Source: Candidatus Bathyarchaeota archaeon
Lineage (GTDB): Archaea; Thermoproteota; Bathyarchaeia; Bathyarchaeales; SOJC01
Assembly: GCA_023131225.1 (NCBI GenBank)
Contig: JAGLZW010000028.1
Location: 1 to 55,080, forward strand
Direction of reading: 5' to 3'
Length of the DNA: 55,080 nt
Shown here: positions 1 to 55,080 of the stretch, one piece after another
Layout: each line of letters opens with the position of its first letter
Position numbering within the stretch: position 1 is the first letter of the stretch
The notes under the pieces: model-generated
The model's database searches: none
Seen by the model: only the letters and a program-made list of their open reading frames with translations
Told to the model about the DNA's origin: nothing
Made by a program: the position numbers and the translations under genes

Positions 1-521
1 ACATATTCCTTCAACATTGCCAGAGTTGACGGTTTCAGTTTCAAAATTCTAGGATTTCCATGTTTCGCAGATCTGACTGTTATTGAACCTCTCTCTAAAT
101 CTATGGATTTCAAGGTTAGATTATGCAGCTCAATGGGTCTCATGCCTGTGTCTCTAAGAATCGAGAAAATCAAAGCATACTTTCTAGATGCTTTAGAGAT
201 TATTTTGTTGATTTGCTCGGTTGTTGCTATATATGGCAGGTTTCTTTGCCTTTTATACAAAGGTTTGTTCCATGATAGACCATTTACTTTGACATAGTGG
301 TCATATGCGTTTGCAAGAGCCTCTTTGAAAGCATTGCTACACTGCTTTCTAGCGATCATGCCTCTTACTAATTCTGGACTGTCTAGATTGGCAAGTTTTG
401 AAAGTGTCTTTAGCTTTCTAGCATAGCCTTTGATTGTCGAATCTGCGTAACCTCTCTTTTTTAACTCCCAAACAGTTTTGAAAATCCCTTCTTTCACGGA
501 AATTAGACCGGGTTCCGGCAT
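1..521 (-). CDS. Tyrosine recombinase/integrase, 3' end beyond window
   Basis: This is the N-terminal 173 codons of a tyrosine recombinase; the C-terminus lies past the left window edge. Reading the minus strand from ATG 521, residues 18-45 resemble the helical SAM-like arm-binding domain (VWELKKRGYADSTIKGYARK). The catalytic domain carries TGMRPIEL, giving active-site Arg128 with Glu131, and the hairpin lysine near Lys153 (SAKHGNPR). The HxxR motif and nucleophilic Tyr would lie outside the window. The start codon overlaps the last base of the CCA end of tRNA-Ala(CGC), so the element it serves probably extends leftwards from the tRNA. It could be the N-terminal part of an SSV-type split integrase or a whole gene; the window cannot decide. 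Confidence 0.85.
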   Translation of the reverse strand, partial: MPEPGLISVKEGIFKTVWELKKRGYADSTIKGYARKLKTLSKLANLDSPELVRGMIARKQCSNAFKEALANAYDHYVKVNGLSWNKPLYKRQRNLPYIATTEQINKIISKASRKYALIFSILRDTGMRPIELHNLTLKSIDLERGSITVRSAKHGNPRILKLKPSTLAMLKEY

Positions 522-598
522 GGTGGACCGGGCGGGATTTGAACCCGCGGCTTCCGCCTTGCGAAGGCGGCGATCATACCAGACTGATCTACCGGCCC
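521..598 (-). tRNA. tRNA-Ala (anticodon CGC)
   Basis: A 78-nt cloverleaf on the minus strand with acceptor GGGCCGG/CCGGTCC, containing the G3:U70 pair that is the alanine identity element. The anticodon stem is CCGCC/GGCGG with loop TTCGCAA, so the anticodon is CGC. The T arm has GGTTCAAATCC. CCA is encoded. No intron is seen. The 3' end is the apparent integration site of the adjacent recombinase gene. Confidence 0.95.
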
Positions 599-800
599 TC
601 TCACTCTCGCTCAGAAGAGAACGTGAATTAAGAAATTTAGAGCTTTCGGCTTCGTTTGGGGGATTCGAGATAGGTTATTATGGTGTATAGGGCTTGTTCT
701 GTGATTCTGCTTATGTTCAGGTTGTGTTTTGTGCTTTCTTAGCTATGCTTCGGGATTGACCATGCCTGAATGCCACAGACGCGAACGCAGTTTCCACCAA

Positions 801-808
801 ATTTAAAA
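801..808 (+). promoter_or_regulatory. TATA box for membrane protein gene at 860
   Basis: ATTTAAAA preceded by a CCACCAA stretch resembles an archaeal BRE/TATA promoter. It would start transcription near 830, which excludes the upstream in-frame ATG at 770 and favours the TTG at 860 behind GGTGAG. Confidence 0.5.
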
Positions 809-859
809 GCAGACATTTTTCAAAGTATCCGATACACAAAAACTAATTCAGGTGAGAAA

Positions 860-1375
860 TTGAGCTACCAGACGAAGAGGCTAGCTATCGCTACTCTTTT
901 TGGGGCTATAATATTCATTACTAAGGCTTTACTCCCTTCTCCGATAAATAAGATGTTAATCAGTATCCAAGCTCTAATGCTTGCTCTTGGAACCCTTCTA
1001 TTAAAGAAACAGGGCGCAACTTTTGTTTCATTGATTGGTGGTGTGCTAACAGCCTTGTGGAATGTGGCCTTTGCCCCCTTTACCTTATTCTTTGCTCTTC
1101 TGTATGGTTTGTTAGTGGATGCATTTTTCTTACTTTTCAGGATTGACGTCGCACATGGTGAAGTCAAAGCAACCAAAGTGATGACTGCAATGACTATGAG
1201 CACTTCGCTTGTCGGATTCACAAGCTATTATGTGACTGTTCATCTGATGGCATTGATACCTAGAAGTCTTCCATTAGAAGTTTTGATATTAGTTATGGGA
1301 ACTATCAGTGGTGCTGTAGCTGGTTACTTCGCTTCATTAATCTGGAATAACCATCTTAAAAATCTCAGACTTTGA
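860..1375 (+). CDS. Integral membrane protein, possible ECF transporter S component
   Basis: A protein of 171 residues from TTG 860 (GGTGAG lies four bases upstream), or 201 if the ATG at 770 is used; the TATA box at 801 argues for the shorter form. It has about five hydrophobic spans separated by short loops, with few charged residues. The size and even spacing of helices resemble vitamin-binding S components of ECF transporters (thiamine- or pyrimidine-related), but no substrate motif is visible and no ECF ATPase or T component is adjacent. It stands alone between tRNA-Ala and RuBisCO. Confidence 0.6.
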   Translation: MSYQTKRLAIATLFGAIIFITKALLPSPINKMLISIQALMLALGTLLLKKQGATFVSLIGGVLTALWNVAFAPFTLFFALLYGLLVDAFFLLFRIDVAHGEVKATKVMTAMTMSTSLVGFTSYYVTVHLMALIPRSLPLEVLILVMGTISGAVAGYFASLIWNNHLKNLRL

Positions 1376-1700
1376 TGTTCTTTCAATTGCAAAAAGCCAA
1401 GGCTTTGGCCTAGCACCCTCAAATTTGTCAATACCCTGAATATCCGAGTTTTCAAGTCTCTTATCAGAGCAGGGTTGGAGTAGTTGTGCATAAACACACT
1501 ACCAGAAACACGACCCTGCAGAAAGTCTATCTCTGGATGTCACGCGCACGCATCACTACTAATTATGACGCGGAAGCTAAAAGCATTTCCAAGCAGCAAG
1601 AACACACATCTACACATCAGCAATTTCCAAAACATATCAAGTGCTCATATGCCGCCTTGACGGATGTAGAGTGTTAAGTCAACAAGTCGGTGCATTCTCT
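1376..1700. other. Intergenic region between convergent genes
   Basis: Convergent spacer between the membrane protein gene and RuBisCO. It holds a short hairpin (GCCAA at 1396-1400 pairing with TTGGC at 1405-1409) without a clear T tract, so it is only a weak terminator candidate. No convincing gene was seen. Confidence 0.4.
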
Positions 1701-2921
1701 TCAACTCCACTGTTCCAACGCTGTTTTCAATTCTTTGCGAGTTTTTGCATATTCCTTGAGAGGTATTCCTTGCATCTTTGCGTCGACCGCCTGCCTCATT
1801 GCTTTAGCGCCTGCGACAGTGCCATTTTTGTGCCCGTGGATTCCTCCTCCTGCTTGGATTATGAAGTCTTTTCCAAAAATCTCAATCAAGGCGGGAACTA
1901 AGCTTGGGTGAAGACCTCCCGAAGCCACCGGTAAAACAGGCTTCAGACCATTCATTTCGCCTTTTAATGCATCACAATTTTCCAAAACTTCTTCCCTTGT
2001 TTCAGACATTTTTCCAACAGCTGTTCCTACGTGAAGCTGGTCCACCCCGATTATTCTAGATACCTTGGCAATTACCCGCATGGAAACTCCGTGTCTAGGG
2101 TTTTTCGTGAAGGCTGCGTGCCCAGCTCTGTGAGCATGAATTACGAGGTTAAAGTTTTGGTTTCGCAGTGTCTGTAAGGAGGCAAAGCCACAAGTCAGAA
2201 TGTCTATCATTATGTATTTTCCATCATGGTCTTCTACGAACTGCGCCCGCCTTATCATCTGATTCGTCTCGGAGGTCACGTTAGCCATGTAAACCTTCTT
2301 TTCACCGGTTTCTTCTTCAGCTCTGTCTCTACTTTCCAAGGTTTCTATGACACGATCTTCGAAGGGATTGAATTGTTGGCTGCCCAAGTTTTCATCATCC
2401 TTCACAATGTCGCATCCACCAACCCATGCCTCATAAGCAACTTCTGCGTGGTCTCTGGTTCTTAAACCAAGTTTCGGCTTGATTATCGTACCTACTAACG
2501 GCCTGTCTTTAATTTTTAAAAGCTCTCGAACTCCAGGAATACCATATTTAGGACCTCTGAAGCTTTCGATAATTTTTGATGGAAAATGCATGTCAGTTAA
2601 CCTGAGGTTTTTCAACGCAGCCAAGCCAAACACGTTCCCGGCTACGCTGCTGAGAATATTGGGCATGTTAGCTAGTTCAAACAGTTCGATTGGATAAGCT
2701 ATAAGGACGTTGTTGCCATTAATTTCGAAAACTGTAGCTTGCAATTTTTTCACGTAAGGTTTTATAGTTGTCAGTTCAGTCCATGTTCCTATAGAGCTTT
2801 CAGCAGCAACCCCGCCTGCAGCCACTCTGATATCAATTCCTTTCGGCTCCACATAGAAATCACAAATTAAATCATCTTCTCTAGGAATGTATGAAAGGTT
2901 GACAAAATCTAAGTATTTCAC
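1701..2921 (-). CDS. rbcL: Ribulose-1,5-bisphosphate carboxylase, archaeal form III
   Basis: Carboxylates ribulose-1,5-bisphosphate to two 3-phosphoglycerate; archaeal form III enzymes usually act in the AMP/nucleoside salvage pathway. The 406-residue chain keeps the catalytic set: KPKLG (Lys148, Lys150), carbamylation Lys174 with Asp176 and Glu177 in GGCDIVKDDE, His264-Arg265 in HAHRAGH, His297, loop 6 Lys304 in GTAVGKM, Ser334-Gly-Gly and the phosphate-binding GGG at 358-360. It is slightly short for form III but lacks no core motif. The start is GTG 2921 behind GGAGG; a TATA-like box lies at 2956-2965. AMP phosphorylase and ribose-1,5-bisphosphate isomerase are not in the window. Form III rather than II or IV is inferred from motif context. 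Confidence 0.93.
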   Translation of the reverse strand: MKYLDFVNLSYIPREDDLICDFYVEPKGIDIRVAAGGVAAESSIGTWTELTTIKPYVKKLQATVFEINGNNVLIAYPIELFELANMPNILSSVAGNVFGLAALKNLRLTDMHFPSKIIESFRGPKYGIPGVRELLKIKDRPLVGTIIKPKLGLRTRDHAEVAYEAWVGGCDIVKDDENLGSQQFNPFEDRVIETLESRDRAEEETGEKKVYMANVTSETNQMIRRAQFVEDHDGKYIMIDILTCGFASLQTLRNQNFNLVIHAHRAGHAAFTKNPRHGVSMRVIAKVSRIIGVDQLHVGTAVGKMSETREEVLENCDALKGEMNGLKPVLPVASGGLHPSLVPALIEIFGKDFIIQAGGGIHGHKNGTVAGAKAMRQAVDAKMQGIPLKEYAKTRKELKTALEQWS

Positions 2922-3437
2922 GTTTCTTCCTCCAACATCCCACAGTTCATATAGGAATACTTATGGGTTTTGCGTCACGAACATGCCAACCAATAGACCG
3001 ATCTTACTAACATGCACGCGCGCATCCGATGTTGGGAGTGCAACATCAAAGTCTGGCGAGACTCCTTTCTTGAATACAGAATCTCAAACCCGCTACTTTG
3101 CAAGCTTGTTAAACGAACAGTGCTTCCATCCGCAGACAAACTAGCTGGAATCTACTACGGTGCGAAACACGGCAAAATGATGAAAGATGCCATCTGGAAA
3201 ATGGTGAATGGTTAACGCCCTGTTACAGGACTCTTGGAATAGCTAAATCTGCAATGCCAACATTCTGCTCCATATCTGTTTCGAGGTGCTAGTAGCTGCC
3301 AAGTCTCCTAATGATTCTTTACCCATATTAACCATGTATATTTAGTGCTCACACACTTTGACAGAAGAATGGCGCGCATGAATCGGGATTACTATCAGCT
3401 TATAACATGAGTTCACATAATTTATGGGGGGAATAAA
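2922..3437. other. Intergenic region with divergent promoters
   Basis: Contains the RuBisCO promoter (minus-strand TATA CATAAGTATT, 2956-2965) and, for the rightward gene, TATA-like GCTTATAAC near 3395-3403 with an all-G ribosome-binding stretch at 3425-3430. GCGCGC motifs sit at 3017-3023 and 3372-3377. An open frame at 3012-3215 has no promoter or ribosome site of its own and is not called. Confidence 0.5.
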
Positions 3438-4190
3438 ATGTCGCTCTCAGGGAAAATGTACTTTTGGGGAGATAAGGCGAAAAACGTTCCAGAAGAACCT
3501 GGAGTTTACGCACTCTATGATAAAGACCAGACTCTAATCTATATCGGAAAAAGCACTAACCTTAGAGAAAAATTCACTAAATACTTGGAGACAGATTTTT
3601 CCGGCGAACCCTGCAAACGTGAAACCAAATATTATAAGAGAGATGTTACTCCAAGGCAGGAAGATAGGGTAAAGGAACTTTTACACGAGTACAGACAAAA
3701 GCATGGCGAGTTTCCCAAGTGTAATCGTCCTTCTGAACCACCTAAGAAAGAAGTTTCCAGAGAATGTGGATTCCATTTCTACAAAGACATCGGCAAGCCG
3801 CTTTTAGAAGTGGCTTTCAATCTACGAGATTTCAAGAGAATAGCAAACACAGCTCCAATTGCTTCACTTGAGTTTCATCAAAAAAGAGGAGACTTTGCTA
3901 AGTGGATCCGTGATGTTCTCAAAAACATGCAACTTGCGAAAGCTGTCCATGAAATCAACAAAACTGGAGAAGATCTTAGACGAGAGCTTTTGAATTTGTT
4001 AAACAACTCAGAGAGAGCGCAATGTCCTATATGCGGAATTGAAACTAGTCCGGTAAAGACTTGGAAAATGGCTGGGAGACCGAGCAAAACTGGGGAAAGA
4101 CTGCAGCTTAAAATAGGTCATTACAAATGTCCGAAATGCAATAAGTCGTTCAGGCGAGTGCTCGCGAAGGAGAAAATTAAAACTACCTGA
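3438..4190 (+). CDS. GIY-YIG domain protein with DUF5752-like and zinc-ribbon domains
   Basis: A 250-residue three-part protein. Residues 19-55 carry the GIY-YIG signature (GVY at 22-24, YIG at 35-37, Arg43), the fold of UvrC-type and homing nucleases. Residues 108-175 resemble the archaeal DUF5752 family (FHFYKD...LEFH...DFAKWI). The C-terminal 55 residues form a zinc ribbon with CPIC at 196-199 and CPKC at 231-234, followed by a basic tail. The start ATG follows a GGGGGG stretch. It is monocistronic. A DNA- or RNA-binding role, perhaps nucleolytic, is inference from the fold; the DUF5752 assignment is by eye. Confidence 0.75.
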   Translation: MSLSGKMYFWGDKAKNVPEEPGVYALYDKDQTLIYIGKSTNLREKFTKYLETDFSGEPCKRETKYYKRDVTPRQEDRVKELLHEYRQKHGEFPKCNRPSEPPKKEVSRECGFHFYKDIGKPLLEVAFNLRDFKRIANTAPIASLEFHQKRGDFAKWIRDVLKNMQLAKAVHEINKTGEDLRRELLNLLNNSERAQCPICGIETSPVKTWKMAGRPSKTGERLQLKIGHYKCPKCNKSFRRVLAKEKIKTT

Positions 4191-4365
4191 AACTTTGTCT
4201 TAGGTTTTTAATTACAATAACATACGATATGATGTGCAACTGTGAAAGCTAAAGTTAAAAGACTCAGTAGAATGCACACAAACCCAGATAATCGTTCAGG
4301 ATAAAAAGAGAGGATGCTAGAGTGTAGGAGGTGGCGGCAGCAAAGGTCGGTGTGTGTGGTATATT

Positions 4366-4412
4366 TGGTGCTCCAACTAGGATTTGAACCCGGCAAGTGG
4401 CTTTCCATTAAA
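4366..4412 (-). pseudogene. Degenerate 3' half of tRNA-Glu
   Basis: About 47 bases match the 3' exon of tRNA-Glu(CUC) at 7231-7277, in the same orientation: TGGTGCTCC, GGATTTGAACCC and GTGGCTTTCC are kept, while the T-stem/acceptor pairing is lost. The match stops about where the intron begins. It looks like a relic attachment site rather than a functional tRNA. Confidence 0.7.
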
Positions 4413-4453
4413 ATTTGTGCATTTATTTCTACTTCGAAGCTTGAAATTAGATG

Positions 4454-5728
4454 TTATTCGTACCTTAATGCTTCTACTGGTTTAAGTTTCGAAGCTCGCC
4501 AAGCAGGGTAAAGTGCAAAGATTACGCTGAGTATTACGCCAAAAGCTAGAGCGCCTAGGAACACTGCTGGGGTTAAAACAGGAGTTATCGCCATTCCACC
4601 TGTGGTTGCTGCTTGATTTCCTGCTGGCATAAAGCCTCCTCCACTTAACACTCCTGCAGTTACGTTTGCCAAAACCCAACCTAAAGCTATGCCAATTACT
4701 GCACCCATCACACCAACTATCATTGCTTCGCTTAAGAAAATCAAAAGCACCGTTCGACTTTTCATACCTAACGCTTTCAGTATCCCTATCTCTCTTGTGC
4801 GCTCCATCAAAGAAACAATCATAATATTCATTATACCTATCCCCGCCACTAGAAGCGAGATACCAGCAATTCCACCTAAGAAAAGTTCCATGGTGGAGAA
4901 AACACTTGAAATTGTGTCAAGCACAGCAGTTGAAGAAATCACCGAGACTTGACCACTGAAAGCTTCTTCTATAGCCTCAGAAACACTCTCAATAGTTGCT
5001 TCATCATCATTTTCTAACTGCACGATTATCGTGTCACATTCATCGGTTCCAAAGAAACTTTGAGCCTGCGAAATTGGAATGTAAACACTATTATCCGAAG
5101 GTCCGATGCCGAAGCCTCCGATTTCCTTAAGAACAGCCGAAATTTGTCCAGTATAAGTTTCATTTGTTAGGGGCCACGTTGTTGTATTAGTCCAAATGAT
5201 CTCGATGGTGTCATCTACATTGTAGAGTAATGTTTCATTCTGCCAAGGGTCACTAATCCGTTTTCCAACTACAGCAATCTCGTTTTCCGGGTTTAGGGGA
5301 ATTTCCCCATTTTCAGCCACAAAGGTGCTACTGTAAATGTCTGCATATTTGGCGAAATCCACACCTACTATGGTGAGCATAAACTCCATTTCATCGGATT
5401 TAATGTAGCATACCTTTCGAATTACCGCCACTGACATCTCAACATTTTCTATTTCATCGATTATTTGTGTATAATTAACTAGCAAATTGAAATCAGCCCC
5501 TACGCTAGGACCCATCATGAAGCCTCCCCCAGGAGAAACAATTAACGTGTCGGTCGCGAATCCTGCTTGGAGCTGTCCAGTTATAGTATCTTGGAGACCC
5601 TGGCTAATTGAAAGCAAAGCAACGATGGCTGCAATGCCGATAACAACTCCTAAGGTTGTTAGGCCTGCACGAAGTTTCCTCAATCTTATTGCACCGAAGG
5701 CATAAGAGAAAATGTCGCTTACTTTCAT
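4454..5728 (-). CDS. ABC transporter permease, MacB/FtsX family
   Basis: A 424-residue permease with the MacB/LolC plan: an N-terminal transmembrane helix at about 22-45, a large external domain at about 50-270, then three transmembrane helices with the FtsX-type segment MERTREIGILKALG linking the first two. It would pair with the ATPase whose stop codon lies just upstream. Such systems export peptides or lipoproteins or act as mechanotransducers; the substrate cannot be read from sequence. Start ATG 5728 is two bases downstream of the ATPase stop. Confidence 0.88.
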   Translation of the reverse strand: MKVSDIFSYAFGAIRLRKLRAGLTTLGVVIGIAAIVALLSISQGLQDTITGQLQAGFATDTLIVSPGGGFMMGPSVGADFNLLVNYTQIIDEIENVEMSVAVIRKVCYIKSDEMEFMLTIVGVDFAKYADIYSSTFVAENGEIPLNPENEIAVVGKRISDPWQNETLLYNVDDTIEIIWTNTTTWPLTNETYTGQISAVLKEIGGFGIGPSDNSVYIPISQAQSFFGTDECDTIIVQLENDDEATIESVSEAIEEAFSGQVSVISSTAVLDTISSVFSTMELFLGGIAGISLLVAGIGIMNIMIVSLMERTREIGILKALGMKSRTVLLIFLSEAMIVGVMGAVIGIALGWVLANVTAGVLSGGGFMPAGNQAATTGGMAITPVLTPAVFLGALAFGVILSVIFALYPAWRASKLKPVEALRYE

Positions 5729-5729
5729 G

Positions 5730-6425
5730 TTAGTTCACCTCTTCGGGGATTACCAGGCCGTCAAGCATCTGCACTCTTTTCTTTGCCTGAGATGCTAAAT
5801 TCTGGTCATGTGTAATCAATATTATTGTTACCCCCTTCTCCTCATTCAGCCTTTTAACTAGCTCTATTATTTCATTTGCAGTTTTAGAGTCAATGTTTCC
5901 TGTAGGTTCATCCATTAGCAGAAATTTCGGATTGTTTGCTAAAGCTCTGGCAATCGCCACACGTTGACGTTCACCGCCGCTAAGTTCAGCGGGTTTGTGA
6001 TCCACTCTTTCCTTCAGGCCCACGGTTTCAAGAAGCTCTTCAGCGAGTTTTCTTCTCTCCTTTTTACCTAAGCCAGGTATAGCCATTGGCAATTCAACAT
6101 TTCCTCTTGCAGTAAGCCGTGGAATAAGATTGAAAAATTGAAATACAAAACCTACTCTCCGCCTCAAGTCGGCCAGTCCGTTGTCATCTAATGTGGAAAT
6201 GTCAACACCTTCTATGAACACCGTCCCCTCTGTTGGCTTGTCCAATGCGCCGATCATGTTCAGAAGTGTAGATTTACCACTGCCAGAAGGCCCCGAGATT
6301 GCGAGGAAATCACCCTTGTCAACTCTCAAATTTACTCCTTGCAAGGCATCTACCCGAACTTTTCCAAGCATGTAGGTTTTTCTAAGGTTCACAGTTTCAA
6401 CAACAGGTGTTGTCACACATGTCAT
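5730..6425 (-). CDS. ABC transporter ATP-binding protein, MacB/LolD type
   Basis: A 231-residue nucleotide-binding subunit. Walker A is GPSGSGKST at 45-53, the Q loop is in VFQFFNLIPR, the signature is LSGGERQRVAIARAL and Walker B is FLLMDEPTG. It energises the permease encoded directly downstream. The ATG at 6425 abuts AAAGGAG, leaving no spacing, so GTG 6416 (nine bases downstream, in frame) may be the real start. A good TATA box lies at 6472-6481. Confidence 0.93.
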   Translation of the reverse strand: MTCVTTPVVETVNLRKTYMLGKVRVDALQGVNLRVDKGDFLAISGPSGSGKSTLLNMIGALDKPTEGTVFIEGVDISTLDDNGLADLRRRVGFVFQFFNLIPRLTARGNVELPMAIPGLGKKERRKLAEELLETVGLKERVDHKPAELSGGERQRVAIARALANNPKFLLMDEPTGNIDSKTANEIIELVKRLNEEKGVTIILITHDQNLASQAKKRVQMLDGLVIPEEVN

Positions 6426-6471
6426 CTCCTTTTGATTCTCTCGGTTATTTCCTCCAATGCGCGCGCGCGTG

Positions 6472-6481
6472 ATTTATAAGT
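6472..6481 (-). promoter_or_regulatory. TATA box of the ABC exporter operon
   Basis: On the minus strand CTTATAAATC lies 47-56 bases ahead of the ATPase start, with an alternating GCGCGCGCGC stretch (about 6459-6469) directly downstream of the box, around the expected transcription bubble. Confidence 0.6.
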
Positions 6482-6632
6482 TTTACGCGACACAAACTTG
6501 GAATGTCGGTGCATAAACAAAGATGGCGAGTAATAGCCAAGAACGTGGTGCTTACACACGCAATCGCCTGTGACTTTGGCGCGTGAAAAAAATTAAATGT
6601 AGTTTTTCGTTAAGGGTAGGCTCTGCGTAGAG

Positions 6633-6884
6633 GTGTTGCTAGATGTTGAGAATCAGAGCTTTGTCAAGGGAGGGGACGAAGAAGTTTGGCTCTGCATACA
6701 GAACGAGACCTACAGAGAATACGAGGACGTTAGACCAAACACCATGGAAGACATGGAGATCTGGAAGAAGAGTCCGAACTTTGACTCTACTGAAATGTTC
6801 ATTGCGGAACTGGATGGAAATCCTGTAGGAGCAGTGAATGCTTACATAGACATAGGGAGGAGCGCACGCGTAACGAAATTTTGA
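6633..6884 (+). pseudogene. Truncated GNAT acetyltransferase
   Basis: Reads as the first 75 or so residues of a GNAT N-acetyltransferase (WLCIQNETYREYEDVRP ... MFIAELDGNPVGAVNAYID), then ends after a short unrelated tail. The acetyl-CoA-binding motif (R/Q-x-x-G-x-G/A) is missing, so the protein cannot be active. No continuation was found downstream. It sits inside the segment bounded by the tRNA-Glu repeats. Confidence 0.65.
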
Positions 6885-6936
6885 TCGTTTACCACTGAAA
6901 TAGTAGCCTGAGTATTCCACAATGTGCACGCACTAT

Positions 6937-7074
6937 TTATGGTCTCACACATTCAGCCTTTGCTCTGAAAGGTCTTTTCTTTTTTGGCTTGCTATGTTTT
7001 CGGCATCTCTTAACGCATACCCATACGTCGCCTTGGATTTCCCAGACACAACCACAAACATCTTTGTTTACCAT
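6937..7074 (-). CDS. Small Cys-rich basic protein, 45 aa
   Basis: An unrecognised 45-residue protein with Cys7, Cys9, Cys20, Cys24 and His27 (C-x-C-x10-C-x3-C-x2-H), followed by a KPKKKRPFR basic stretch, suggestive of a small zinc-binding nucleic-acid protein. A TATA-like box (TTTTTAAAAG, 7149-7158 on the minus strand) lies about 80 bases ahead. There is no strong ribosome-binding site. It is called on composition and promoter only. Confidence 0.4.
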   Translation of the reverse strand: MVNKDVCGCVWEIQGDVWVCVKRCRKHSKPKKKRPFRAKAECVRP

Positions 7075-7230
7075 AGCCAACGCCCCACTGCATTTTTTGG
7101 TTGTGATTCTTTCCCAATAAGTCTTTAGCCATTAACTCAATGCGCATGCTTTTAAAAATGCCTTAATCAGAGAAACACCTCATTAAAGGCTCCAAGTAAT
7201 ACGAGTAGAATTGTGTGTTTGCGAAGAATA

Positions 7231-7325
7231 TGGTGCTCCGGCCGGGATTTGAACCCGGGTCGGTGGCTTTCCCTCTTAGAAAAGACGAGAGGCCACTATA
7301 CTTAACCGAACTATACTACCGGAGC
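7231..7325 (-). tRNA. tRNA-Glu (anticodon CTC) with intron
   Basis: Acceptor GCTCCGG/CCGGAGC, T arm GGTTCAAATCC and encoded CCA. The anticodon stem GTGGC/GCCAC encloses 24 bases instead of 7, so about 17 bases are intron. With the usual position 37/38 splice site the loop is CTCTCG/A and the anticodon is CTC (Glu). The complementary CCTCT and AGAGG on either side could form the central helix of a bulge-helix-bulge splice motif. A TATA box (AAATTTAAGC) lies at 7353-7362. Confidence 0.82.
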
Positions 7326-7404
7326 AATGAGAATTAGAAAGTGCAGTTTCGTGCTTAAATTTTAGGGTATAGAAAAAAAGGAAAAAAAGGAAAGTTGTCT
7401 ATTC

Positions 7405-9039
7405 TTAGTCTTCAGGCATTCCGCCTGGGCCTTTCCCTGCTTCTTTTGGCGCCGTTGCAGCTATTACATCGTCTATGCGCATTATCATGGACGCAGATTC
7501 TGTAGCAGACTTGATCGCTTGTTCCTTCACGGCCATAGGTTCTATTACGCCGTTGCGTTCCATGTTGACAATTTTGCCCGTGAAAACGTTTACTCCCATT
7601 AAGTGGCCTTTTTGCTTTTCGTGAGCAGCTCTTAAGCCTACAAGAATGTCAATTGGGTCCAAGCCAGCGTTTTCCGCCAAGGTTTTTGGCACGATTTCAA
7701 GCGAGTCCGCGAAAGCTTCTATAGCTAGTTGTTCTCTTCCACCAATTTTTGTAGCATATTCGCGGATTTCCTTTGCGAGTTCTTCTTCGATGGCTCCGCC
7801 GCCGGGGACTATTTTGTTGTTTTCGATGACATCTGAGACTACTGAAAGGGCGTCGTGCATTGCGCGTTCAGCTTCATCCACCATGCGTTCTAAGCCTGCA
7901 CGGATCAGGATGGCTACGGAGTGAGGCGTCTTGCATTTTTCTATGAATATCATTTTGTCGTCGCCTACTTTCCGTTCCTCGACGAGACCTGCTGTTCCCA
8001 AATCTTTCTTCTTGAGGTCTTCTAGGTTTGTGATTATTTTTCCATTAGTTGCCCTGGCGAGTTTTTCCATGTCCGACTGCTTTACTCTTCTCGCGGAAAG
8101 TACGCCTTTTTTGGCTAGGAAGTGCTGTGCCATGTCGTCCATTCCTTTTTGGCAGAAGAGTACGTTGGCGCCTGAAGCTGTGATTTTCTTTACCATGCCT
8201 TGGAGCATGCGTGTTTCTTGGTCTAGGAAAGCCTGTATTTGAGCTGGGTCTTTGATGCGTATTTCAGCATTGATTTCTGTTTTTTCGACTTCAAGGGGGC
8301 AATCAAGCAAAGCGATTTTTGCGCTTTTAGTTATTTTTGGCATTCCTGCGTGGACTACTTCTTTGTCAATTATGATACCTTTAATAAGTTGGCTGTCGAA
8401 GAGGCTTTTTCCCTCTTTTTTGGTAATTTGAATATTATCAATGTCAGCTATCCACCTGTCGCCGCGTTTTTCGGCAATTTGCCTCACAGCATCAATAGCA
8501 ATATCTGCAAATGTTTCTCTTGCAGAACCTACTGCTTTGCTTCCCATGCTAGTTAATGCAACCTTTCGGAGCGTTGCACGGTCTTCCATGTCTACAGTGA
8601 TGCCTATTTTGTTGAGGATTTCAACCGCTTTTTGTGCCGCTTTACGGTAACCGCTTACAATTATTAATGGGTGGATGTTTTGGTCTAAGAGTGCTTCTGC
8701 GTGTTTGAGAAGCTCGCCTGCCAACACTACGGCTGTTGTCGTTCCGTCGCCAACCATGTCATCTTGGGTTTTAGCCACTTCCACCATCATCTTTGCCGCG
8801 GGGTGTTCAACATCTACGTCGTCGAGTATGGCTGCACCGTCGTTTGTTATTGTTATGTCACCCATGGAGTCAATTAGCATTTTGTCCATTCCACGAGGAC
8901 CTAGCGTGGTGCGAAGTACTTCGCCTATTGTTCGTGCTGCCATGATGTTGTTTCTCTGAGCCTCTCGTCCGCGTCGCCTGCCAGTTCCTTCTTTAAGAAT
9001 CAGTATAGGTTGTCCGCCTTGGGTAGTTAAATAAGCCAT
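7405..9039 (-). CDS. ths: Thermosome subunit (group II chaperonin)
   Basis: ATP-driven protein-folding chamber of the archaeal cytosol. The 544-residue chain has the family hallmarks: [11 protein letters not shown], nucleotide-binding GDGTTT, the apical helical-protrusion region, and [11 protein letters not shown] near the C-terminus. The GGM tail is short ([10 protein letters not shown]). The start at 9039 is chosen because AAAGGAG lies nine bases ahead and the TATA box at 9089-9097 places transcription near 9066, downstream of the longer in-frame ATG at 9078. It is a single-gene unit. A 37-bp repeated element lies directly upstream of the promoter. Confidence 0.97.
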
Positions 9040-9088
9040 TTCTTCCATCTCCTTTGTGATAAGTGCTAGAGTATGCAATTTTCAACGA

Positions 9089-9097
9089 AAATATAAA
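9089..9097 (-). promoter_or_regulatory. Thermosome promoter (BRE/TATA)
   Basis: Minus strand GCAAAG followed by TTTATATTT: purine-rich BRE and a strong TATA box. Expected start about 9066, giving a roughly 25-nt leader with AAAGGAG. Confidence 0.7.
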
Positions 9098-9113
9098 CTT
9101 TGCTCAAGAAGGC

Positions 9114-9150
9114 TCTGTTAACTCTTAAGCACGTCCATTTAGGTGTTAAC
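9114..9150 (-). repeat. 37-bp GTTAAC element, copy 1
   Basis: On the minus strand it runs from GTTAACACCT to GTTAACAGA, exactly 37 bases, with ATGTGCCG 3 bases ahead. Copies of identical length occur at 13484-13520 and 54804-54840. This copy lies about 16 bp upstream of the thermosome TATA box, where an archaeal activator or repressor could bind. Confidence 0.6.
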
Positions 9151-9167
9151 TGTCGGCACATCCTTGG

Positions 9168-11717
9168 CTAAACATCTGCTATGTATTCGTAGCCCTCTTT
9201 TGAGATTTCCTGTTTTTCGGTTTTTATGCTAGGAACTATGCTTCCAACCAGAGACAGTATGGCTTGTTCATGTTTGCTTATTTGTTTGAGCAGTTCAGCT
9301 TTCTTTCGTTCCTCTACTTTTATCTGCTCGGCTATTTTGTTTTGGTCTTCCATCTTTTCTGGAACAGGGATTTTTACTTTCTCAAGTGCACCGTAGGAGA
9401 TACCTGGATTAATTTCTCCAGTAGCTTGACGTTTCAATAGATAGAATATTGTTGGTTGCTTAAGCATGTAATAAAGATAAACAGGGTTTACTATCTCAAT
9501 CTTGGGTCTGACAACAAAAAACCTGTTTGTTGCTATACATCCTTCATACTCTTTTGGAACTATACATACTCCTCTAATACAATGCATAGCATTTGGAATC
9601 AGAAAGTCGCCCTCTTTCAAAACATAAGTTGCACGATTCGGGGCGGTTTTCCCCATTATCTGTTTTGAAGAAATGATTTCTCCCTTCACCAAGTCTACAT
9701 CGTTTACTTCAATGTAGTTGAAGACTGTGTTAAGATTTGCTTTGGGGTCAAATTTGTCTTTACTTTTCTCAACAAGCTTACTGATTGGTCGTAGAGGATA
9801 TTGTGATTTGGAAAGGCTCATCTCAATTTCTTTGTATTTTGGGTGATAGTGCCAAGGGTCGATTCTGTCTTCAAGTTCTGAAAAGCTGATTATGTTTTCG
9901 GGGTTTGGATTTTTGGTTCTCTTTAGAATTTCGGGGAGGTCATTTAATGGAAGTTTTCGTCCAGTAGAGTCGAACCCTACATAGCGTGCCCAGTCGATGT
10001 ATATGTCATAGTCGGTTGGCAGTTCCTTTATCTTCTGTAAGAATAACAAATTGCCTTCATTGTTCGCCCCGCTGGCACGGAAGGCAGGATGCGGAAGACC
10101 TATTAACGCCAAAATTTTCGTGTTTTCCTTAATCATCTCTCGACATTTCTTGTAGACACGAGACGGGTTATTGAAGATGCCAGCGGGCAACACGAGACCA
10201 GCTTTTCCCCCATATTGAAGTAGGGCAATAATTTTCTCAACAAAAAGAAGTTCTTTAGAGACGCTGACAGGGTTACCTTTCTTATTCTTCCCTAATTCAA
10301 ATTTCTCCAAAATTTTCGGGTCTTTTTCACGACCAGCGAAGGGTGGATTAGAAAAGACTATTTTTACCGTTCCATCTTTCAACTCTTCTTGTAATTTAGA
10401 GGGTAAATTTGGGTCAGTCAGGAGCCCACCGCCACGAAGGATGTGGAAAATTCCTGAGTGCCCATCTCCGTGCATAATCATATTCATCTTAGCAACTCTA
10501 ACCATGCGGTCATTGATGTCTATGCCAAATGTTTTGTGCTCAGCGAAATATTTGATTGAAGCTTTAATTTCCGTCTCGCTTAAGTTGGGATTTTCCTGCT
10601 TTATCCACTCACGGAGTTTTCTAAGGGTCATAATCAAAAATCCACCGCTCCCACAGGCGGGGTCTAAAATTTTACTCTCCCTGTCTGGTCTGATAATTTC
10701 AACCATAAACTCCACTATTTCTCTGGGAGTGAAAAACTGAGCCAATTCACCTCTGAAAGTGTTGCCAACCATCTGCTCGTATACTGTGCCCTTAATGTCT
10801 GCTCCCTGAATATTCTCGGTAGTGTTGACCAAACTATAGCCTTGAAGAACCTGAACAATATTGAAGATTGAGAAATCATCCAATTCGAGAGTAACAGGAA
10901 CTGGTTCCGTATTGAACTGTGACCAGAAGACATCTTGATATTTACTTGAGGACATGGCTTTATCAAATAACTGTCTAACCCTATCGGCTACCTCATGAGG
11001 GGTTTCTTTTGCTAATACGACAAACTCGTAATATGATGGAACTTCTCTTTCATCATACAGTTTTATGAAAAGCAGTTTTGTCATTTCGTCAAAGGCTTTT
11101 GCGGGGTCATGTCCTAACTTTTCAAGAATTAGGAGATGACAGAAACTGATTACTTGTCTTAGTTCTTCTTCATCTTTGAATGGACGTAATGTTTCTGTCT
11201 TAGGAACCTTTTGGGGAAGGGGTTTATCTTCAACCCAAACTGGCAAGCGAGCTATTGGGTCTGATTGATTAGGATATGTTGAAGTCTTGAAAGCACGTTC
11301 ATATAACCCATTTGACCATAAGTGATATTCTGCACCTAAGTTGCGTGCATAGGATTCTGCTTGTGCCACTCCCTCTTTTTCTTTTGGAGCTTTGGTTTCA
11401 ATGACAGCGAGAGGCTTGGCTTTATTTTCATCACGATATACAACTATGTCTGCTCTGACGGGAACATTACGTTTACCTGCATCCCGACCTACGCCAGCAG
11501 GAACTTCAATGTCTATGTGTGAAGCTGGAAAACAATACTCCTTAACCAACTTTCTCATCCATTGAAGTCTAACCTTACCTTCTGGCTTGTCCTTCTCCGA
11601 AACAACAATTTTAATAATGCGGTCTGCATATCCAAGTCTCTTCAGTTCCTTTGCTAAATCCTCATCTTCTGGCGATAATCGTCGCTGAGAGGGTTGCTTG
11701 ACTTCATTAGGTGCCAT
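9168..11717 (-). CDS. Single-chain restriction-modification protein (nuclease-methylase-specificity fusion)
   Basis: An 849-residue fusion. Residues 45-150 form an HsdR-N-like PD-(D/E)XK nuclease domain (Asp90, Glu107-Thr-Lys109, then QAESYA). Residues 180-600 are an HsdM-type N6-adenine methylase: helical bundle, SAM motif DPACGSGG at 352-359 and catalytic NPPF at 457-460. The C-terminal region from about 610 resembles one HsdS target-recognition domain with a coiled-coil end. Without an HsdR helicase it resembles type IIG/IIB enzymes that cut and methylate with one chain. Start ATG 11717 overlaps the end of the small leader gene by 11 bases, implying translational coupling. Confidence 0.85.
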   Translation of the reverse strand: MAPNEVKQPSQRRLSPEDEDLAKELKRLGYADRIIKIVVSEKDKPEGKVRLQWMRKLVKEYCFPASHIDIEVPAGVGRDAGKRNVPVRADIVVYRDENKAKPLAVIETKAPKEKEGVAQAESYARNLGAEYHLWSNGLYERAFKTSTYPNQSDPIARLPVWVEDKPLPQKVPKTETLRPFKDEEELRQVISFCHLLILEKLGHDPAKAFDEMTKLLFIKLYDEREVPSYYEFVVLAKETPHEVADRVRQLFDKAMSSSKYQDVFWSQFNTEPVPVTLELDDFSIFNIVQVLQGYSLVNTTENIQGADIKGTVYEQMVGNTFRGELAQFFTPREIVEFMVEIIRPDRESKILDPACGSGGFLIMTLRKLREWIKQENPNLSETEIKASIKYFAEHKTFGIDINDRMVRVAKMNMIMHGDGHSGIFHILRGGGLLTDPNLPSKLQEELKDGTVKIVFSNPPFAGREKDPKILEKFELGKNKKGNPVSVSKELLFVEKIIALLQYGGKAGLVLPAGIFNNPSRVYKKCREMIKENTKILALIGLPHPAFRASGANNEGNLLFLQKIKELPTDYDIYIDWARYVGFDSTGRKLPLNDLPEILKRTKNPNPENIISFSELEDRIDPWHYHPKYKEIEMSLSKSQYPLRPISKLVEKSKDKFDPKANLNTVFNYIEVNDVDLVKGEIISSKQIMGKTAPNRATYVLKEGDFLIPNAMHCIRGVCIVPKEYEGCIATNRFFVVRPKIEIVNPVYLYYMLKQPTIFYLLKRQATGEINPGISYGALEKVKIPVPEKMEDQNKIAEQIKVEERKKAELLKQISKHEQAILSLVGSIVPSIKTEKQEISKEGYEYIADV

Positions 11718-11862
11718 TTTCTTTGCCCTTATATACCTTGATTAGCCTCTTAATGATTTCGTCATACGTCTCTCCTTTAGTTCCTAATGCCTTCAACTCG
11801 TCTCTCATTTTTTTTGAAAGTTGAATCGTGGTATTTTTATTTTGCTTTGCCATAGGCATCAT
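11707..11862 (-). CDS. VapB-like small protein ahead of R-M gene, 51 aa
   Basis: A 51-residue protein containing TIQLSKKMRDELKALG and YDEIIKRLI, the pattern of archaeal VapB/DUF7557-type antitoxins (ribbon-helix-helix-like DNA binding). No VapC toxin is adjacent; it is instead coupled to the R-M fusion gene, so it may act as a controller protein. The TATA box (CTTAAATA, 11884-11891) would place transcription at about 11862, so the message may be leaderless, starting on ATG 11862; ATG 11853 is an alternative. Confidence 0.65.
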   Translation of the reverse strand: MMPMAKQNKNTTIQLSKKMRDELKALGTKGETYDEIIKRLIKVYKGKENGT

Positions 11863-11863
11863 A

Positions 11864-11880
11864 ACAACTATAATTGTTGT
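11864..11880. promoter_or_regulatory. Inverted repeat between TATA box and start of R-M operon
   Basis: ACAAC (11864-11868) and GTTGT (11876-11880) form a perfect 5-bp inverted repeat with a 7-bp AT-rich spacer, placed between the TATA box and the leaderless start. It is positioned to act as an operator, possibly for the small leader protein itself. Confidence 0.45.
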
Positions 11881-11913
11881 GTGTATTTAAGTTTTGCCAT
11901 AGCGACCATAAAA

Positions 11914-11949
11914 CTTATATAATTATAGCCACTATAGTAACCATAGTGG
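11914..11949 (+). promoter_or_regulatory. Transposase promoter with overlapping palindrome
   Basis: TATA box CTTATATAAT at 11914-11923 is followed by CCACTAT (11929-11935) and ATAGTGG (11943-11949), a perfect 7-bp inverted repeat over the expected start of transcription. It could be an autoregulatory site or part of a terminal repeat. Confidence 0.5.
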
Positions 11950-11957
11950 TTAGCAAA

Positions 11958-13091
11958 ATGATGAGCCTTCAAGAACTTGAGAAACTCCGTGAAGAAAGGG
12001 GTTTGGAAATTGTTAACAATAATAGAAATCACATAAAAAGAGCATCAGGTCTTTCTTATACTGTTCTTTCTCAAAGTGGAAATGGCGATTATATTGTTTC
12101 TCAAATAGAAGGTGAGTGGCATTGTTCGTGTCCAGACCACAAGTACAGAAGAGTCAAGTGTAAACATATTTTTGCTGTAGAGTTTTCGATTGCTTTAAGG
12201 AAAGAAGTTTCAAGCAACATTGTTATTGAGCCTTTGAATGTTCAGATTTGTCCGTATTGTCAGTCAGATAAAATCGTTAGACGTGGAGTGAGACATAACA
12301 ACTATGGTGACATTCAAAGGTTTTCATGTAAAGTTTGTAGCAAATGGTTTGTTATCAATCTAGGTTTTGAGAAAATGAAATCTTCTCCTCAAGTTATTAC
12401 CTCAGCTATGCAACTATACTTCACTGGAGCTTCTTTAAGAAATACTGCAAAGTTTCTAAGGCTTCAAGGCGTTAAAGTTAGTCATGTTGCAGTTTACAAG
12501 TGGATTCGGAAATATATCGCTTTAATGGAGAAGTACATTGAGAAGCTAAGACCTCAAGTCTCCGATACTTTTAGGGCGGACGAGGTTTGGCTTAAGATAA
12601 AAGGAGATAGGAAGTATCTATTTGCCATAATGGATGACGAGACACGTTATTGGATTGCTCAAGAAGTTGCAGAATCCAAATACAAGCATGATGCAAGAAA
12701 GCTTTTTCAACTAGCCAAAAAAGTAACTGGAAAAAAGCCTAAGACTTTGATAACTGACGGTCTTCCAGCTTACCGAGACGCATACATGAAAGAGTTTTGG
12801 ACACTCAGAAACCCTAGAACCAAGCACATTAGACACATCAAAATCAAAGGTGACATGAATAACAACAAAATGGAGAGACTAAACGGAGAAATCAGAGACA
12901 GAGAGAAAGTCATGCGAGGGTTAAAGAAAAAAGACACGCCGATATTGACAGGTCTTCAAATATTCCACAACTACATTAGGGAACACGAAGGGTTAGAGGG
13001 TAAGACACCAGCAGAAGCATGCGGAATAACCGTGGAAGGAAAGAATAAGTGGAAAACTCTAATTCAGAATGCAAGTCAAAGTAAGGTTTAG
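11958..13091 (+). CDS. DDE transposase with N-terminal SWIM zinc finger
   Basis: A 377-residue transposase. Residues 56-70 form a SWIM finger (C56-x-C58 ... C68-x-H70), residues 98-127 a zinc ribbon (CPYC/CKVC), followed by a helix-turn-helix region and an IS6/IS240-like DDE catalytic core: Asp208 in ADEVW, Asp267 in ITDG and Glu306 in NNKMERLNG. Start ATG 11958 is chosen because the TATA box at 11914 excludes the longer in-frame ATG at 11874. No clear flanking terminal inverted repeats or target duplications were found, so the insertion boundaries are unknown. Confidence 0.85.
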   Translation: MMSLQELEKLREERGLEIVNNNRNHIKRASGLSYTVLSQSGNGDYIVSQIEGEWHCSCPDHKYRRVKCKHIFAVEFSIALRKEVSSNIVIEPLNVQICPYCQSDKIVRRGVRHNNYGDIQRFSCKVCSKWFVINLGFEKMKSSPQVITSAMQLYFTGASLRNTAKFLRLQGVKVSHVAVYKWIRKYIALMEKYIEKLRPQVSDTFRADEVWLKIKGDRKYLFAIMDDETRYWIAQEVAESKYKHDARKLFQLAKKVTGKKPKTLITDGLPAYRDAYMKEFWTLRNPRTKHIRHIKIKGDMNNNKMERLNGEIRDREKVMRGLKKKDTPILTGLQIFHNYIREHEGLEGKTPAEACGITVEGKNKWKTLIQNASQSKV

Positions 13092-13387
13092 AGTTTTTCG
13101 TCCATTACACAAGGTTTTCCTATTTTTGCGCACCAAGATTTTTCATCTCTTAATAATTGAGTGCTTAAGGATTCTGGCAAGTTGGCAACTAATGGATGCT
13201 TTAAACTTGGGCATGAAAACCTCGGCAGTGTTGCATTCTTAACCTCTTTTCTTGGTCTCAAAACTCGTTTGTAACTGCCATTTGAATCCTTCCTTTGTGT
13301 CATAACTAACTCATTTGGGTCAGGATAAGTTATGGTGATTTCATCTGAGCTCGTTATGGGACAGGTTTTTTTCACAGTTCTGCTCAT
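13088..13387 (-). CDS. Hypothetical protein, 99 aa
   Basis: Unrecognised 99-residue basic protein. The start is ATG 13387 with GAGGGT ten bases upstream and a TATA box (CTTTATACT) at 13421-13429, giving a short leader. Cysteines at positions near 9, 60, 84 and 92 could bind metal, but the spacing fits no ribbon known to me. Its 3' end overlaps the end of the transposase gene by four bases in convergent orientation. Confidence 0.55.
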   Translation of the reverse strand: MSRTVKKTCPITSSDEITITYPDPNELVMTQRKDSNGSYKRVLRPRKEVKNATLPRFSCPSLKHPLVANLPESLSTQLLRDEKSWCAKIGKPCVMDEKL

Positions 13388-13716
13388 AATCTTAACCCTC
13401 AAAGTACTTGCCAAAGCCAGTATAAAGACTCTTCGTGAAGTTTGTCAACCGATTTTTTGCACACAGTCTCTTATGTGCCGTTGGTTAACAGGTATGCAAA
13501 CGTGACGGAGAGTTAACAGAACCCTCAAGAATATTCTCGATTAAAATTTGTCGGCTTTCCTCTCTTTCAAAGAAATATTCCTTATGTAACAAATTTCTGT
13601 GAGGTCAAAGAATAACATGCCTTAGCTACATGCCAAGAGCCTGCATTTGATTCAGACATGTACGTCATTGAATACAGGCTCCGGGTTATCGTGGGGCTTA
13701 TTCTAGGATTACGTAT
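13388..13716. other. Intergenic region with repeated element
   Basis: Holds the promoter of the leftward 99-aa gene and one copy of the 37-bp element at 13484-13520. Rightwards of that copy, GATTAAAATTT at about 13540-13550 could be a TATA box, but no convincing rightward coding sequence follows; a non-coding transcript is possible. Confidence 0.4.
13484..13520 (+). repeat. 37-bp GTTAAC element, copy 2
   Basis: Runs GTTAACAGGT to GTTAACAGA over 37 bases with ATGTGCCG just upstream, and TTAACAGAACC at the right end as in copy 3. The central 17 bases differ between copies while length is constant. Confidence 0.6.
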
Positions 13717-13836
13717 CTACGCACTCTGTTTTTGCAGTCTTGCGAGTTTTCTTTTCTTTCGCTTTACTTTCCTTTCCTTCTTTGTTAGAGGCTTGGGCTT
13801 TTTCTCCCGTGTTTCGCCTCTCATGCCTCCACTCAT
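13717..13836 (-). CDS. Small highly basic protein, 39 aa
   Basis: A 39-residue protein of which about 17 residues are Lys or Arg (LTKKERKVKRKKRKLARLQ). A TATA box (TATTTTAAA, 13868-13876) lies about 36 bases upstream and GAGGGA precedes the ATG. The composition suggests nucleic-acid or ribosome binding. No family recognised. Confidence 0.5.
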   Translation of the reverse strand: MSGGMRGETREKKPKPLTKKERKVKRKKRKLARLQKQSA

Positions 13837-13973
13837 AGACTTCCCTCATACTAAGTTAGTCCAAAAGTATTTTAAATTTGCATAATTAACAAACAAGATT
13901 GCCCTGCAGAGATAGGGAGAATAAGAGCTAGCAATGATCGGGATTGAAGCGTCGACAATTGCTATCGTTTTTG

Positions 13974-14396
13974 TTATTTTCGTTCAAGTTTCGAGCTGAT
14001 AGTTCCGAAGATTGCCCCTGCGGCAGCAATCCAAGGTCCAATTAGAAGACTAAGCGTATTTCCTTCCAGATCATTTGCACTAGCAAGAGTAACGGTTATT
14101 ACCATGACAGATATGAAAAAACCAACGGCTGAAGCGACCGTTGCAAGTTGTATCCCAACTCCATACCCGAGAATATGTATAGCTCCACCGAAAATCGTTA
14201 AGATTACAAGGAGAATTAAAACCATTGGAATAACTAACTGTGCTTGGTTCTGGGCGTGGGTTATTCCGTAAATTGCATTTTCCTCCACGTCTAACCAGGG
14301 GAGAAACAGCGCGGCAAATATTATGCACCCCGCAGCGATTGCTACACCGCCCTGCACAAAAATGTCTGCAGTTTGTTCTTTTTCTCTTCCAATCAA
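13974..14396 (-). CDS. Four-helix membrane protein, unknown function
   Basis: A 140-residue protein with four hydrophobic spans at about 14-34, 53-74, 78-102 and 115-135 and a short charged N-terminus. No motif recognised. The promoter is visible: TATA AATATAAAGT at 14443-14452 on the minus strand, with a short leader to ATG 14396. Confidence 0.7.
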   Translation of the reverse strand: MIGREKEQTADIFVQGGVAIAAGCIIFAALFLPWLDVEENAIYGITHAQNQAQLVIPMVLILLVILTIFGGAIHILGYGVGIQLATVASAVGFFISVMVITVTLASANDLEGNTLSLLIGPWIAAAGAIFGTISSKLERK

Positions 14397-14689
14397 CTAA
14401 AACACTTTCTTTAAACTTTCAACTATGCAATTGTCACGTTTACTTTATATTTTTTTGTCCAAGGTTTGGTGGATAAAGAAACTTCTGTAGAGGGGAATAG
14501 AATAATTAACGTTTAATTCTGCGCGCATTCTTGGAGGATAACATTGGAAATTAGGTTTAGAGGTTGATGAAAGCACAATGATAATGCTAATCAAAATCAC
14601 AGAAACATCTATCTGAATAATTCGATAGACAGACTAGCTCGCGAACCTCATCTGTGAACGCACAGAGAAGCCGAGTTGGAAGTGTTCGG

Positions 14690-14881
14690 TTAACTCCCAA
14701 TTTTTTTGCTATGCGGATCGAGAGTATAAAGCCTATTCGGTTTTCCACATTTAGGACATTTTTCCATGCTTACATCCACCCATTCTCTACAACCAGGGCA
14801 TTCTTCCTTAATGAGAGTCCCGCAATTTACACAATAGAAAAACTCCCCAGCTTCCTTTCCACATTTTGGGCATCTAGGCAT
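14690..14881 (-). CDS. Double zinc-ribbon protein, 63 aa
   Basis: Three CPxC-type knuckle groups: CPKCG (4-8), CVNCG (17-21), CPGC (28-31) and CPKCG (43-47), making two zinc ribbons of the DZANK/zinc-ribbon type. Such proteins bind nucleic acids or act as structural adaptors; the target is unknown. It lies 75 bases downstream of another small zinc protein in the same direction and may share its transcript. Confidence 0.75.
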   Translation of the reverse strand: MPRCPKCGKEAGEFFYCVNCGTLIKEECPGCREWVDVSMEKCPKCGKPNRLYTLDPHSKKIGS

Positions 14882-14956
14882 CAGAGAACACCTGTAAAAT
14901 TCTTGACGTTGTTTCTATTAAGCTTTAGTAGATATACGCTTTTTTCTACAATAAAT

Positions 14957-15103
14957 CTACTTTGCATCTCGGAATTCCCATTTGTTCTCTATCGCACAAA
15001 TCATGCAAACCCGTAGGTTACACTTTTGACACTCATAGCTTAAAGCAACCTCTTTCTCACACAGATAACACTCGTTGAAAACCGTGTTGGCCTCACTCGA
15101 CAT
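14957..15103 (-). CDS. Small zinc-finger protein, 48 aa
   Basis: A 48-residue protein with CYLC (12-15), CQKC (25-28) and CMIC (33-36): a B-box- or RING-like cysteine pattern. Start ATG 15103 has AGGGG eight bases upstream. It probably forms a unit with the double zinc ribbon downstream. The function is unknown. Confidence 0.6.
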   Translation of the reverse strand: MSSEANTVFNECYLCEKEVALSYECQKCNLRVCMICAIENKWEFRDAK

Positions 15104-15574
15104 ACAACAACCCCTTTCTAGGGGGGAAGGCGCTCACGGTTCACGGCGTGCATTCATGAAAGGAATGCCAATAAATGGGCTCTATTTTCACATTCAACAA
15201 GAGAGCGATGAACCGCAAGCACGAAAACATTACGCAAACTTTCTATTTAACGACTTTGAGACAACGTACTCTTGAAGAAATGGAGAGTTAAGTGAAAGTA
15301 TCGGTATTTTACTATTCTAGTTGCGCCCTGTGCATGCGGTGCTATTAGCATTCATGAAAAAAGGTTAGTATCAATAAAAATCTGAAAGCTACAAAAATAG
15401 CTTTTTTTCAAAAATGGCGGATGGGGCTAGATGAAGGCTATCGTTTATATCTGCTGATGAGAGCACAAATCAATCCCAGAATAGTTTAATTGCAAGGCAC
15501 ACGCATGCAAGAGTCGTTTGGAAGATGCCGAGCATACACTAGGAAGAAATAATAAGATAAAAAGGAGAGTTGAT
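15104..15574. other. Intergenic region, divergent promoters
   Basis: Spacer between the leftward zinc-protein genes and the rightward acetyltransferase. A TATA-like AGTTTAATTG at 15483-15492 could serve the latter. No RNA gene or convincing open frame was seen. Confidence 0.35.
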
Positions 15575-16453
15575 TTGAAATTCATGCGTACAAAAATCAA
15601 GAGAGTGTCTGCATTAGACCGGAACGACATACTCGAGATATCGCGACACATCTGGGAGGGGCATGACTACCTTCCCTTTGTTATTGACGAGTGGTTGAAA
15701 GACCCAAACTCCTATACTTATGGCTTTGAGGTTGACGACCGTCTGGTTGCGGTGGCCAACCTTAGACTCATTGAAAACGGCCGAACAGGATGGATGGAAG
15801 GCCTGAGAGTACACCCTGACCACAGGAGAAAAGGGTTTGCAAATGTCCTTACAGAACATCTAATCAAAAAAGCTAAAGACTTAGGTGTCCAGCGACTCCG
15901 ATATGCAACCTCAACTGAGAATCAAGCCTCACTGATACTTGCTGAAAAATTCGGATTTGCCAAAGTATTAGAGTTGGGTGTTTTTTGGCATCCAAACGCC
16001 AGAATCATACAATCAATAGGAAGCTATCCCCATATAAGAAAATCAAATCCTAACGAGGTCTACAAACTATTACAAGGCAATCCGCACATCATCCCTCACA
16101 AAATCTTAGTCTACGACTGGAAGGCTCTAGACAGTACACTCGAAGGTCTCGAAACACTTGGAAAATCTCACGAGTTCTACATAGCATTGAAAGCGAAGAT
16201 GGATTCATTATCCTATGCCTATCCCAAGCGTGTACCAGAACGATCGCTGTGGGTCTTTACGATCTGTGCCACTGAACCACATGGTTTCCTCTCGCACCTC
16301 TCCTACAACATAGCTATAGCCTTGAAAAAAGACTTCAACGCGATTATGGGTACATACGAAATCGACTTCGAAGAAACTCTGCATAATGTAAACTGGGGCA
16401 CCGACGAACGTTGGGATACTCATGTGGTTCTACTGGAAAAAGGAATGTGTTGA
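15575..16453 (+). CDS. GNAT family N-acetyltransferase with C-terminal extension
   Basis: A 292-residue protein. Residues 1-150 form a GNAT domain with acetyl-CoA-binding motif HPDHRRKGFAN and the following helix and strand (RYATSTENQASLILAEKFGF). The remaining 140 residues resemble a second, degenerate acetyltransferase-like half, as in two-domain GNATs. Start TTG 15575 is preferred since AAGGAG lies seven bases ahead; ATG 15584 is next. The acceptor substrate is unknown. No operon partners. Confidence 0.78.
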   Translation: MKFMRTKIKRVSALDRNDILEISRHIWEGHDYLPFVIDEWLKDPNSYTYGFEVDDRLVAVANLRLIENGRTGWMEGLRVHPDHRRKGFANVLTEHLIKKAKDLGVQRLRYATSTENQASLILAEKFGFAKVLELGVFWHPNARIIQSIGSYPHIRKSNPNEVYKLLQGNPHIIPHKILVYDWKALDSTLEGLETLGKSHEFYIALKAKMDSLSYAYPKRVPERSLWVFTICATEPHGFLSHLSYNIAIALKKDFNAIMGTYEIDFEETLHNVNWGTDERWDTHVVLLEKGMC

Positions 16454-16588
16454 AACATTCATTCACATACGCTTGGCGAGCAAATAAATGCTGAGGTGAA
16501 ATGATGCAACATGCCATTAAAATTTTCCTAGAAAAGCACTTTTACTCATTTTTCGGACAAGAAACTGCTTGAAAACCGCTCAATTTTG

Positions 16589-16663
16589 TGGACGGGACGG
16601 GATTTGAACCCGCGGCCTCCACGATGCCAACGTGGCGATCATTCCAGGCTGATCTACCCGCCC
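16589..16663 (-). tRNA. tRNA-Ala (anticodon GGC)
   Basis: Cloverleaf with acceptor GGGCGGG/CCCGTCC including the G3:U70 alanine identity pair, anticodon stem CCACG/CGTGG with loop TTGGCAT (anticodon GGC) and T loop TTCAAAT. The discriminator is A; CCA is not encoded, unlike the other three tRNAs of the window. No intron. Confidence 0.95.
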
Positions 16664-16795
16664 TTTTTTCCAACTTCTAATCATCGAGGCAGTGTAAGGA
16701 ATAGGATAAGACTTGTTTAAGTCTTTTCTCGGCAACAAAGCTGCCATATCGTCCTGACGTTAGATGCACACGCGCAAACTGCTTCTAAAGGAAAG

Positions 16796-16805
16796 TTTAT
16801 ATAAA
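16796..16805 (+). promoter_or_regulatory. Promoter of the ribosomal/RNA polymerase operon
   Basis: GAAAG (BRE) followed by TTTATATAAA, the strongest TATA box in the window, 48-57 bases ahead of the uS13 start. Confidence 0.75.
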
Positions 16806-16852
16806 TTGCGCATCCCTTTCGGTAGTTAGCTTCAAAACACTGGAGACTTAAA

Positions 16853-17314
16853 ATGCCAAAAGAATTTCGCCACATCACGCGAATGGCAGACACAGACCTA
16901 AACGGCACCCTGAAAGTAGCCAACGCCATCTCCAAAATAAAAGGAGTAGGAATCAGCATAGCTAATTCCATAGTAAGAAAGAGCGGAGTAAATCCGGATA
17001 CCCGCCTGGGATTTCTTTCAGACCAAGACCTAGAAAAGCTGAAAGAAATAATTAATAATCCAACTAAATATGATCTCCCAGAATGGCTTTTTAACCGCCG
17101 AAAAGATTTGAAAACAGGAGAAAATTTACATCTCACAGGCGCTGACCTCGTTCTTCAAACCAAGACAGATATAAACCTCATGAAAGCCACGAAATCTTGG
17201 AAAGGCTATCGACACTCATATGGGCTAAAAGTGCGTGGTCAACGAACTAAGACCACTGGAAGGAAAGGAAAGGCCATAGGCGTCAGAAAGAAGAGAGGTC
17301 CCGGAGGTAAATGA
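16853..17314 (+). CDS. rps13: Ribosomal protein uS13
   Basis: Small-subunit head protein contacting the P-site tRNA and the intersubunit bridge. The 153 residues have the helix-hairpin-helix GVGISIANSIV and the C-terminal GLKVRGQRTKTTGRKG tail typical of archaeal S13. First gene of the operon; its TGA overlaps the uS4 ATG (ATGA). Confidence 0.97.
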   Translation: MPKEFRHITRMADTDLNGTLKVANAISKIKGVGISIANSIVRKSGVNPDTRLGFLSDQDLEKLKEIINNPTKYDLPEWLFNRRKDLKTGENLHLTGADLVLQTKTDINLMKATKSWKGYRHSYGLKVRGQRTKTTGRKGKAIGVRKKRGPGGK

Positions 17315-17892
17315 TAGTGGGTGATCCAAAAAAGCAACGGAAAAAATATGAAACTCCCAGGTTTCCTTTTAAGATAGACATATTGCAGGCAGAACTGAAG
17401 CTGCTTGGCCAGTATGGATTGCGAAACAAAAGGGAACTGTGGCGTCACAAGACTGTGTTATCGAAGTTCCGGGGCATAGCACGCTCCATAATGGCCATGC
17501 CTGAGGAAGAAGGAGAAAAACTGAAGCAGCAACTTTTAAGAAGACTCGACAGACTTGGAATACTTCCAGAAACCACCGTCCTAGATGACGTGTTGGATCT
17601 AGCAATTGAAGACATTCTTGAAAGGAGACTACAATCTCTTGTCTTTCATAAAGGCTTAGCCAAGTCAATTCATCAATCTCGTCAACTCATAATACACGGT
17701 CACATCACCATTAGTGGGGAAAAAGTAACGTCACCAAGCTATTTAGTACTAAGAGATGAGGAAGCTCATGTTGACTACGCTCCGATGAGCGCCATAGCAA
17801 ATATGAATCATCCACTGCGTCAAACCCTAACGAGTATGCCTCAAGCTGAGACAAAAGAGGAACCTGCTGAAGAGGAGAAAACAGCAGCATGA
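17311..17892 (+). CDS. rps4: Ribosomal protein uS4
   Basis: Primary 16S rRNA-binding protein of the small subunit. 193 residues with an S4 RNA-binding domain ([21 protein letters not shown] region, about 115-165) and an acidic C-terminal tail. Overlaps uS13 upstream and uS11 downstream by four bases each. Confidence 0.97.
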
Positions 17893-18284
17893 GTGGGAAA
17901 ACTGAAAAATGGGGCATCGTCCACATCTACAGCTCATATAACAACACCATCATTCACGTGACGGATCTCTCAGGAGCAGAAACCATTTCAAGAACCAGCG
18001 GCGGCATGTTTGTAAAAGCAGACCGCTTAGAATCCTCACCATATGCTGCCATGCGTGCTGCAAGAGCTGCTGCTTCAACTGCAAGAGAAAAAGGCATAAC
18101 ATCCATACACATAAAAGTAAGAGCTCCTGGTGGTTCAGGTGCCAGAACACCAGGCCCAGGAGCACAGGCAGCCATACGAGCTTTGGCAAGAGCTGGATTT
18201 CGCATAGGACGCATTGAAGAAGTTACACCTATTCCTCATAACGGCACTCGAAGAAAAGGTGGGCGAAGAGGCCGAAGAGTATAA
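17889..18284 (+). CDS. rps11: Ribosomal protein uS11
   Basis: Platform protein of the small subunit. 131 residues with [14 protein letters not shown], the glycine-rich [19 protein letters not shown] core and the basic C-terminus [14 protein letters not shown] typical of archaea. Coupled to uS4 by an ATGA overlap. Confidence 0.97.
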
Positions 18285-18349
18285 AACGTATCTGCCTAGG
18301 CAGTGTCAAAAACGCTGATTAATATGTCTGGGAAAGGAATGCAAAACTC

Positions 18350-19159
18350 GTGAAAATTCAAATCTTGGAAAAGAATGAGGTTTCATTACGTCTGCTTATT
18401 GAAGGAACTAATGCGGCTTTCGCGAATACACTGCGAAGAATCATAATTTCAGAAGTGCCTACTATGGCCGTAGACGACGTGGTGATCATCGAAAACTCCT
18501 CCCCGCTTAAAGATGAAGTTCTAGCTCACCGAATTGGACTTACGCCGCTGAAGACCGATCTAGACACCTACAACTTACCTGAAAACTGTGCCTGCAAAAG
18601 CGAGTTTGGATGCAACTTGTGCCGCGTATCTCTAGTACTAGACGTAGAAGCAGAAGACCACACCATAACAGTGTATTCTGGGGACTTCAAGTCAGAAAAC
18701 CCATCTATAGTTCCAATTAGTAACAAGATTCCCCTGGTCAAGTTAGCGCCAGAACAGAAAATAAGGTTAGAAGCTTACGCGCGGTTAGGAAAAGGTAAAA
18801 GTCATGCAAGATGGCAGCCCGTTTCTATGTGCGCTTACAAGTATGTGCCGATTATTAAAGTGGACACTAGATTTTGCAACCTTTGTGGCGACTGCATAAA
18901 AGTTTGTCCAAAAAACATCCTTGTAAAAGCAGGAGACAAAATTGAGATTCGAAATATTGAAAACTGCACTTTATGTGAAGACTGCGTAGACGCTTGCCAA
19001 AGAAAACCCAAAGCAATAGAAGTAACGTGGGACGAAGACTCGTTCATTTTTGGCATTGAATCAACAGGTGCCCTTTCGCCAGAAAGAATTCTACAAGAAG
19101 CACTCAACGTCTTAGATGGAAAGCTAAAAGATTTTCTGAACCAATTAACAGGGAAGTAA
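18350..19159 (+). CDS. rpo3: DNA-directed RNA polymerase subunit Rpo3 (D) with two-cluster ferredoxin domain
   Basis: Assembly-platform subunit of archaeal RNA polymerase, alpha-like. 269 residues. Residues 1-55 and 225-269 form the dimerisation domain. CACK...CNLC at 80-91 is the usual archaeal cysteine cluster. Residues 173-222 are a ferredoxin-like insert with two complete CxxCxxCxxxC sets (Cys176/179/182/186 and 206/209/212/216), enough for two [4Fe-4S] clusters; many archaeal D subunits keep only one or none. Start is GTG 18350. It follows uS11 by 65 bases in the operon. Confidence 0.96.
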   Translation: MKIQILEKNEVSLRLLIEGTNAAFANTLRRIIISEVPTMAVDDVVIIENSSPLKDEVLAHRIGLTPLKTDLDTYNLPENCACKSEFGCNLCRVSLVLDVEAEDHTITVYSGDFKSENPSIVPISNKIPLVKLAPEQKIRLEAYARLGKGKSHARWQPVSMCAYKYVPIIKVDTRFCNLCGDCIKVCPKNILVKAGDKIEIRNIENCTLCEDCVDACQRKPKAIEVTWDEDSFIFGIESTGALSPERILQEALNVLDGKLKDFLNQLTGK

Positions 19160-19160
19160 G

Positions 19161-19523
19161 ATGAGAAAAACAAAACCTGACAATCCGCAACTACTTGATC
19201 TCATTCGCTTTTTGAAGAGAGCAGCAAGAGAAAATGACGCAAAAATATGGGGTAGCATAGCCGACGCTCTGTCTAAACCAAGGAGCAGACGTGTATCGGT
19301 AAACCTGAGCCGCATAAATCGCCACACTGAGAAAGGTCAAGTAGTGGCTGTTGCTGGCAAAGTGCTCGGGTCTGGGGCACTTCGTCATCCCGCAACAGTT
19401 GCGGCCTTCACATTTTCAGCTGCAGCAAAAGAAAAAATAAAAAAGGCAAAGGGGAAATGCTTGATGTTCCCTGAATTGGTCAAAAAGAATCCTAAGGGTT
19501 CAAACGTGAAAATTGTTGGGTAG
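19161..19523 (+). CDS. rpl18e: Ribosomal protein eL18
   Basis: Archaeal/eukaryotic large-subunit protein of 120 residues. Characteristic segments include VSVNLSRINRHT, VVAVAGKVLGSGAL and the C-terminal GSNVKIVG. It starts one base after the Rpo3 stop codon. Confidence 0.95.
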   Translation: MRKTKPDNPQLLDLIRFLKRAARENDAKIWGSIADALSKPRSRRVSVNLSRINRHTEKGQVVAVAGKVLGSGALRHPATVAAFTFSAAAKEKIKKAKGKCLMFPELVKKNPKGSNVKIVG

Positions 19524-19527
19524 AAAC

Positions 19528-19974
19528 ATGAAACTGCAAAGCAAACATGTAACAGTCGTTGATGCTAATAATTTGATACTTGGCAGAATGGCAACTGTGG
19601 TCGCAAAACGCCTTCTTCAGGGCGAAAGCATCATAATTCTAAACGCAGAGAAAACAGTAATCTCAGGAAAAAGACTTAGCAGAGTAAAAGAGGCAAAAAG
19701 AAAGTTGGAAATCGGGCACCCCCGAAAAGGCCCATACTATCCTAGAAGACCCGACCGATTTGTAAAGCGTACTATTCGAGGAATGCTACCTCGAAAAAAG
19801 CCAAAAGGTAAAGAAGCGCACAAAAGGTTACGTGTTTTCGTTGGGGTACCTCAAGAGTTTAAAGACCAAAACGTGGAAGTAATATCCGAGGCAAAAGCTG
19901 AGAAGTTAAAATGCTCATATATTACTGTGGGCGAACTAGTCAAGGAAATTGGATGGATTCCAGCAGGTGAATAA
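19528..19974 (+). CDS. rpl13: Ribosomal protein uL13
   Basis: Large-subunit assembly protein, 148 residues from ATG 19528. Typical archaeal L13 features: [21 protein letters not shown] at the start and [21 protein letters not shown] in the middle. It follows eL18 by four bases. Confidence 0.96.
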
Positions 19975-19975
19975 C

Positions 19976-20389
19976 ATGTCAAGTTCAAAGAAAATTATAA
20001 CAATCAGTGGAAAAAGAAAGACCGCTACAGCAAGAGCTACAATAAGAGCTGGCAGAGGAAGGATTCGAATAAACAATGTTCCTCTAGAAATATTTGAGCC
20101 ACAAACTGCTCGACTAAAAATGATGGAGCCTCTTCTTCAAGTTGGCGATGAGCTTCGGAACCAGATTGACGTAAACATAAAGGTTTCAGGTGGAGGTTTC
20201 ATGGGGCAGGCAGAGGCTGCAAGAATGACAATAGCTAGAGGACTTCTAAGGTGGACTAAAAGTAAACATTTACAGTCGATTTTCACTGAATATGACAGAA
20301 CCATGCTTGCAGGAGACCCTCGACGAAAAGAACCGAAAAAATTCGGAGGACCAGGTGCTCGCGCCAAGAGGCAGAAAAGCTACAGGTAA
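19976..20389 (+). CDS. rps9: Ribosomal protein uS9
   Basis: Small-subunit head protein whose C-terminus reaches the P-site tRNA. 137 residues; [17 protein letters not shown] at the start, and the invariant C-terminal basic tail ending RAKRQKSYR. Start ATG 19976 lies one base after the uL13 stop. Confidence 0.97.
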
Positions 20390-20403
20390 GGATGAATTAA
20401 GAA

Positions 20404-20628
20404 ATGATTATTCCTGTTCGCTGTTTCACATGCGGCAAAGTAGTAGGCGATAAATGGGAGGATTTTGCTAGACGAGTAAAAGAGGGGGAAGATTCAAGCA
20501 AGGTATTAGATGATCTCGGCGTAACCCGTTATTGCTGCCGGAGAATGCTTCTTTCTCATATAGAAATAATCGACGAAATCATCAAATTCTATGAATCTGG
20601 AAAAAAAAGACAACTGAGGCCACCATAA
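20404..20628 (+). CDS. rpo10: RNA polymerase subunit Rpo10 (N)
   Basis: Small zinc-binding subunit joining Rpo3 to the polymerase core. 74 residues with the diagnostic N-terminus [13 protein letters not shown] (Cys7, Cys10) and the second pair in YCCRRMLL. Confidence 0.97.
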
Positions 20629-20646
20629 AAGGGGAATCACCAAGGT

Positions 20647-21924
20647 TTGTCCACTCAAATAAAAGAAGTTACGGTGCGCAAAATTTTCAACAGCCGCGGA
20701 GAAGAAACAATAGAAGTGGACATAGTAACTAAATCTGGTTTCGGAAGAACCGCAGCGCCAGCAGGAGCAAGTAAAGGCCTAGCTGAAGTTGTATATTACC
20801 CAAAAGACGATGTAGACGCAGCCGTGGAGATTGTTGAGAAATTAATTGCACCTAAACTAATTGGCATGAATGCAGATGAACAAGAAGAAATAGACTCCCT
20901 TCTCCACGAAATCGACGGGACAGAAAACTTCAGCCGAATAGGAGGAAACACTGCTTATGCAGTCTCCTTGTGCGCCGCAAAGGCAACATCCGACTCTCAT
21001 CACGTGTTTTTATATGAATATCTCGGAGGCTACCTTGCTTATGAACTTCCATTTCCTTTAGGGAACGTCTTAAGCGGAGGTAAACACGCCCACGGTAGAG
21101 CCCCAGACATACAGGAATTTCTGGTTTTGCCTATCCATGCAAGCTCTTTTTGGGATGCCGCTAAAGCCAACGTGGCATTTCACAGAAAAGTGGGCGAAAT
21201 TCTCAGAAAAACCAAGAAAACGTTTACCAGTGGAAGAAGTGATGAAGGCGCGTGGATCGCCGACATAAACAACAACGACGCCTTGGAACTCATGAAGCAA
21301 GCATGTGAAGACGTTTCAAAACAACTTGGATTCGAATGCAGAGTAGGATTAGACATCGCCGCATCATCGCTTTGGGACCAAAAAAAGAAACGTTACATTT
21401 ACTCTCATGAAAAAATTGAAAGAACACAAGAAGAGCAAGTAGAATACGTTTTAGAATTAATCGAAAAATACAACCTGATCTATGTGGAAGACCCTTTTCA
21501 CGAAGAAGATTTCGAAAATTTTGCGTGGCTAACAAGAATAACCAGCAACTGTCTCATATGCGGCGACGACCTATTTGTTACAAACGTTAAACGACTTAAA
21601 CATGGAATCAGGGAAGCCGCTGCAAACTCGATAATAATAAAACCAAATCAGGTAGGAACACTCACCGACGCTTGGGAAGCCGCAAAAATGGCTAAAGAAG
21701 CACTATACACACCTGTAGTATCACATAGGTCAGGTGACACTGTGAATGCAGAAATCGCTCATTTAGCAGTCGCTTTCCATTGCCCCATTATTAAGACAGG
21801 TGTAGTTGAAGGTGCCCGAATCGCAAAAATCGACGAACTTATCAGAATAGAAGACACGCTTGGAAAAAGAGCAAAAATGGCTGAAATTCCATTAAAGGAG
21901 GAAAATATCCCTGTCAGAAAATGA
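20647..21924 (+). CDS. eno: Enolase
   Basis: Converts 2-phosphoglycerate to phosphoenolpyruvate in glycolysis/gluconeogenesis. 425 residues. Motifs: PAGASKGLAEV, metal-ligand Asp in VGLDIAAS, VEDPFHEEDF and CGDDLFVTN, lysine loop IIIKPNQVGTLTDA, and SHRSGDT, where most enolases have SHRSGET. Start TTG 20647, 19 bases after rpo10, as in many archaeal operons that place eno between rpo10 and uS2. Confidence 0.96.
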   Translation: MSTQIKEVTVRKIFNSRGEETIEVDIVTKSGFGRTAAPAGASKGLAEVVYYPKDDVDAAVEIVEKLIAPKLIGMNADEQEEIDSLLHEIDGTENFSRIGGNTAYAVSLCAAKATSDSHHVFLYEYLGGYLAYELPFPLGNVLSGGKHAHGRAPDIQEFLVLPIHASSFWDAAKANVAFHRKVGEILRKTKKTFTSGRSDEGAWIADINNNDALELMKQACEDVSKQLGFECRVGLDIAASSLWDQKKKRYIYSHEKIERTQEEQVEYVLELIEKYNLIYVEDPFHEEDFENFAWLTRITSNCLICGDDLFVTNVKRLKHGIREAAANSIIIKPNQVGTLTDAWEAAKMAKEALYTPVVSHRSGDTVNAEIAHLAVAFHCPIIKTGVVEGARIAKIDELIRIEDTLGKRAKMAEIPLKEENIPVRK

Positions 21925-22609
21925 AGATATCGAAAAAACTGAAAACACCGAAAAAACGAGCATTCAAGAGAAAACTGACGAAGAAATCTCGTTAGCAAGT
22001 GAAGAAGAACTCCTACTGCCACGCGACATGATGCTCTCCGCAGGCATCCACATTGGAACCCGGATGAAAGCAAAAGACATGAACCAATTCATCTATCGCG
22101 TAAGACCTGACGGCTTATTTGTTCTGGATGTTAAGCAAACAGATGAACGAATACGCATTGCAGCAAAGTTTCTTTCAAGATTTGAACCTAAAAAAATCGC
22201 TGCTGTCGCAGCCCGACTCTACGCACGCTATCCGGCAAAGAAGTTCTGCGAGGCAACAAAAGCAACACCTATTGTAGGGAGATTCGTTCCTGGACTGTTC
22301 TCAAACCCTCTATATCAAAATCACCTCGAACCAGCAGTTATTATTGTTTCAGACCCAAAAGCTGATGTTCAAGCTGTAAAAGAAGCAGGAATCATGGGCA
22401 TCCCGGTTGTGGCATTATGCAGCACTGACAACGAATTCTCCGGCGTAGACTTTGTGATTCCAACGAACAACAAAGGCAGAAGAGCCTTAGCGGTTATTTA
22501 TTGGATGCTGGCTAGGCAAGTACTTCGTGAGAAGGGAGAGTTAGCACCTGATAAAGACATGGAATCGTCCATTGACGACTTTGAAGCAAAAATATCACAA
22601 GTAAGATAG
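21911..22609 (+). CDS. rps2: Ribosomal protein uS2, probable CTG start
   Basis: Small-subunit protein joining late in assembly. Conserved parts: ELLLPRDMMLSAGIHIGT, the PKKIAAVAARLYARYPA region, VGRFVPGLFSNP and VIPTNNKGRRALAVIYWMLARQ. The first ATG (22028) lies within the conserved block, so translation must begin earlier. The only good ribosome-binding site, AAAGGAGG ending at 21901, is nine bases ahead of CTG 21911, which would give 232 residues with an acidic 39-residue N-terminal extension and a 14-base overlap with eno. No ATG, GTG or TTG occurs in frame between. The CTG start is inference. Confidence 0.9.
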   Translation: MSENEDIEKTENTEKTSIQEKTDEEISLASEEELLLPRDMMLSAGIHIGTRMKAKDMNQFIYRVRPDGLFVLDVKQTDERIRIAAKFLSRFEPKKIAAVAARLYARYPAKKFCEATKATPIVGRFVPGLFSNPLYQNHLEPAVIIVSDPKADVQAVKEAGIMGIPVVALCSTDNEFSGVDFVIPTNNKGRRALAVIYWMLARQVLREKGELAPDKDMESSIDDFEAKISQVR

Positions 22610-22629
22610 CCAACTGAAGGGGCACGTAA

Positions 22630-23475
22630 GTGAGAGTAAGAAGACCATGCCAGGCAGGAAGCTTCTACGCTGCCACTGCAGAAGCGCTAAAAAGGCAGAT
22701 AAAAAACTGTTTCACGCATAGACTAGGTCCAGGAAAAACTCCAATTACACGAGAGGGTTCAAGAAACATCATTGGCTTAGTTTGTCCCCACGCTGGCTAT
22801 ATGTACTCGGGTCCAGTGGCTGCCCATTCTTACTATAACTTGGCGGCTGATGGCAAACCAGATGTCGTCGTGATTTTTGGCCCAAATCATAGGGGACAAG
22901 GTAGCGGATTAGCAGTTATGAAAGAGGGGGGTTGGCGAACACCTTTGGGCGATGTGCAAATTGACGAAGAGACAGTGAATCTGATTTTGTGCAAGTCAAA
23001 AATTATTGACGTGGATGAGCTGGCACATACTTACGAGCATTCAATTGAAGTTCAACTTCCCTTTCTTCAATATCTTTACGGCTCAGCGTTCAAGTTTGTA
23101 CCCATAAGCTTTCTCATGCAGGATCTTGAGTCCAGCTGCGAAGTAGGTCAGGCTGTAGCAGAGGCTTTGGATGGAAAAAACGCGTTAATCATCGCCTCTA
23201 CGGATATGACCCATTATGAGCCCCATGAAACAGCTGCAAAGAAAGATAAGAAAGCACTTAGTGCCTTAGAAAAACTGGATGAAGAAGAGTTTTATTCAAT
23301 TGTTGAAAGTAACCATATAACTGCTTGTGGGTACGGTCCTGTCGTGGCTCTTATTACCGCAGCTAAACTACTTGGTGCCACGAAAGGTCAAATACTCTGC
23401 TATAAAACAAGTGGTGACGTTACAGGAGATTATTCAGCCGTAGTCGGTTACGCCTCAGTCGCTGTAACAAAATAG
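22630..23475 (+). CDS. MEMO family protein (AmmeMemoRadiSam system protein B)
   Basis: 281 residues of the MEMO1 family, a fold related to extradiol dioxygenases. Conserved features: CPHAGYMYSGPVAAHSYY near 55-72, FGPNHRGQGSGLAV, a histidine in HTYEHSIEVQLPF, STDMTHYEPHE and ACGYGPVVAL, matching the family's metal-site His/Cys set. The biochemical role in archaea is unsettled. Starts with GTG 22630, 21 bases after uS2, so it probably belongs to the same transcript. Confidence 0.9.
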   Translation: MRVRRPCQAGSFYAATAEALKRQIKNCFTHRLGPGKTPITREGSRNIIGLVCPHAGYMYSGPVAAHSYYNLAADGKPDVVVIFGPNHRGQGSGLAVMKEGGWRTPLGDVQIDEETVNLILCKSKIIDVDELAHTYEHSIEVQLPFLQYLYGSAFKFVPISFLMQDLESSCEVGQAVAEALDGKNALIIASTDMTHYEPHETAAKKDKKALSALEKLDEEEFYSIVESNHITACGYGPVVALITAAKLLGATKGQILCYKTSGDVTGDYSAVVGYASVAVTK

Positions 23476-23594
23476 AATTAGCACTCGCGCAGGCAGAGGC
23501 AACCTGTTGCTGGCTACAAAATCCATCTTATTCCATAAAGATTAGTCGACTGAAGCAAAATTTCGTTGATGTGTTCTATTGCTTCTAAAAAGTG

Positions 23595-23604
23595 TTTTAT
23601 TTAT
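23595..23604 (+). promoter_or_regulatory. TATA box of the mevalonate operon
   Basis: TTTTATTTAT at 35-44 bases ahead of the mevalonate kinase ATG, after the 160-base gap that ends the ribosomal operon. Confidence 0.5.
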
Positions 23605-23638
23605 TTCTTAGCAATAATCCTTTCTAGGGGTAGTTCAA

Positions 23639-24631
23639 ATGGGAAGAGGTTCGGGCTTCGGAAAAGTCATCCTGTTCAACGAACACTTCGTTGTTTACGG
23701 TGTCCCAGGAATTGTTTCCGCAATTGATTCAACAGCTTACGCAGAAGCAAGAAAAGCTGGAGAAGGAATAGTGGTGAAAGATGAAAGAAAGGGTGCAAAA
23801 GGGTATGCTGAAAAGAAAAGGACTCAGCAAAAAGACTCAATAGATCGAATGCTCAAAGCTATGGGCGTTAGTCTGGAAAAAGCCTCTTTAGAGATTTGGT
23901 TGGGAGGAACCCTCCCTAGTTTCAGTGGAATCGGTGCTTCTGCTGCGAGCAGTGTTGCAATTGCCAGAGCCATAGCAGAAGAATTCAAATTGGATTTGTC
24001 CGATGAAAGAATCAATGATATTACCTATGAGGCTGAGAAAGCTTACGCTGGAACCCCTTCAGGCATTGACAATACTGCAGCGACTTATGGGGGATTGATT
24101 TGGTTCAAGAGAGCTCTATGTGGAGGACCAAACACAATCAAGAAATTGAGTATAGAAGGACCTGTTGAAATTGTCATAGGCAACACAGGAATCGTAGCTG
24201 ACACTAAGGAAATGGTTGCTGGGGTTGCAGCAAGAAGGAAAAAGAATGCAGAAAAATACGATCGGCTGTTTAAGCAAACAGAAGAGTTAGTGTTCACAGC
24301 AAGGAAAGCCTTGGAAGATTTTGACATAAGAAAAGTTGGGGAGTTGATGAACGAAAATCATCGTCTACTGCAGGAAATTGAAGTTTCCTGTGAAGAACTC
24401 GATTATTTGGTAAACTTAACTCGAGAGGAAGGAGCGTTTGGAGCAAAACTCACGGGGGGTGGCGGTGGAGGCTGCATGGTAGCCTTAACCCCTGGGAGAA
24501 CATTGCAGGAAAAGGTTGCAACAACAATTGAAAATGAAGGATTTAAGGTGTTGAAAACAAAAATTGGGATTCAAAAATATAAAGAAAAAAAGGACCTATT
24601 AGAAAGAAGGAGGGAGAAAATTGGGGTTTAG
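23639..24631 (+). CDS. mvk: Mevalonate kinase
   Basis: Phosphorylates mevalonate to mevalonate 5-phosphate. A 330-residue GHMP kinase: GKVILFNEHFVVYG at 8-21, ATP-binding loop PSFSGIGASAASS at 93-105, catalytic Asp144 in TPSGIDNT, and C-terminal LTGGGGGGCM. First gene of the isoprenoid operon; its end overlaps the next start by 11 bases. Confidence 0.95.
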   Translation: MGRGSGFGKVILFNEHFVVYGVPGIVSAIDSTAYAEARKAGEGIVVKDERKGAKGYAEKKRTQQKDSIDRMLKAMGVSLEKASLEIWLGGTLPSFSGIGASAASSVAIARAIAEEFKLDLSDERINDITYEAEKAYAGTPSGIDNTAATYGGLIWFKRALCGGPNTIKKLSIEGPVEIVIGNTGIVADTKEMVAGVAARRKKNAEKYDRLFKQTEELVFTARKALEDFDIRKVGELMNENHRLLQEIEVSCEELDYLVNLTREEGAFGAKLTGGGGGGCMVALTPGRTLQEKVATTIENEGFKVLKTKIGIQKYKEKKDLLERRREKIGV

Positions 24632-25931
24632 ACGTTTCTTGGAACAACTTGACACAGAAGGAGAACTAACAAGAGTAAGAAAGGAAGTCTCGACTGAGTA
24701 TGAACTGGCGGGAATTATAGATGCCCTCAAGGAAAAGCCCATATTTTTTGAGACAGTGAAAGAGTCCAACATCCCTGTTGTAGCTGGTCTCGTCTCTTCA
24801 AAAGAGTTGGTCGCCAAAGCTCTAAACGTAGAAAGGAGGCAATTGCTGCACAAGCTATCTAATGCGATAAAAAAGCCTTTTCCGTCTCCGAATGTTGTGA
24901 AGAAGGGAGAATGCCAACAAATCGTTGAGAAAGATGTTGATCTAACAAAACTCCCGATAATGAAGTACACAGAAAAGGACGGTGGAAAATATGTGGCATC
25001 CGCCATAGCGATAATAAGGGACCCTGAATTGGGTAGAAACATGTGCTTCCACAGGTTGATGCTGCTGGATAGGAAAAAGTTTGTAGCCAGAATCGTCGAA
25101 GATAGGGGAACGGACACCGCCCTGAAAAAATCTGGTGGCGAACTTGAGATAGCGATGTGCATAGGAAACTCAACCGCCGTTCTCCTAGCTGCTTCCACAT
25201 CTCTGCCGAAAGGCGTCGACGAATTAGGAATGGCTAATGTGCTAGAAAAAACGGAACTGGTGAAATGTAAAACCGTTGATCTCGAGGTCCCGAGAGACTG
25301 TGAAATTGTATTAGAGGGAAGAATAACGAAAGAAAGAGCACCTGAAGGGCCATTCTTAGACCTCACAGGAATCCTCGACAAGGTAAGACAGCAACCAGTA
25401 ATAGAAATAAGCTGCATGACCTCTAGAGAAAAGCCCATCTACCAAACCATACTTGCTGGAAGAAAAGAACACAAGCTATTAATGGGAATGCCCAGAGAAC
25501 CAACTATCTTCAATGAAACGAACAAAGTTTGTGAATGCAAGGATGTTTACATAACTATTGGTGGTTGCAGCTGGCTGCATGCAGTCGTGCAAATAAAGAA
25601 ACGGAACGCAGATGATGGAAAAAAAGCGATCAGAGCGGCTTTTAAAGGTCACAGATCATTGAAGCACTGTGTTGTTGTGGATGACGACATAAATATCTAT
25701 GATCCGAATGAAGTCGAGTGGGCAATTGCAACTAGATTTCAAGCAGATGAAGATGCTGTTATCCTACCAAAACAAAGAGGATCTTCTCTTGATCCCTCTG
25801 GAGATTTGACTGAAGGAAAAAAAGCGATAACATGCAAGATGGGATTAGACGCAACGATTCCATTCACACAAACAGGTAAAGGCTTCAGGAAAGAGGAATA
25901 CAGAGAAGTTGATCTAGGCAAATTCTTGTGA
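24621..25931 (+). CDS. UbiD-family decarboxylase, probable anhydromevalonate phosphate decarboxylase
   Basis: A 436-residue UbiD-type decarboxylase (prenylated-FMN family), with MKYTEKDGGKYV, NMCFHRLMLLDRKKF, EGPFLDLTG and the C-terminal TIPFTQTGKGF. In the archaeal mevalonate route described in Aeropyrum pernix, a UbiD homologue removes CO2 from trans-anhydromevalonate phosphate to give isopentenyl phosphate. Its position directly before the dehydratase subunits supports that role over ubiquinone-type decarboxylation. Start TTG 24621 behind GGAGG. The UbiX needed for the cofactor is not in the window. Confidence 0.88.
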   Translation: MGFRRFLEQLDTEGELTRVRKEVSTEYELAGIIDALKEKPIFFETVKESNIPVVAGLVSSKELVAKALNVERRQLLHKLSNAIKKPFPSPNVVKKGECQQIVEKDVDLTKLPIMKYTEKDGGKYVASAIAIIRDPELGRNMCFHRLMLLDRKKFVARIVEDRGTDTALKKSGGELEIAMCIGNSTAVLLAASTSLPKGVDELGMANVLEKTELVKCKTVDLEVPRDCEIVLEGRITKERAPEGPFLDLTGILDKVRQQPVIEISCMTSREKPIYQTILAGRKEHKLLMGMPREPTIFNETNKVCECKDVYITIGGCSWLHAVVQIKKRNADDGKKAIRAAFKGHRSLKHCVVVDDDINIYDPNEVEWAIATRFQADEDAVILPKQRGSSLDPSGDLTEGKKAITCKMGLDATIPFTQTGKGFRKEEYREVDLGKFL

Positions 25932-25935
25932 TTTT

Positions 25936-27132
25936 ATGTATCTCACGAAAGAAGAAGAGAGAATGCTGAAGGGAGAAGAGGGCTACGCAGTAAAAAAATC
26001 CATGGAGATACTCGTCGCCTTAGGCGACATCTACGGCGCTGAAAAGCTCATAAAAGTAGGCTCTGTTCAAGTGGCAGGTGTATCATACCATAACCTCGGA
26101 GATGCTGGTCTGGAATTTCTAAACGAATTGGCAGAAGACGGGAAAGTCAGAGTGCTCACAACTTTGAATCCTGCAGGAATGGATCTGAAGGATTGGAAGA
26201 AGCTCGGGATCGACGAGGAGTTCGCAAGAAAGCAGAATTTGGTCATCGACGCCTTCAAGAAAATGGGCATAATCATCTCTTGTACGTGTACTCCTTACCT
26301 GATAGGTAACCTACCAATATACGGAGAGCATATTGCTTGGTCGGAATCCTCTGCAGTTACTTTTGCCAACTCTGTTATCGGAGCAAAGACAAATAGAGAA
26401 GGAGGCCCATCAGCTCTTGCGGCGGCTTTTGTTGGCAAAACACCGTACTATGGACTTCATCTGGACGAGAACAGAGCACCAGACACTCGTGTGCACGTAG
26501 CTGCAAAATTGAAAAAAATCTCAGATTGGGGAGCTCTTGGCTACTGTATTGGCAAGAAAGCAGAAAACAAAATCCCGTACGTAACTGGCATTGAAGATGC
26601 TAATTTAGATGAGTTGAAATCTTTCTGTGCCTCCGTGGTGACTTATGGCTCAAAACCCCTGTTCTATATGAGGGGAATAACCCCTGGATCCGAAAAACAT
26701 CAACCCCCTAGAGAGACTATCACAATTGAGAATGAGGACATAGAGGAAGCATACCAAAGCATTAATGACGACTTTTGCACCGTCGATTTAGTCTGCATTG
26801 GTTGCCCCCACTGCTCAATTAAAGAAATCGCTGAAATAGCAAAGCTGCTGAAAAACAAGAATATATCTTCAAACACCGAATTCTGGGTCGCATGCTCAAG
26901 ATTTGTGAAACATATCGCAGATGAAAGAGGTTACACTGAAGTAATCGAAAGGGCTGGGGGGAAATTCGCTTGTGACACTTGCATGGCTGTAGCTCCACTG
27001 AGAGGAAAATTTCGATCTGTCGCAACAACCTCTGCAAAAGGATGCTACTACTCAAAACATAACGATATGATGACAAAAATGGGAAGTCTGGAAGAATGCA
27101 TAGAAGCTGCGGTGAAAGGAAAATGGAGTTAA
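25936..27132 (+). CDS. Phosphomevalonate dehydratase large subunit (aconitase X)
   Basis: A 398-residue AcnX/DUF521 protein that dehydrates mevalonate 5-phosphate to trans-anhydromevalonate 5-phosphate together with the small subunit. Conserved cysteines suited to an Fe-S cluster: CTCTPYL (116-122), CIGCPHC (287-293) and CDTC (346-349). SESSAVTFANSVIGAKTNREGGPSAL is the usual AcnX core. It starts four bases after the decarboxylase stop and overlaps the small-subunit gene. Confidence 0.92.
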   Translation: MYLTKEEERMLKGEEGYAVKKSMEILVALGDIYGAEKLIKVGSVQVAGVSYHNLGDAGLEFLNELAEDGKVRVLTTLNPAGMDLKDWKKLGIDEEFARKQNLVIDAFKKMGIIISCTCTPYLIGNLPIYGEHIAWSESSAVTFANSVIGAKTNREGGPSALAAAFVGKTPYYGLHLDENRAPDTRVHVAAKLKKISDWGALGYCIGKKAENKIPYVTGIEDANLDELKSFCASVVTYGSKPLFYMRGITPGSEKHQPPRETITIENEDIEEAYQSINDDFCTVDLVCIGCPHCSIKEIAEIAKLLKNKNISSNTEFWVACSRFVKHIADERGYTEVIERAGGKFACDTCMAVAPLRGKFRSVATTSAKGCYYSKHNDMMTKMGSLEECIEAAVKGKWS

Positions 27133-27512
27133 GAGGAAGAACCATTTCAAAGGGAGTTGCAGAAGGAGAAGCCCTGAGCACATCACAACCAATCTCATTT
27201 TATGGCGGGGTTAACCCAGATACCAGCGAGATAATAGAAAAAGGGCATGAACTGGAAGGAAAAAGAGTCAGAGCTAGAATGTTAGTTTTCCCAAATGGAA
27301 AAGGATCAACCGTTGGGTCCTACACACTCTACAGAATGAAAAAGAATGGTATGGCTCCTGCCGGAATCATAAACAAAGAATGTGAAACTGTGGTCGCTGT
27401 TGGTGCTATAATCTCAGAAATTCCTTGTGTTGATAAGATTGATGTTTCAAAAATAAGAACAGGAGATTTCGTTCATTTAGAGAATGGCGTTGTCACAATA
27501 AAGAAGCAATGA
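27123..27512 (+). CDS. Phosphomevalonate dehydratase small subunit
   Basis: A 129-residue DUF126/AcnX swivel-domain protein, the partner of the large subunit. Motifs: GVAEGEAL, FPNGKGSTVGSYTLYRM and AIISEIPCVDKI. Start ATG 27123 overlaps the large-subunit stop by ten bases, so the two chains are coupled. Confidence 0.92.
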   Translation: MELRGRTISKGVAEGEALSTSQPISFYGGVNPDTSEIIEKGHELEGKRVRARMLVFPNGKGSTVGSYTLYRMKKNGMAPAGIINKECETVVAVGAIISEIPCVDKIDVSKIRTGDFVHLENGVVTIKKQ

Positions 27513-27535
27513 GTTCAGATGGTTGATGCTTCGCG

Positions 27536-27561
27536 GCCCGGTTTTTAGGCACAAAACGGGC
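27536..27561 (+). terminator. Hairpin after dehydratase genes
   Basis: GCCCG-G-TTTT (27536-27545) can pair with AAAACGGGC (27553-27561) apart from one bulged G, closing a short loop. It sits between the dehydratase stop and the next promoter, so it may end or attenuate transcription. No long T tract follows. Confidence 0.35.
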
Positions 27562-27605
27562 TGGAGATAGAAATAGGTGCATAATAGCTTGGGCTGAACC
27601 GAAGA

Positions 27606-27613
27606 ATTTAAAG
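27606..27613 (+). promoter_or_regulatory. TATA box ahead of isopentenyl phosphate kinase
   Basis: ATTTAAAG about 45 bases upstream of the start codon, making the second half of the isoprenoid cluster a possible separate transcript. Confidence 0.5.
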
Positions 27614-27653
27614 CGCGTCAAAAAGGCTATAGAGCAAGCTGACGGAGGGGCTT

Positions 27654-28496
27654 TTGTTGCTAGAAGAACTGCGGACGGAGCCAAAATTTAAGGGCAAGGC
27701 TGAAGGCAAATTAGTTGTTTTGAAGCTCGGTGGCTCCGTGATAACCGATAAAGAAAAACCTATGACCCAAAATCTAGACGCCATACAACGGCTGGCAAAG
27801 GAAATAGCTGACGCAAATGTTGAGCGACTAATTATAGTGCACGGCGGCGGCAGCTTCGGTCACCCTCTAGCAAAACAATACAAGATCAAAGAAGGCTACG
27901 AAGAGCAGTCACAAATTGAAGGTTTTTCAAAAACACATCAAGCCATGCTGGAACTAAATAAACATGTTGTGGACGCTCTAATACGCCATAATATCGCAGC
28001 CTTCTCTGTTTCTCCCTCATCCTTCATAATTACGAAGGCTGGTCGAATCCAAGTCTTCTATGACAGCACGTTGACACGGCTTCTAGACACGGGGTTTGTG
28101 CCCGTGCTTTTTGGAGATGTCATTCTCGACATCAATATTGGATTCACAATACTCTCTGGTGACCAACTGGTTGCTGCCTTGGCGACAAGATTCAAGGCTT
28201 ATAAGATAATTATTGGTGCAGACGTAGATGGCTTGTGCACTTCTGACCCGAAGACTGATGTTTCTGCACAGTTGATACCACATATTACGTTGCAGAGGTT
28301 GAAAGCTCTTCTACATAATATTGAAGAAGCAAAAGTAACCGACGTGACTGGGGGCATGTTGGGCAAGATTTTGGAGTTGATACCAGCTATTAATGCTGAC
28401 ATTCCAGCGATAGTTGTTAATGCTGCGAAGGAAGGCAACATTTACAAGGCGCTTAAGGAAGAGGAAGTAATCGCAACATTAATCGAAAAAGAGTGA
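27654..28496 (+). CDS. ipk: Isopentenyl phosphate kinase
   Basis: Phosphorylates isopentenyl phosphate to isopentenyl diphosphate, the last step of the archaeal mevalonate route. A 280-residue amino-acid-kinase fold: VLKLGGSVITDK (22-33), HGGGSFGHPLAKQY with the catalytic-type His at 70, and GADVDGLCTSDP. The start is TTG 27654 or the adjacent TTG 27657, behind GGAGGGG. Confidence 0.94.
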   Translation: MLLEELRTEPKFKGKAEGKLVVLKLGGSVITDKEKPMTQNLDAIQRLAKEIADANVERLIIVHGGGSFGHPLAKQYKIKEGYEEQSQIEGFSKTHQAMLELNKHVVDALIRHNIAAFSVSPSSFIITKAGRIQVFYDSTLTRLLDTGFVPVLFGDVILDINIGFTILSGDQLVAALATRFKAYKIIIGADVDGLCTSDPKTDVSAQLIPHITLQRLKALLHNIEEAKVTDVTGGMLGKILELIPAINADIPAIVVNAAKEGNIYKALKEEEVIATLIEKE

Positions 28497-28499
28497 AAT

Positions 28500-29597
28500 G
28501 TGTTGCCAGGTCAAACGGAGAATAGAAAAGCTGATCACATACGAATCTCCTTGGAGGAAAATGTGCACGCTAGAAGGATTGCCACGGGTTTTGAAAGCGT
28601 CTGCTTCGTGCACCGAGCCTTACCTGAAATCGACCGCGATAGAATCCGTCTCACTACGAGAGTTTTCGATCACGAATTTTCCGCTCCGATTTTTGTTGGC
28701 GCCATGACTGGAGGTACAAAAGAGGCCGCAAAAATCAACACTTTTATCGCTGAAGCGGTTGAGGAGCTCGGTTTGGGGATGGGTGTTGGAAGCCAAAGAG
28801 CAGCAATAGAAGAAGCTGAACTAGAGTCAACATACAAAATTGTTAGGAAGAAGGCTCCAGAGGCCTTTTTGGTTGCCAACATTGGAGCATCTCAGCTTGT
28901 GCAAGGATATGGTGTTGAAGAAGCTGAAAGAGCGGTGGAAATGATTGAAGCAGACGCCTTAGCAATTCACCTAAACCCACTGCAGGAGGCAATCCAACCA
29001 GAAGGTGAAGCAAATTATGTTGGTGTCCTTCAAAAAATAGAAGAGATAACGAAGGCGCTTCAATTACCCATAATTGTAAAAGAGACAGGGGCAGGTATAT
29101 CCGCTGAAACTGCGAAGAAACTTGAACAGGCTGGAGTACAAGGCATCGATGTTTCTGGCGCTGGTGGGACAAGTTGGGCGGCTGTAGAATATTACCGAGC
29201 AAAAACTGCTGAAGACGTGTTTCGACAACGGTTGGGCGAGAGTTTCTGGGACTGGGGTATACCTACTGTTGCAAGCCTGGTAGAAGTCAGCCAATCCACA
29301 AAACTTACGGTCATGGCTTCGGGCGGGGTGCGAACAGGTATAGATGTAGCAAAGGCATTGGCGTTGGGTGCAAGTCTAGCCAGCATGTCTACTCCAATAC
29401 TACGTCCTGCTACTAAGAGCACAAGCGAAGTGAAAAAAGTCTTGAATTTCGTCATCGAAGAATTGAGAAACACCATGTTCCTCGTCGGCGCAGAATCATT
29501 GGACGAAATGAAGAAAGCTCCCTTGATATTACTAGGAGAGACAGCAGATTGGTTAGAAAAGCGAGGCTTCAAACCTGAATTGTATGCAAGGCGATAA
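28500..29597 (+). CDS. fni: Isopentenyl-diphosphate isomerase, type 2 (FMN-dependent)
   Basis: Interconverts IPP and DMAPP. 365 residues, TIM-barrel: RKADHIRI at the start, GAMTGGT phosphate/FMN loop, HLNPLQEAIQPEGEANY active-site segment, IVKETGAGIS, and GIDVSGAGGTSWAAVE. Start GTG 28500 (or TTG 28503), four bases after the kinase stop. Confidence 0.95.
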   Translation: MLPGQTENRKADHIRISLEENVHARRIATGFESVCFVHRALPEIDRDRIRLTTRVFDHEFSAPIFVGAMTGGTKEAAKINTFIAEAVEELGLGMGVGSQRAAIEEAELESTYKIVRKKAPEAFLVANIGASQLVQGYGVEEAERAVEMIEADALAIHLNPLQEAIQPEGEANYVGVLQKIEEITKALQLPIIVKETGAGISAETAKKLEQAGVQGIDVSGAGGTSWAAVEYYRAKTAEDVFRQRLGESFWDWGIPTVASLVEVSQSTKLTVMASGGVRTGIDVAKALALGASLASMSTPILRPATKSTSEVKKVLNFVIEELRNTMFLVGAESLDEMKKAPLILLGETADWLEKRGFKPELYARR

Positions 29598-29599
29598 CT

Positions 29600-30676
29600 A
29601 TGGAAATTAAGGTTGAGAAGTTTCTAGAAAGGCAGGTTGCCATCGTTGATGAGATGATTGAAAAGTATATTCCGAGAGAATTCAGGGAAGACGCAGTTGT
29701 CTTTGCTCTTAATCCACCGAGATATGCGTATAATCTTGGCGCCTTGAATAAGGCAGTCGCAGAACCCATTTGGGAGTTTCTTAACCGAGGTGGAAAACGT
29801 TGGAGACCCAGCCTATTCCTATTAATTTGTGAAGCATTAGGAAAGAATCCAAAAGACTTCCTAGAATACGCCATAATCCCCGAGGTCATACACAACGGAA
29901 CATTGATGATAGACGACATAGAGGACCAGTCGGAATTGAGGAGAGGTAAACCATGCACTTACAAGTTGTTTGGCCTAGACATAGCAATAAACGCTGGCAT
30001 CGCCATGTGCTATCTCCCCCTTCTATCTCTCATTAAAAACCGAGACAAAATCCCAACAACCATGCTAAACAAGGCTTACGAGATTTACGTGCAAGAAATG
30101 ATTAGCCTAAGCTTTGGTCAAGCAATGGACATCGCGTGGCACAGAGGCTTAGCAGACGCAGACAAGATAGATGAACAAGATTACTTGCAAATGTGTGCTT
30201 ATAAGACTGGAACTTTGGCGAGGATAGCGGCGAAGTTAGCTGCAGTCTTATCAGGAGCTGATGACAAGTTAACTGAAAAGCTGGGATATTTCGCAGAGGC
30301 TGTTGGCGTGGCTTTTCAGATACAAGATGACGTCTTAGACTTAACTGAAAGAGAGTTTGCTGAAAAGAAAGGGGCGCGGGGAATGGACATTTCTGAAGGC
30401 AAACGCACATTGATGGTTATCCATACTTTACAAATAGCAACGCTCACAGACAAAAAACGACTTCAAGAAATTTTGAGAATGCACACAAACAAGCAAGAGC
30501 TACGTGACGAAGCCATCGCCATAATGGCGAGGTACAACTCCATCGAGTACGCAAAAGAGCATGCACGCAAAATTGTGGGAGAAAGCTGGAGCAACGTTGA
30601 CACGTTACTGCCCGCTTCAACTGCAAAAGAAAAATTAAGAGCCTTCGCCGACTATCTTATCCAAAGAAAAATTTGA
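29600..30676 (+). CDS. Polyprenyl diphosphate synthase (geranylgeranyl/farnesyl type)
   Basis: Chain-elongating trans-prenyltransferase making C15-C25 precursors of archaeal lipids. 358 residues with the first aspartate motif DDIED (105-109) followed by RRGKP, and the second in QIQDDVLD. GGKRWRP near 64-70 binds diphosphate. Product length cannot be fixed by eye. Starts two bases after the isomerase stop. Confidence 0.93.
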   Translation: MEIKVEKFLERQVAIVDEMIEKYIPREFREDAVVFALNPPRYAYNLGALNKAVAEPIWEFLNRGGKRWRPSLFLLICEALGKNPKDFLEYAIIPEVIHNGTLMIDDIEDQSELRRGKPCTYKLFGLDIAINAGIAMCYLPLLSLIKNRDKIPTTMLNKAYEIYVQEMISLSFGQAMDIAWHRGLADADKIDEQDYLQMCAYKTGTLARIAAKLAAVLSGADDKLTEKLGYFAEAVGVAFQIQDDVLDLTEREFAEKKGARGMDISEGKRTLMVIHTLQIATLTDKKRLQEILRMHTNKQELRDEAIAIMARYNSIEYAKEHARKIVGESWSNVDTLLPASTAKEKLRAFADYLIQRKI

Positions 30677-30684
30677 GAATTTGA

Positions 30685-32439
30685 GTGACTTTATTGTCTT
30701 CTAACGCTGAACTCAGAGAAAAGATGAAGAAAATCGCACTGCTAAACGCCATTAGGCATGAAGGAAAGGCGCAGCAAGGACCAGTTATCGGCAAACTACT
30801 AGCTGAAATGCCAAGCTTAAGAGCAAAGGCCAAGGAAATAGCACCTATTGCGGTACAGATTCTTAGAGAAGTCAACAACCTTAGTTTCGAAGATCAAAGA
30901 GAAATTGTAGAGGAGAACTGGCCTGAAGCTTTTGTACGAGTGAAAGTAGAAGAGAAGAAGAGACTTCCACCATTGCCGAACGTAGACAAGTATGAAGTGG
31001 TTGTGACACGTTTTTCTCCTAACCCCGACGCTCCGATCCATCTTGGCTCTGCAAGAGCCATAATTCTGTGTCACGAATATGCAAAAATGTACGGGGGAAA
31101 GTTTCTCGTGCGCTTCGAAGACACAGATCCAAAACTGAAACGTCCACAGCTACAGTTTTACGACTCCATAAAAGAAGATTTGGAATGGCTAAAATGCAAA
31201 CCCGATGAGTACTTCATTCAAAGTGACCGTTTACTGATCTATTACGAATATGCAGAGCGATTACTTAGAGAAGGAAATGCTTATATCTGCACCTGCAAAT
31301 CCGAAACGTTCAAAAAATTGATTTTAGCCAAGAAGCCATGCTCATGCCGCAGTCTGCCGTCCAAAGAACAGATAAAACGTTGGAACGAAATGCTTGATGG
31401 CACTTGCAAAGAAGGAGAGGCCGTTGTACGCGTCAAAACAGATCTTACGCACCCAAATCCAGCGGTTCGAGATTGGCCAGCGCTACGCATAATCGACACC
31501 GAGACTTTTCCGCATCCCCGTGTCGGCAGCAAATACCGTGTCTGGCCACTGTACAACCTCGCATGTGGCGTAGATGACCACCTCATGGGTGTAACGCATA
31601 TAATACGTGGAAAAGAACATTTGACTAATCAGACTCGGCAAGAGTTTATGTATCGTTATTTTGGCTGGAAGTATCCAGAGGCAATTCATTATGGACGTAT
31701 GAAAATCACTGGGGCATCTTTAAGTAAGTCAAAGATCGTGCAGGGAATGCGTGATGGAGTCTATAAGAGTTGGGACGATCCAAGGTTAGCGACTTTTGCG
31801 GCGCTTAGACGGAGAGGCATACAAGCAGATGCGATAAAGCAGTTGATGATTGATGTTGGACCTAAGACGCAAGACATAACGCTTAGCTGGGAGAACATGT
31901 ATTCGCACAACAGAAGGATCATTGAGCCTAAAGCGAACCGTTACTTCTTTGTGTACAACCCTGGGAAAATAATTGTGAGCAATCTTCCCAAATCATTTGT
32001 CGCAAAAATTCCTTTGCATCCTGACTATCCTGAAAGGGGCTTTCGCAGATTCAATGTTAAACCAAAAGGCAGTGTTGCAAAGTTTTGGATAGCAAATAAA
32101 GATGTTGAGAAAATGAGGAAAGATCAAGTTATTCGGTTTATGGAGCTATTCAACATAAGAATAAGCAGTTTGGAAGAAGATGTTGTGAAAGCAGTTTTTC
32201 ACAGTCAAGAGTATAAAGAAGCGAGGAAAGTTAAGGCGCCATTAATTCACTGGATTCCAGAAAACGCAGATGCAAGGTGCCAAGTGGTGTTACCTGACGC
32301 TTCAGTTGCTGAGGGTTTGGCTGAAGAGGGTTGTAAACAACTGCAAACTGATACTATTGTGCAGTTTGAACGGTTTGGTTTTGTGAGAATAGACCGTAAG
32401 AAGGAAGGGTTGATTACCGCCTATTATTGTCATCGTTAA
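30685..32439 (+). CDS. gltX: Glutamyl-tRNA synthetase
   Basis: Charges tRNA-Glu (and in most archaea tRNA-Gln for later amidation). 584 residues; class I signature PIHLGSARA and KMSKS-type loop ASLSKSK, with the archaeal beta-barrel anticodon domain. A CTCK...CSC cysteine group (near residues 203-221) may bind zinc. Start GTG 30685, eight bases after the prenyl synthase stop, probably cotranscribed with isoprenoid genes. Confidence 0.96.
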   Translation: MTLLSSNAELREKMKKIALLNAIRHEGKAQQGPVIGKLLAEMPSLRAKAKEIAPIAVQILREVNNLSFEDQREIVEENWPEAFVRVKVEEKKRLPPLPNVDKYEVVVTRFSPNPDAPIHLGSARAIILCHEYAKMYGGKFLVRFEDTDPKLKRPQLQFYDSIKEDLEWLKCKPDEYFIQSDRLLIYYEYAERLLREGNAYICTCKSETFKKLILAKKPCSCRSLPSKEQIKRWNEMLDGTCKEGEAVVRVKTDLTHPNPAVRDWPALRIIDTETFPHPRVGSKYRVWPLYNLACGVDDHLMGVTHIIRGKEHLTNQTRQEFMYRYFGWKYPEAIHYGRMKITGASLSKSKIVQGMRDGVYKSWDDPRLATFAALRRRGIQADAIKQLMIDVGPKTQDITLSWENMYSHNRRIIEPKANRYFFVYNPGKIIVSNLPKSFVAKIPLHPDYPERGFRRFNVKPKGSVAKFWIANKDVEKMRKDQVIRFMELFNIRISSLEEDVVKAVFHSQEYKEARKVKAPLIHWIPENADARCQVVLPDASVAEGLAEEGCKQLQTDTIVQFERFGFVRIDRKKEGLITAYYCHR

Positions 32440-32464
32440 AACGTGACAACTTGAGGTGATTGAT

Positions 32465-33013
32465 ATGAATGAGCGGAATTATGCCCTGTTTGGCGTTGTT
32501 GGACCTATAGTGGCTTATCTTTTCATCATTGTCTCTATAGTGCTGTCGCCTTGGTTTAGTTGGTCGGTCAACGCTTTAAGCGATCTTGGGCATGCTGTTA
32601 GAAGCGATGTTGCGCCGTTATTTAATTTCGGTTTATTGCTGGCGGGGTTCTTCATTATGATTTATTCAATCACAGCCTTTAGGGACCATGCTAAATATGC
32701 CAGCTACTGCTTGTTAATCTCGGCTTTTCTGCTTCAGTTGGTCGCGACTTTTGATGAAGTGTACGTCTTTCTCCATTTTCGGGTATCAGTATTATTTTTT
32801 GTGTCATTCGGCTTCGCCTCTATCACCTACGCCTTAGAAAAAAAGTCTATTCTAGCCTTAGCGGCGTTCACGATTGGTTTAGGTTCATGGATTTTGTATT
32901 TTGCGGGGATTTATGGTGCGGGAGTTGCTGTGCCTGAAACCATATCGTCGGTGGCAGTTGTGTCGTGGGTTATGTTGTCTGCTTTTAGAATCTACCTTGG
33001 CAAATCGGTTTAA
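32465..33013 (+). CDS. DUF998 family membrane protein
   Basis: A 182-residue protein with about six transmembrane helices; FGVVGPIVAYLFIIVSIVLS and NALSDLGH are typical of DUF998. The function is not known. Start ATG 32465 with GAGGTGAT upstream; it may be the last gene of the gltX transcript. Confidence 0.8.
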   Translation: MNERNYALFGVVGPIVAYLFIIVSIVLSPWFSWSVNALSDLGHAVRSDVAPLFNFGLLLAGFFIMIYSITAFRDHAKYASYCLLISAFLLQLVATFDEVYVFLHFRVSVLFFVSFGFASITYALEKKSILALAAFTIGLGSWILYFAGIYGAGVAVPETISSVAVVSWVMLSAFRIYLGKSV

Positions 33014-33137
33014 CATTGAAGTATAATAATAGGAATTTGAACAATGCAATTTCGAGAAAGTGAATTTCAAATATTTACTCAGATTTCTTAAGAGATTTAT
33101 TCGCAGTGATGAACCATAAGAAAGGAGAGATTATGCA

Positions 33138-33476
33138 ATGTCCCGTTCAAGACTGGAAAAGTACTTAAGCATTCTTGAAACTCTAGTTCCTGAACCTCTA
33201 GAGTTTGAAGACATTTCGTATAAGGCTGACATAGAGTGTAGCACGTTGAAGCGGTACTTGGATTTTCTGCTTTATCACAAGCTTGTTGAAGAACGCGCTT
33301 TAAACAAAAAGAAGGCAGTTTACGCCATTAATGAAAGAGGATTAGCAGTATTCAAAACATTGAGAGCGCAAAAATACTTTCAAAAACTTAAGAATATCTT
33401 ACCAGTGGTAGAGGAAGCAAGCAGCGTTGGACCGATACTTTCAAAACACGCTCACGAACTTGGAGAGGAGCGTTAG
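33138..33476 (+). CDS. Winged-helix transcriptional regulator
   Basis: A 112-residue protein resembling archaeal ArnR1-type winged helices: an HTH at about 18-60 (FEDISYKADIECSTLKRYLDFLLYHKLVEE) with a wing (KKAVYAINERGLAVFKTL). The C-terminal 35 residues may dimerise. Its target is unknown. AAAGGAG lies ten bases ahead of the ATG. Confidence 0.8.
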   Translation: MSRSRLEKYLSILETLVPEPLEFEDISYKADIECSTLKRYLDFLLYHKLVEERALNKKKAVYAINERGLAVFKTLRAQKYFQKLKNILPVVEEASSVGPILSKHAHELGEER

Positions 33477-33581
33477 TTGTCTTCATTTGGTCAAGAAGTG
33501 TGGTTAGTCCTGTTGGAGATATACAAAGCGTTTTACACCTTCGAAATGCGATTATTTAGAATATGCAGTTTTGTCAAGTAG
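33477..33581 (+). CDS. Possible 34-aa hydrophobic peptide coupled to regulator
   Basis: TTG 33477 follows the regulator stop at once, with GGAGAGGAG six bases ahead. The 34-residue product (VWLVLLEIYKAFYTF) is hydrophobic and amphipathic. Its end overlaps the next TTG start. The evidence is only ribosome-site spacing. Confidence 0.3.
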   Translation: MSSFGQEVWLVLLEIYKAFYTFEMRLFRICSFVK

Positions 33582-33771
33582 TGGGGGACCTCAATTGAGT
33601 GGGAAGACAATGAGTGTTCAACTGATAGAGAAAATTAAACAAGAAATTAAAACTGAAAGAAACTATGTGGATGCGCAAGAGCAAACAGTTAAGATTAGTC
33701 TCAAGGACATGACTCAAGAAGAGAAAATACACGAAGCCATCAAGCCATTATACTTAAAAAGGTACGAATAA
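33571..33771 (+). CDS. Small charged hypothetical protein
   Basis: 66 residues from TTG 33571, or 53 from ATG 33610; the protein is rich in Lys, Glu and Gln (IEKIKQEIKTERNY ... EEKIHEAIKPLYLKRYE), mostly helical. No family recognised. It lies on the same strand after the winged-helix gene. Confidence 0.45.
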   Translation: MSSSGGPQLSGKTMSVQLIEKIKQEIKTERNYVDAQEQTVKISLKDMTQEEKIHEAIKPLYLKRYE

Positions 33772-33827
33772 TAGCCAAAGGCTTGTTATTAGCTCTGCGT
33801 ACTTTGCGTTATAGCGCCCTTCAGGAT

Positions 33828-34937
33828 TTACCCTACTTCTAGTTCAGCTATTAAGCCCTTTGGTGGATACAAGAACATTTGGCTTTTTTCAGGAGAAAAC
33901 CCAACCGTTACCTCATCAGCTTCTTTGAGCCATTCCCCTCCTAAACTTGGCCTTACAACAGTGATGGAATCGTCATTAGCTAAGCGAATTTCGTAGCGAA
34001 TGTCTGTTCCTTCAAATCGAACTTTTTCAATAACTCCATTTAATTCGTTGACCAATTTTCTCCGTCCCTTCACTATCTCGAAAGCTTCGGGTCTAACTGC
34101 CAAGACAATCCTTTCGTCTATCTGAGAAGCCTCATTTTTCCTTGCGCCAACTTTCAGGTCACCGCGTAACTTTACAATGGTCTTGTCATCTTCCACTCCG
34201 ATCACTCGTCCCTCGAGGAAATTGGATTCTCCGATAAAGTTGGCTATAAAAATCTGTTGAGGATTCATATATAGCTCGTAAGGCGTTCCCACTTGAAATA
34301 TGCGACCTTTTTTCATAACGGCAATTCTGTCGGAAATAGCCATGGCCTCCGCTTGGTCATGAGTGACGTGAATAGCCGTCAATCCCAAGTCTTCCACAAG
34401 TCGTTTTATCTCGTATCTAAGTTCATTACGAATTTTCGCGTCTAAAGCGCCTAAAGGCTCGTCTAATAACAGAATTTTAGAGCCAGCAGCTAATGCCCTT
34501 GCCACCGCGACACGTTGCATCATACCACCGCTTAGCTCGTGGGGATAAGCATCAGCACGTTTGTCCAGTTTTACCATCTCCAGTGTTTCGCGGCCGAGGC
34601 GTGCAGCCCTTTTCTCTTCCCAAGCCTTTACTCTAGGCCCATAGGTTACGTTGTCGAAAACGTTCATGTGGGGAAACAAGGCGTAAGTTTGAAAAACGAA
34701 GCCGATTCCTCGGTCTTCTGGAGGGACATCGTTGACTAAGGTGTCGTCTATGTAAATTTCTCCTTTGGTTGGTTGAATTAGGCCTGCAATCATTCTGAGT
34801 AGTGTTGTTTTTCCACAGCCACTTGGTCCTATGAGGGAAAAATATTCTTTATCTTGAATTTCTAGGCTGACGTTGTCAACTGCCAAGATTTTCTTTCCGA
34901 AACGTTTTGTTACGCCTTTCAATTGTATTTTCGGCAT
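33828..34937 (-). CDS. ABC importer ATP-binding protein with TOBE domain
   Basis: 369 residues from ATG 34937 (GGTGAG upstream). Walker A GPSGCGKTT, signature LSGGMMQRVAVARAL, Walker B ILLLDEPLGALD and HVTHDQAEAM, then a C-terminal TOBE domain from about residue 275. This is the CUT/iron/sulfate/putrescine type of importer ATPase. It partners the fused permease upstream. The substrate is not readable. Confidence 0.93.
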   Translation of the reverse strand: MPKIQLKGVTKRFGKKILAVDNVSLEIQDKEYFSLIGPSGCGKTTLLRMIAGLIQPTKGEIYIDDTLVNDVPPEDRGIGFVFQTYALFPHMNVFDNVTYGPRVKAWEEKRAARLGRETLEMVKLDKRADAYPHELSGGMMQRVAVARALAAGSKILLLDEPLGALDAKIRNELRYEIKRLVEDLGLTAIHVTHDQAEAMAISDRIAVMKKGRIFQVGTPYELYMNPQQIFIANFIGESNFLEGRVIGVEDDKTIVKLRGDLKVGARKNEASQIDERIVLAVRPEAFEIVKGRRKLVNELNGVIEKVRFEGTDIRYEIRLANDDSITVVRPSLGGEWLKEADEVTVGFSPEKSQMFLYPPKGLIAELEVG

Positions 34938-34956
34938 CAACACTCACCATCCATAT

Positions 34957-36624
34957 CTAATAGACAGCTTTCCTCCCAACTCCTAATTTAAGGAAAAGCA
35001 ACACTATAAAAGAAAGCCCAATAAGGATTCCGCAGCCTAACCCAACATCTGAAGCAGTTGCGGGAATTGTTTCTCGAACCCAGTCCACAAGCAACACTGG
35101 TGCTGTCTTAAGTTGAGACACTACTGCTAGAGTTGCACCAGTTTCACTTACACTTCTCGTCAACACCATGATGGCGCCAGCGAGCAATGAATACTTGGTC
35201 AAGGGTAGAATTATGGTTCGAAACACTGCAAAAGGCTTGGCTCCGTGAATGCGAGCAGCATTTTCTAATTCTATGTCTGTACGCTCTATTGCTGCGGTCA
35301 TAGATCTTACGAAGTAGGGATAAGTGATTGAAAGATGGGCCAAGATTAGCAAGACTATCTCTGGCACGAACGCAAAATTAGTCCAAAAAATACTCAGAGA
35401 AGCTCCCAGAGCCGTAGAAGGCACGATTATTGGAATGTTAACGAGAATGTCCAGAACACCTGAAACAGATCTTCCCATTCTTTTTCGCGCAATCAGAATT
35501 GCCATTGGCAGCCCAGCTAAGATGCTTAGCAATGTGACGAGTGCTGCGACAGAATATGACAAGCCCAGACTTGACCAGTAGTCTTGCCAAATTCCGGAAC
35601 CTGAAACTGCGTTGTTTATGGTGCCATCCATTATCGCTGTAAAGGTAGGTACTGCTACGAAAAGTGAAGGAATGATTACTAACAAAAAGAAGACTAGTAG
35701 TGTTAAGGTGTCTCGGGTGGCAGCTACGCCTTTTGAACTCAGATTTCGCTCAAATGAAGGCCAAACACGTCGAATTGGCACATGTAACCTCTTTCCAAGA
35801 ACAAGGATCACACCGAAAATTGCGCATGAAATTAGTATTAGTATTAGGCTTACGAAGACCAGTGGACCTTGCTGACCATCAATTTTCATGTTTTTCACAA
35901 AAATAGCGCCATTTTCAAACGCCCCAGCCACCATCATAGTTGCTCCAGTTTCACTAATTGACCGAGCAAAAGCCAACACAAAAGCACCAATCAAACTAGG
36001 CTTCAAAATTGGAAAGGTTACAGTTCTATATACGGTGAAAGTTGAAGCTCCCAAAGTTCTAGCTGCTTCTTCAGAAGTACGCTGATAATCGAGAAGCGCT
36101 CCAACCATGACCCGTACAACAACTGGAAAAGAAAAAACGAAGTGAAGAAGTATTACGAGAAGCCACCCTGGAGAAATCAGACTGCCACCAAAAAGCGACG
36201 AAATCCCTTGAGGACCACTCCAAAATAAAAGCAGAGAATAACCCAGAGTAACGGTGGGAACCACAAAAGGAATGTCCGCGAGCGTATCTACAACGTTTAT
36301 CCATCTGGATTTCCCTCTTGAAATAAACCAAGCTGTAGGTATTCCAGCGACAAGGTCGATTATGGAAACAAAAATGGCAACTCCAAAGGAAGCCCAAATG
36401 GCATTAGTCGCTCTGGACATTAACTCCGGGTTTTCAGTAATTTCGCCAATCAGGTTCCATTTTAGGCCTATTCCGAAAATAGGTGGGACTAGAATCAACA
36501 CGAGAAAGAAAAGTATGGCTCCAACGTAGATGCTGTATGCGATTGTTCGATGAGACGAAAGTTTATCGAGGATTGTTACTTTGAATTTGGGCAATTTTAC
36601 TTTTCTCTCTCGCTTTCTGTTCAT
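34957..36624 (-). CDS. ABC importer permease, two fused membrane domains
   Basis: 555 residues containing two complete binding-protein-dependent permease domains, about six helices each. Each half has its EAA loop: EEAARTLGASTFTVYRTVTFPI and ENAARIHGAKPFAVFRTIILPL (slightly degenerate). Fused permeases of this layout move Fe3+, thiamine or phosphonates. No periplasmic/lipoprotein binding protein lies nearby. Twenty bases separate it from the ATPase gene. Confidence 0.92.
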   Translation of the reverse strand: MNRKRERKVKLPKFKVTILDKLSSHRTIAYSIYVGAILFFLVLILVPPIFGIGLKWNLIGEITENPELMSRATNAIWASFGVAIFVSIIDLVAGIPTAWFISRGKSRWINVVDTLADIPFVVPTVTLGYSLLLFWSGPQGISSLFGGSLISPGWLLVILLHFVFSFPVVVRVMVGALLDYQRTSEEAARTLGASTFTVYRTVTFPILKPSLIGAFVLAFARSISETGATMMVAGAFENGAIFVKNMKIDGQQGPLVFVSLILILISCAIFGVILVLGKRLHVPIRRVWPSFERNLSSKGVAATRDTLTLLVFFLLVIIPSLFVAVPTFTAIMDGTINNAVSGSGIWQDYWSSLGLSYSVAALVTLLSILAGLPMAILIARKRMGRSVSGVLDILVNIPIIVPSTALGASLSIFWTNFAFVPEIVLLILAHLSITYPYFVRSMTAAIERTDIELENAARIHGAKPFAVFRTIILPLTKYSLLAGAIMVLTRSVSETGATLAVVSQLKTAPVLLVDWVRETIPATASDVGLGCGILIGLSFIVLLFLKLGVGRKAVY

Positions 36625-36663
36625 TCAAGGCGTATATCGAGGTTTTCAAACAGGGGGCAACGC

Positions 36664-37323
36664 TTAGAATTCTCTTGTAGACGCAAGGATTCTCACGTAG
36701 TCTGCAGTGTCATCACATGAATCGGCTACATGCTCCATTTCTTCTGCCAAGTCTCGAAGGAAAAGCACTGTTGCCGCGTTCATTTCGTCTGAATGTTGAA
36801 GAAGAAGTTCCTTTATCTCTTGGTATTTTTCGTCGATTTCGCCCTCTATTTTGTCAATCGTTATTGCAAGTCTTTTTGCTTCAGGTGGGTTTGTTCCAAG
36901 CGCTTCAATTGCTCGACGCAAGATCTTTGCACATTCAACTAGTTTGGTTGCTATGCAAACAAGGGGTTTCCAGAAAATCTCTGGAATCTTCGTCTTAAGT
37001 ATCATATCAACGCTTCTCGCCGCATCTTTAACATGGTCCGCCATCTCGTCCAATCTTTTAACAAGATGCATTATGTCTTCGCGGTCTTGAGGAGGCATCG
37101 TGTTTTTCGTTAGTTCTTCAAAAATTGTCCTTCGCAGCTCATCAATCTCGTGTTCAATTTTAGACAAATGCCTAATGTGAGATTCAGCTTCTTTTTTGCT
37201 GTTTTTCGCAGCCGCCGCCACGGCTTTCCGCAAATCCACAACCGTGTCTGTTGCCAGAATCATCTGTCTATCTGCAAGTTCAAGAACCCTAGATTTTCGC
37301 CTTCTTGCAAACCATCTTTCCAT
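36664..37323 (-). CDS. DUF47/PhoU-like protein
   Basis: A 219-residue, all-helical protein of the DUF47 (TIGR00153) family: KIEHEIDELRRTIFEEL, DREDIMHLVKRLDEMADHVKDAARSVD and EEMEHVADSCDDTADYVRIL. The E-x-x-x-D repeats bind metal clusters. Family members modulate phosphate transport, often next to Pit permeases. Here it precedes the ABC importer by 39 bases, suggesting joint expression. Start ATG 37323 behind AAAGGTGA; GTG 37332 is an alternative. Confidence 0.88.
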   Translation of the reverse strand: MERWFARRRKSRVLELADRQMILATDTVVDLRKAVAAAAKNSKKEAESHIRHLSKIEHEIDELRRTIFEELTKNTMPPQDREDIMHLVKRLDEMADHVKDAARSVDMILKTKIPEIFWKPLVCIATKLVECAKILRRAIEALGTNPPEAKRLAITIDKIEGEIDEKYQEIKELLLQHSDEMNAATVLFLRDLAEEMEHVADSCDDTADYVRILASTREF

Positions 37324-37388
37324 AATTCTCACCTTTTCTCAGAATCATATTTGTTAGTTACCTATTACTTTTTGGTTTTTAACTAAAT

Positions 37389-37410
37389 TGGTGCTCCGGT
37401 CGAGATTCGT
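37389..37410 (-). pseudogene. tRNA-Glu 3'-end fragment
   Basis: TGGTGCTCCGGTCGAGATTCG differs at two positions from the 3' end of the intact tRNA-Glu(UUC) at 37748, same orientation, 359 bases away. It resembles a degenerate attachment-site copy. Confidence 0.55.
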
Positions 37411-37515
37411 TAAAAAAGTGCAAATCCCTAACAAGTGAAAGCTTTGTTTTCGGCAGAAATTAGCGGTCTGCTTATATGCGACAGAAAAAGAGGAGGTTAT
37501 TGACTGATTCGCTTC

Positions 37516-37692
37516 TTAGGGCGAACAAGAGCTTTTTCCTTCTTCTTCAGCGATTATTTTTGTAATTCGTTCCTGCTCTGCTTGTTTGCATTGCTCATAT
37601 TTTTCGCAGTGGTGAACGTCTACGCATAACTCTTTAGATACGCCTAAGTCTTGCCAAACGATACATTCTTCTCGTGTTCCCTGTCGTTTCAT
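37516..37692 (-). CDS. Small Cys-rich protein, 58 aa
   Basis: 58 residues with Cys10, Cys23, Cys29 and Cys35 plus His26/His27 (CVDVHHCEKYEQC), followed by a charged helix (QAEQERITKIIAEEE) and Cys56. A GGGGTG stretch lies about ten bases ahead of ATG 37692. The pattern suits a metal- or cluster-binding protein. No family recognised. It is the only gene between the tRNA-Glu fragment and the intact tRNA-Glu. Confidence 0.6.
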   Translation of the reverse strand: MKRQGTREECIVWQDLGVSKELCVDVHHCEKYEQCKQAEQERITKIIAEEEGKSSCSP

Positions 37693-37747
37693 GTTAGTTT
37701 ACACCCCAAAAAAAGAGTTAGAGAGTTAGGGATTTAAACAATATGAT

Positions 37748-37844
37748 TGGTGCTCCGGCCGGGATTCGAACCCGGGTCTCCGGCTCGAAAGGCCGGAATA
37801 CTTAACCGGGCTATATTCGGCAGACAAAACGCTTCTACCGGAGC
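37748..37844 (-). tRNA. tRNA-Glu (anticodon TTC) with apparent D-arm intron
   Basis: Acceptor GCTCCGG/CCGGAGC, anticodon stem CCGGC/GCCGG with loop CTTTCGA (anticodon TTC), T loop TTCGAAT, encoded CCA. The D arm carries about 19 extra bases after position 10 (37816-37834); removing them gives GTAT/GTAT pairing with G-U closures and a normal loop. An intron at a non-canonical D-arm position is the simplest reading; a defective gene is the alternative. Confidence 0.8.
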
Positions 37845-38060
37845 CCATTCTCGGAGCACTATCCAGATTAACGGTTCTTTCGAATAAATCCTTCTATTAT
37901 TCGCTGAACCTAACTATATTTTGGAGCGGTTGAGCACCAAACCTGCAGGGCTAAACTAATTTGCCTCTTTTTGAGATACCTTGCAGAAAAAGGAAGCAAA
38001 AATCAGTTTTTTCAGCTAACAAAATTTTTACGTATAATGTAGGTCTGTAAATGAATGTTG

Positions 38061-39404
38061 TTAGGCTTCAGCGCATAAGTATTTGTCTTTTTGGAGCTCT
38101 AGGGGGCACCCGCCTCCGCAAATGTGTAGCTGCGGGCAGTCTTTGCATTTTGGTTCTGCATATTCTCTGTTTCTAAGTTGTAGGGCGAGGGGGTGTTTCC
38201 AAATTTTTTTCCAGTTATCTTTGAGAATGTTGCCTAGGCTTTCAAAATAGCTTTGGCATGGGTAAACGTCGCCGTTGGGTGCAACGCACATGTTAATTAA
38301 CGCGGCTGTGCAGGATTTTACACCTAAACCTAGTTTGACAGGATCGAGGCGGCAGTACTGAGTCGGTGTGTACCACAGAAATTTTAGTCCAAGATGGCCT
38401 GCTTTTTCTCTGATCTTGGGAAGAAGCTCTTTCAACGTTTCAATTGATAGGGCAAATTCGTCGCTTACTTGGATGGCTTTTCCAGAGTATATTAGGCTGT
38501 TGCAGCCAAAAGTTGCGATGCCTAGCTTCTTAATGAAATCTATGGTGTCTAAGAAATCGGCTGCGTTGTATTTGTTGAGTGTGGTGTTTGTTGTAACATA
38601 GATTTGTGTGTTCACTGCGTTTTTGATTCCGGCAACGGTTTCTTTCCAGCTTCCTTTCTTGCCGGTGATTTTGTCGTGGATGACGGCTTTGTGTGATTCT
38701 AGGGTTATTTGGGTAAAGTCTAATCCCGCGTTTTCCAAGGATTCTACGTATTTTTTGTTTTGTAGTCTTCTTCCATTCGTGATGAGCCCCGTTACTATGC
38801 CTGTTTCTTGGGCATGTTTTAACAGTTCAGCCAGGTCTTCTCGCAGGGTTGGTTCTCCGCCCGTGAAGGTTGCGATGAATACTCCAATCTGCTCCAGTTT
38901 GTTGATGACTTCTCTCCATTGTTGGGTTGTGAGTTCGGCGGTTTTGTGGGGTCCGCCAGCATAACAGTGGATGCAGTTGTTTTGACATTGAAAGGTTAAT
39001 GCCAGATCCATTCTTAGGGGGGCAGACAGTGGTTGCGTGAAGGGTTCAACTTGCTTTACGTCAAGATATGAAATTGGACAAACTTCTTCAGTTTGTGCAA
39101 GGGTGCTTATTGAAAAAATTAGTTTTTCATGTTCTTCACGGGCTGTCTCCGTTTTTACACGATAAATTTTCCTTATGTTCTTGACTGCTTCTTCCACTGG
39201 GATTCCCTGCATTAGAAAGTAGGCGTGGGCTGTTGCGGTTTCATTTAGATACAGAACGGTGTTGGCGTTGATGACCAGTAGTCCTTGGCCGCTGGGCTCC
39301 ACTCGAAGCTGCAAGGCCATCCTTGCGAAATCTCCAACTCCTCTGTACGTGTAGCGACCCGTAGGGATCTTGGAATGTTTGAAGGCTTTCCGAAGGAAAC
39401 TCAA
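38061..39404 (-). CDS. Radical SAM/SPASM peptide-modifying enzyme with PqqD-like N-terminus
   Basis: 447 residues. Residues 30-105 resemble a PqqD-like RiPP recognition element (LLVINANTVLYLNETA ... IPVEEAVKNI). The radical SAM core has the cluster motif C140-x3-C144-x2-C147 and GGEP at 182-185. The C-terminus is a SPASM domain with about ten cysteines (for example CVAPNGDVYPC, CKDCPQLHICGGGC) for auxiliary clusters. This is the layout of enzymes that modify ribosomal peptides, such as sactisynthases. Start TTG 39404 lies 13 bases past the upstream stop, with AGGAGG nine bases ahead. The proposed substrate is the Cys tail of the upstream protein (inference). Confidence 0.9.
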   Translation of the reverse strand: MSFLRKAFKHSKIPTGRYTYRGVGDFARMALQLRVEPSGQGLLVINANTVLYLNETATAHAYFLMQGIPVEEAVKNIRKIYRVKTETAREEHEKLIFSISTLAQTEEVCPISYLDVKQVEPFTQPLSAPLRMDLALTFQCQNNCIHCYAGGPHKTAELTTQQWREVINKLEQIGVFIATFTGGEPTLREDLAELLKHAQETGIVTGLITNGRRLQNKKYVESLENAGLDFTQITLESHKAVIHDKITGKKGSWKETVAGIKNAVNTQIYVTTNTTLNKYNAADFLDTIDFIKKLGIATFGCNSLIYSGKAIQVSDEFALSIETLKELLPKIREKAGHLGLKFLWYTPTQYCRLDPVKLGLGVKSCTAALINMCVAPNGDVYPCQSYFESLGNILKDNWKKIWKHPLALQLRNREYAEPKCKDCPQLHICGGGCPLELQKDKYLCAEA

Positions 39405-39417
39405 ATGTTACGACCTC

Positions 39418-41034
39418 CTACCCTGCACCCCCACCGGCACAGGCGCAAGCACATGAAACGCATGCACAGGCACATGCACAGGCTGCGCAGGCACATACGC
39501 AGCTTGAGCCGTGGTGTGCAGGTTTATGTGAAGTCCGCGGAGGTGGAGCTGCTGGGATTATTGCATTCGCAAATATTTCAAGATTAGCTACAATGCTGTT
39601 AGACGTGTTTTCTATTGCTGTCGCAATGTTGTTGGCGAAGTCTGCCCCTGGGATCTTGGGCGGAGATTTAGCTTTAGCTGGTGCGTCTATGTTAGGTTTG
39701 TATGTAGGTCGGGGATGATACTGCTGATAGCTGTACCAGTACCAGAACCAGAAAGGAGTCGGTTCAAAGACTCGGTTCTTGAAAGTTGTTTCGGTTCTCG
39801 CACGGTGTTGTGGGTCGAGAAGCAGCCATAGGAGTTGTTCATCATACGCTTTGGAGGCTAGCTCCGATGTCCCAGCCTGCTCTACTTGTCTCCAAGCTTT
39901 TTCAACTATCTTTCTGTAGTAGTCGATGGTGTCGCGTCTACAATAGCCCCGAAGTTTCTCTTCAACCGAGCGACGCAGAAATAAGATCGTCTCAGCCAAC
40001 ATTTCTTCATCTAACATGCCGTCTTCTTTTATCGCTTTTAAGAAATCTATTTCATAGTATCGAAGTGGTGTCCCGCCTAGCTCACTGGGTTTTTTACTCT
40101 TGAAGGGCTCCATAACCCTCAGCGTCACTGAAGGTTTGGTGGCTGTGACCCAGACGGCTCTCTTCTTTAAAAGGCTATAAAGAATCTCGGTCACTATCAT
40201 GTTTGGTTTTAAGAAGAGATAAGAGGCTTCTACGGCTGTAAGGCCGCGCCTTATCCCAAGAGCTTCCACACTCATTATAGGTTTAAGATAAGGTCTCTTT
40301 CGAAGGGCAATTGCTATGAGCCCAACTATCAAGGACAAGACTATCAGAACAGCGATCCATGGACCATATGTTTGCAGGAAGCTTGGTTGAACCTCGTAGT
40401 GTTGAACGAATTCTTCGGGGAATGAAACTCCAAAAGTATATTTCTGACTTGGAGCTAGGTTGTGTCGCTCCCAATAAACAGCGAAGTTGCCATCTTCATA
40501 ATCAGCGTTATCCCATTCTACACTTGTCAATGTCTTGAGGTTGCTCTCCGTGACTCCGGGAGGTGTAACAATTTGGACGCGAAGATCATCTATTCTCACA
40601 GGAAACCACGTCGGCGTAAATTGCATTCCCACATTGCCAGGATTCTGCGTGTCTTCCCATATCATGTGTCCCACGTTGGTTGTAAGGTTAAATCGAACGC
40701 TTTCCCCAGCGTTGAGATCTTCCACGTCAACCCGCACTTTGTAATCGTCTTGATGGCTTGAATCCACAGCGTCCAATTCATTGTTGTTCTCGTCAAAAGC
40801 TTGGCCGATTGTAAAGTCATAATTGGGTTGGCCGATTTCAACCCAGTGTAGTACTCCTTCATCGCAGACGATTGTGACGTCGTAGAGAATGTCTACTGTT
40901 CCGTCCTGGTTTATCCATATTTTAACCCATTCGTGCTCCAGATGGTACACGAGGTTCTGAGCTTCCACAGAGAGAACTCCCATTGACAAAACAAGAATTA
41001 AAATGCAAAGCATAGGAAGTTGCAGCCTTACCAT
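39418..41034 (-). CDS. DUF2207-like membrane protein with alternating Cys-Ala C-terminal tail
   Basis: 538 residues: signal peptide 1-25 (cleavage after VEA), an external beta-rich domain 27-220, a transmembrane helix 224-245, then a cytoplasmic region to about 430, an aromatic stretch (FWFWYWYSYQQY, 429-440), a Pro/Ala linker, and a tail with ten cysteines at 512, 514, 516, 519, 521, 523, 525, 528, 530 and 532 ending GGGAG. The tail is mainly Cys-Ala dipeptides and would lie inside the cell. Domain order resembles DUF2207 proteins. It overlaps the upstream gene by seven bases and precedes the radical SAM gene. Function unknown; the tail is a likely target for modification or metal binding. 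Confidence 0.85.
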   Translation of the reverse strand: MVRLQLPMLCILILVLSMGVLSVEAQNLVYHLEHEWVKIWINQDGTVDILYDVTIVCDEGVLHWVEIGQPNYDFTIGQAFDENNNELDAVDSSHQDDYKVRVDVEDLNAGESVRFNLTTNVGHMIWEDTQNPGNVGMQFTPTWFPVRIDDLRVQIVTPPGVTESNLKTLTSVEWDNADYEDGNFAVYWERHNLAPSQKYTFGVSFPEEFVQHYEVQPSFLQTYGPWIAVLIVLSLIVGLIAIALRKRPYLKPIMSVEALGIRRGLTAVEASYLFLKPNMIVTEILYSLLKKRAVWVTATKPSVTLRVMEPFKSKKPSELGGTPLRYYEIDFLKAIKEDGMLDEEMLAETILFLRRSVEEKLRGYCRRDTIDYYRKIVEKAWRQVEQAGTSELASKAYDEQLLWLLLDPQHRARTETTFKNRVFEPTPFWFWYWYSYQQYHPRPTYKPNIDAPAKAKSPPKIPGADFANNIATAIENTSNSIVANLEIFANAIIPAAPPPRTSHKPAHHGSSCVCACAACACACACVSCACACAGGGAG

Positions 41035-41375
41035 TTCGGTTCCTCGGCCACCTCAACCGTGTGTCCACAATAGCTGCAAGTCGCATATGGCACACCCTCT
41101 ACAATTTTTATCCTATCGGGCTGAATTGAAGCCCCACAATTAGGGCACTTTATGGGGACAGCCTTCATCTCCCCCGAAAACTCAACTCTGTGAATTATCT
41201 CAGTAGGTTTCCTACCAATGATGTACAGAGTGGCTATTACTCCAAAACCTGCCATGAACAAAATCGCAGCAACCGCCAACCTCATAGGAGCATATGCAGA
41301 AGCAAGGGCAAACACTATCCCAAAGAAGAAAAGAATAATTACAACAATAGCACCAAGCAAAAATTTTAAGTCCAT
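41028..41375 (-). CDS. Membrane protein with C-terminal zinc ribbon
   Basis: 115 residues from ATG 41375. Two transmembrane helices (about 4-24 and 31-52) precede a cytoplasmic zinc ribbon with CPNCGASI and CSYCGHTV. It is the first gene of a three-gene operon and overlaps the DUF2207-like gene by seven bases. It may tether or present the partner proteins at the membrane (inference). An in-frame ATG at 41399 gives eight more residues. Confidence 0.8.
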   Translation of the reverse strand: MDLKFLLGAIVVIILFFFGIVFALASAYAPMRLAVAAILFMAGFGVIATLYIIGRKPTEIIHRVEFSGEMKAVPIKCPNCGASIQPDRIKIVEGVPYATCSYCGHTVEVAEEPKW

Positions 41376-41505
41376 AAAAGAAAAGCACGCAGTTCTCATA
41401 ATTCAACTTTTCGCATACAAGCGCGCGCATGTCGAGTGTGAAAGGTGTGCTATCTTGTCTTTTAGAGTTAAAATTTTGTCCAACCAACCAACTGCTTTTA
41501 ATAGC

Positions 41506-41540
41506 TGACGCTTGAGCCTGAATATGGAAAGCAAGCGTCA
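41506..41540. promoter_or_regulatory. 9-bp inverted repeat over a leaderless start
   Basis: TGACGCTTG (41506-41514) and CAAGCGTCA (41532-41540) are a perfect inverted repeat around ATG 41524. A TATA-like CTTTTAATAG lies at 41494-41503. It could be an operator or an mRNA hairpin hiding the start. Confidence 0.55.
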
Positions 41541-41697
41541 GCATGATATCGCTCGCTCGCAACTGAAAATGGACCGAAAGTTGAAAGAACCAAGAGGCAG
41601 GAGATTGAAACTCTAATCAACGAAGAGGCTCTACTCTTAGCTAAATTTCTGAGAGATGAAAGAAAGAGTTGGGTTCCTAGAATTGCTATTCCTTGAG
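41524..41697 (+). pseudogene. Frameshifted small gene ahead of metallopeptidase
   Basis: ATG 41524 opens a frame (MESKRQHDIARSQ) that stops after 30 codons, while an overlapping frame without a start codon (from about 41557) encodes a protein-like stretch KRQEIETLINEEALLLAKFLRDERKSWVPRI and stops at 41697, just before the next gene. The two parts together look like one gene with a frameshift. A programmed shift cannot be excluded. No family recognised. Confidence 0.4.
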
Positions 41698-41706
41698 GGA
41701 ATAGCG

Positions 41707-42036
41707 ATGAACATACGCATTCCTTCTAAGAAGGTCTGCGAGAACTTTCACTTAATCTACGAGCTTAAAGGAGCACAGAAAGGAGTAAATGTTCTGACTG
41801 AATACTATGGAATTCAGAAGATGAAGATAATACTGAATGGTAGAAGGGTGATGAGAGCGTGTGAGTGTGATTACTTCGAAGGTATCGCATGCTTCACTAA
41901 GAAAGGGCTGAACAAACGAAACGTCTTGCATGAGTTATATCATCATATCGTGGAAAATAAAGGGCTAGAGATGAGTGACAGAAAAGAAGAAAAGGAAGCG
42001 AGTAGCTTTTCAAGAAAGTTTACTAAAATGCTTTGA
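41707..42036 (+). CDS. IrrE/ImmA-like metallopeptidase, small
   Basis: 109 residues from ATG 41707 (GAGG upstream). HELYHHIVE near residues 78-86 matches the zinc-peptidase HExxH motif with a downstream acidic helix, and the size and layout resemble stand-alone ImmA/IrrE (DUF955-like) domains, which often cleave repressors in mobile elements. Its partner would be the broken gene directly upstream. Confidence 0.65.
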   Translation: MNIRIPSKKVCENFHLIYELKGAQKGVNVLTEYYGIQKMKIILNGRRVMRACECDYFEGIACFTKKGLNKRNVLHELYHHIVENKGLEMSDRKEEKEASSFSRKFTKML

Positions 42037-42054
42037 CCAAAAGAGGGAGACGAG

Positions 42055-42064
42055 TTTTTATATT
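42055..42064 (+). promoter_or_regulatory. TATA box of DNA methyltransferase gene
   Basis: TTTTTATATT at 52-61 bases ahead of the ATG at 42116. Confidence 0.5.
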
Positions 42065-42115
42065 GGACTAAAATGTATAGGTTCATTGAAACTTGAAAGT
42101 GTCAGGAATTAAATA

Positions 42116-43576
42116 ATGTCACCTGCTGAGTCCGTTTTTAAACTCCACAATTGCGACGTTCGTAAATTTAAACAGTTTTTGGAAAGTCGCGGCAGTTACA
42201 AAAAATTTGTCGATGTGACCATTACCTCTCCTCCCTATTTTGATTTAAAGAGTTACGGATATAAGAATCAAATCGGATACGGTCAAGAATTTTCTGACTA
42301 CATGAACGATCTTGGGAAGTTATTCAGTCAAATTAAAGATGTAACAAATGATACGGGGTCATTATGGATAATTGTTGACGACTTCAGTAAGAGAGGCAAA
42401 CTAGTTAATCTACCGTTTAAACTTGCTGAGAAGATGGAAAACATTGGATGGAAATTAACTGATATCTTGATATGGAAAAAAGACAAAACATTACCGTGGT
42501 CAAGTAAGGGTCAACTACGTAACATTTTTGAATATATCCTTTTTTTTACAAAAACAGGGAATTTCAAATTCTACGGCGATCGGATAAGAAACTTCGACAT
42601 CTCCCAATTGAAGGAGTGGTGGGTGAAATATCCAGAACGTTACAATCCTAATGGTGCCCTGCCTACAAACGTTTGGGAATTTCCCGTCCCAACCCAAGGT
42701 AAATGGGGACATACATCCCTTCGACATTTTAATCCTCTTCCCCCGAAAATGATTGAAAGAATCATATTACTAACGACAGACGCTAACTTGCAAAAGAAGG
42801 ATATCGTTTTGGATCCCTTTGCAGGGTCAGGCTCCGTTCTTGCAGTAGCTGATTATTTAGGAAGACGTTGGTTCGGATTCGAAAAAAATAAGCAGTATTG
42901 TGAAATGTTTGAGAACTCTGTTCTTCAATTGATAAAGAATGAGATGATGATTGAGGATGAAAAAAAATCCGAAATCAAGGTATTACATTCAGAATTCCAG
43001 AACAAAATAAAGTATCTTAGGTTGGTGAAATTTCCAAAGAGTTTATTTAGAAAAGCTCTTCAGGAGAAGATTTTGAATTTTAAACAAAATACAGTAAACA
43101 CAATTTTTGCTTTAAGCGTAGAACCAACCGATAAAGAAAAATCAGCGTTACCCAAAAACAAATTCATGGTTGAAGAAATTTTCATAATATCAAACTATAA
43201 TGGTGACCTTGAATCAATAGAAGGTCAACTTACTGAAGTTGCTTCTAAAGAGCCCTTGTCAAAATTCGGGATTGAACCTAAAATTTTTGTTCTAAACAAA
43301 AACGATTTCACGTCCAAATATGGATCTGTATTAGAAAACGCTAGGCTATGGTTATACCTTTCTGGAAGAGTATATAAACTTAGAAAGGCAATAACGTTCT
43401 CACAATGGTCTTTAGAAAATTCAGAAGATCATTGGAAGGATTACTCAAAAAATAATATACCTCCAATAATCACCAATATCAAAGTTTACCAGGAGGTTCC
43501 TACGACCTGGGAATCAAAAGAAAAAAAGTTTAATCGCTTAAAGGTCAAGTATAAAAATGCCATAGGGATAAACTGA
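42116..43576 (+). CDS. DNA methyltransferase, SPPY type (probable N4-cytosine)
   Basis: 486 residues. Catalytic motif TSPPY at 37-41 near the N-terminus and SAM motif DPFAGSGSVLAVADYLGRRWFGFE near 240 give the beta-class order; SPPY favours N4-cytosine methylation. Residues 280-486 are an extra domain with no recognised motif that could recognise sequence. It faces the GHKL ATPase gene convergently. Probably the modification half of a restriction system. Confidence 0.88.
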   Translation: MSPAESVFKLHNCDVRKFKQFLESRGSYKKFVDVTITSPPYFDLKSYGYKNQIGYGQEFSDYMNDLGKLFSQIKDVTNDTGSLWIIVDDFSKRGKLVNLPFKLAEKMENIGWKLTDILIWKKDKTLPWSSKGQLRNIFEYILFFTKTGNFKFYGDRIRNFDISQLKEWWVKYPERYNPNGALPTNVWEFPVPTQGKWGHTSLRHFNPLPPKMIERIILLTTDANLQKKDIVLDPFAGSGSVLAVADYLGRRWFGFEKNKQYCEMFENSVLQLIKNEMMIEDEKKSEIKVLHSEFQNKIKYLRLVKFPKSLFRKALQEKILNFKQNTVNTIFALSVEPTDKEKSALPKNKFMVEEIFIISNYNGDLESIEGQLTEVASKEPLSKFGIEPKIFVLNKNDFTSKYGSVLENARLWLYLSGRVYKLRKAITFSQWSLENSEDHWKDYSKNNIPPIITNIKVYQEVPTTWESKEKKFNRLKVKYKNAIGIN

Positions 43577-43638
43577 TCATTTGGACGCGTCTATATTGAT
43601 TAGCATGTAGAATTTCTAAGATAAAGTATTAGGCTTAC

Positions 43639-45414
43639 TTAGAACCATTTTCTGACGAGTTTTAGGAGCAGGTCTCTCATTTTCCCCATATCTCCTCCAC
43701 TCTTCTCAATAGAGATCTCTATTAGCATTACCAATCTTTCAATCAATGGGCGCTCATGGGCTTTCACTTGTTTGAATGTTGAATGATTTCTGTTAATAAT
43801 GACTTTTTGACGTTTGTTGTCTACAACAACAGGCATTTGATCTTTATCGGAAGATAGTTCGAGGTCGAAAGTCTCTCCAACTTCCTTTTTTATGATTTGC
43901 GTAAGAAGTTTTTCTTGTTTTTCAGCGGTCTTCTTCTTTTTTCTTTCCTTCTTCGCGTAATAATAATCATGTAATGTATATTCGAAAACCTCTCTTTCGA
44001 GAAAATTATGAATAAACTCTTGTAAGTATTGATAGTGTGAGTGGGTAAACTTGAATGAACTCCTGTCAATTGTCATTGCATCTTCAAGTCCCGCCGTTAC
44101 ATAGATTTCTCCAAAAAGCCAATTTCTGAAGACTAGATTTGAGGTCAACGGATAACCAAGTAGAGTAGTATCAGGATTGCCTATTGAGACGTTTCTAATT
44201 CTTGTTATTATCCCGTTATACTCTTTAGGACTAATACTTCCATGTTGACTGTAGATATATCCTTCAAAAGACAAAGTCTTTCCATCTACCACTTTGGACT
44301 CCTTAAAAGGATGCACTTTGTAATTTAACTCATAAATAATTGGGTCTTTACGCATTGGGAATCGCAGTGGTTTTTTCAGTTCTATACCGTCGAAGGTGAC
44401 TTTGAAGTTGTAATTGCTGAGTGTGGATTTTATCTTTTTAATTAACTGAAACTCTTCCGATCCTTCGGGGACGGCTTTTATTGGACCATCAGCAAGATAA
44501 GTTACAGGAGAAATATATGCCAGTTCTATCAGAAATTGCCAATACTCACCAAGATAGGAAAAAGTCTTATTTCCTTTTTCCTCCAAGTGATCTAAGAGTT
44601 TGCTGATCGTAACAGACGAGGAGCCGAAAGGTTCTTTATCAATCAGCATTTCCTTGAATAAAGGTCTAAGATCTTTTAGACGAATTTCTGTAAAATGTTC
44701 ATCTAAATCGTAGCCCTTGTCTACCTTTTTGTAATTAGTTAATTCAAACTGACTGACTTCATAGAACTCTTTCTCAGCTGCTTCACGTTCTCGCGATATT
44801 GAAAAATCTATTTTAGCTTTAAAAACCAAATCAGACTCTTTCTTGGTAGAGGTTATTGTAATCAAGTTACAGAGCTCAGAAACTGCAATAAATCCAATAC
44901 CAATAAAGCCGATTATTGGTCGATTGAATTTCTCAGTAAAATCTCCTTTATCCCTTTTCCTTGATCGACTTATATAAACGAACTCCTCATCGAAATCCTT
45001 GTAGTCCATTCCCTTCCCATTATCCTTAATAATTAACTCGTTACCGTCAAACGAAATATCTACATCTGTAGCATCAGCATCAAAAGAATTGCTGATTAAT
45101 TCTTTGATGCTATTAGCTGGTGAACTATATGTTCCTTCACTTAGAAGTTTGAGAATCTGACTTCCAACTTTCATCGAACCTCTTTGAGGAACATTGAGTG
45201 TAGCATCTATGGTACGATAATAAACGAACGATACTTCGCTGCTTTCTGATTCGGATACGAGTTGCTGCCGTTTTTTCTGAGCTTCCTCCAAGATTTCATT
45301 AACTTCTGCAACAGTCATTTCTACTTGCTCAGCAATCTCCTCACTAGATTTACCCTTATCGAAGGCTGATAGAATTTTCAATTCTTTTGAAGATAGTCTA
45401 ATCTCTTCACTCAT
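43639..45414 (-). CDS. MORC/HSP90-like GHKL ATPase with N-terminal HTH
   Basis: 591 residues. Residues 5-50 form a helix-turn-helix (SSKELKILSAFDKGKSSEEIAEQV). Residues 80-330 are a GHKL ATPase: N box ELISNSFDAD (105-114), DNGKGM (131-136), GFIGIGF (169-175), followed by an S5-like domain. The C-terminus (from about 490) is a charged coiled coil and unclear domain. Prokaryotic MORC-like ATPases have been linked to restriction-modification loci by Iyer, Abhiman and Aravind. Its position against the methylase supports a restriction role (inference). Three-base gap from the upstream small gene. Confidence 0.85.
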   Translation of the reverse strand: MSEEIRLSSKELKILSAFDKGKSSEEIAEQVEMTVAEVNEILEEAQKKRQQLVSESESSEVSFVYYRTIDATLNVPQRGSMKVGSQILKLLSEGTYSSPANSIKELISNSFDADATDVDISFDGNELIIKDNGKGMDYKDFDEEFVYISRSRKRDKGDFTEKFNRPIIGFIGIGFIAVSELCNLITITSTKKESDLVFKAKIDFSISREREAAEKEFYEVSQFELTNYKKVDKGYDLDEHFTEIRLKDLRPLFKEMLIDKEPFGSSSVTISKLLDHLEEKGNKTFSYLGEYWQFLIELAYISPVTYLADGPIKAVPEGSEEFQLIKKIKSTLSNYNFKVTFDGIELKKPLRFPMRKDPIIYELNYKVHPFKESKVVDGKTLSFEGYIYSQHGSISPKEYNGIITRIRNVSIGNPDTTLLGYPLTSNLVFRNWLFGEIYVTAGLEDAMTIDRSSFKFTHSHYQYLQEFIHNFLEREVFEYTLHDYYYAKKERKKKKTAEKQEKLLTQIIKKEVGETFDLELSSDKDQMPVVVDNKRQKVIINRNHSTFKQVKAHERPLIERLVMLIEISIEKSGGDMGKMRDLLLKLVRKWF

Positions 45415-45416
45415 TT

Positions 45417-45761
45417 CTACTCCCCCCCAAAATCTTTAGCTCGAACAAACAATAGGTTTTTTTCTCTAGCCGTTGCATAAATCATGATCGCATACCAGTG
45501 CAAAAGGCTCTTCGCTTCAATGGAATCTTTGGTGATTCCATCAATAGCACTCCTAACTCCGTCATTGCCGTCTAGAACGTATTCCAATCCTTTGATCAAA
45601 CGAATCGGACCTGTTTCTCCTTTATACATGGTTCCCAACACTTTTTCCATTTGTTCACTCAAGAATTTGTTATCTTTTAGAAGTGTTTTGAGGACTCGAG
45701 ATTGTAAAATGCATTTCCCCCATTTTGTTCCATCTAAGACCACGTCTGACATGCATTTCAC
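45417..45761 (-). CDS. Hypothetical protein of GHKL operon, 114 aa
   Basis: 114 residues, mostly helical, without a recognised motif (SRVLKTLLKDNKFLSEQMEKVLG ... EAKSLLHWYAIMIYATAREK). ATG 45761 touches the stop of the upstream membrane gene, and its own stop is two bases before the GHKL start, so the three genes form a tight operon. Possibly an adaptor or inhibitor of the ATPase. Confidence 0.7.
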   Translation of the reverse strand: MKCMSDVVLDGTKWGKCILQSRVLKTLLKDNKFLSEQMEKVLGTMYKGETGPIRLIKGLEYVLDGNDGVRSAIDGITKDSIEAKSLLHWYAIMIYATAREKNLLFVRAKDFGGE

Positions 45762-46205
45762 CTAAAACCAAAATTCTTCCGCAACAACATAGGTGGTTGT
45801 TATAATCAAAACTACACCGATTGCAAATATGAGAAAAAGGGCCAATTCAAACAGCCATGAATAGTTAGATCTAAAACAAGAAGAAGAAACCAAAATATAA
45901 GACATTGAAACAAAAGCGTCAACCACAGAAAGAGGAATCAGAATGAACATTATTATTGCTACTCTTGAATATGTCCTTGAGATTTTTTTACCAAAATATT
46001 GGCGTCTTTGACCTAACGAATATCCTAGGAAAGCTAAAGCCAAAGACGCAATACCCAAAGTTCCTCCCATAATGTTTTTGGCAACATCGTTCTTGGCTAT
46101 CAAAGTCAACTGATTAAGAGCAAAAATTATCGGGAAAGCAATCACTAAAGTTATAGTTACCATAATGATTCCAAAAAAAGCTAGAAGTACAAGCATCCAA
46201 TTCAT
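45762..46205 (-). CDS. Four-helix membrane protein of GHKL operon
   Basis: 147 residues with four hydrophobic segments at about 4-31, 40-62, 80-103 and 117-141. No motif recognised. First gene of the operon; AAGGTGA precedes ATG 46205 and a TATA box (AAAATATTAG) lies at 46259-46268. In defence operons such small membrane proteins are often effectors; this is only a suggestion. Confidence 0.72.
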   Translation of the reverse strand: MNWMLVLLAFFGIIMVTITLVIAFPIIFALNQLTLIAKNDVAKNIMGGTLGIASLALAFLGYSLGQRRQYFGKKISRTYSRVAIIMFILIPLSVVDAFVSMSYILVSSSCFRSNYSWLFELALFLIFAIGVVLIITTTYVVAEEFWF

Positions 46206-46690
46206 TTAATGGAAGTCACCTTATGAACAAATCTGTTTATTCAAGCTAATAGTGTGATCTAATATTTTACATTTCGTATCCACAGGGATTTCTATTTTAT
46301 TTGCCGAATGAATAAAGGTTCACTAATTCAACATTCACAATATTATTCGATGAAGGGACTTTGCATTATCTCTTTTTACTGAATATTTTCACTCGCACGC
46401 GCATTAAGCCTCATCCAAACCATGAACTCTTATGTAACACATTGATGTTACGGTCGAGAATTTTGACACAATCTCTGAATTACTCATATCAATTCTTAAA
46501 GGTTAGATCTTTCGCTTTCTTTCCCTCACATACTTATTGCCAACCACTCGTTTTCCAGTATTGTATTCTTGGACTTCGATTTCTTCTGGTCCAAAAGGTT
46601 GCTTCAGGTCTATTTTTATGCCGAATTTCAAAAGATATTTTGGGAAGCAAGATAAAGGAAAAGATTGACGAGTTCGCAGAACAGGAAGAT
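46206..46690. other. Divergent intergenic region with gene remnants
   Basis: Contains the GHKL operon promoter at 46259-46268. A minus-strand stretch at 46503-46631 encodes protein-like sequence (KQPFGPEEIEVQEYNTGKRVVGNKYV) without a clear start, and the plus frame upstream of 46691 reads well from about 46640 (KIKEKIDEFAEQED). One or both may be degraded genes. Confidence 0.35.
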
Positions 46691-46981
46691 ATGGACAAAC
46701 CATTTTATTTTAATCTCTTTTCGAAGGAGATTGTCTTCACAGCTTCTCTTCTGCAATCAATTTATACTTGGCTTGGAGGAAAATGGGAAGAAATCGCAGA
46801 AATAATAGCCACCGAAAATTTTCCAAAAGTTGAAAGACGATTTAAACTGCACGGTGAAATCACTCCAAAAGAACAACCGACCATAGAACTAGTGGTTAAG
46901 GCTTATGTGCCAATGTATAATCCTCTACAGCTTTTTAAGTGCAAGAAATGCAGATGCGCCCACGTAAGAGTTATAATGTGA
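46691..46981 (+). CDS. Hypothetical protein with C-terminal Cys motif, 96 aa
   Basis: 96 residues from ATG 46691; a TTG at 46640 would add 17. Ends in CKKCRCAHVRVIM, a possible half zinc site. No family recognised. The next gene starts 27 bases downstream. The upstream reading frame remains open, so the true start is uncertain. Confidence 0.4.
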   Translation: MDKPFYFNLFSKEIVFTASLLQSIYTWLGGKWEEIAEIIATENFPKVERRFKLHGEITPKEQPTIELVVKAYVPMYNPLQLFKCKKCRCAHVRVIM

Positions 46982-47008
46982 AAATAATCAGTTCCTTTGG
47001 GGTTTGAG

Positions 47009-47797
47009 ATGATAGAAACAGAAAAGCAAGGAAATAGGAAATCAAGAGATACATTAGCGATATGTAGCGTCTTAGTCATTATGTTTGCCATTACTACCAT
47101 GTTGTTTTACGTGGAAATAGGAAATCTTAGAAATCTTAACAATGAATTACAAGACCAAAAGAGCAATCTGCAGAATGAACTAAACTCTCTTAACATAACA
47201 TATCGTTATTACGTGTCAACTCACAGCCATAGCAATTCGGAGTATGATAACTACATAGCAGACCATCAGTATACAAACTCGGAATATGATGACTACGTTG
47301 AAAGCCATCAGTACACAAACTTAGAGTATGAAGATTATGTAGCGAACCATCTATATGCAAATGCAGAATACGAAGAAGCATGTTACTCCTTTTATTATTT
47401 TAAACCAGAAGGACAAAAGTTTGGTGTTTACGATTTGGATGCTGAGCTTTTCGCTTTGAGTTGGAGCGAACCATATCAAGCTGGCGTATTTGACTGTAGT
47501 GAAATGAGTGCTTGTTTAGAGTGGCATCTGGAGAATAGAGGATGGCATGCTAAAATTTACGTTGGAGACTCCCCATTTGGCTTCGGGAGACACGCATGGT
47601 TGATTGTTGAAACCAGTGAAGGAAAATATATGCCAGTTGAAAGCACAACTCTCAAAGTTGTATGGTGGTCAGACCCGAATTTCGATAACTACTGGGAATG
47701 TGACCACAAATTTGAGACAATTCATGATGCACTAGATTATCAGGAAAGTGGATTTGATTGGTGGGAACTAGGTTTTTCCCCTTTGGATTATGACTAG
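47009..47797 (+). CDS. Membrane-anchored transglutaminase-like protein with 14-aa repeats
   Basis: 262 residues. An N-terminal transmembrane helix (about 19-37) and short coiled coil are followed by four tandem 14-residue repeats (consensus H-Q-Y-T-N-x-E-Y-x-D-Y-V, about 71-126), then a transglutaminase/papain-like domain with Cys in FDCSEM, His in GRHAWLIVE and a following acidic residue in MPVES. The domain would be outside the cell. Substrate unknown. Start ATG 47009 is chosen for GGTTTGAG ahead. Confidence 0.72.
   Translation: MIETEKQGNRKSRDTLAICSVLVIMFAITTMLFYVEIGNLRNLNNELQDQKSNLQNELNSLNITYRYYVSTHSHSNSEYDNYIADHQYTNSEYDDYVESHQYTNLEYEDYVANHLYANAEYEEACYSFYYFKPEGQKFGVYDLDAELFALSWSEPYQAGVFDCSEMSACLEWHLENRGWHAKIYVGDSPFGFGRHAWLIVETSEGKYMPVESTTLKVVWWSDPNFDNYWECDHKFETIHDALDYQESGFDWWELGFSPLDYD
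47220..47387 (+). repeat. Four tandem 42-bp coding repeats
   Basis: Four successive 42-base units encode the 14-residue repeat; the middle two are closest at protein level (HQYTNSEYDDYVES and HQYTNLEYEDYVAN). The outer units are diverged. Confidence 0.7.
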
Positions 47798-47807
47798 CCC
47801 GCGCGAA

Positions 47808-47816
47808 TTTTATATA
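47808..47816 (+). promoter_or_regulatory. TATA box of EVE-domain gene
   Basis: TTTTATATA 30-38 bases ahead of ATG 47846, so the transcript is nearly leaderless. Confidence 0.6.
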
Positions 47817-47845
47817 TCTCTCTCATAAATGTAGTTGAACACAAA

Positions 47846-48799
47846 ATGCCGAATTATTGGTTAATTACAACTTCTCCAGAGAATTTCAAGGTTGACAAAG
47901 AAACCTCAGGTTTTACTGTTCAGGGACTGAAAGAACGCCAAAAAAAGACTGTAATGAAATTCCAACCAGGAGACAAAGTTATTTACTACATAAATCAGAT
48001 TTCAAAGTTAGGCGCTATAGCCACCATAACGTCAAAGTATTATTATGACAACAAGATAAAAATCTGGACTGACGAAGACGAAATTTGGCCTTCGAGAGCA
48101 AAGAGCAAACCAGAAATCGTTTTGGAAGATGATGAGTTACTTGACATCAAGAGGCTGATTAAACAACTAGCCTTCATCAAAGATAAGGTTCACTGGTCGC
48201 TTTTTGTCCGTGGCAGCGTGAGGCAAATCCCCGAGGAAGATTACTTGCTGATTGAATCTGAAATGCGAAAGATACTTTCTCGAAAACCTGCAGCCAAAAA
48301 AGCAGAGCCAATCAAAAAAAGTTTGAGAACTGAGAAAGACTACAAAGAAGCCATCATGAAGCTCTCCTTAAACTCCAAGTCCTTACACGACCGAATCGGT
48401 GAAATGCTGCAAACCGTTGGAAGCTGGACCGGATTTAACACCAACACAAGACTCAGAATTACCTCAGAATCAGCTTATCAACTCGATGTAGCTTGGCTTT
48501 CAGGCAAGAACCCTGAAGTTGCTATTGAAATTCAGATGGAGGGCAACCTTGATTCCGCAATTCGTAAGCTCAGAGAGGCCAGAGAATTCAACTACAGAAA
48601 AGTGATTCTAGTTATTGAAGAAGAGCAAATAACTCGGCTCAATGCAGTATTACGATTTGACCCGATTCGCAACTGGATTGATGCGTGGTCAATACAATCT
48701 GTATACGAACTTTATGCAAATGGCCAAAGATTCTTCGAGTTGTATGACAAATTGAAAGAGGCAAGGTATATAGAAAGAAAAGAACTGGAATTAATCTAA
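47846..48799 (+). CDS. EVE domain fused to PD-(D/E)XK-like nuclease
   Basis: 317 residues. Residues 1-145 form an EVE (PUA-like) domain: YWLITTSPENF, FQPGDKVIYYI and HWSLFVRGSVRQIP; such domains bind modified bases. Residues 165-317 resemble a PD-(D/E)XK nuclease with Asp214 (YQLDVAW), Glu228-Ile-Gln230 and a downstream helix and strand (YRKVILVI); Gln replaces the usual Lys. The architecture fits modification-dependent (type IV) restriction. No operon partner. Confidence 0.75.
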   Translation: MPNYWLITTSPENFKVDKETSGFTVQGLKERQKKTVMKFQPGDKVIYYINQISKLGAIATITSKYYYDNKIKIWTDEDEIWPSRAKSKPEIVLEDDELLDIKRLIKQLAFIKDKVHWSLFVRGSVRQIPEEDYLLIESEMRKILSRKPAAKKAEPIKKSLRTEKDYKEAIMKLSLNSKSLHDRIGEMLQTVGSWTGFNTNTRLRITSESAYQLDVAWLSGKNPEVAIEIQMEGNLDSAIRKLREAREFNYRKVILVIEEEQITRLNAVLRFDPIRNWIDAWSIQSVYELYANGQRFFELYDKLKEARYIERKELELI

Positions 48800-48896
48800 C
48801 AAAGACACACCAAAACTTTCACTCTCCTCTCTCACCTATATGCAAATGCGTTTTAGCATCAGCCTTATTTTCGGTAAGAGCAGACAGGAGAATCGG

Positions 48897-49091
48897 GTGA
48901 GAACAATCTTGGTTCAAGAATCTATTACTCGAAAGCAGGACAAAGTAAACGCCGTCAAGCTGGCCATCCATGAGGCAAGCAGGGTAAAGAACAAAAATGA
49001 ACTAATCAAGAGACTTGGCCGCATCCAACGCTTGGCCAAACAGAATAACTATGCTGAAATAGATAGACTGCTGCAAGAAAGCTACGTCTAA
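48897..49091 (+). CDS. Small helical hypothetical protein, 64 aa
   Basis: 64 residues from GTG 48897 (GGAG six bases ahead), or 83 from ATG 48840. Rich in Lys, Arg and Asn with two predicted helices (KVNAVKLAIHEASRVKNKNELIKRLGRIQRLAKQ). No family recognised. Could bind nucleic acid. Confidence 0.5.
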   Translation: MRTILVQESITRKQDKVNAVKLAIHEASRVKNKNELIKRLGRIQRLAKQNNYAEIDRLLQESYV

Positions 49092-49210
49092 CCACCTCAA
49101 CAATCTCCTTTTTCAGTTTTAGAGGGGCACTATGTTGGTTAAAATCTACACTCGCATCATAAAGAAACGCTACCTCAACCAAAAACGCATCTACAGGCAC
49201 AGATACGCCG

Positions 49211-49240
49211 ACCCCCCCCCCCTCCCCTCCCCCCCTCCCT
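49211..49240 (-). other. G-quadruplex-forming tract (C-rich on + strand)
   Basis: The plus strand has runs of 11, 4, 7 and 3 C separated by single T. The minus strand therefore has four or more G runs with one-base loops, a textbook quadruplex motif. It lies 107 bases ahead of the NurA-like gene. Confidence 0.7.
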
Positions 49241-49346
49241 ATTTTTGTTCTAAGGACCTCTCTAACAGAGAAACTGTTCTTGCCAACGCAAAGTATTGTT
49301 TTAAAGCGAGCCGTATGTTCTTATGTTGGAACTAAGTGGTGACTAA

Positions 49347-51257
49347 ATGTCTTCATCTATGTTAAGCCACACAATTAAGAGAACAAGTAACCTTCTTAAA
49401 TCGGGTGCTTCTGACCAAATCACCGAGTATGAGAACCGCCTTCAACCCTTGCAAACACTCTACGACCGTTTGCTTTCTAACCTTATTGTTTCAAGCTTCA
49501 GCTACGAGGAGGCTTACGAAACAGCCCGGAAATTCTGGGGTTCTACTCAGGTTCGCTTCGCAGGTATAGATGGCACCATGTACTCTCGTCCCCTCTTCGA
49601 CCTCGTAATCTTCTTCGGCGGCGCTTACGCCTCAACTGGCACCATAACTTTCAAGCCGAACTCCAAACCAGCAGTTCAATACGACGCAAAGACCATCCAA
49701 CAAGGTGCAGGAATCTCCAGCGTCATCCCCGTCTTCATAAGCGAAGTCCCAGAAATAGACCAAACTTTCTTCAGTCAAGAACAACCAGACGAAATAGCCC
49801 TTAACAAGCCACTACAAGACAGCGCCATCATAAACAACGCAACCATCGCCAACTGGATAATGACCTTCGCCGAATACTACCTCGCGTACAAACTCGCCAC
49901 CGACCCAAACCAAGACATACGCATCATCCTCTTAGACAGAAGCTTATCCATCGAACGCGCCAGCCTACTCTACGACACTTCAAAAAGAGACCTCTGGAAA
50001 GCCAAAAGCAACCTAATAGGCTACAAAATAGACAACACACCCATTGACGCCAACGACTTTGCCTTAGGCAGACATCACATCCGAAACCCAGCCCTAGGCG
50101 TTCCACCAGCAAGAGCAGACTACCTCCGCTACGCCATCATCAACATAATCCAACAGAAAAGCCCCGTCTCCAAGAGCCAAATTCTACAAGAACTAGGAAT
50201 AGCAGACGAGAAAAGGGCTAAAAGAGCTGAGAGATACCTCAAAAAATCAGTAAAAGAAGAAATCCTAACAAAAAGAGACAACACATACAGCATCAACCCA
50301 AAATACGCAACAACATGGACTAGACTACAAAAACTCGTAACAACCCTAGGAGACCTCTTCTTTTACACCCAAAAACTAGAAACTCAAAACGCCAACCTCA
50401 TGAAAATAAAGAAAAACGGAAAAAAACATTGGCTCACAACGCTCGACATTGCCTTCCTCACCCTCTTTACCTTCCACATGCTCATAGAAGCATGCTGGAA
50501 AAACAAAATCCTCCTCATAGGCATAACAAAAGACACTGCAGCCCGAGACATGAAACGCCAACTAATCCCCATCCTCAACAACGAAGGCATGCTAAAAGAC
50601 ACAATCACGCCGGAAACATACGAAAAACTACCGAACACCGACCGCATGATACTCCAATCAATCAGCCTATTCAACCCTGAAAAAGTCAAAGTCCCCTGGA
50701 GCCTAATCGAATACGATTCAGCCTTCCGCTCCATGGTCCCAGACCCGCAAACCAGAAAAGGTTACGTGTTGGGTGCCATAAAAAACAGGATAGGCCTTGA
50801 AAAAACCTTTCTCAAAACCTACGTGCAACTCGCCCAAGCCAAAAAAGACCGCCTGCTCCGCAGCAACGTCCTTCTCACAGACCGCCTCGTCTACCCAGAA
50901 TTCGATCATAAGCCAAACACCACAGTTCAATTTTGGAACGAGTTCGGAAGCGCAAAAGAACCCGTCGAAATAATACTCTACAAAGATAAAACTGTCCCAA
51001 ACCAGCTCCAAAACTTGACAATGACAATTCTCATCGCTATGACCCCGCCGAGCATACCTGAAGCCTTCGGACACAACAAACCCCTATTCATCGCCGACAA
51101 AATCGCCAAATGGCACTACGGCCAATTCAAACGCATCGCTGATACCACTGCAAACTGGATACTCAACAACCATAAATTAAGAAAGTTCGTATTCTACATG
51201 AGTACATTCCGCGAAAGGAGAACAGCAATTGAAGCCACAAGAAGAGAAAACCCATAA
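49347..51257 (+). CDS. NurA-like nuclease, enlarged, with internal winged helix
   Basis: 636 residues, well above the usual 330-450 of NurA. The NurA core is recognisable from GIDGTM (Asp75) and ILLDRSLSIERA (Asp near 203), with a long C-terminal part. Between the two core parts, about residues 258-325, lies a winged-helix-like insert (KSPVSKSQILQELGIADEKRAKRAERYLKKSV). It would resect DNA ends with HerA. The downstream HerA start overlaps its end by 29 bases. Codons are strongly C-ending, unlike AT-rich neighbours. Confidence 0.8.
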   Translation: MSSSMLSHTIKRTSNLLKSGASDQITEYENRLQPLQTLYDRLLSNLIVSSFSYEEAYETARKFWGSTQVRFAGIDGTMYSRPLFDLVIFFGGAYASTGTITFKPNSKPAVQYDAKTIQQGAGISSVIPVFISEVPEIDQTFFSQEQPDEIALNKPLQDSAIINNATIANWIMTFAEYYLAYKLATDPNQDIRIILLDRSLSIERASLLYDTSKRDLWKAKSNLIGYKIDNTPIDANDFALGRHHIRNPALGVPPARADYLRYAIINIIQQKSPVSKSQILQELGIADEKRAKRAERYLKKSVKEEILTKRDNTYSINPKYATTWTRLQKLVTTLGDLFFYTQKLETQNANLMKIKKNGKKHWLTTLDIAFLTLFTFHMLIEACWKNKILLIGITKDTAARDMKRQLIPILNNEGMLKDTITPETYEKLPNTDRMILQSISLFNPEKVKVPWSLIEYDSAFRSMVPDPQTRKGYVLGAIKNRIGLEKTFLKTYVQLAQAKKDRLLRSNVLLTDRLVYPEFDHKPNTTVQFWNEFGSAKEPVEIILYKDKTVPNQLQNLTMTILIAMTPPSIPEAFGHNKPLFIADKIAKWHYGQFKRIADTTANWILNNHKLRKFVFYMSTFRERRTAIEATRRENP

Positions 51258-53115
51258 TCAAACATACTTCACCAACTTCAACGGCAGATTCCACGCCCGC
51301 CTAAGCCACGTCGTCCCCCGCCAATTCGGCATCGTAAGTGAATCCAAATTCACAGGAATAAGCGCCCGCTACCAAGCCCGAATCAAAGTAGAATACCAGA
51401 AAGACCTCATGGGCCTCCTCGAAGAAGGCATGCTCTTAGCAATCCCAAACTTCAAACAAACCGAACCCAACACCCAAAGATACACACTCATGGAAATCAG
51501 CAGAGTCTGGCCAGAACACTTCGGCCTACGAGGCCTTTCAGATCATGGATACTACCCCATGCAATTTGAAATCATAGAACAGTCAGAAGCCGACTGGCAA
51601 ACCAACGACAAAGCCACCATGATCATCCAAATCAGCGCCATCCCCGTCAACTACGACCTCACCCTCTGCTCCAGCGGCGAATGCAAATTCACAAAAGGCT
51701 TCAGCTACCCCATCGTAGCCAGCCCTGCCAACATCCTCAACAGCATCATGATAAACCGCATGTACAACCAAAAAATCACCCAAAAACTAGGCGTAGACCC
51801 AACCAAAACCACACCCGACGCTCACCGAGACCCCCGACTAGGCATAATCAAAATGTTCCAAGCCAGCAAAACAACAATCCCAATATACATAGACTTTGAA
51901 AACCTTGTCCGCTACCACTTCGGCGTCTTCGCATTCACCGGCGGCGGCAAAAGCAACCTCATGTCAAACATCCTAAGACGCATCCTCCTCCACACACAAG
52001 ACACAAAAATCGTCATCTTCGACATAAGCTGCGAATACATCTTCCTCCTCCTCGACATCCTCTCAGACCCCACAATCCCCTCAAAAGTCATCCTTGAACA
52101 CAAAATAGAATCCCTAGAACAATTCTTCAACTCAGTCGTCAAACCCAGAGAATATGAAACCGACCAAAGAATCAAAACAGGACTCAAAAAAATTATGGAC
52201 CAAGCCAAGCTATCTTACTACACCAAACCCAAACAGAAAGTTCCCACATACAGCCAATTTCTTGAAGAACTCGAAAACCAAAGAAAAAACAGCACTGATA
52301 AACCCCACTACATAAACGCCATAGACAGAATCAGCGACACCATCCTAGAATACGTCGAACAACACGCCCTCAGCGAAAACCAAGAAGTCGACAAACAATT
52401 CATAGAATACATAGAGCCCATAGCCCGTGAAGTAGTCCAAACGTTCAAAGTCCACGAGAAAAGCGGACTTTACGCATGGGCAACCACCCGCAACGCCCTC
52501 ACAGAAGTCATAAAGAAAAGACAAGAAGAGGAACAGAAAGAAGGCGGACTCACAGCTGAAAAAATCCGCAACCTACTAGAAGGCGAAGGAAGAATCGTAT
52601 GCATCTCCATCTCAGACCCCTACACGATAAAAGAGCTCATCATATCCCTCACACGCAATCTCCTCACCCGCCGAAAACGCAGATTCCAAGTCAAACCCTA
52701 CATCCTACTCGTCTTCGATGAAGCCCAAGAATTCATCCCCGACTTAGGCGGCTCCGTAGGCATAGACAAAAAATGCAGCAAACAAGTCGAAACCCTACTA
52801 AGACAAGGAAGAAAATACGGCTTAGGCGTATGCATCGCCACCCAAAGACTGGCCTACCTAAACACCAACGCCCTACAACAGCTCCACACCTACTTCGTTG
52901 GCACCCTACCTCGCCCCTACGACCGCACCCTCATCAGCAACACCTTCATGATAGACCAAGGTATCCTCGAAAAAACACTCGAATTCGCACCAGGTGAATG
53001 GCTACTATCAAGTTACATAGCTACAGGCATAGAAAATGTCCCCATATTCATCCAAGCAGATAACGCTGAAAACGAACTTGAAAAATTCCTCTCAGCCTCC
53101 ATCCCTCAAACCTAA
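51229..53115 (+). CDS. herA: HerA-like DNA translocase ATPase
   Basis: 628 residues. A HAS-like barrel occupies about 20-150. The ATPase domain has Walker A FTGGGKSNL (about 235-243; canonical HerA has GxxGxGKS), Walker B ILLVFDEAQEFIP (about 493-505) and TQRLAYLNTNALQQLHTYF near the C-terminus. HerA hexamers push DNA to NurA. Start TTG 51229 lies eight bases after AAAGGAG inside the NurA gene. Mre11 and Rad50, the usual housekeeping neighbours, are absent. Confidence 0.85.
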   Translation: MKPQEEKTHNQTYFTNFNGRFHARLSHVVPRQFGIVSESKFTGISARYQARIKVEYQKDLMGLLEEGMLLAIPNFKQTEPNTQRYTLMEISRVWPEHFGLRGLSDHGYYPMQFEIIEQSEADWQTNDKATMIIQISAIPVNYDLTLCSSGECKFTKGFSYPIVASPANILNSIMINRMYNQKITQKLGVDPTKTTPDAHRDPRLGIIKMFQASKTTIPIYIDFENLVRYHFGVFAFTGGGKSNLMSNILRRILLHTQDTKIVIFDISCEYIFLLLDILSDPTIPSKVILEHKIESLEQFFNSVVKPREYETDQRIKTGLKKIMDQAKLSYYTKPKQKVPTYSQFLEELENQRKNSTDKPHYINAIDRISDTILEYVEQHALSENQEVDKQFIEYIEPIAREVVQTFKVHEKSGLYAWATTRNALTEVIKKRQEEEQKEGGLTAEKIRNLLEGEGRIVCISISDPYTIKELIISLTRNLLTRRKRRFQVKPYILLVFDEAQEFIPDLGGSVGIDKKCSKQVETLLRQGRKYGLGVCIATQRLAYLNTNALQQLHTYFVGTLPRPYDRTLISNTFMIDQGILEKTLEFAPGEWLLSSYIATGIENVPIFIQADNAENELEKFLSASIPQT

Positions 53116-53146
53116 GCCAACACAGCAGGCAAAACGGTAACTCAAA

Positions 53147-54112
53147 ATGACCCAGCCAACTTCAAACTCGTCTACCGCAAACCTCACGTTCGTGGGCCAC
53201 GTATCAATAGACAAAGTAGAGAACATGAATGGAACCAGAACACAGCCAGGTGGAGGCGCATTATACGCCGCAATCGCCGCAAAAGCCCTGAACGTAAAAA
53301 CAGCCATAATAACCACGGTTGGAAAAGATTTCTCCTTCACAAACTGCTTTGACGGCTTAGATTCCACGGGCGTAAAAACATTTAACATGCCCTCAACCAG
53401 ATTCTTCATTCGCTACAATAGGAACTGGGAAGCAAAATACATCGAAGCACACGCTGGCGCTGGAGCCAGAATAACCTCCTCACAAATCTCCTCAAGACTT
53501 CTCAAACCGCAAAGCATGATACATTTATCCCCAATGAAACCCGCAAAGGTCACTAAGATAATAAACGACATAAAACAGCGTTCATCTGACGTAAAAGTAT
53601 CAATCAGCACCTGGATAGGATACACAAAAGAACCGAGAAACAGAAGACTACTCAAAAAACTTGCCTCACAAGCCGACTTTTTCATGCTCAACGAGTTCGA
53701 GGCAAAAGCACTCACCCAATCCAGTTCCCTCTCGCTTGCCCTAGAACGAATAAAAGCCCAAAAACTGATAGTAACTATGGGAAAACTAGGTGCAATAGTG
53801 AGCGGATCCGAAATTGAACCGCAAATGATTCCAGCCTTAACCATTCCAACAGGCAAAGTGATAGATACCACAGGAGCAGGAGACACGTGGAATGGTGCCT
53901 TCCTTGCGACGTACAAAACAACCAACGATCTAATGAAGTCAGTGACCGTTGCTTCAATAATCTCAAGCATAAAATGCTCACGATGGGGATTCAAATCCTT
54001 ACAGAAACTGATTTTTCAAAAGCCCTCAGATGTAGTTGAATATGTACTAGCACTTAGGGAAGGAAGCATACAGAAAAAAATCACAGACTTCCCTACGTAC
54101 CAGCGAGCATGA
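53147..54112 (+). CDS. PfkB-family sugar kinase
   Basis: 321 residues of the ribokinase/PfkB fold: N-terminal GHVSIDKVENMNG and GGGALYAAIAAKALNVKTAIITTVGKDF, C-terminal DTTGAGDTWNGAFLATY with the catalytic Asp. It phosphorylates a sugar or nucleoside; the substrate is not readable. 31 bases after HerA, but no functional link is evident. Confidence 0.88.
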   Translation: MTQPTSNSSTANLTFVGHVSIDKVENMNGTRTQPGGGALYAAIAAKALNVKTAIITTVGKDFSFTNCFDGLDSTGVKTFNMPSTRFFIRYNRNWEAKYIEAHAGAGARITSSQISSRLLKPQSMIHLSPMKPAKVTKIINDIKQRSSDVKVSISTWIGYTKEPRNRRLLKKLASQADFFMLNEFEAKALTQSSSLSLALERIKAQKLIVTMGKLGAIVSGSEIEPQMIPALTIPTGKVIDTTGAGDTWNGAFLATYKTTNDLMKSVTVASIISSIKCSRWGFKSLQKLIFQKPSDVVEYVLALREGSIQKKITDFPTYQRA

Positions 54113-54298
54113 GAATATAGGAATAAGCAGCTAAGATAACTAAATTAGCATAGAAACCTATGTCGAAGGTTGTTGCAGCCACATTTCGATCTGTCGCGAA
54201 ACCCGCTTCACCAAAGAACCATAAACGAGGGGTACATGCTTTTTTATTAGCCAAGAACACAATAGCCTGACTTAGACAACCTTGAGAAGATGAATTAA

Positions 54299-54634
54299 TT
54301 GCCTTCCACGAAAAAACCAGAAATCAAACCCGCCTTCAAATTGTGGTTCGAAATCAACGGAAAATACATATTTGGAGAAGGAACCTACAATCTTCTTGAA
54401 AAAATCAGAGAAGAAGGCTCACTAAGTGCTGCCGCTAAAACATCAGGCATGTCTTACCGTTACGCTTGGGGCCTCATTAAAGACGCAGAAGAGCATCTTG
54501 GAATGCCAGTGGTTAGAACTCAGAGAGGTGGAAAACATGGAGGTAAAACCGACCTAACGAGGATGGGACTTTCGCTAGTTACAAACTACAAAAAGTTGAA
54601 GAAAGTTATGACTGATGTTTGCAGGCTTGAATAG
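54299..54634 (+). CDS. ModE-like winged-helix regulator
   Basis: 111 residues matching the N-terminal DNA-binding domain of ModE/LysR-like regulators: FGEGTYNLLEKIREEGSLSAAAKTSGMSYRYAWGLIKDAEEHLG, RTQRGGKHGGKTDLT. The molybdate-binding TOBE domains are missing, as in many archaeal single-domain versions. Start TTG 54299; TATA-like TTTTTTATTAG near 54240-54250. Confidence 0.85.
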   Translation: MPSTKKPEIKPAFKLWFEINGKYIFGEGTYNLLEKIREEGSLSAAAKTSGMSYRYAWGLIKDAEEHLGMPVVRTQRGGKHGGKTDLTRMGLSLVTNYKKLKKVMTDVCRLE

Positions 54635-54803
54635 ACCCTCCATTTCATCAAATGAACAAGTTGGCGCCAGCAGACCAGAATTCCGCCTCCACCATTCATT
54701 ATTATTATTTCATTACCCTAGATAGTGCCAAGATATTTTCCTCGAATCTGAGTGGTTCAGAAATCCAATGGCTTAGAGCAACGTAAAGTTTCATCCCACG
54801 ATA

Positions 54804-54840
54804 GTTAACACCTAACTAAATCTCACGAAGACTTAACAGA
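54804..54840 (+). repeat. 37-bp GTTAAC element, copy 3
   Basis: Runs GTTAACACCTAA to CTTAACAGA over 37 bases; its first 12 bases equal copy 1 and its right end TTAACAGAACC equals copy 2. It lies in the gap between the ModE-like gene and a leftward gene end. Confidence 0.55.
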
Positions 54841-54870
54841 ACCTATCATCATATGTTCAGCGTTCTCTTG

Positions 54871-55080
54871 TTAATAGGATATCCTTGCTGAGTAGGGTAG
54901 TTCGCCTAACACTTTTGTCGCGGCTTCGGCAACCTCTGTACGGTATTTATCCTCAGTGTACACGCGAATAACATTTATGAACCCTCTTAATGCTTCGAAA
55001 ATTTTGGAAATTTCACTGAGGCGTTGAGGAATCCTTTTTCCGTCCCTAGTCTTGTGGAAGACGGGGATTTCCATGGGTTC
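54871..55080 (-). CDS. Hypothetical protein, 5' end probably beyond window
   Basis: The frame is open to the window edge, so the ATG at 55074 may be internal. The visible 67 residues (VFHKTRDGKRIPQRLSEISKIFEALRGFINVIRVYTEDKYRTEVAEAATKVLGEL in part) are mixed helix and strand with no recognised motif. Confidence 0.5.
   Translation of the reverse strand, partial: EPMEIPVFHKTRDGKRIPQRLSEISKIFEALRGFINVIRVYTEDKYRTEVAEAATKVLGELPYSARISY

What the first reader, a model, noticed from the sequence alone, without database searches (positions are those of the whole stretch)
38061..41375. Candidate protein-tail modification system: Cys-Ala tailed DUF2207-like membrane protein with RRE-radical SAM-SPASM enzyme
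Three overlapping or closely spaced genes encode a zinc-ribbon membrane protein, a membrane protein whose intracellular C-terminus is a run of mostly Cys-Ala dipeptides (ten Cys, residues 512-532, then GGGAG), and a radical SAM enzyme with a PqqD-like recognition domain and a SPASM domain. Enzymes of this layout install thioether or other crosslinks in ribosomal peptides. Here the substrate would be the end of a large membrane protein rather than a free peptide, and no protease or exporter is present. I know of no characterised system of this kind.
Basis: partly seen in the sequence, partly recalled or inferred. Interest (0 to 1): 0.88.

Follow-up and report, generated by a model that had tools for sequence, protein, structure and literature searches.

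The report
Radical-SAM enzyme paired with Cys-Ala protein tail
Some anaerobic archaea, and one little-known bacterial phylum, carry a large membrane protein ending in a strictly conserved run of alternating cysteines and alanines, almost always together with one radical enzyme of the kind that chemically cross-links peptides, so the enzyme probably modifies the end of a full-size anchored protein rather than a free peptide.

Summary
On the minus strand, overlapping or 13-nt-spaced genes encode a two-TM zinc-ribbon protein (41028-41399), a 538-aa signal-peptide/single-TM protein ending CVCACAACACACACVSCACACAGGGAG (39418-41034), and an RRE-radical SAM-SPASM enzyme (38061-39404). Across Bathyarchaeia, four other Thermoproteota families and the bacterial phylum Edwardsbacteria the Cys tail is the best-conserved part of the protein: pN about 0-0.08 while pS is 0.2-1.0, mostly saturated. 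Its Cys-Ala core is invariant even where overall identity falls to 30%. In 398 Thermoproteota genomes the tail protein occurs in 29, the enzyme in 30, both in 27; both tail-only cases are cut by contig ends, but three enzyme-only genomes remain. Linkage survives rearranged gene orders, and in two Edwardsbacteria the genes co-occur on different contigs. The enzyme model best matches SkfB, SuiB, PqqE and CteB. It is not NCBIfam TIGR04463, and the DUF2207 label is only sub-threshold. Best explanation: a RiPP-like modification of a protein-anchored cytosolic tail. Chemistry (Cys thioethers) and purpose (perhaps metal binding) are inferred. The closest known analogue is TIGR04222 membrane proteins with Cys tails beside MNIO enzymes. 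New variant of a known kind.

The parts
41028..41399 (-). Small membrane protein, two predicted TM helices, cytosolic CxxC...CxxC zinc ribbon ending EEPKW
   Evidence: ORF and hydropathy; present in nearly all Thermoproteota loci with complete flanks including rearranged ones; not found in L088 or Edwardsbacteria
39418..41034 (-). Tail protein, 538 aa: signal peptide, beta-rich ectodomain, one TM, cytosolic domain, Cys-Ala tail (proposed substrate)
   Evidence: no Pfam/NCBIfam family over cut-off
40957..41034 (-). Predicted signal peptide, residues 1-26
   Evidence: hydropathy and model helix 5-19
40369..40956 (-). Predicted extracellular beta domain, residues 27-222; fold like the N-terminal domain of M1 aminopeptidases and ribophorin I
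   Evidence: AlphaFold2 high pLDDT and Foldseek
40303..40359 (-). Predicted single transmembrane helix, residues 226-244, followed by RKRPYLKP (positive inside)
39559..39654 (-). Conserved helix IPGADFANNIATAIENTSNSIVANLEIFANAI, residues 461-492; candidate leader-like recognition element for the RRE
   Evidence: conservation 0.44 against 0.21-0.23 for flanking linkers; PGADFAN shared with Edwardsbacteria; role inferred
39436..39501 (-). Cys-Ala tail CVCACAACACACACVSCACACA, residues 512-533: CxC runs joined by CxxC
   Evidence: most conserved 22-residue stretch of the protein (0.775; best elsewhere 0.624); pN near 0, pS mostly saturated
39421..39435 (-). Terminal GGGAG
   Evidence: conserved as GGGxG, SGGxG, HGGAR or GGGR
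39413..39419 (-). Shine-Dalgarno-like AGGAGGT, 8 nt before the TTG start of the enzyme
   Evidence: sequence
38061..39404 (-). RRE-radical SAM-SPASM enzyme, 447 aa (proposed modifying enzyme)
39093..39359 (-). RRE/PqqD-like domain, residues 16-104
   Evidence: beta-beta-beta-alpha-alpha-alpha order in the model; PqqD hit in 8 of 13 members
38964..38987 (-). CxxxCxxC radical SAM cluster motif, residues 140-147
   Evidence: invariant in A1
38106..38312 (-). SPASM motif Cx12Gx4C...Cx2Cx5Cx3C, residues 365-433
   Evidence: six Cys invariant in A1, the seventh variable

Best explanation
A two-component (often three-gene) protein-maturation system. The radical SAM enzyme uses its N-terminal RRE to dock on the cytosolic end of a membrane-anchored protein, perhaps on the conserved helix at residues 461-492, and its SAM radical plus SPASM clusters modify the Cys-Ala tail. 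The most likely products are thioether links from Cys sulfur to alanine alpha- or beta-carbons. The tail is not cut off or exported: it stays on the protein, probably as a rigid, thiol-rich, metal- or redox-active appendage. Shown by computation: the genes, the domains, extreme conservation of the tail, and near-obligate co-occurrence. Inferred: that the tail is the substrate (about 0.8), that the product is a thioether (about 0.4), and that the tail then binds metal or acts in redox (about 0.35).
For: Co-occurrence: 27 of 398 Thermoproteota genomes have both genes, 2 only the tail protein (both truncated at contig ends), 3 only the enzyme. Linkage persists with different gene orders (L087-L090) and within about 3 kb in three Edwardsbacteria loci; in two other Edwardsbacteria (G427, G428) the genes are both present but on different contigs. 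Tail conservation exceeds every other part. The enzyme keeps all radical SAM Cys and six of seven SPASM Cys. Closest structures are SkfB, SuiB, PqqE and CteB, all peptide- or RiPP-type; the RRE is the peptide-binding domain of this enzyme class, although SuiB binds its peptide without it (PMC6231123). Predicted topology puts the tail in the cytosol with the enzyme. Alanine is a known sactionine acceptor, Cys9-Ala25 in Trn-beta (PMC8172795). No other gene is conserved with the trio across taxa.
Against: Three genomes (G281, G342, G413) have the enzyme but no detectable tail protein and no Cys-Ala/Gly run; two belong to one genus, so incompleteness alone is an unlikely cause. Edwardsbacteria G422 has the tail without an enzyme over the cut-off used. 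No enzyme-substrate complex was modelled. Most known sactionine acceptors are Thr, Ser, Tyr, Phe or Met, and AlbA does not accept Ala at its sites (PMC8172795). No biochemistry exists for this family in the papers searched.
Confidence: 0.75

Rival explanations
1. The tail is an unmodified metallothionein-like metal-binding segment (CxC and CxxC arrays) and the radical SAM gene is a functional neighbour acting on something else.
For: Ten Cys in 21 residues arranged as CxC runs joined by CxxC; a zinc-ribbon partner; three genomes with the enzyme but no tail.
Against: Spacers are almost always Ala or Val/Ser rather than the mixed residues of metallothioneins; near-obligate pairing with an RRE enzyme, also in a distant bacterial phylum and when unlinked. 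Not exclusive: modification may precede metal binding, as bufferins do for copper (PMC12452194).
Confidence: 0.12
2. The enzyme performs another radical reaction on the tail: epimerisation, Cys oxidation (formylglycine type), or carbon-carbon linkage.
For: RRE-SPASM enzymes do diverse chemistry; the model also matches SuiB, anSME and the epimerase EpeE.
Against: The substrate is almost purely Cys and Ala, which favours sulfur-based linkage; SkfB is the top hit by sequence and structure.
Confidence: 0.3
3. The Cys-Ala tail is a hydrophobic membrane-associating segment whose conservation reflects insertion, not modification.
For: The tail scores as hydrophobic over 19 residues (Kyte-Doolittle 2.25).
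Against: Membrane segments tolerate Leu, Ile, Val and Phe exchange; here Cys and Ala are invariant at 30% overall identity, and the model gives no helix there (pLDDT about 25).
Confidence: 0.05
4. The association is only inherited operon neighbourhood with no functional link.
For: Genes are adjacent in most genomes, and the two gene families have correlated divergence (r = 0.88 over 43 loci), which an operon alone would produce.
Against: Gene order is reshuffled in L089 and L090 yet linkage persists; Edwardsbacteria G427 and G428 keep both genes unlinked.
Confidence: 0.05

Closest known systems
TIGR04222 membrane proteins with Cys-rich tails next to MNIO enzymes (PMC12452194)
   Same: Large membrane protein, C-terminal Cys-rich low-complexity tail, adjacent peptide-modifying enzyme; also only predicted
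   Different: MNIO iron enzyme instead of radical SAM; tail Ser/Gly-rich and predicted periplasmic; mostly Actinomycetota; looser association (490 of 1372 genomes lack MNIO)
Sactipeptide/ranthipeptide maturases SkfB, CteB, AlbA (PMC6231123, PMC8172795)
   Same: RRE-radical SAM-SPASM/Twitch layout, Cys-containing ribosomal substrate, best structure match SkfB
   Different: Known substrates are short secreted peptides with leader, protease and exporter; here the target is the end of a 538-aa anchored protein with none of these
NCBIfam TIGR04463 rSAM_vs_C_rich
   Same: Radical SAM family whose name indicates a Cys-rich partner
   Different: This enzyme scores 39.9 bits against a cut-off of 525
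DUF2207 proteins (PF09972; E. coli YciQ, Gly-rich tail)
   Same: Signal peptide, ectodomain, TM, low-complexity glycine-ending tail; weak N-terminal similarity
   Different: Below Pfam cut-off in all members tested; no profile match to YciQ; one TM; Cys-Ala tail
TvgB, radical SAM enzyme acting on a repeated TVGG motif (PMC9062424)
   Same: Radical SAM enzyme modifying successive short repeats
   Different: Free precursor peptide with exporter/peptidase genes; product is cyclopropylglycine

Membership tests
RRE-SPASM peptide-modifying radical SAM enzymes | CxxxCxxC radical SAM core | tested here: met
   residues 140-147, invariant in A1; Pfam 86.9 bits
RRE-SPASM peptide-modifying radical SAM enzymes | SPASM seven-Cys motif | tested here: met
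   Cx12Gx4C...Cx2Cx5Cx3C at 365-433; seventh Cys variable between members
RRE-SPASM peptide-modifying radical SAM enzymes | N-terminal RRE (PqqD-like) domain | tested here: met
   PqqD sub-threshold in the window protein, hit in 8 of 13 members; model has RRE topology and near full-length match to SkfB
RRE-SPASM peptide-modifying radical SAM enzymes | Acts on a ribosomal peptide or protein | not testable with these tools
   needs in vitro assay
Sactipeptide/ranthipeptide gene clusters | Short precursor peptide with leader, plus protease and exporter | tested here: not met
   substrate candidate is 538 aa; no conserved protease or exporter
Sactipeptide/ranthipeptide | Thioether from Cys S to alpha or non-alpha carbon | not testable with these tools
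   needs mass spectrometry/NMR
NCBIfam TIGR04463 | Score over curated cut-off | tested here: not met
   39.9 vs 525 bits
DUF2207 (PF09972) | Score over Pfam gathering cut-off | tested here: not met
   best 23.4 vs 24.4 bits in divergent members; none in the window
DUF2207 (PF09972) | Profile similarity to a known member (YciQ) | tested here: not met
   hhalign probability 0.6%
TIGR04222/MNIO systems | TIGR04222 domain in the substrate protein | tested here: not met
   no NCBIfam TIGR04222 hit in 18 members
TIGR04222/MNIO systems | MNIO enzyme nearby | tested here: inconclusive
   neighbour families in the loci were not all scanned; the only conserved linked enzyme is the radical SAM protein
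Metallothionein-like | Dense CxC/CxxC array | tested here: met
   10 Cys in 21 residues
Metallothionein-like | Binds metal through free thiolates | not testable with these tools
   needs metal titration

The most novel reading that the evidence does not exclude
A radical SAM enzyme shared by archaea and a candidate bacterial phylum converts the C-terminal Cys-Ala run of a full-size membrane protein into a permanently anchored poly-thioether, metal- or redox-active tail: a RiPP core that is never released.
Probability: 0.35. Interest if true: 0.88.

Novelty: new variant of a known kind. Interest (0 to 1): 0.75.

Why it matters
RiPP-type chemistry is thought of as making small diffusible molecules. 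A conserved enzyme dedicated to the tail of a large anchored protein would show that the same chemistry serves permanent protein function, in uncultured anaerobic archaea as well as bacteria. The substrate is unusually simple (Cys and Ala repeats), so the product can be tested directly, and co-expression in E. coli would give the first function for a protein family with no current annotation.

Tried and rejected
DUF2207 membership was tested by Pfam scan, genome search and hhalign and is not supported above cut-off. TIGR04463 membership was rejected. Pattern hits outside the family (G052, G366) look like chance: no tailed homologue was found in those loci. Enzyme-only genomes were inspected for another Cys-rich neighbour; none was clear. 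Plasmid records held no relative at E <= 1e-30 and the viral-contig scan gave only distant radical SAM matches and no Cys-Ala tail. No additional gene is conserved with the trio across taxa. PDB sequence search with the tail-protein profile found nothing. The fold match of the ectodomain to M1 aminopeptidase N-terminal domains and ribophorin I covers only that beta domain and gives no function. Literature searches for the system found no description; that library is open-access only.

Full report
What is there. The window lies in a 1.92-Mb Bathyarchaeia genome (G000 contig C28; relatives named). On the minus strand, in transcription order, are a 123-aa two-TM zinc-ribbon protein (41399-41028), a 538-aa tail protein (41034-39418) and a 447-aa enzyme (39404-38061). 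The first two overlap by 7 nt, the next pair is 13 nt apart, and the enzyme has an AGGAGGT ribosome site 8 nt before its TTG start. The tail protein has a signal peptide, a beta-rich ectodomain, one strong TM helix at 226-244 followed by basic residues, and a cytosolic part, so the tail CVCACAACACACACVSCACACAGGGAG should lie in the cytosol, where the enzyme is. It has no Pfam or NCBIfam annotation over cut-off.

Relatives. A genome-contig scan and searches of related genomes brought in about 50 homologues from 30 to 90% identity. Nearly every complete Bathyarchaeia copy ends in CVCACAxCACACACVSCACACAxGGxx with few exchanges. Four families elsewhere in the phylum have the same tail, in some with the first block changed or shortened (L087-L090), and Edwardsbacteria, a bacterial phylum, end CACACACAGCACACAGGGR. 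The structure is runs of CxC joined by CxxC.

Selection. Codon comparison of the window with each relative (up to a script stop at a locus with ambiguous bases) gives pN about 0-0.08 in the tail with pS 0.2-1.0, mostly saturated, against pN 0.05-0.36 in the linker just before it and 0.05-0.35 in the body. Over 18 diverse members the tail has conservation 0.775; the best 22-residue window elsewhere is 0.624, the mean 0.353. The sequence of the tail is therefore maintained more strictly than the rest of the protein.

Pairing with the enzyme. In 398 Thermoproteota genomes the tail protein occurs in 29 and the enzyme in 30, with 27 shared. The two tail-only genomes are cut by contig ends. The three enzyme-only genomes (G281, G342, G413) have no Cys-Ala/Gly run at all and remain an honest exception. 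In L089 and L090 the three genes face different ways yet stay together. In Edwardsbacteria the enzyme is in 9 of 10 genomes and the tail protein in 9 of 10 (8 shared); they are about 3 kb apart in three genomes and on different contigs in G427 and G428. These counts are not corrected for phylogeny, and related genomes are not independent.

The enzyme. Members are about 46-50% identical between the most distant groups, including archaea and bacteria. The radical SAM CxxxCxxC and the first six SPASM Cys are invariant; the seventh is variable. The profile's closest solved relatives are SkfB and PqqE. The AlphaFold2 model (pLDDT 77, pTM 0.79) has an N-terminal three-strand, three-helix domain and matches SkfB over most of its length, then SuiB, PqqE and CteB. 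In this class the N-terminal RRE is the peptide-binding domain, although SuiB binds its peptide without it (PMC6231123). A plausible leader equivalent here is the conserved helix IPGADFANNIATxxExxxNxIVxNLExFANxI 20 residues before the tail, whose PGADFAN part is shared with Edwardsbacteria; this role is inference.

Mechanism. I propose that the enzyme modifies the tail in the cytosol while the protein stays anchored. Thioether links from Cys sulfur to Ala are the simplest product for a substrate made of Cys and Ala; a Cys-Ala sactionine is known in thuricin CD Trn-beta (PMC8172795). The purpose is open. The CxC/CxxC pattern and the zinc-ribbon partner suggest metal or redox, but the zinc-ribbon gene was not found in L088 or Edwardsbacteria.

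Known or new. NCBIfam has a family named rSAM_vs_C_rich (TIGR04463), but this enzyme scores 39.9 against a cut-off of 525. A 2025 survey (PMC12452194) predicts that some TIGR04222 membrane proteins with Cys-rich periplasmic tails are MNIO substrates. That is the closest idea, with a different enzyme, tail and side of the membrane. Archaeal RiPP mining (PMC12144867) and RRE mining (PMC12710340) papers contain no match for this system in the passages searched. DUF2207 similarity is at most remote, though E. coli YciQ also ends in a glycine-rich tail.

Verdict.

Noticed in passing
L184, L185, L186 (G281, G413, G342): The enzyme occurs without any tail protein; in two genomes of one genus it lies near a second radical SAM gene and a gene resembling an aldehyde ferredoxin oxidoreductase (read from sequence, not scanned).
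   Followed up: partly
L117-L122, directly upstream of the enzyme: Edwardsbacteria have a conserved small membrane protein of about 180 aa ending GKRKVKKWL whose gene overlaps the enzyme start; archaea lack it and have the zinc-ribbon gene instead.
   Followed up: partly
L187 (G018): Both the tail-protein gene and the enzyme gene look broken (frameshifts, missing 5' part) in the same locus, decay or poor assembly.
   Followed up: no
40369-40956: The ectodomain model resembles the N-terminal beta domain of M1 aminopeptidases and ribophorin I.
   Followed up: partly
49347-53115: A HerA-type helicase gene (DUF87) preceded by an overlapping ORF without Pfam hit, the arrangement of a HerA-NurA pair.
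   Followed up: no
41656-45414: An N6/N4 DNA methylase and a large HATPase_c_3 protein upstream of the trio suggest a restriction or defence island.
   Followed up: no
11874-13091: IS240-type DDE transposase with an N-terminal SWIM zinc finger.
   Followed up: no
33828-37332: ABC transporter ATPase, fused double permease and PhoU-like protein downstream of the trio; not conserved with it elsewhere.
   Followed up: partly
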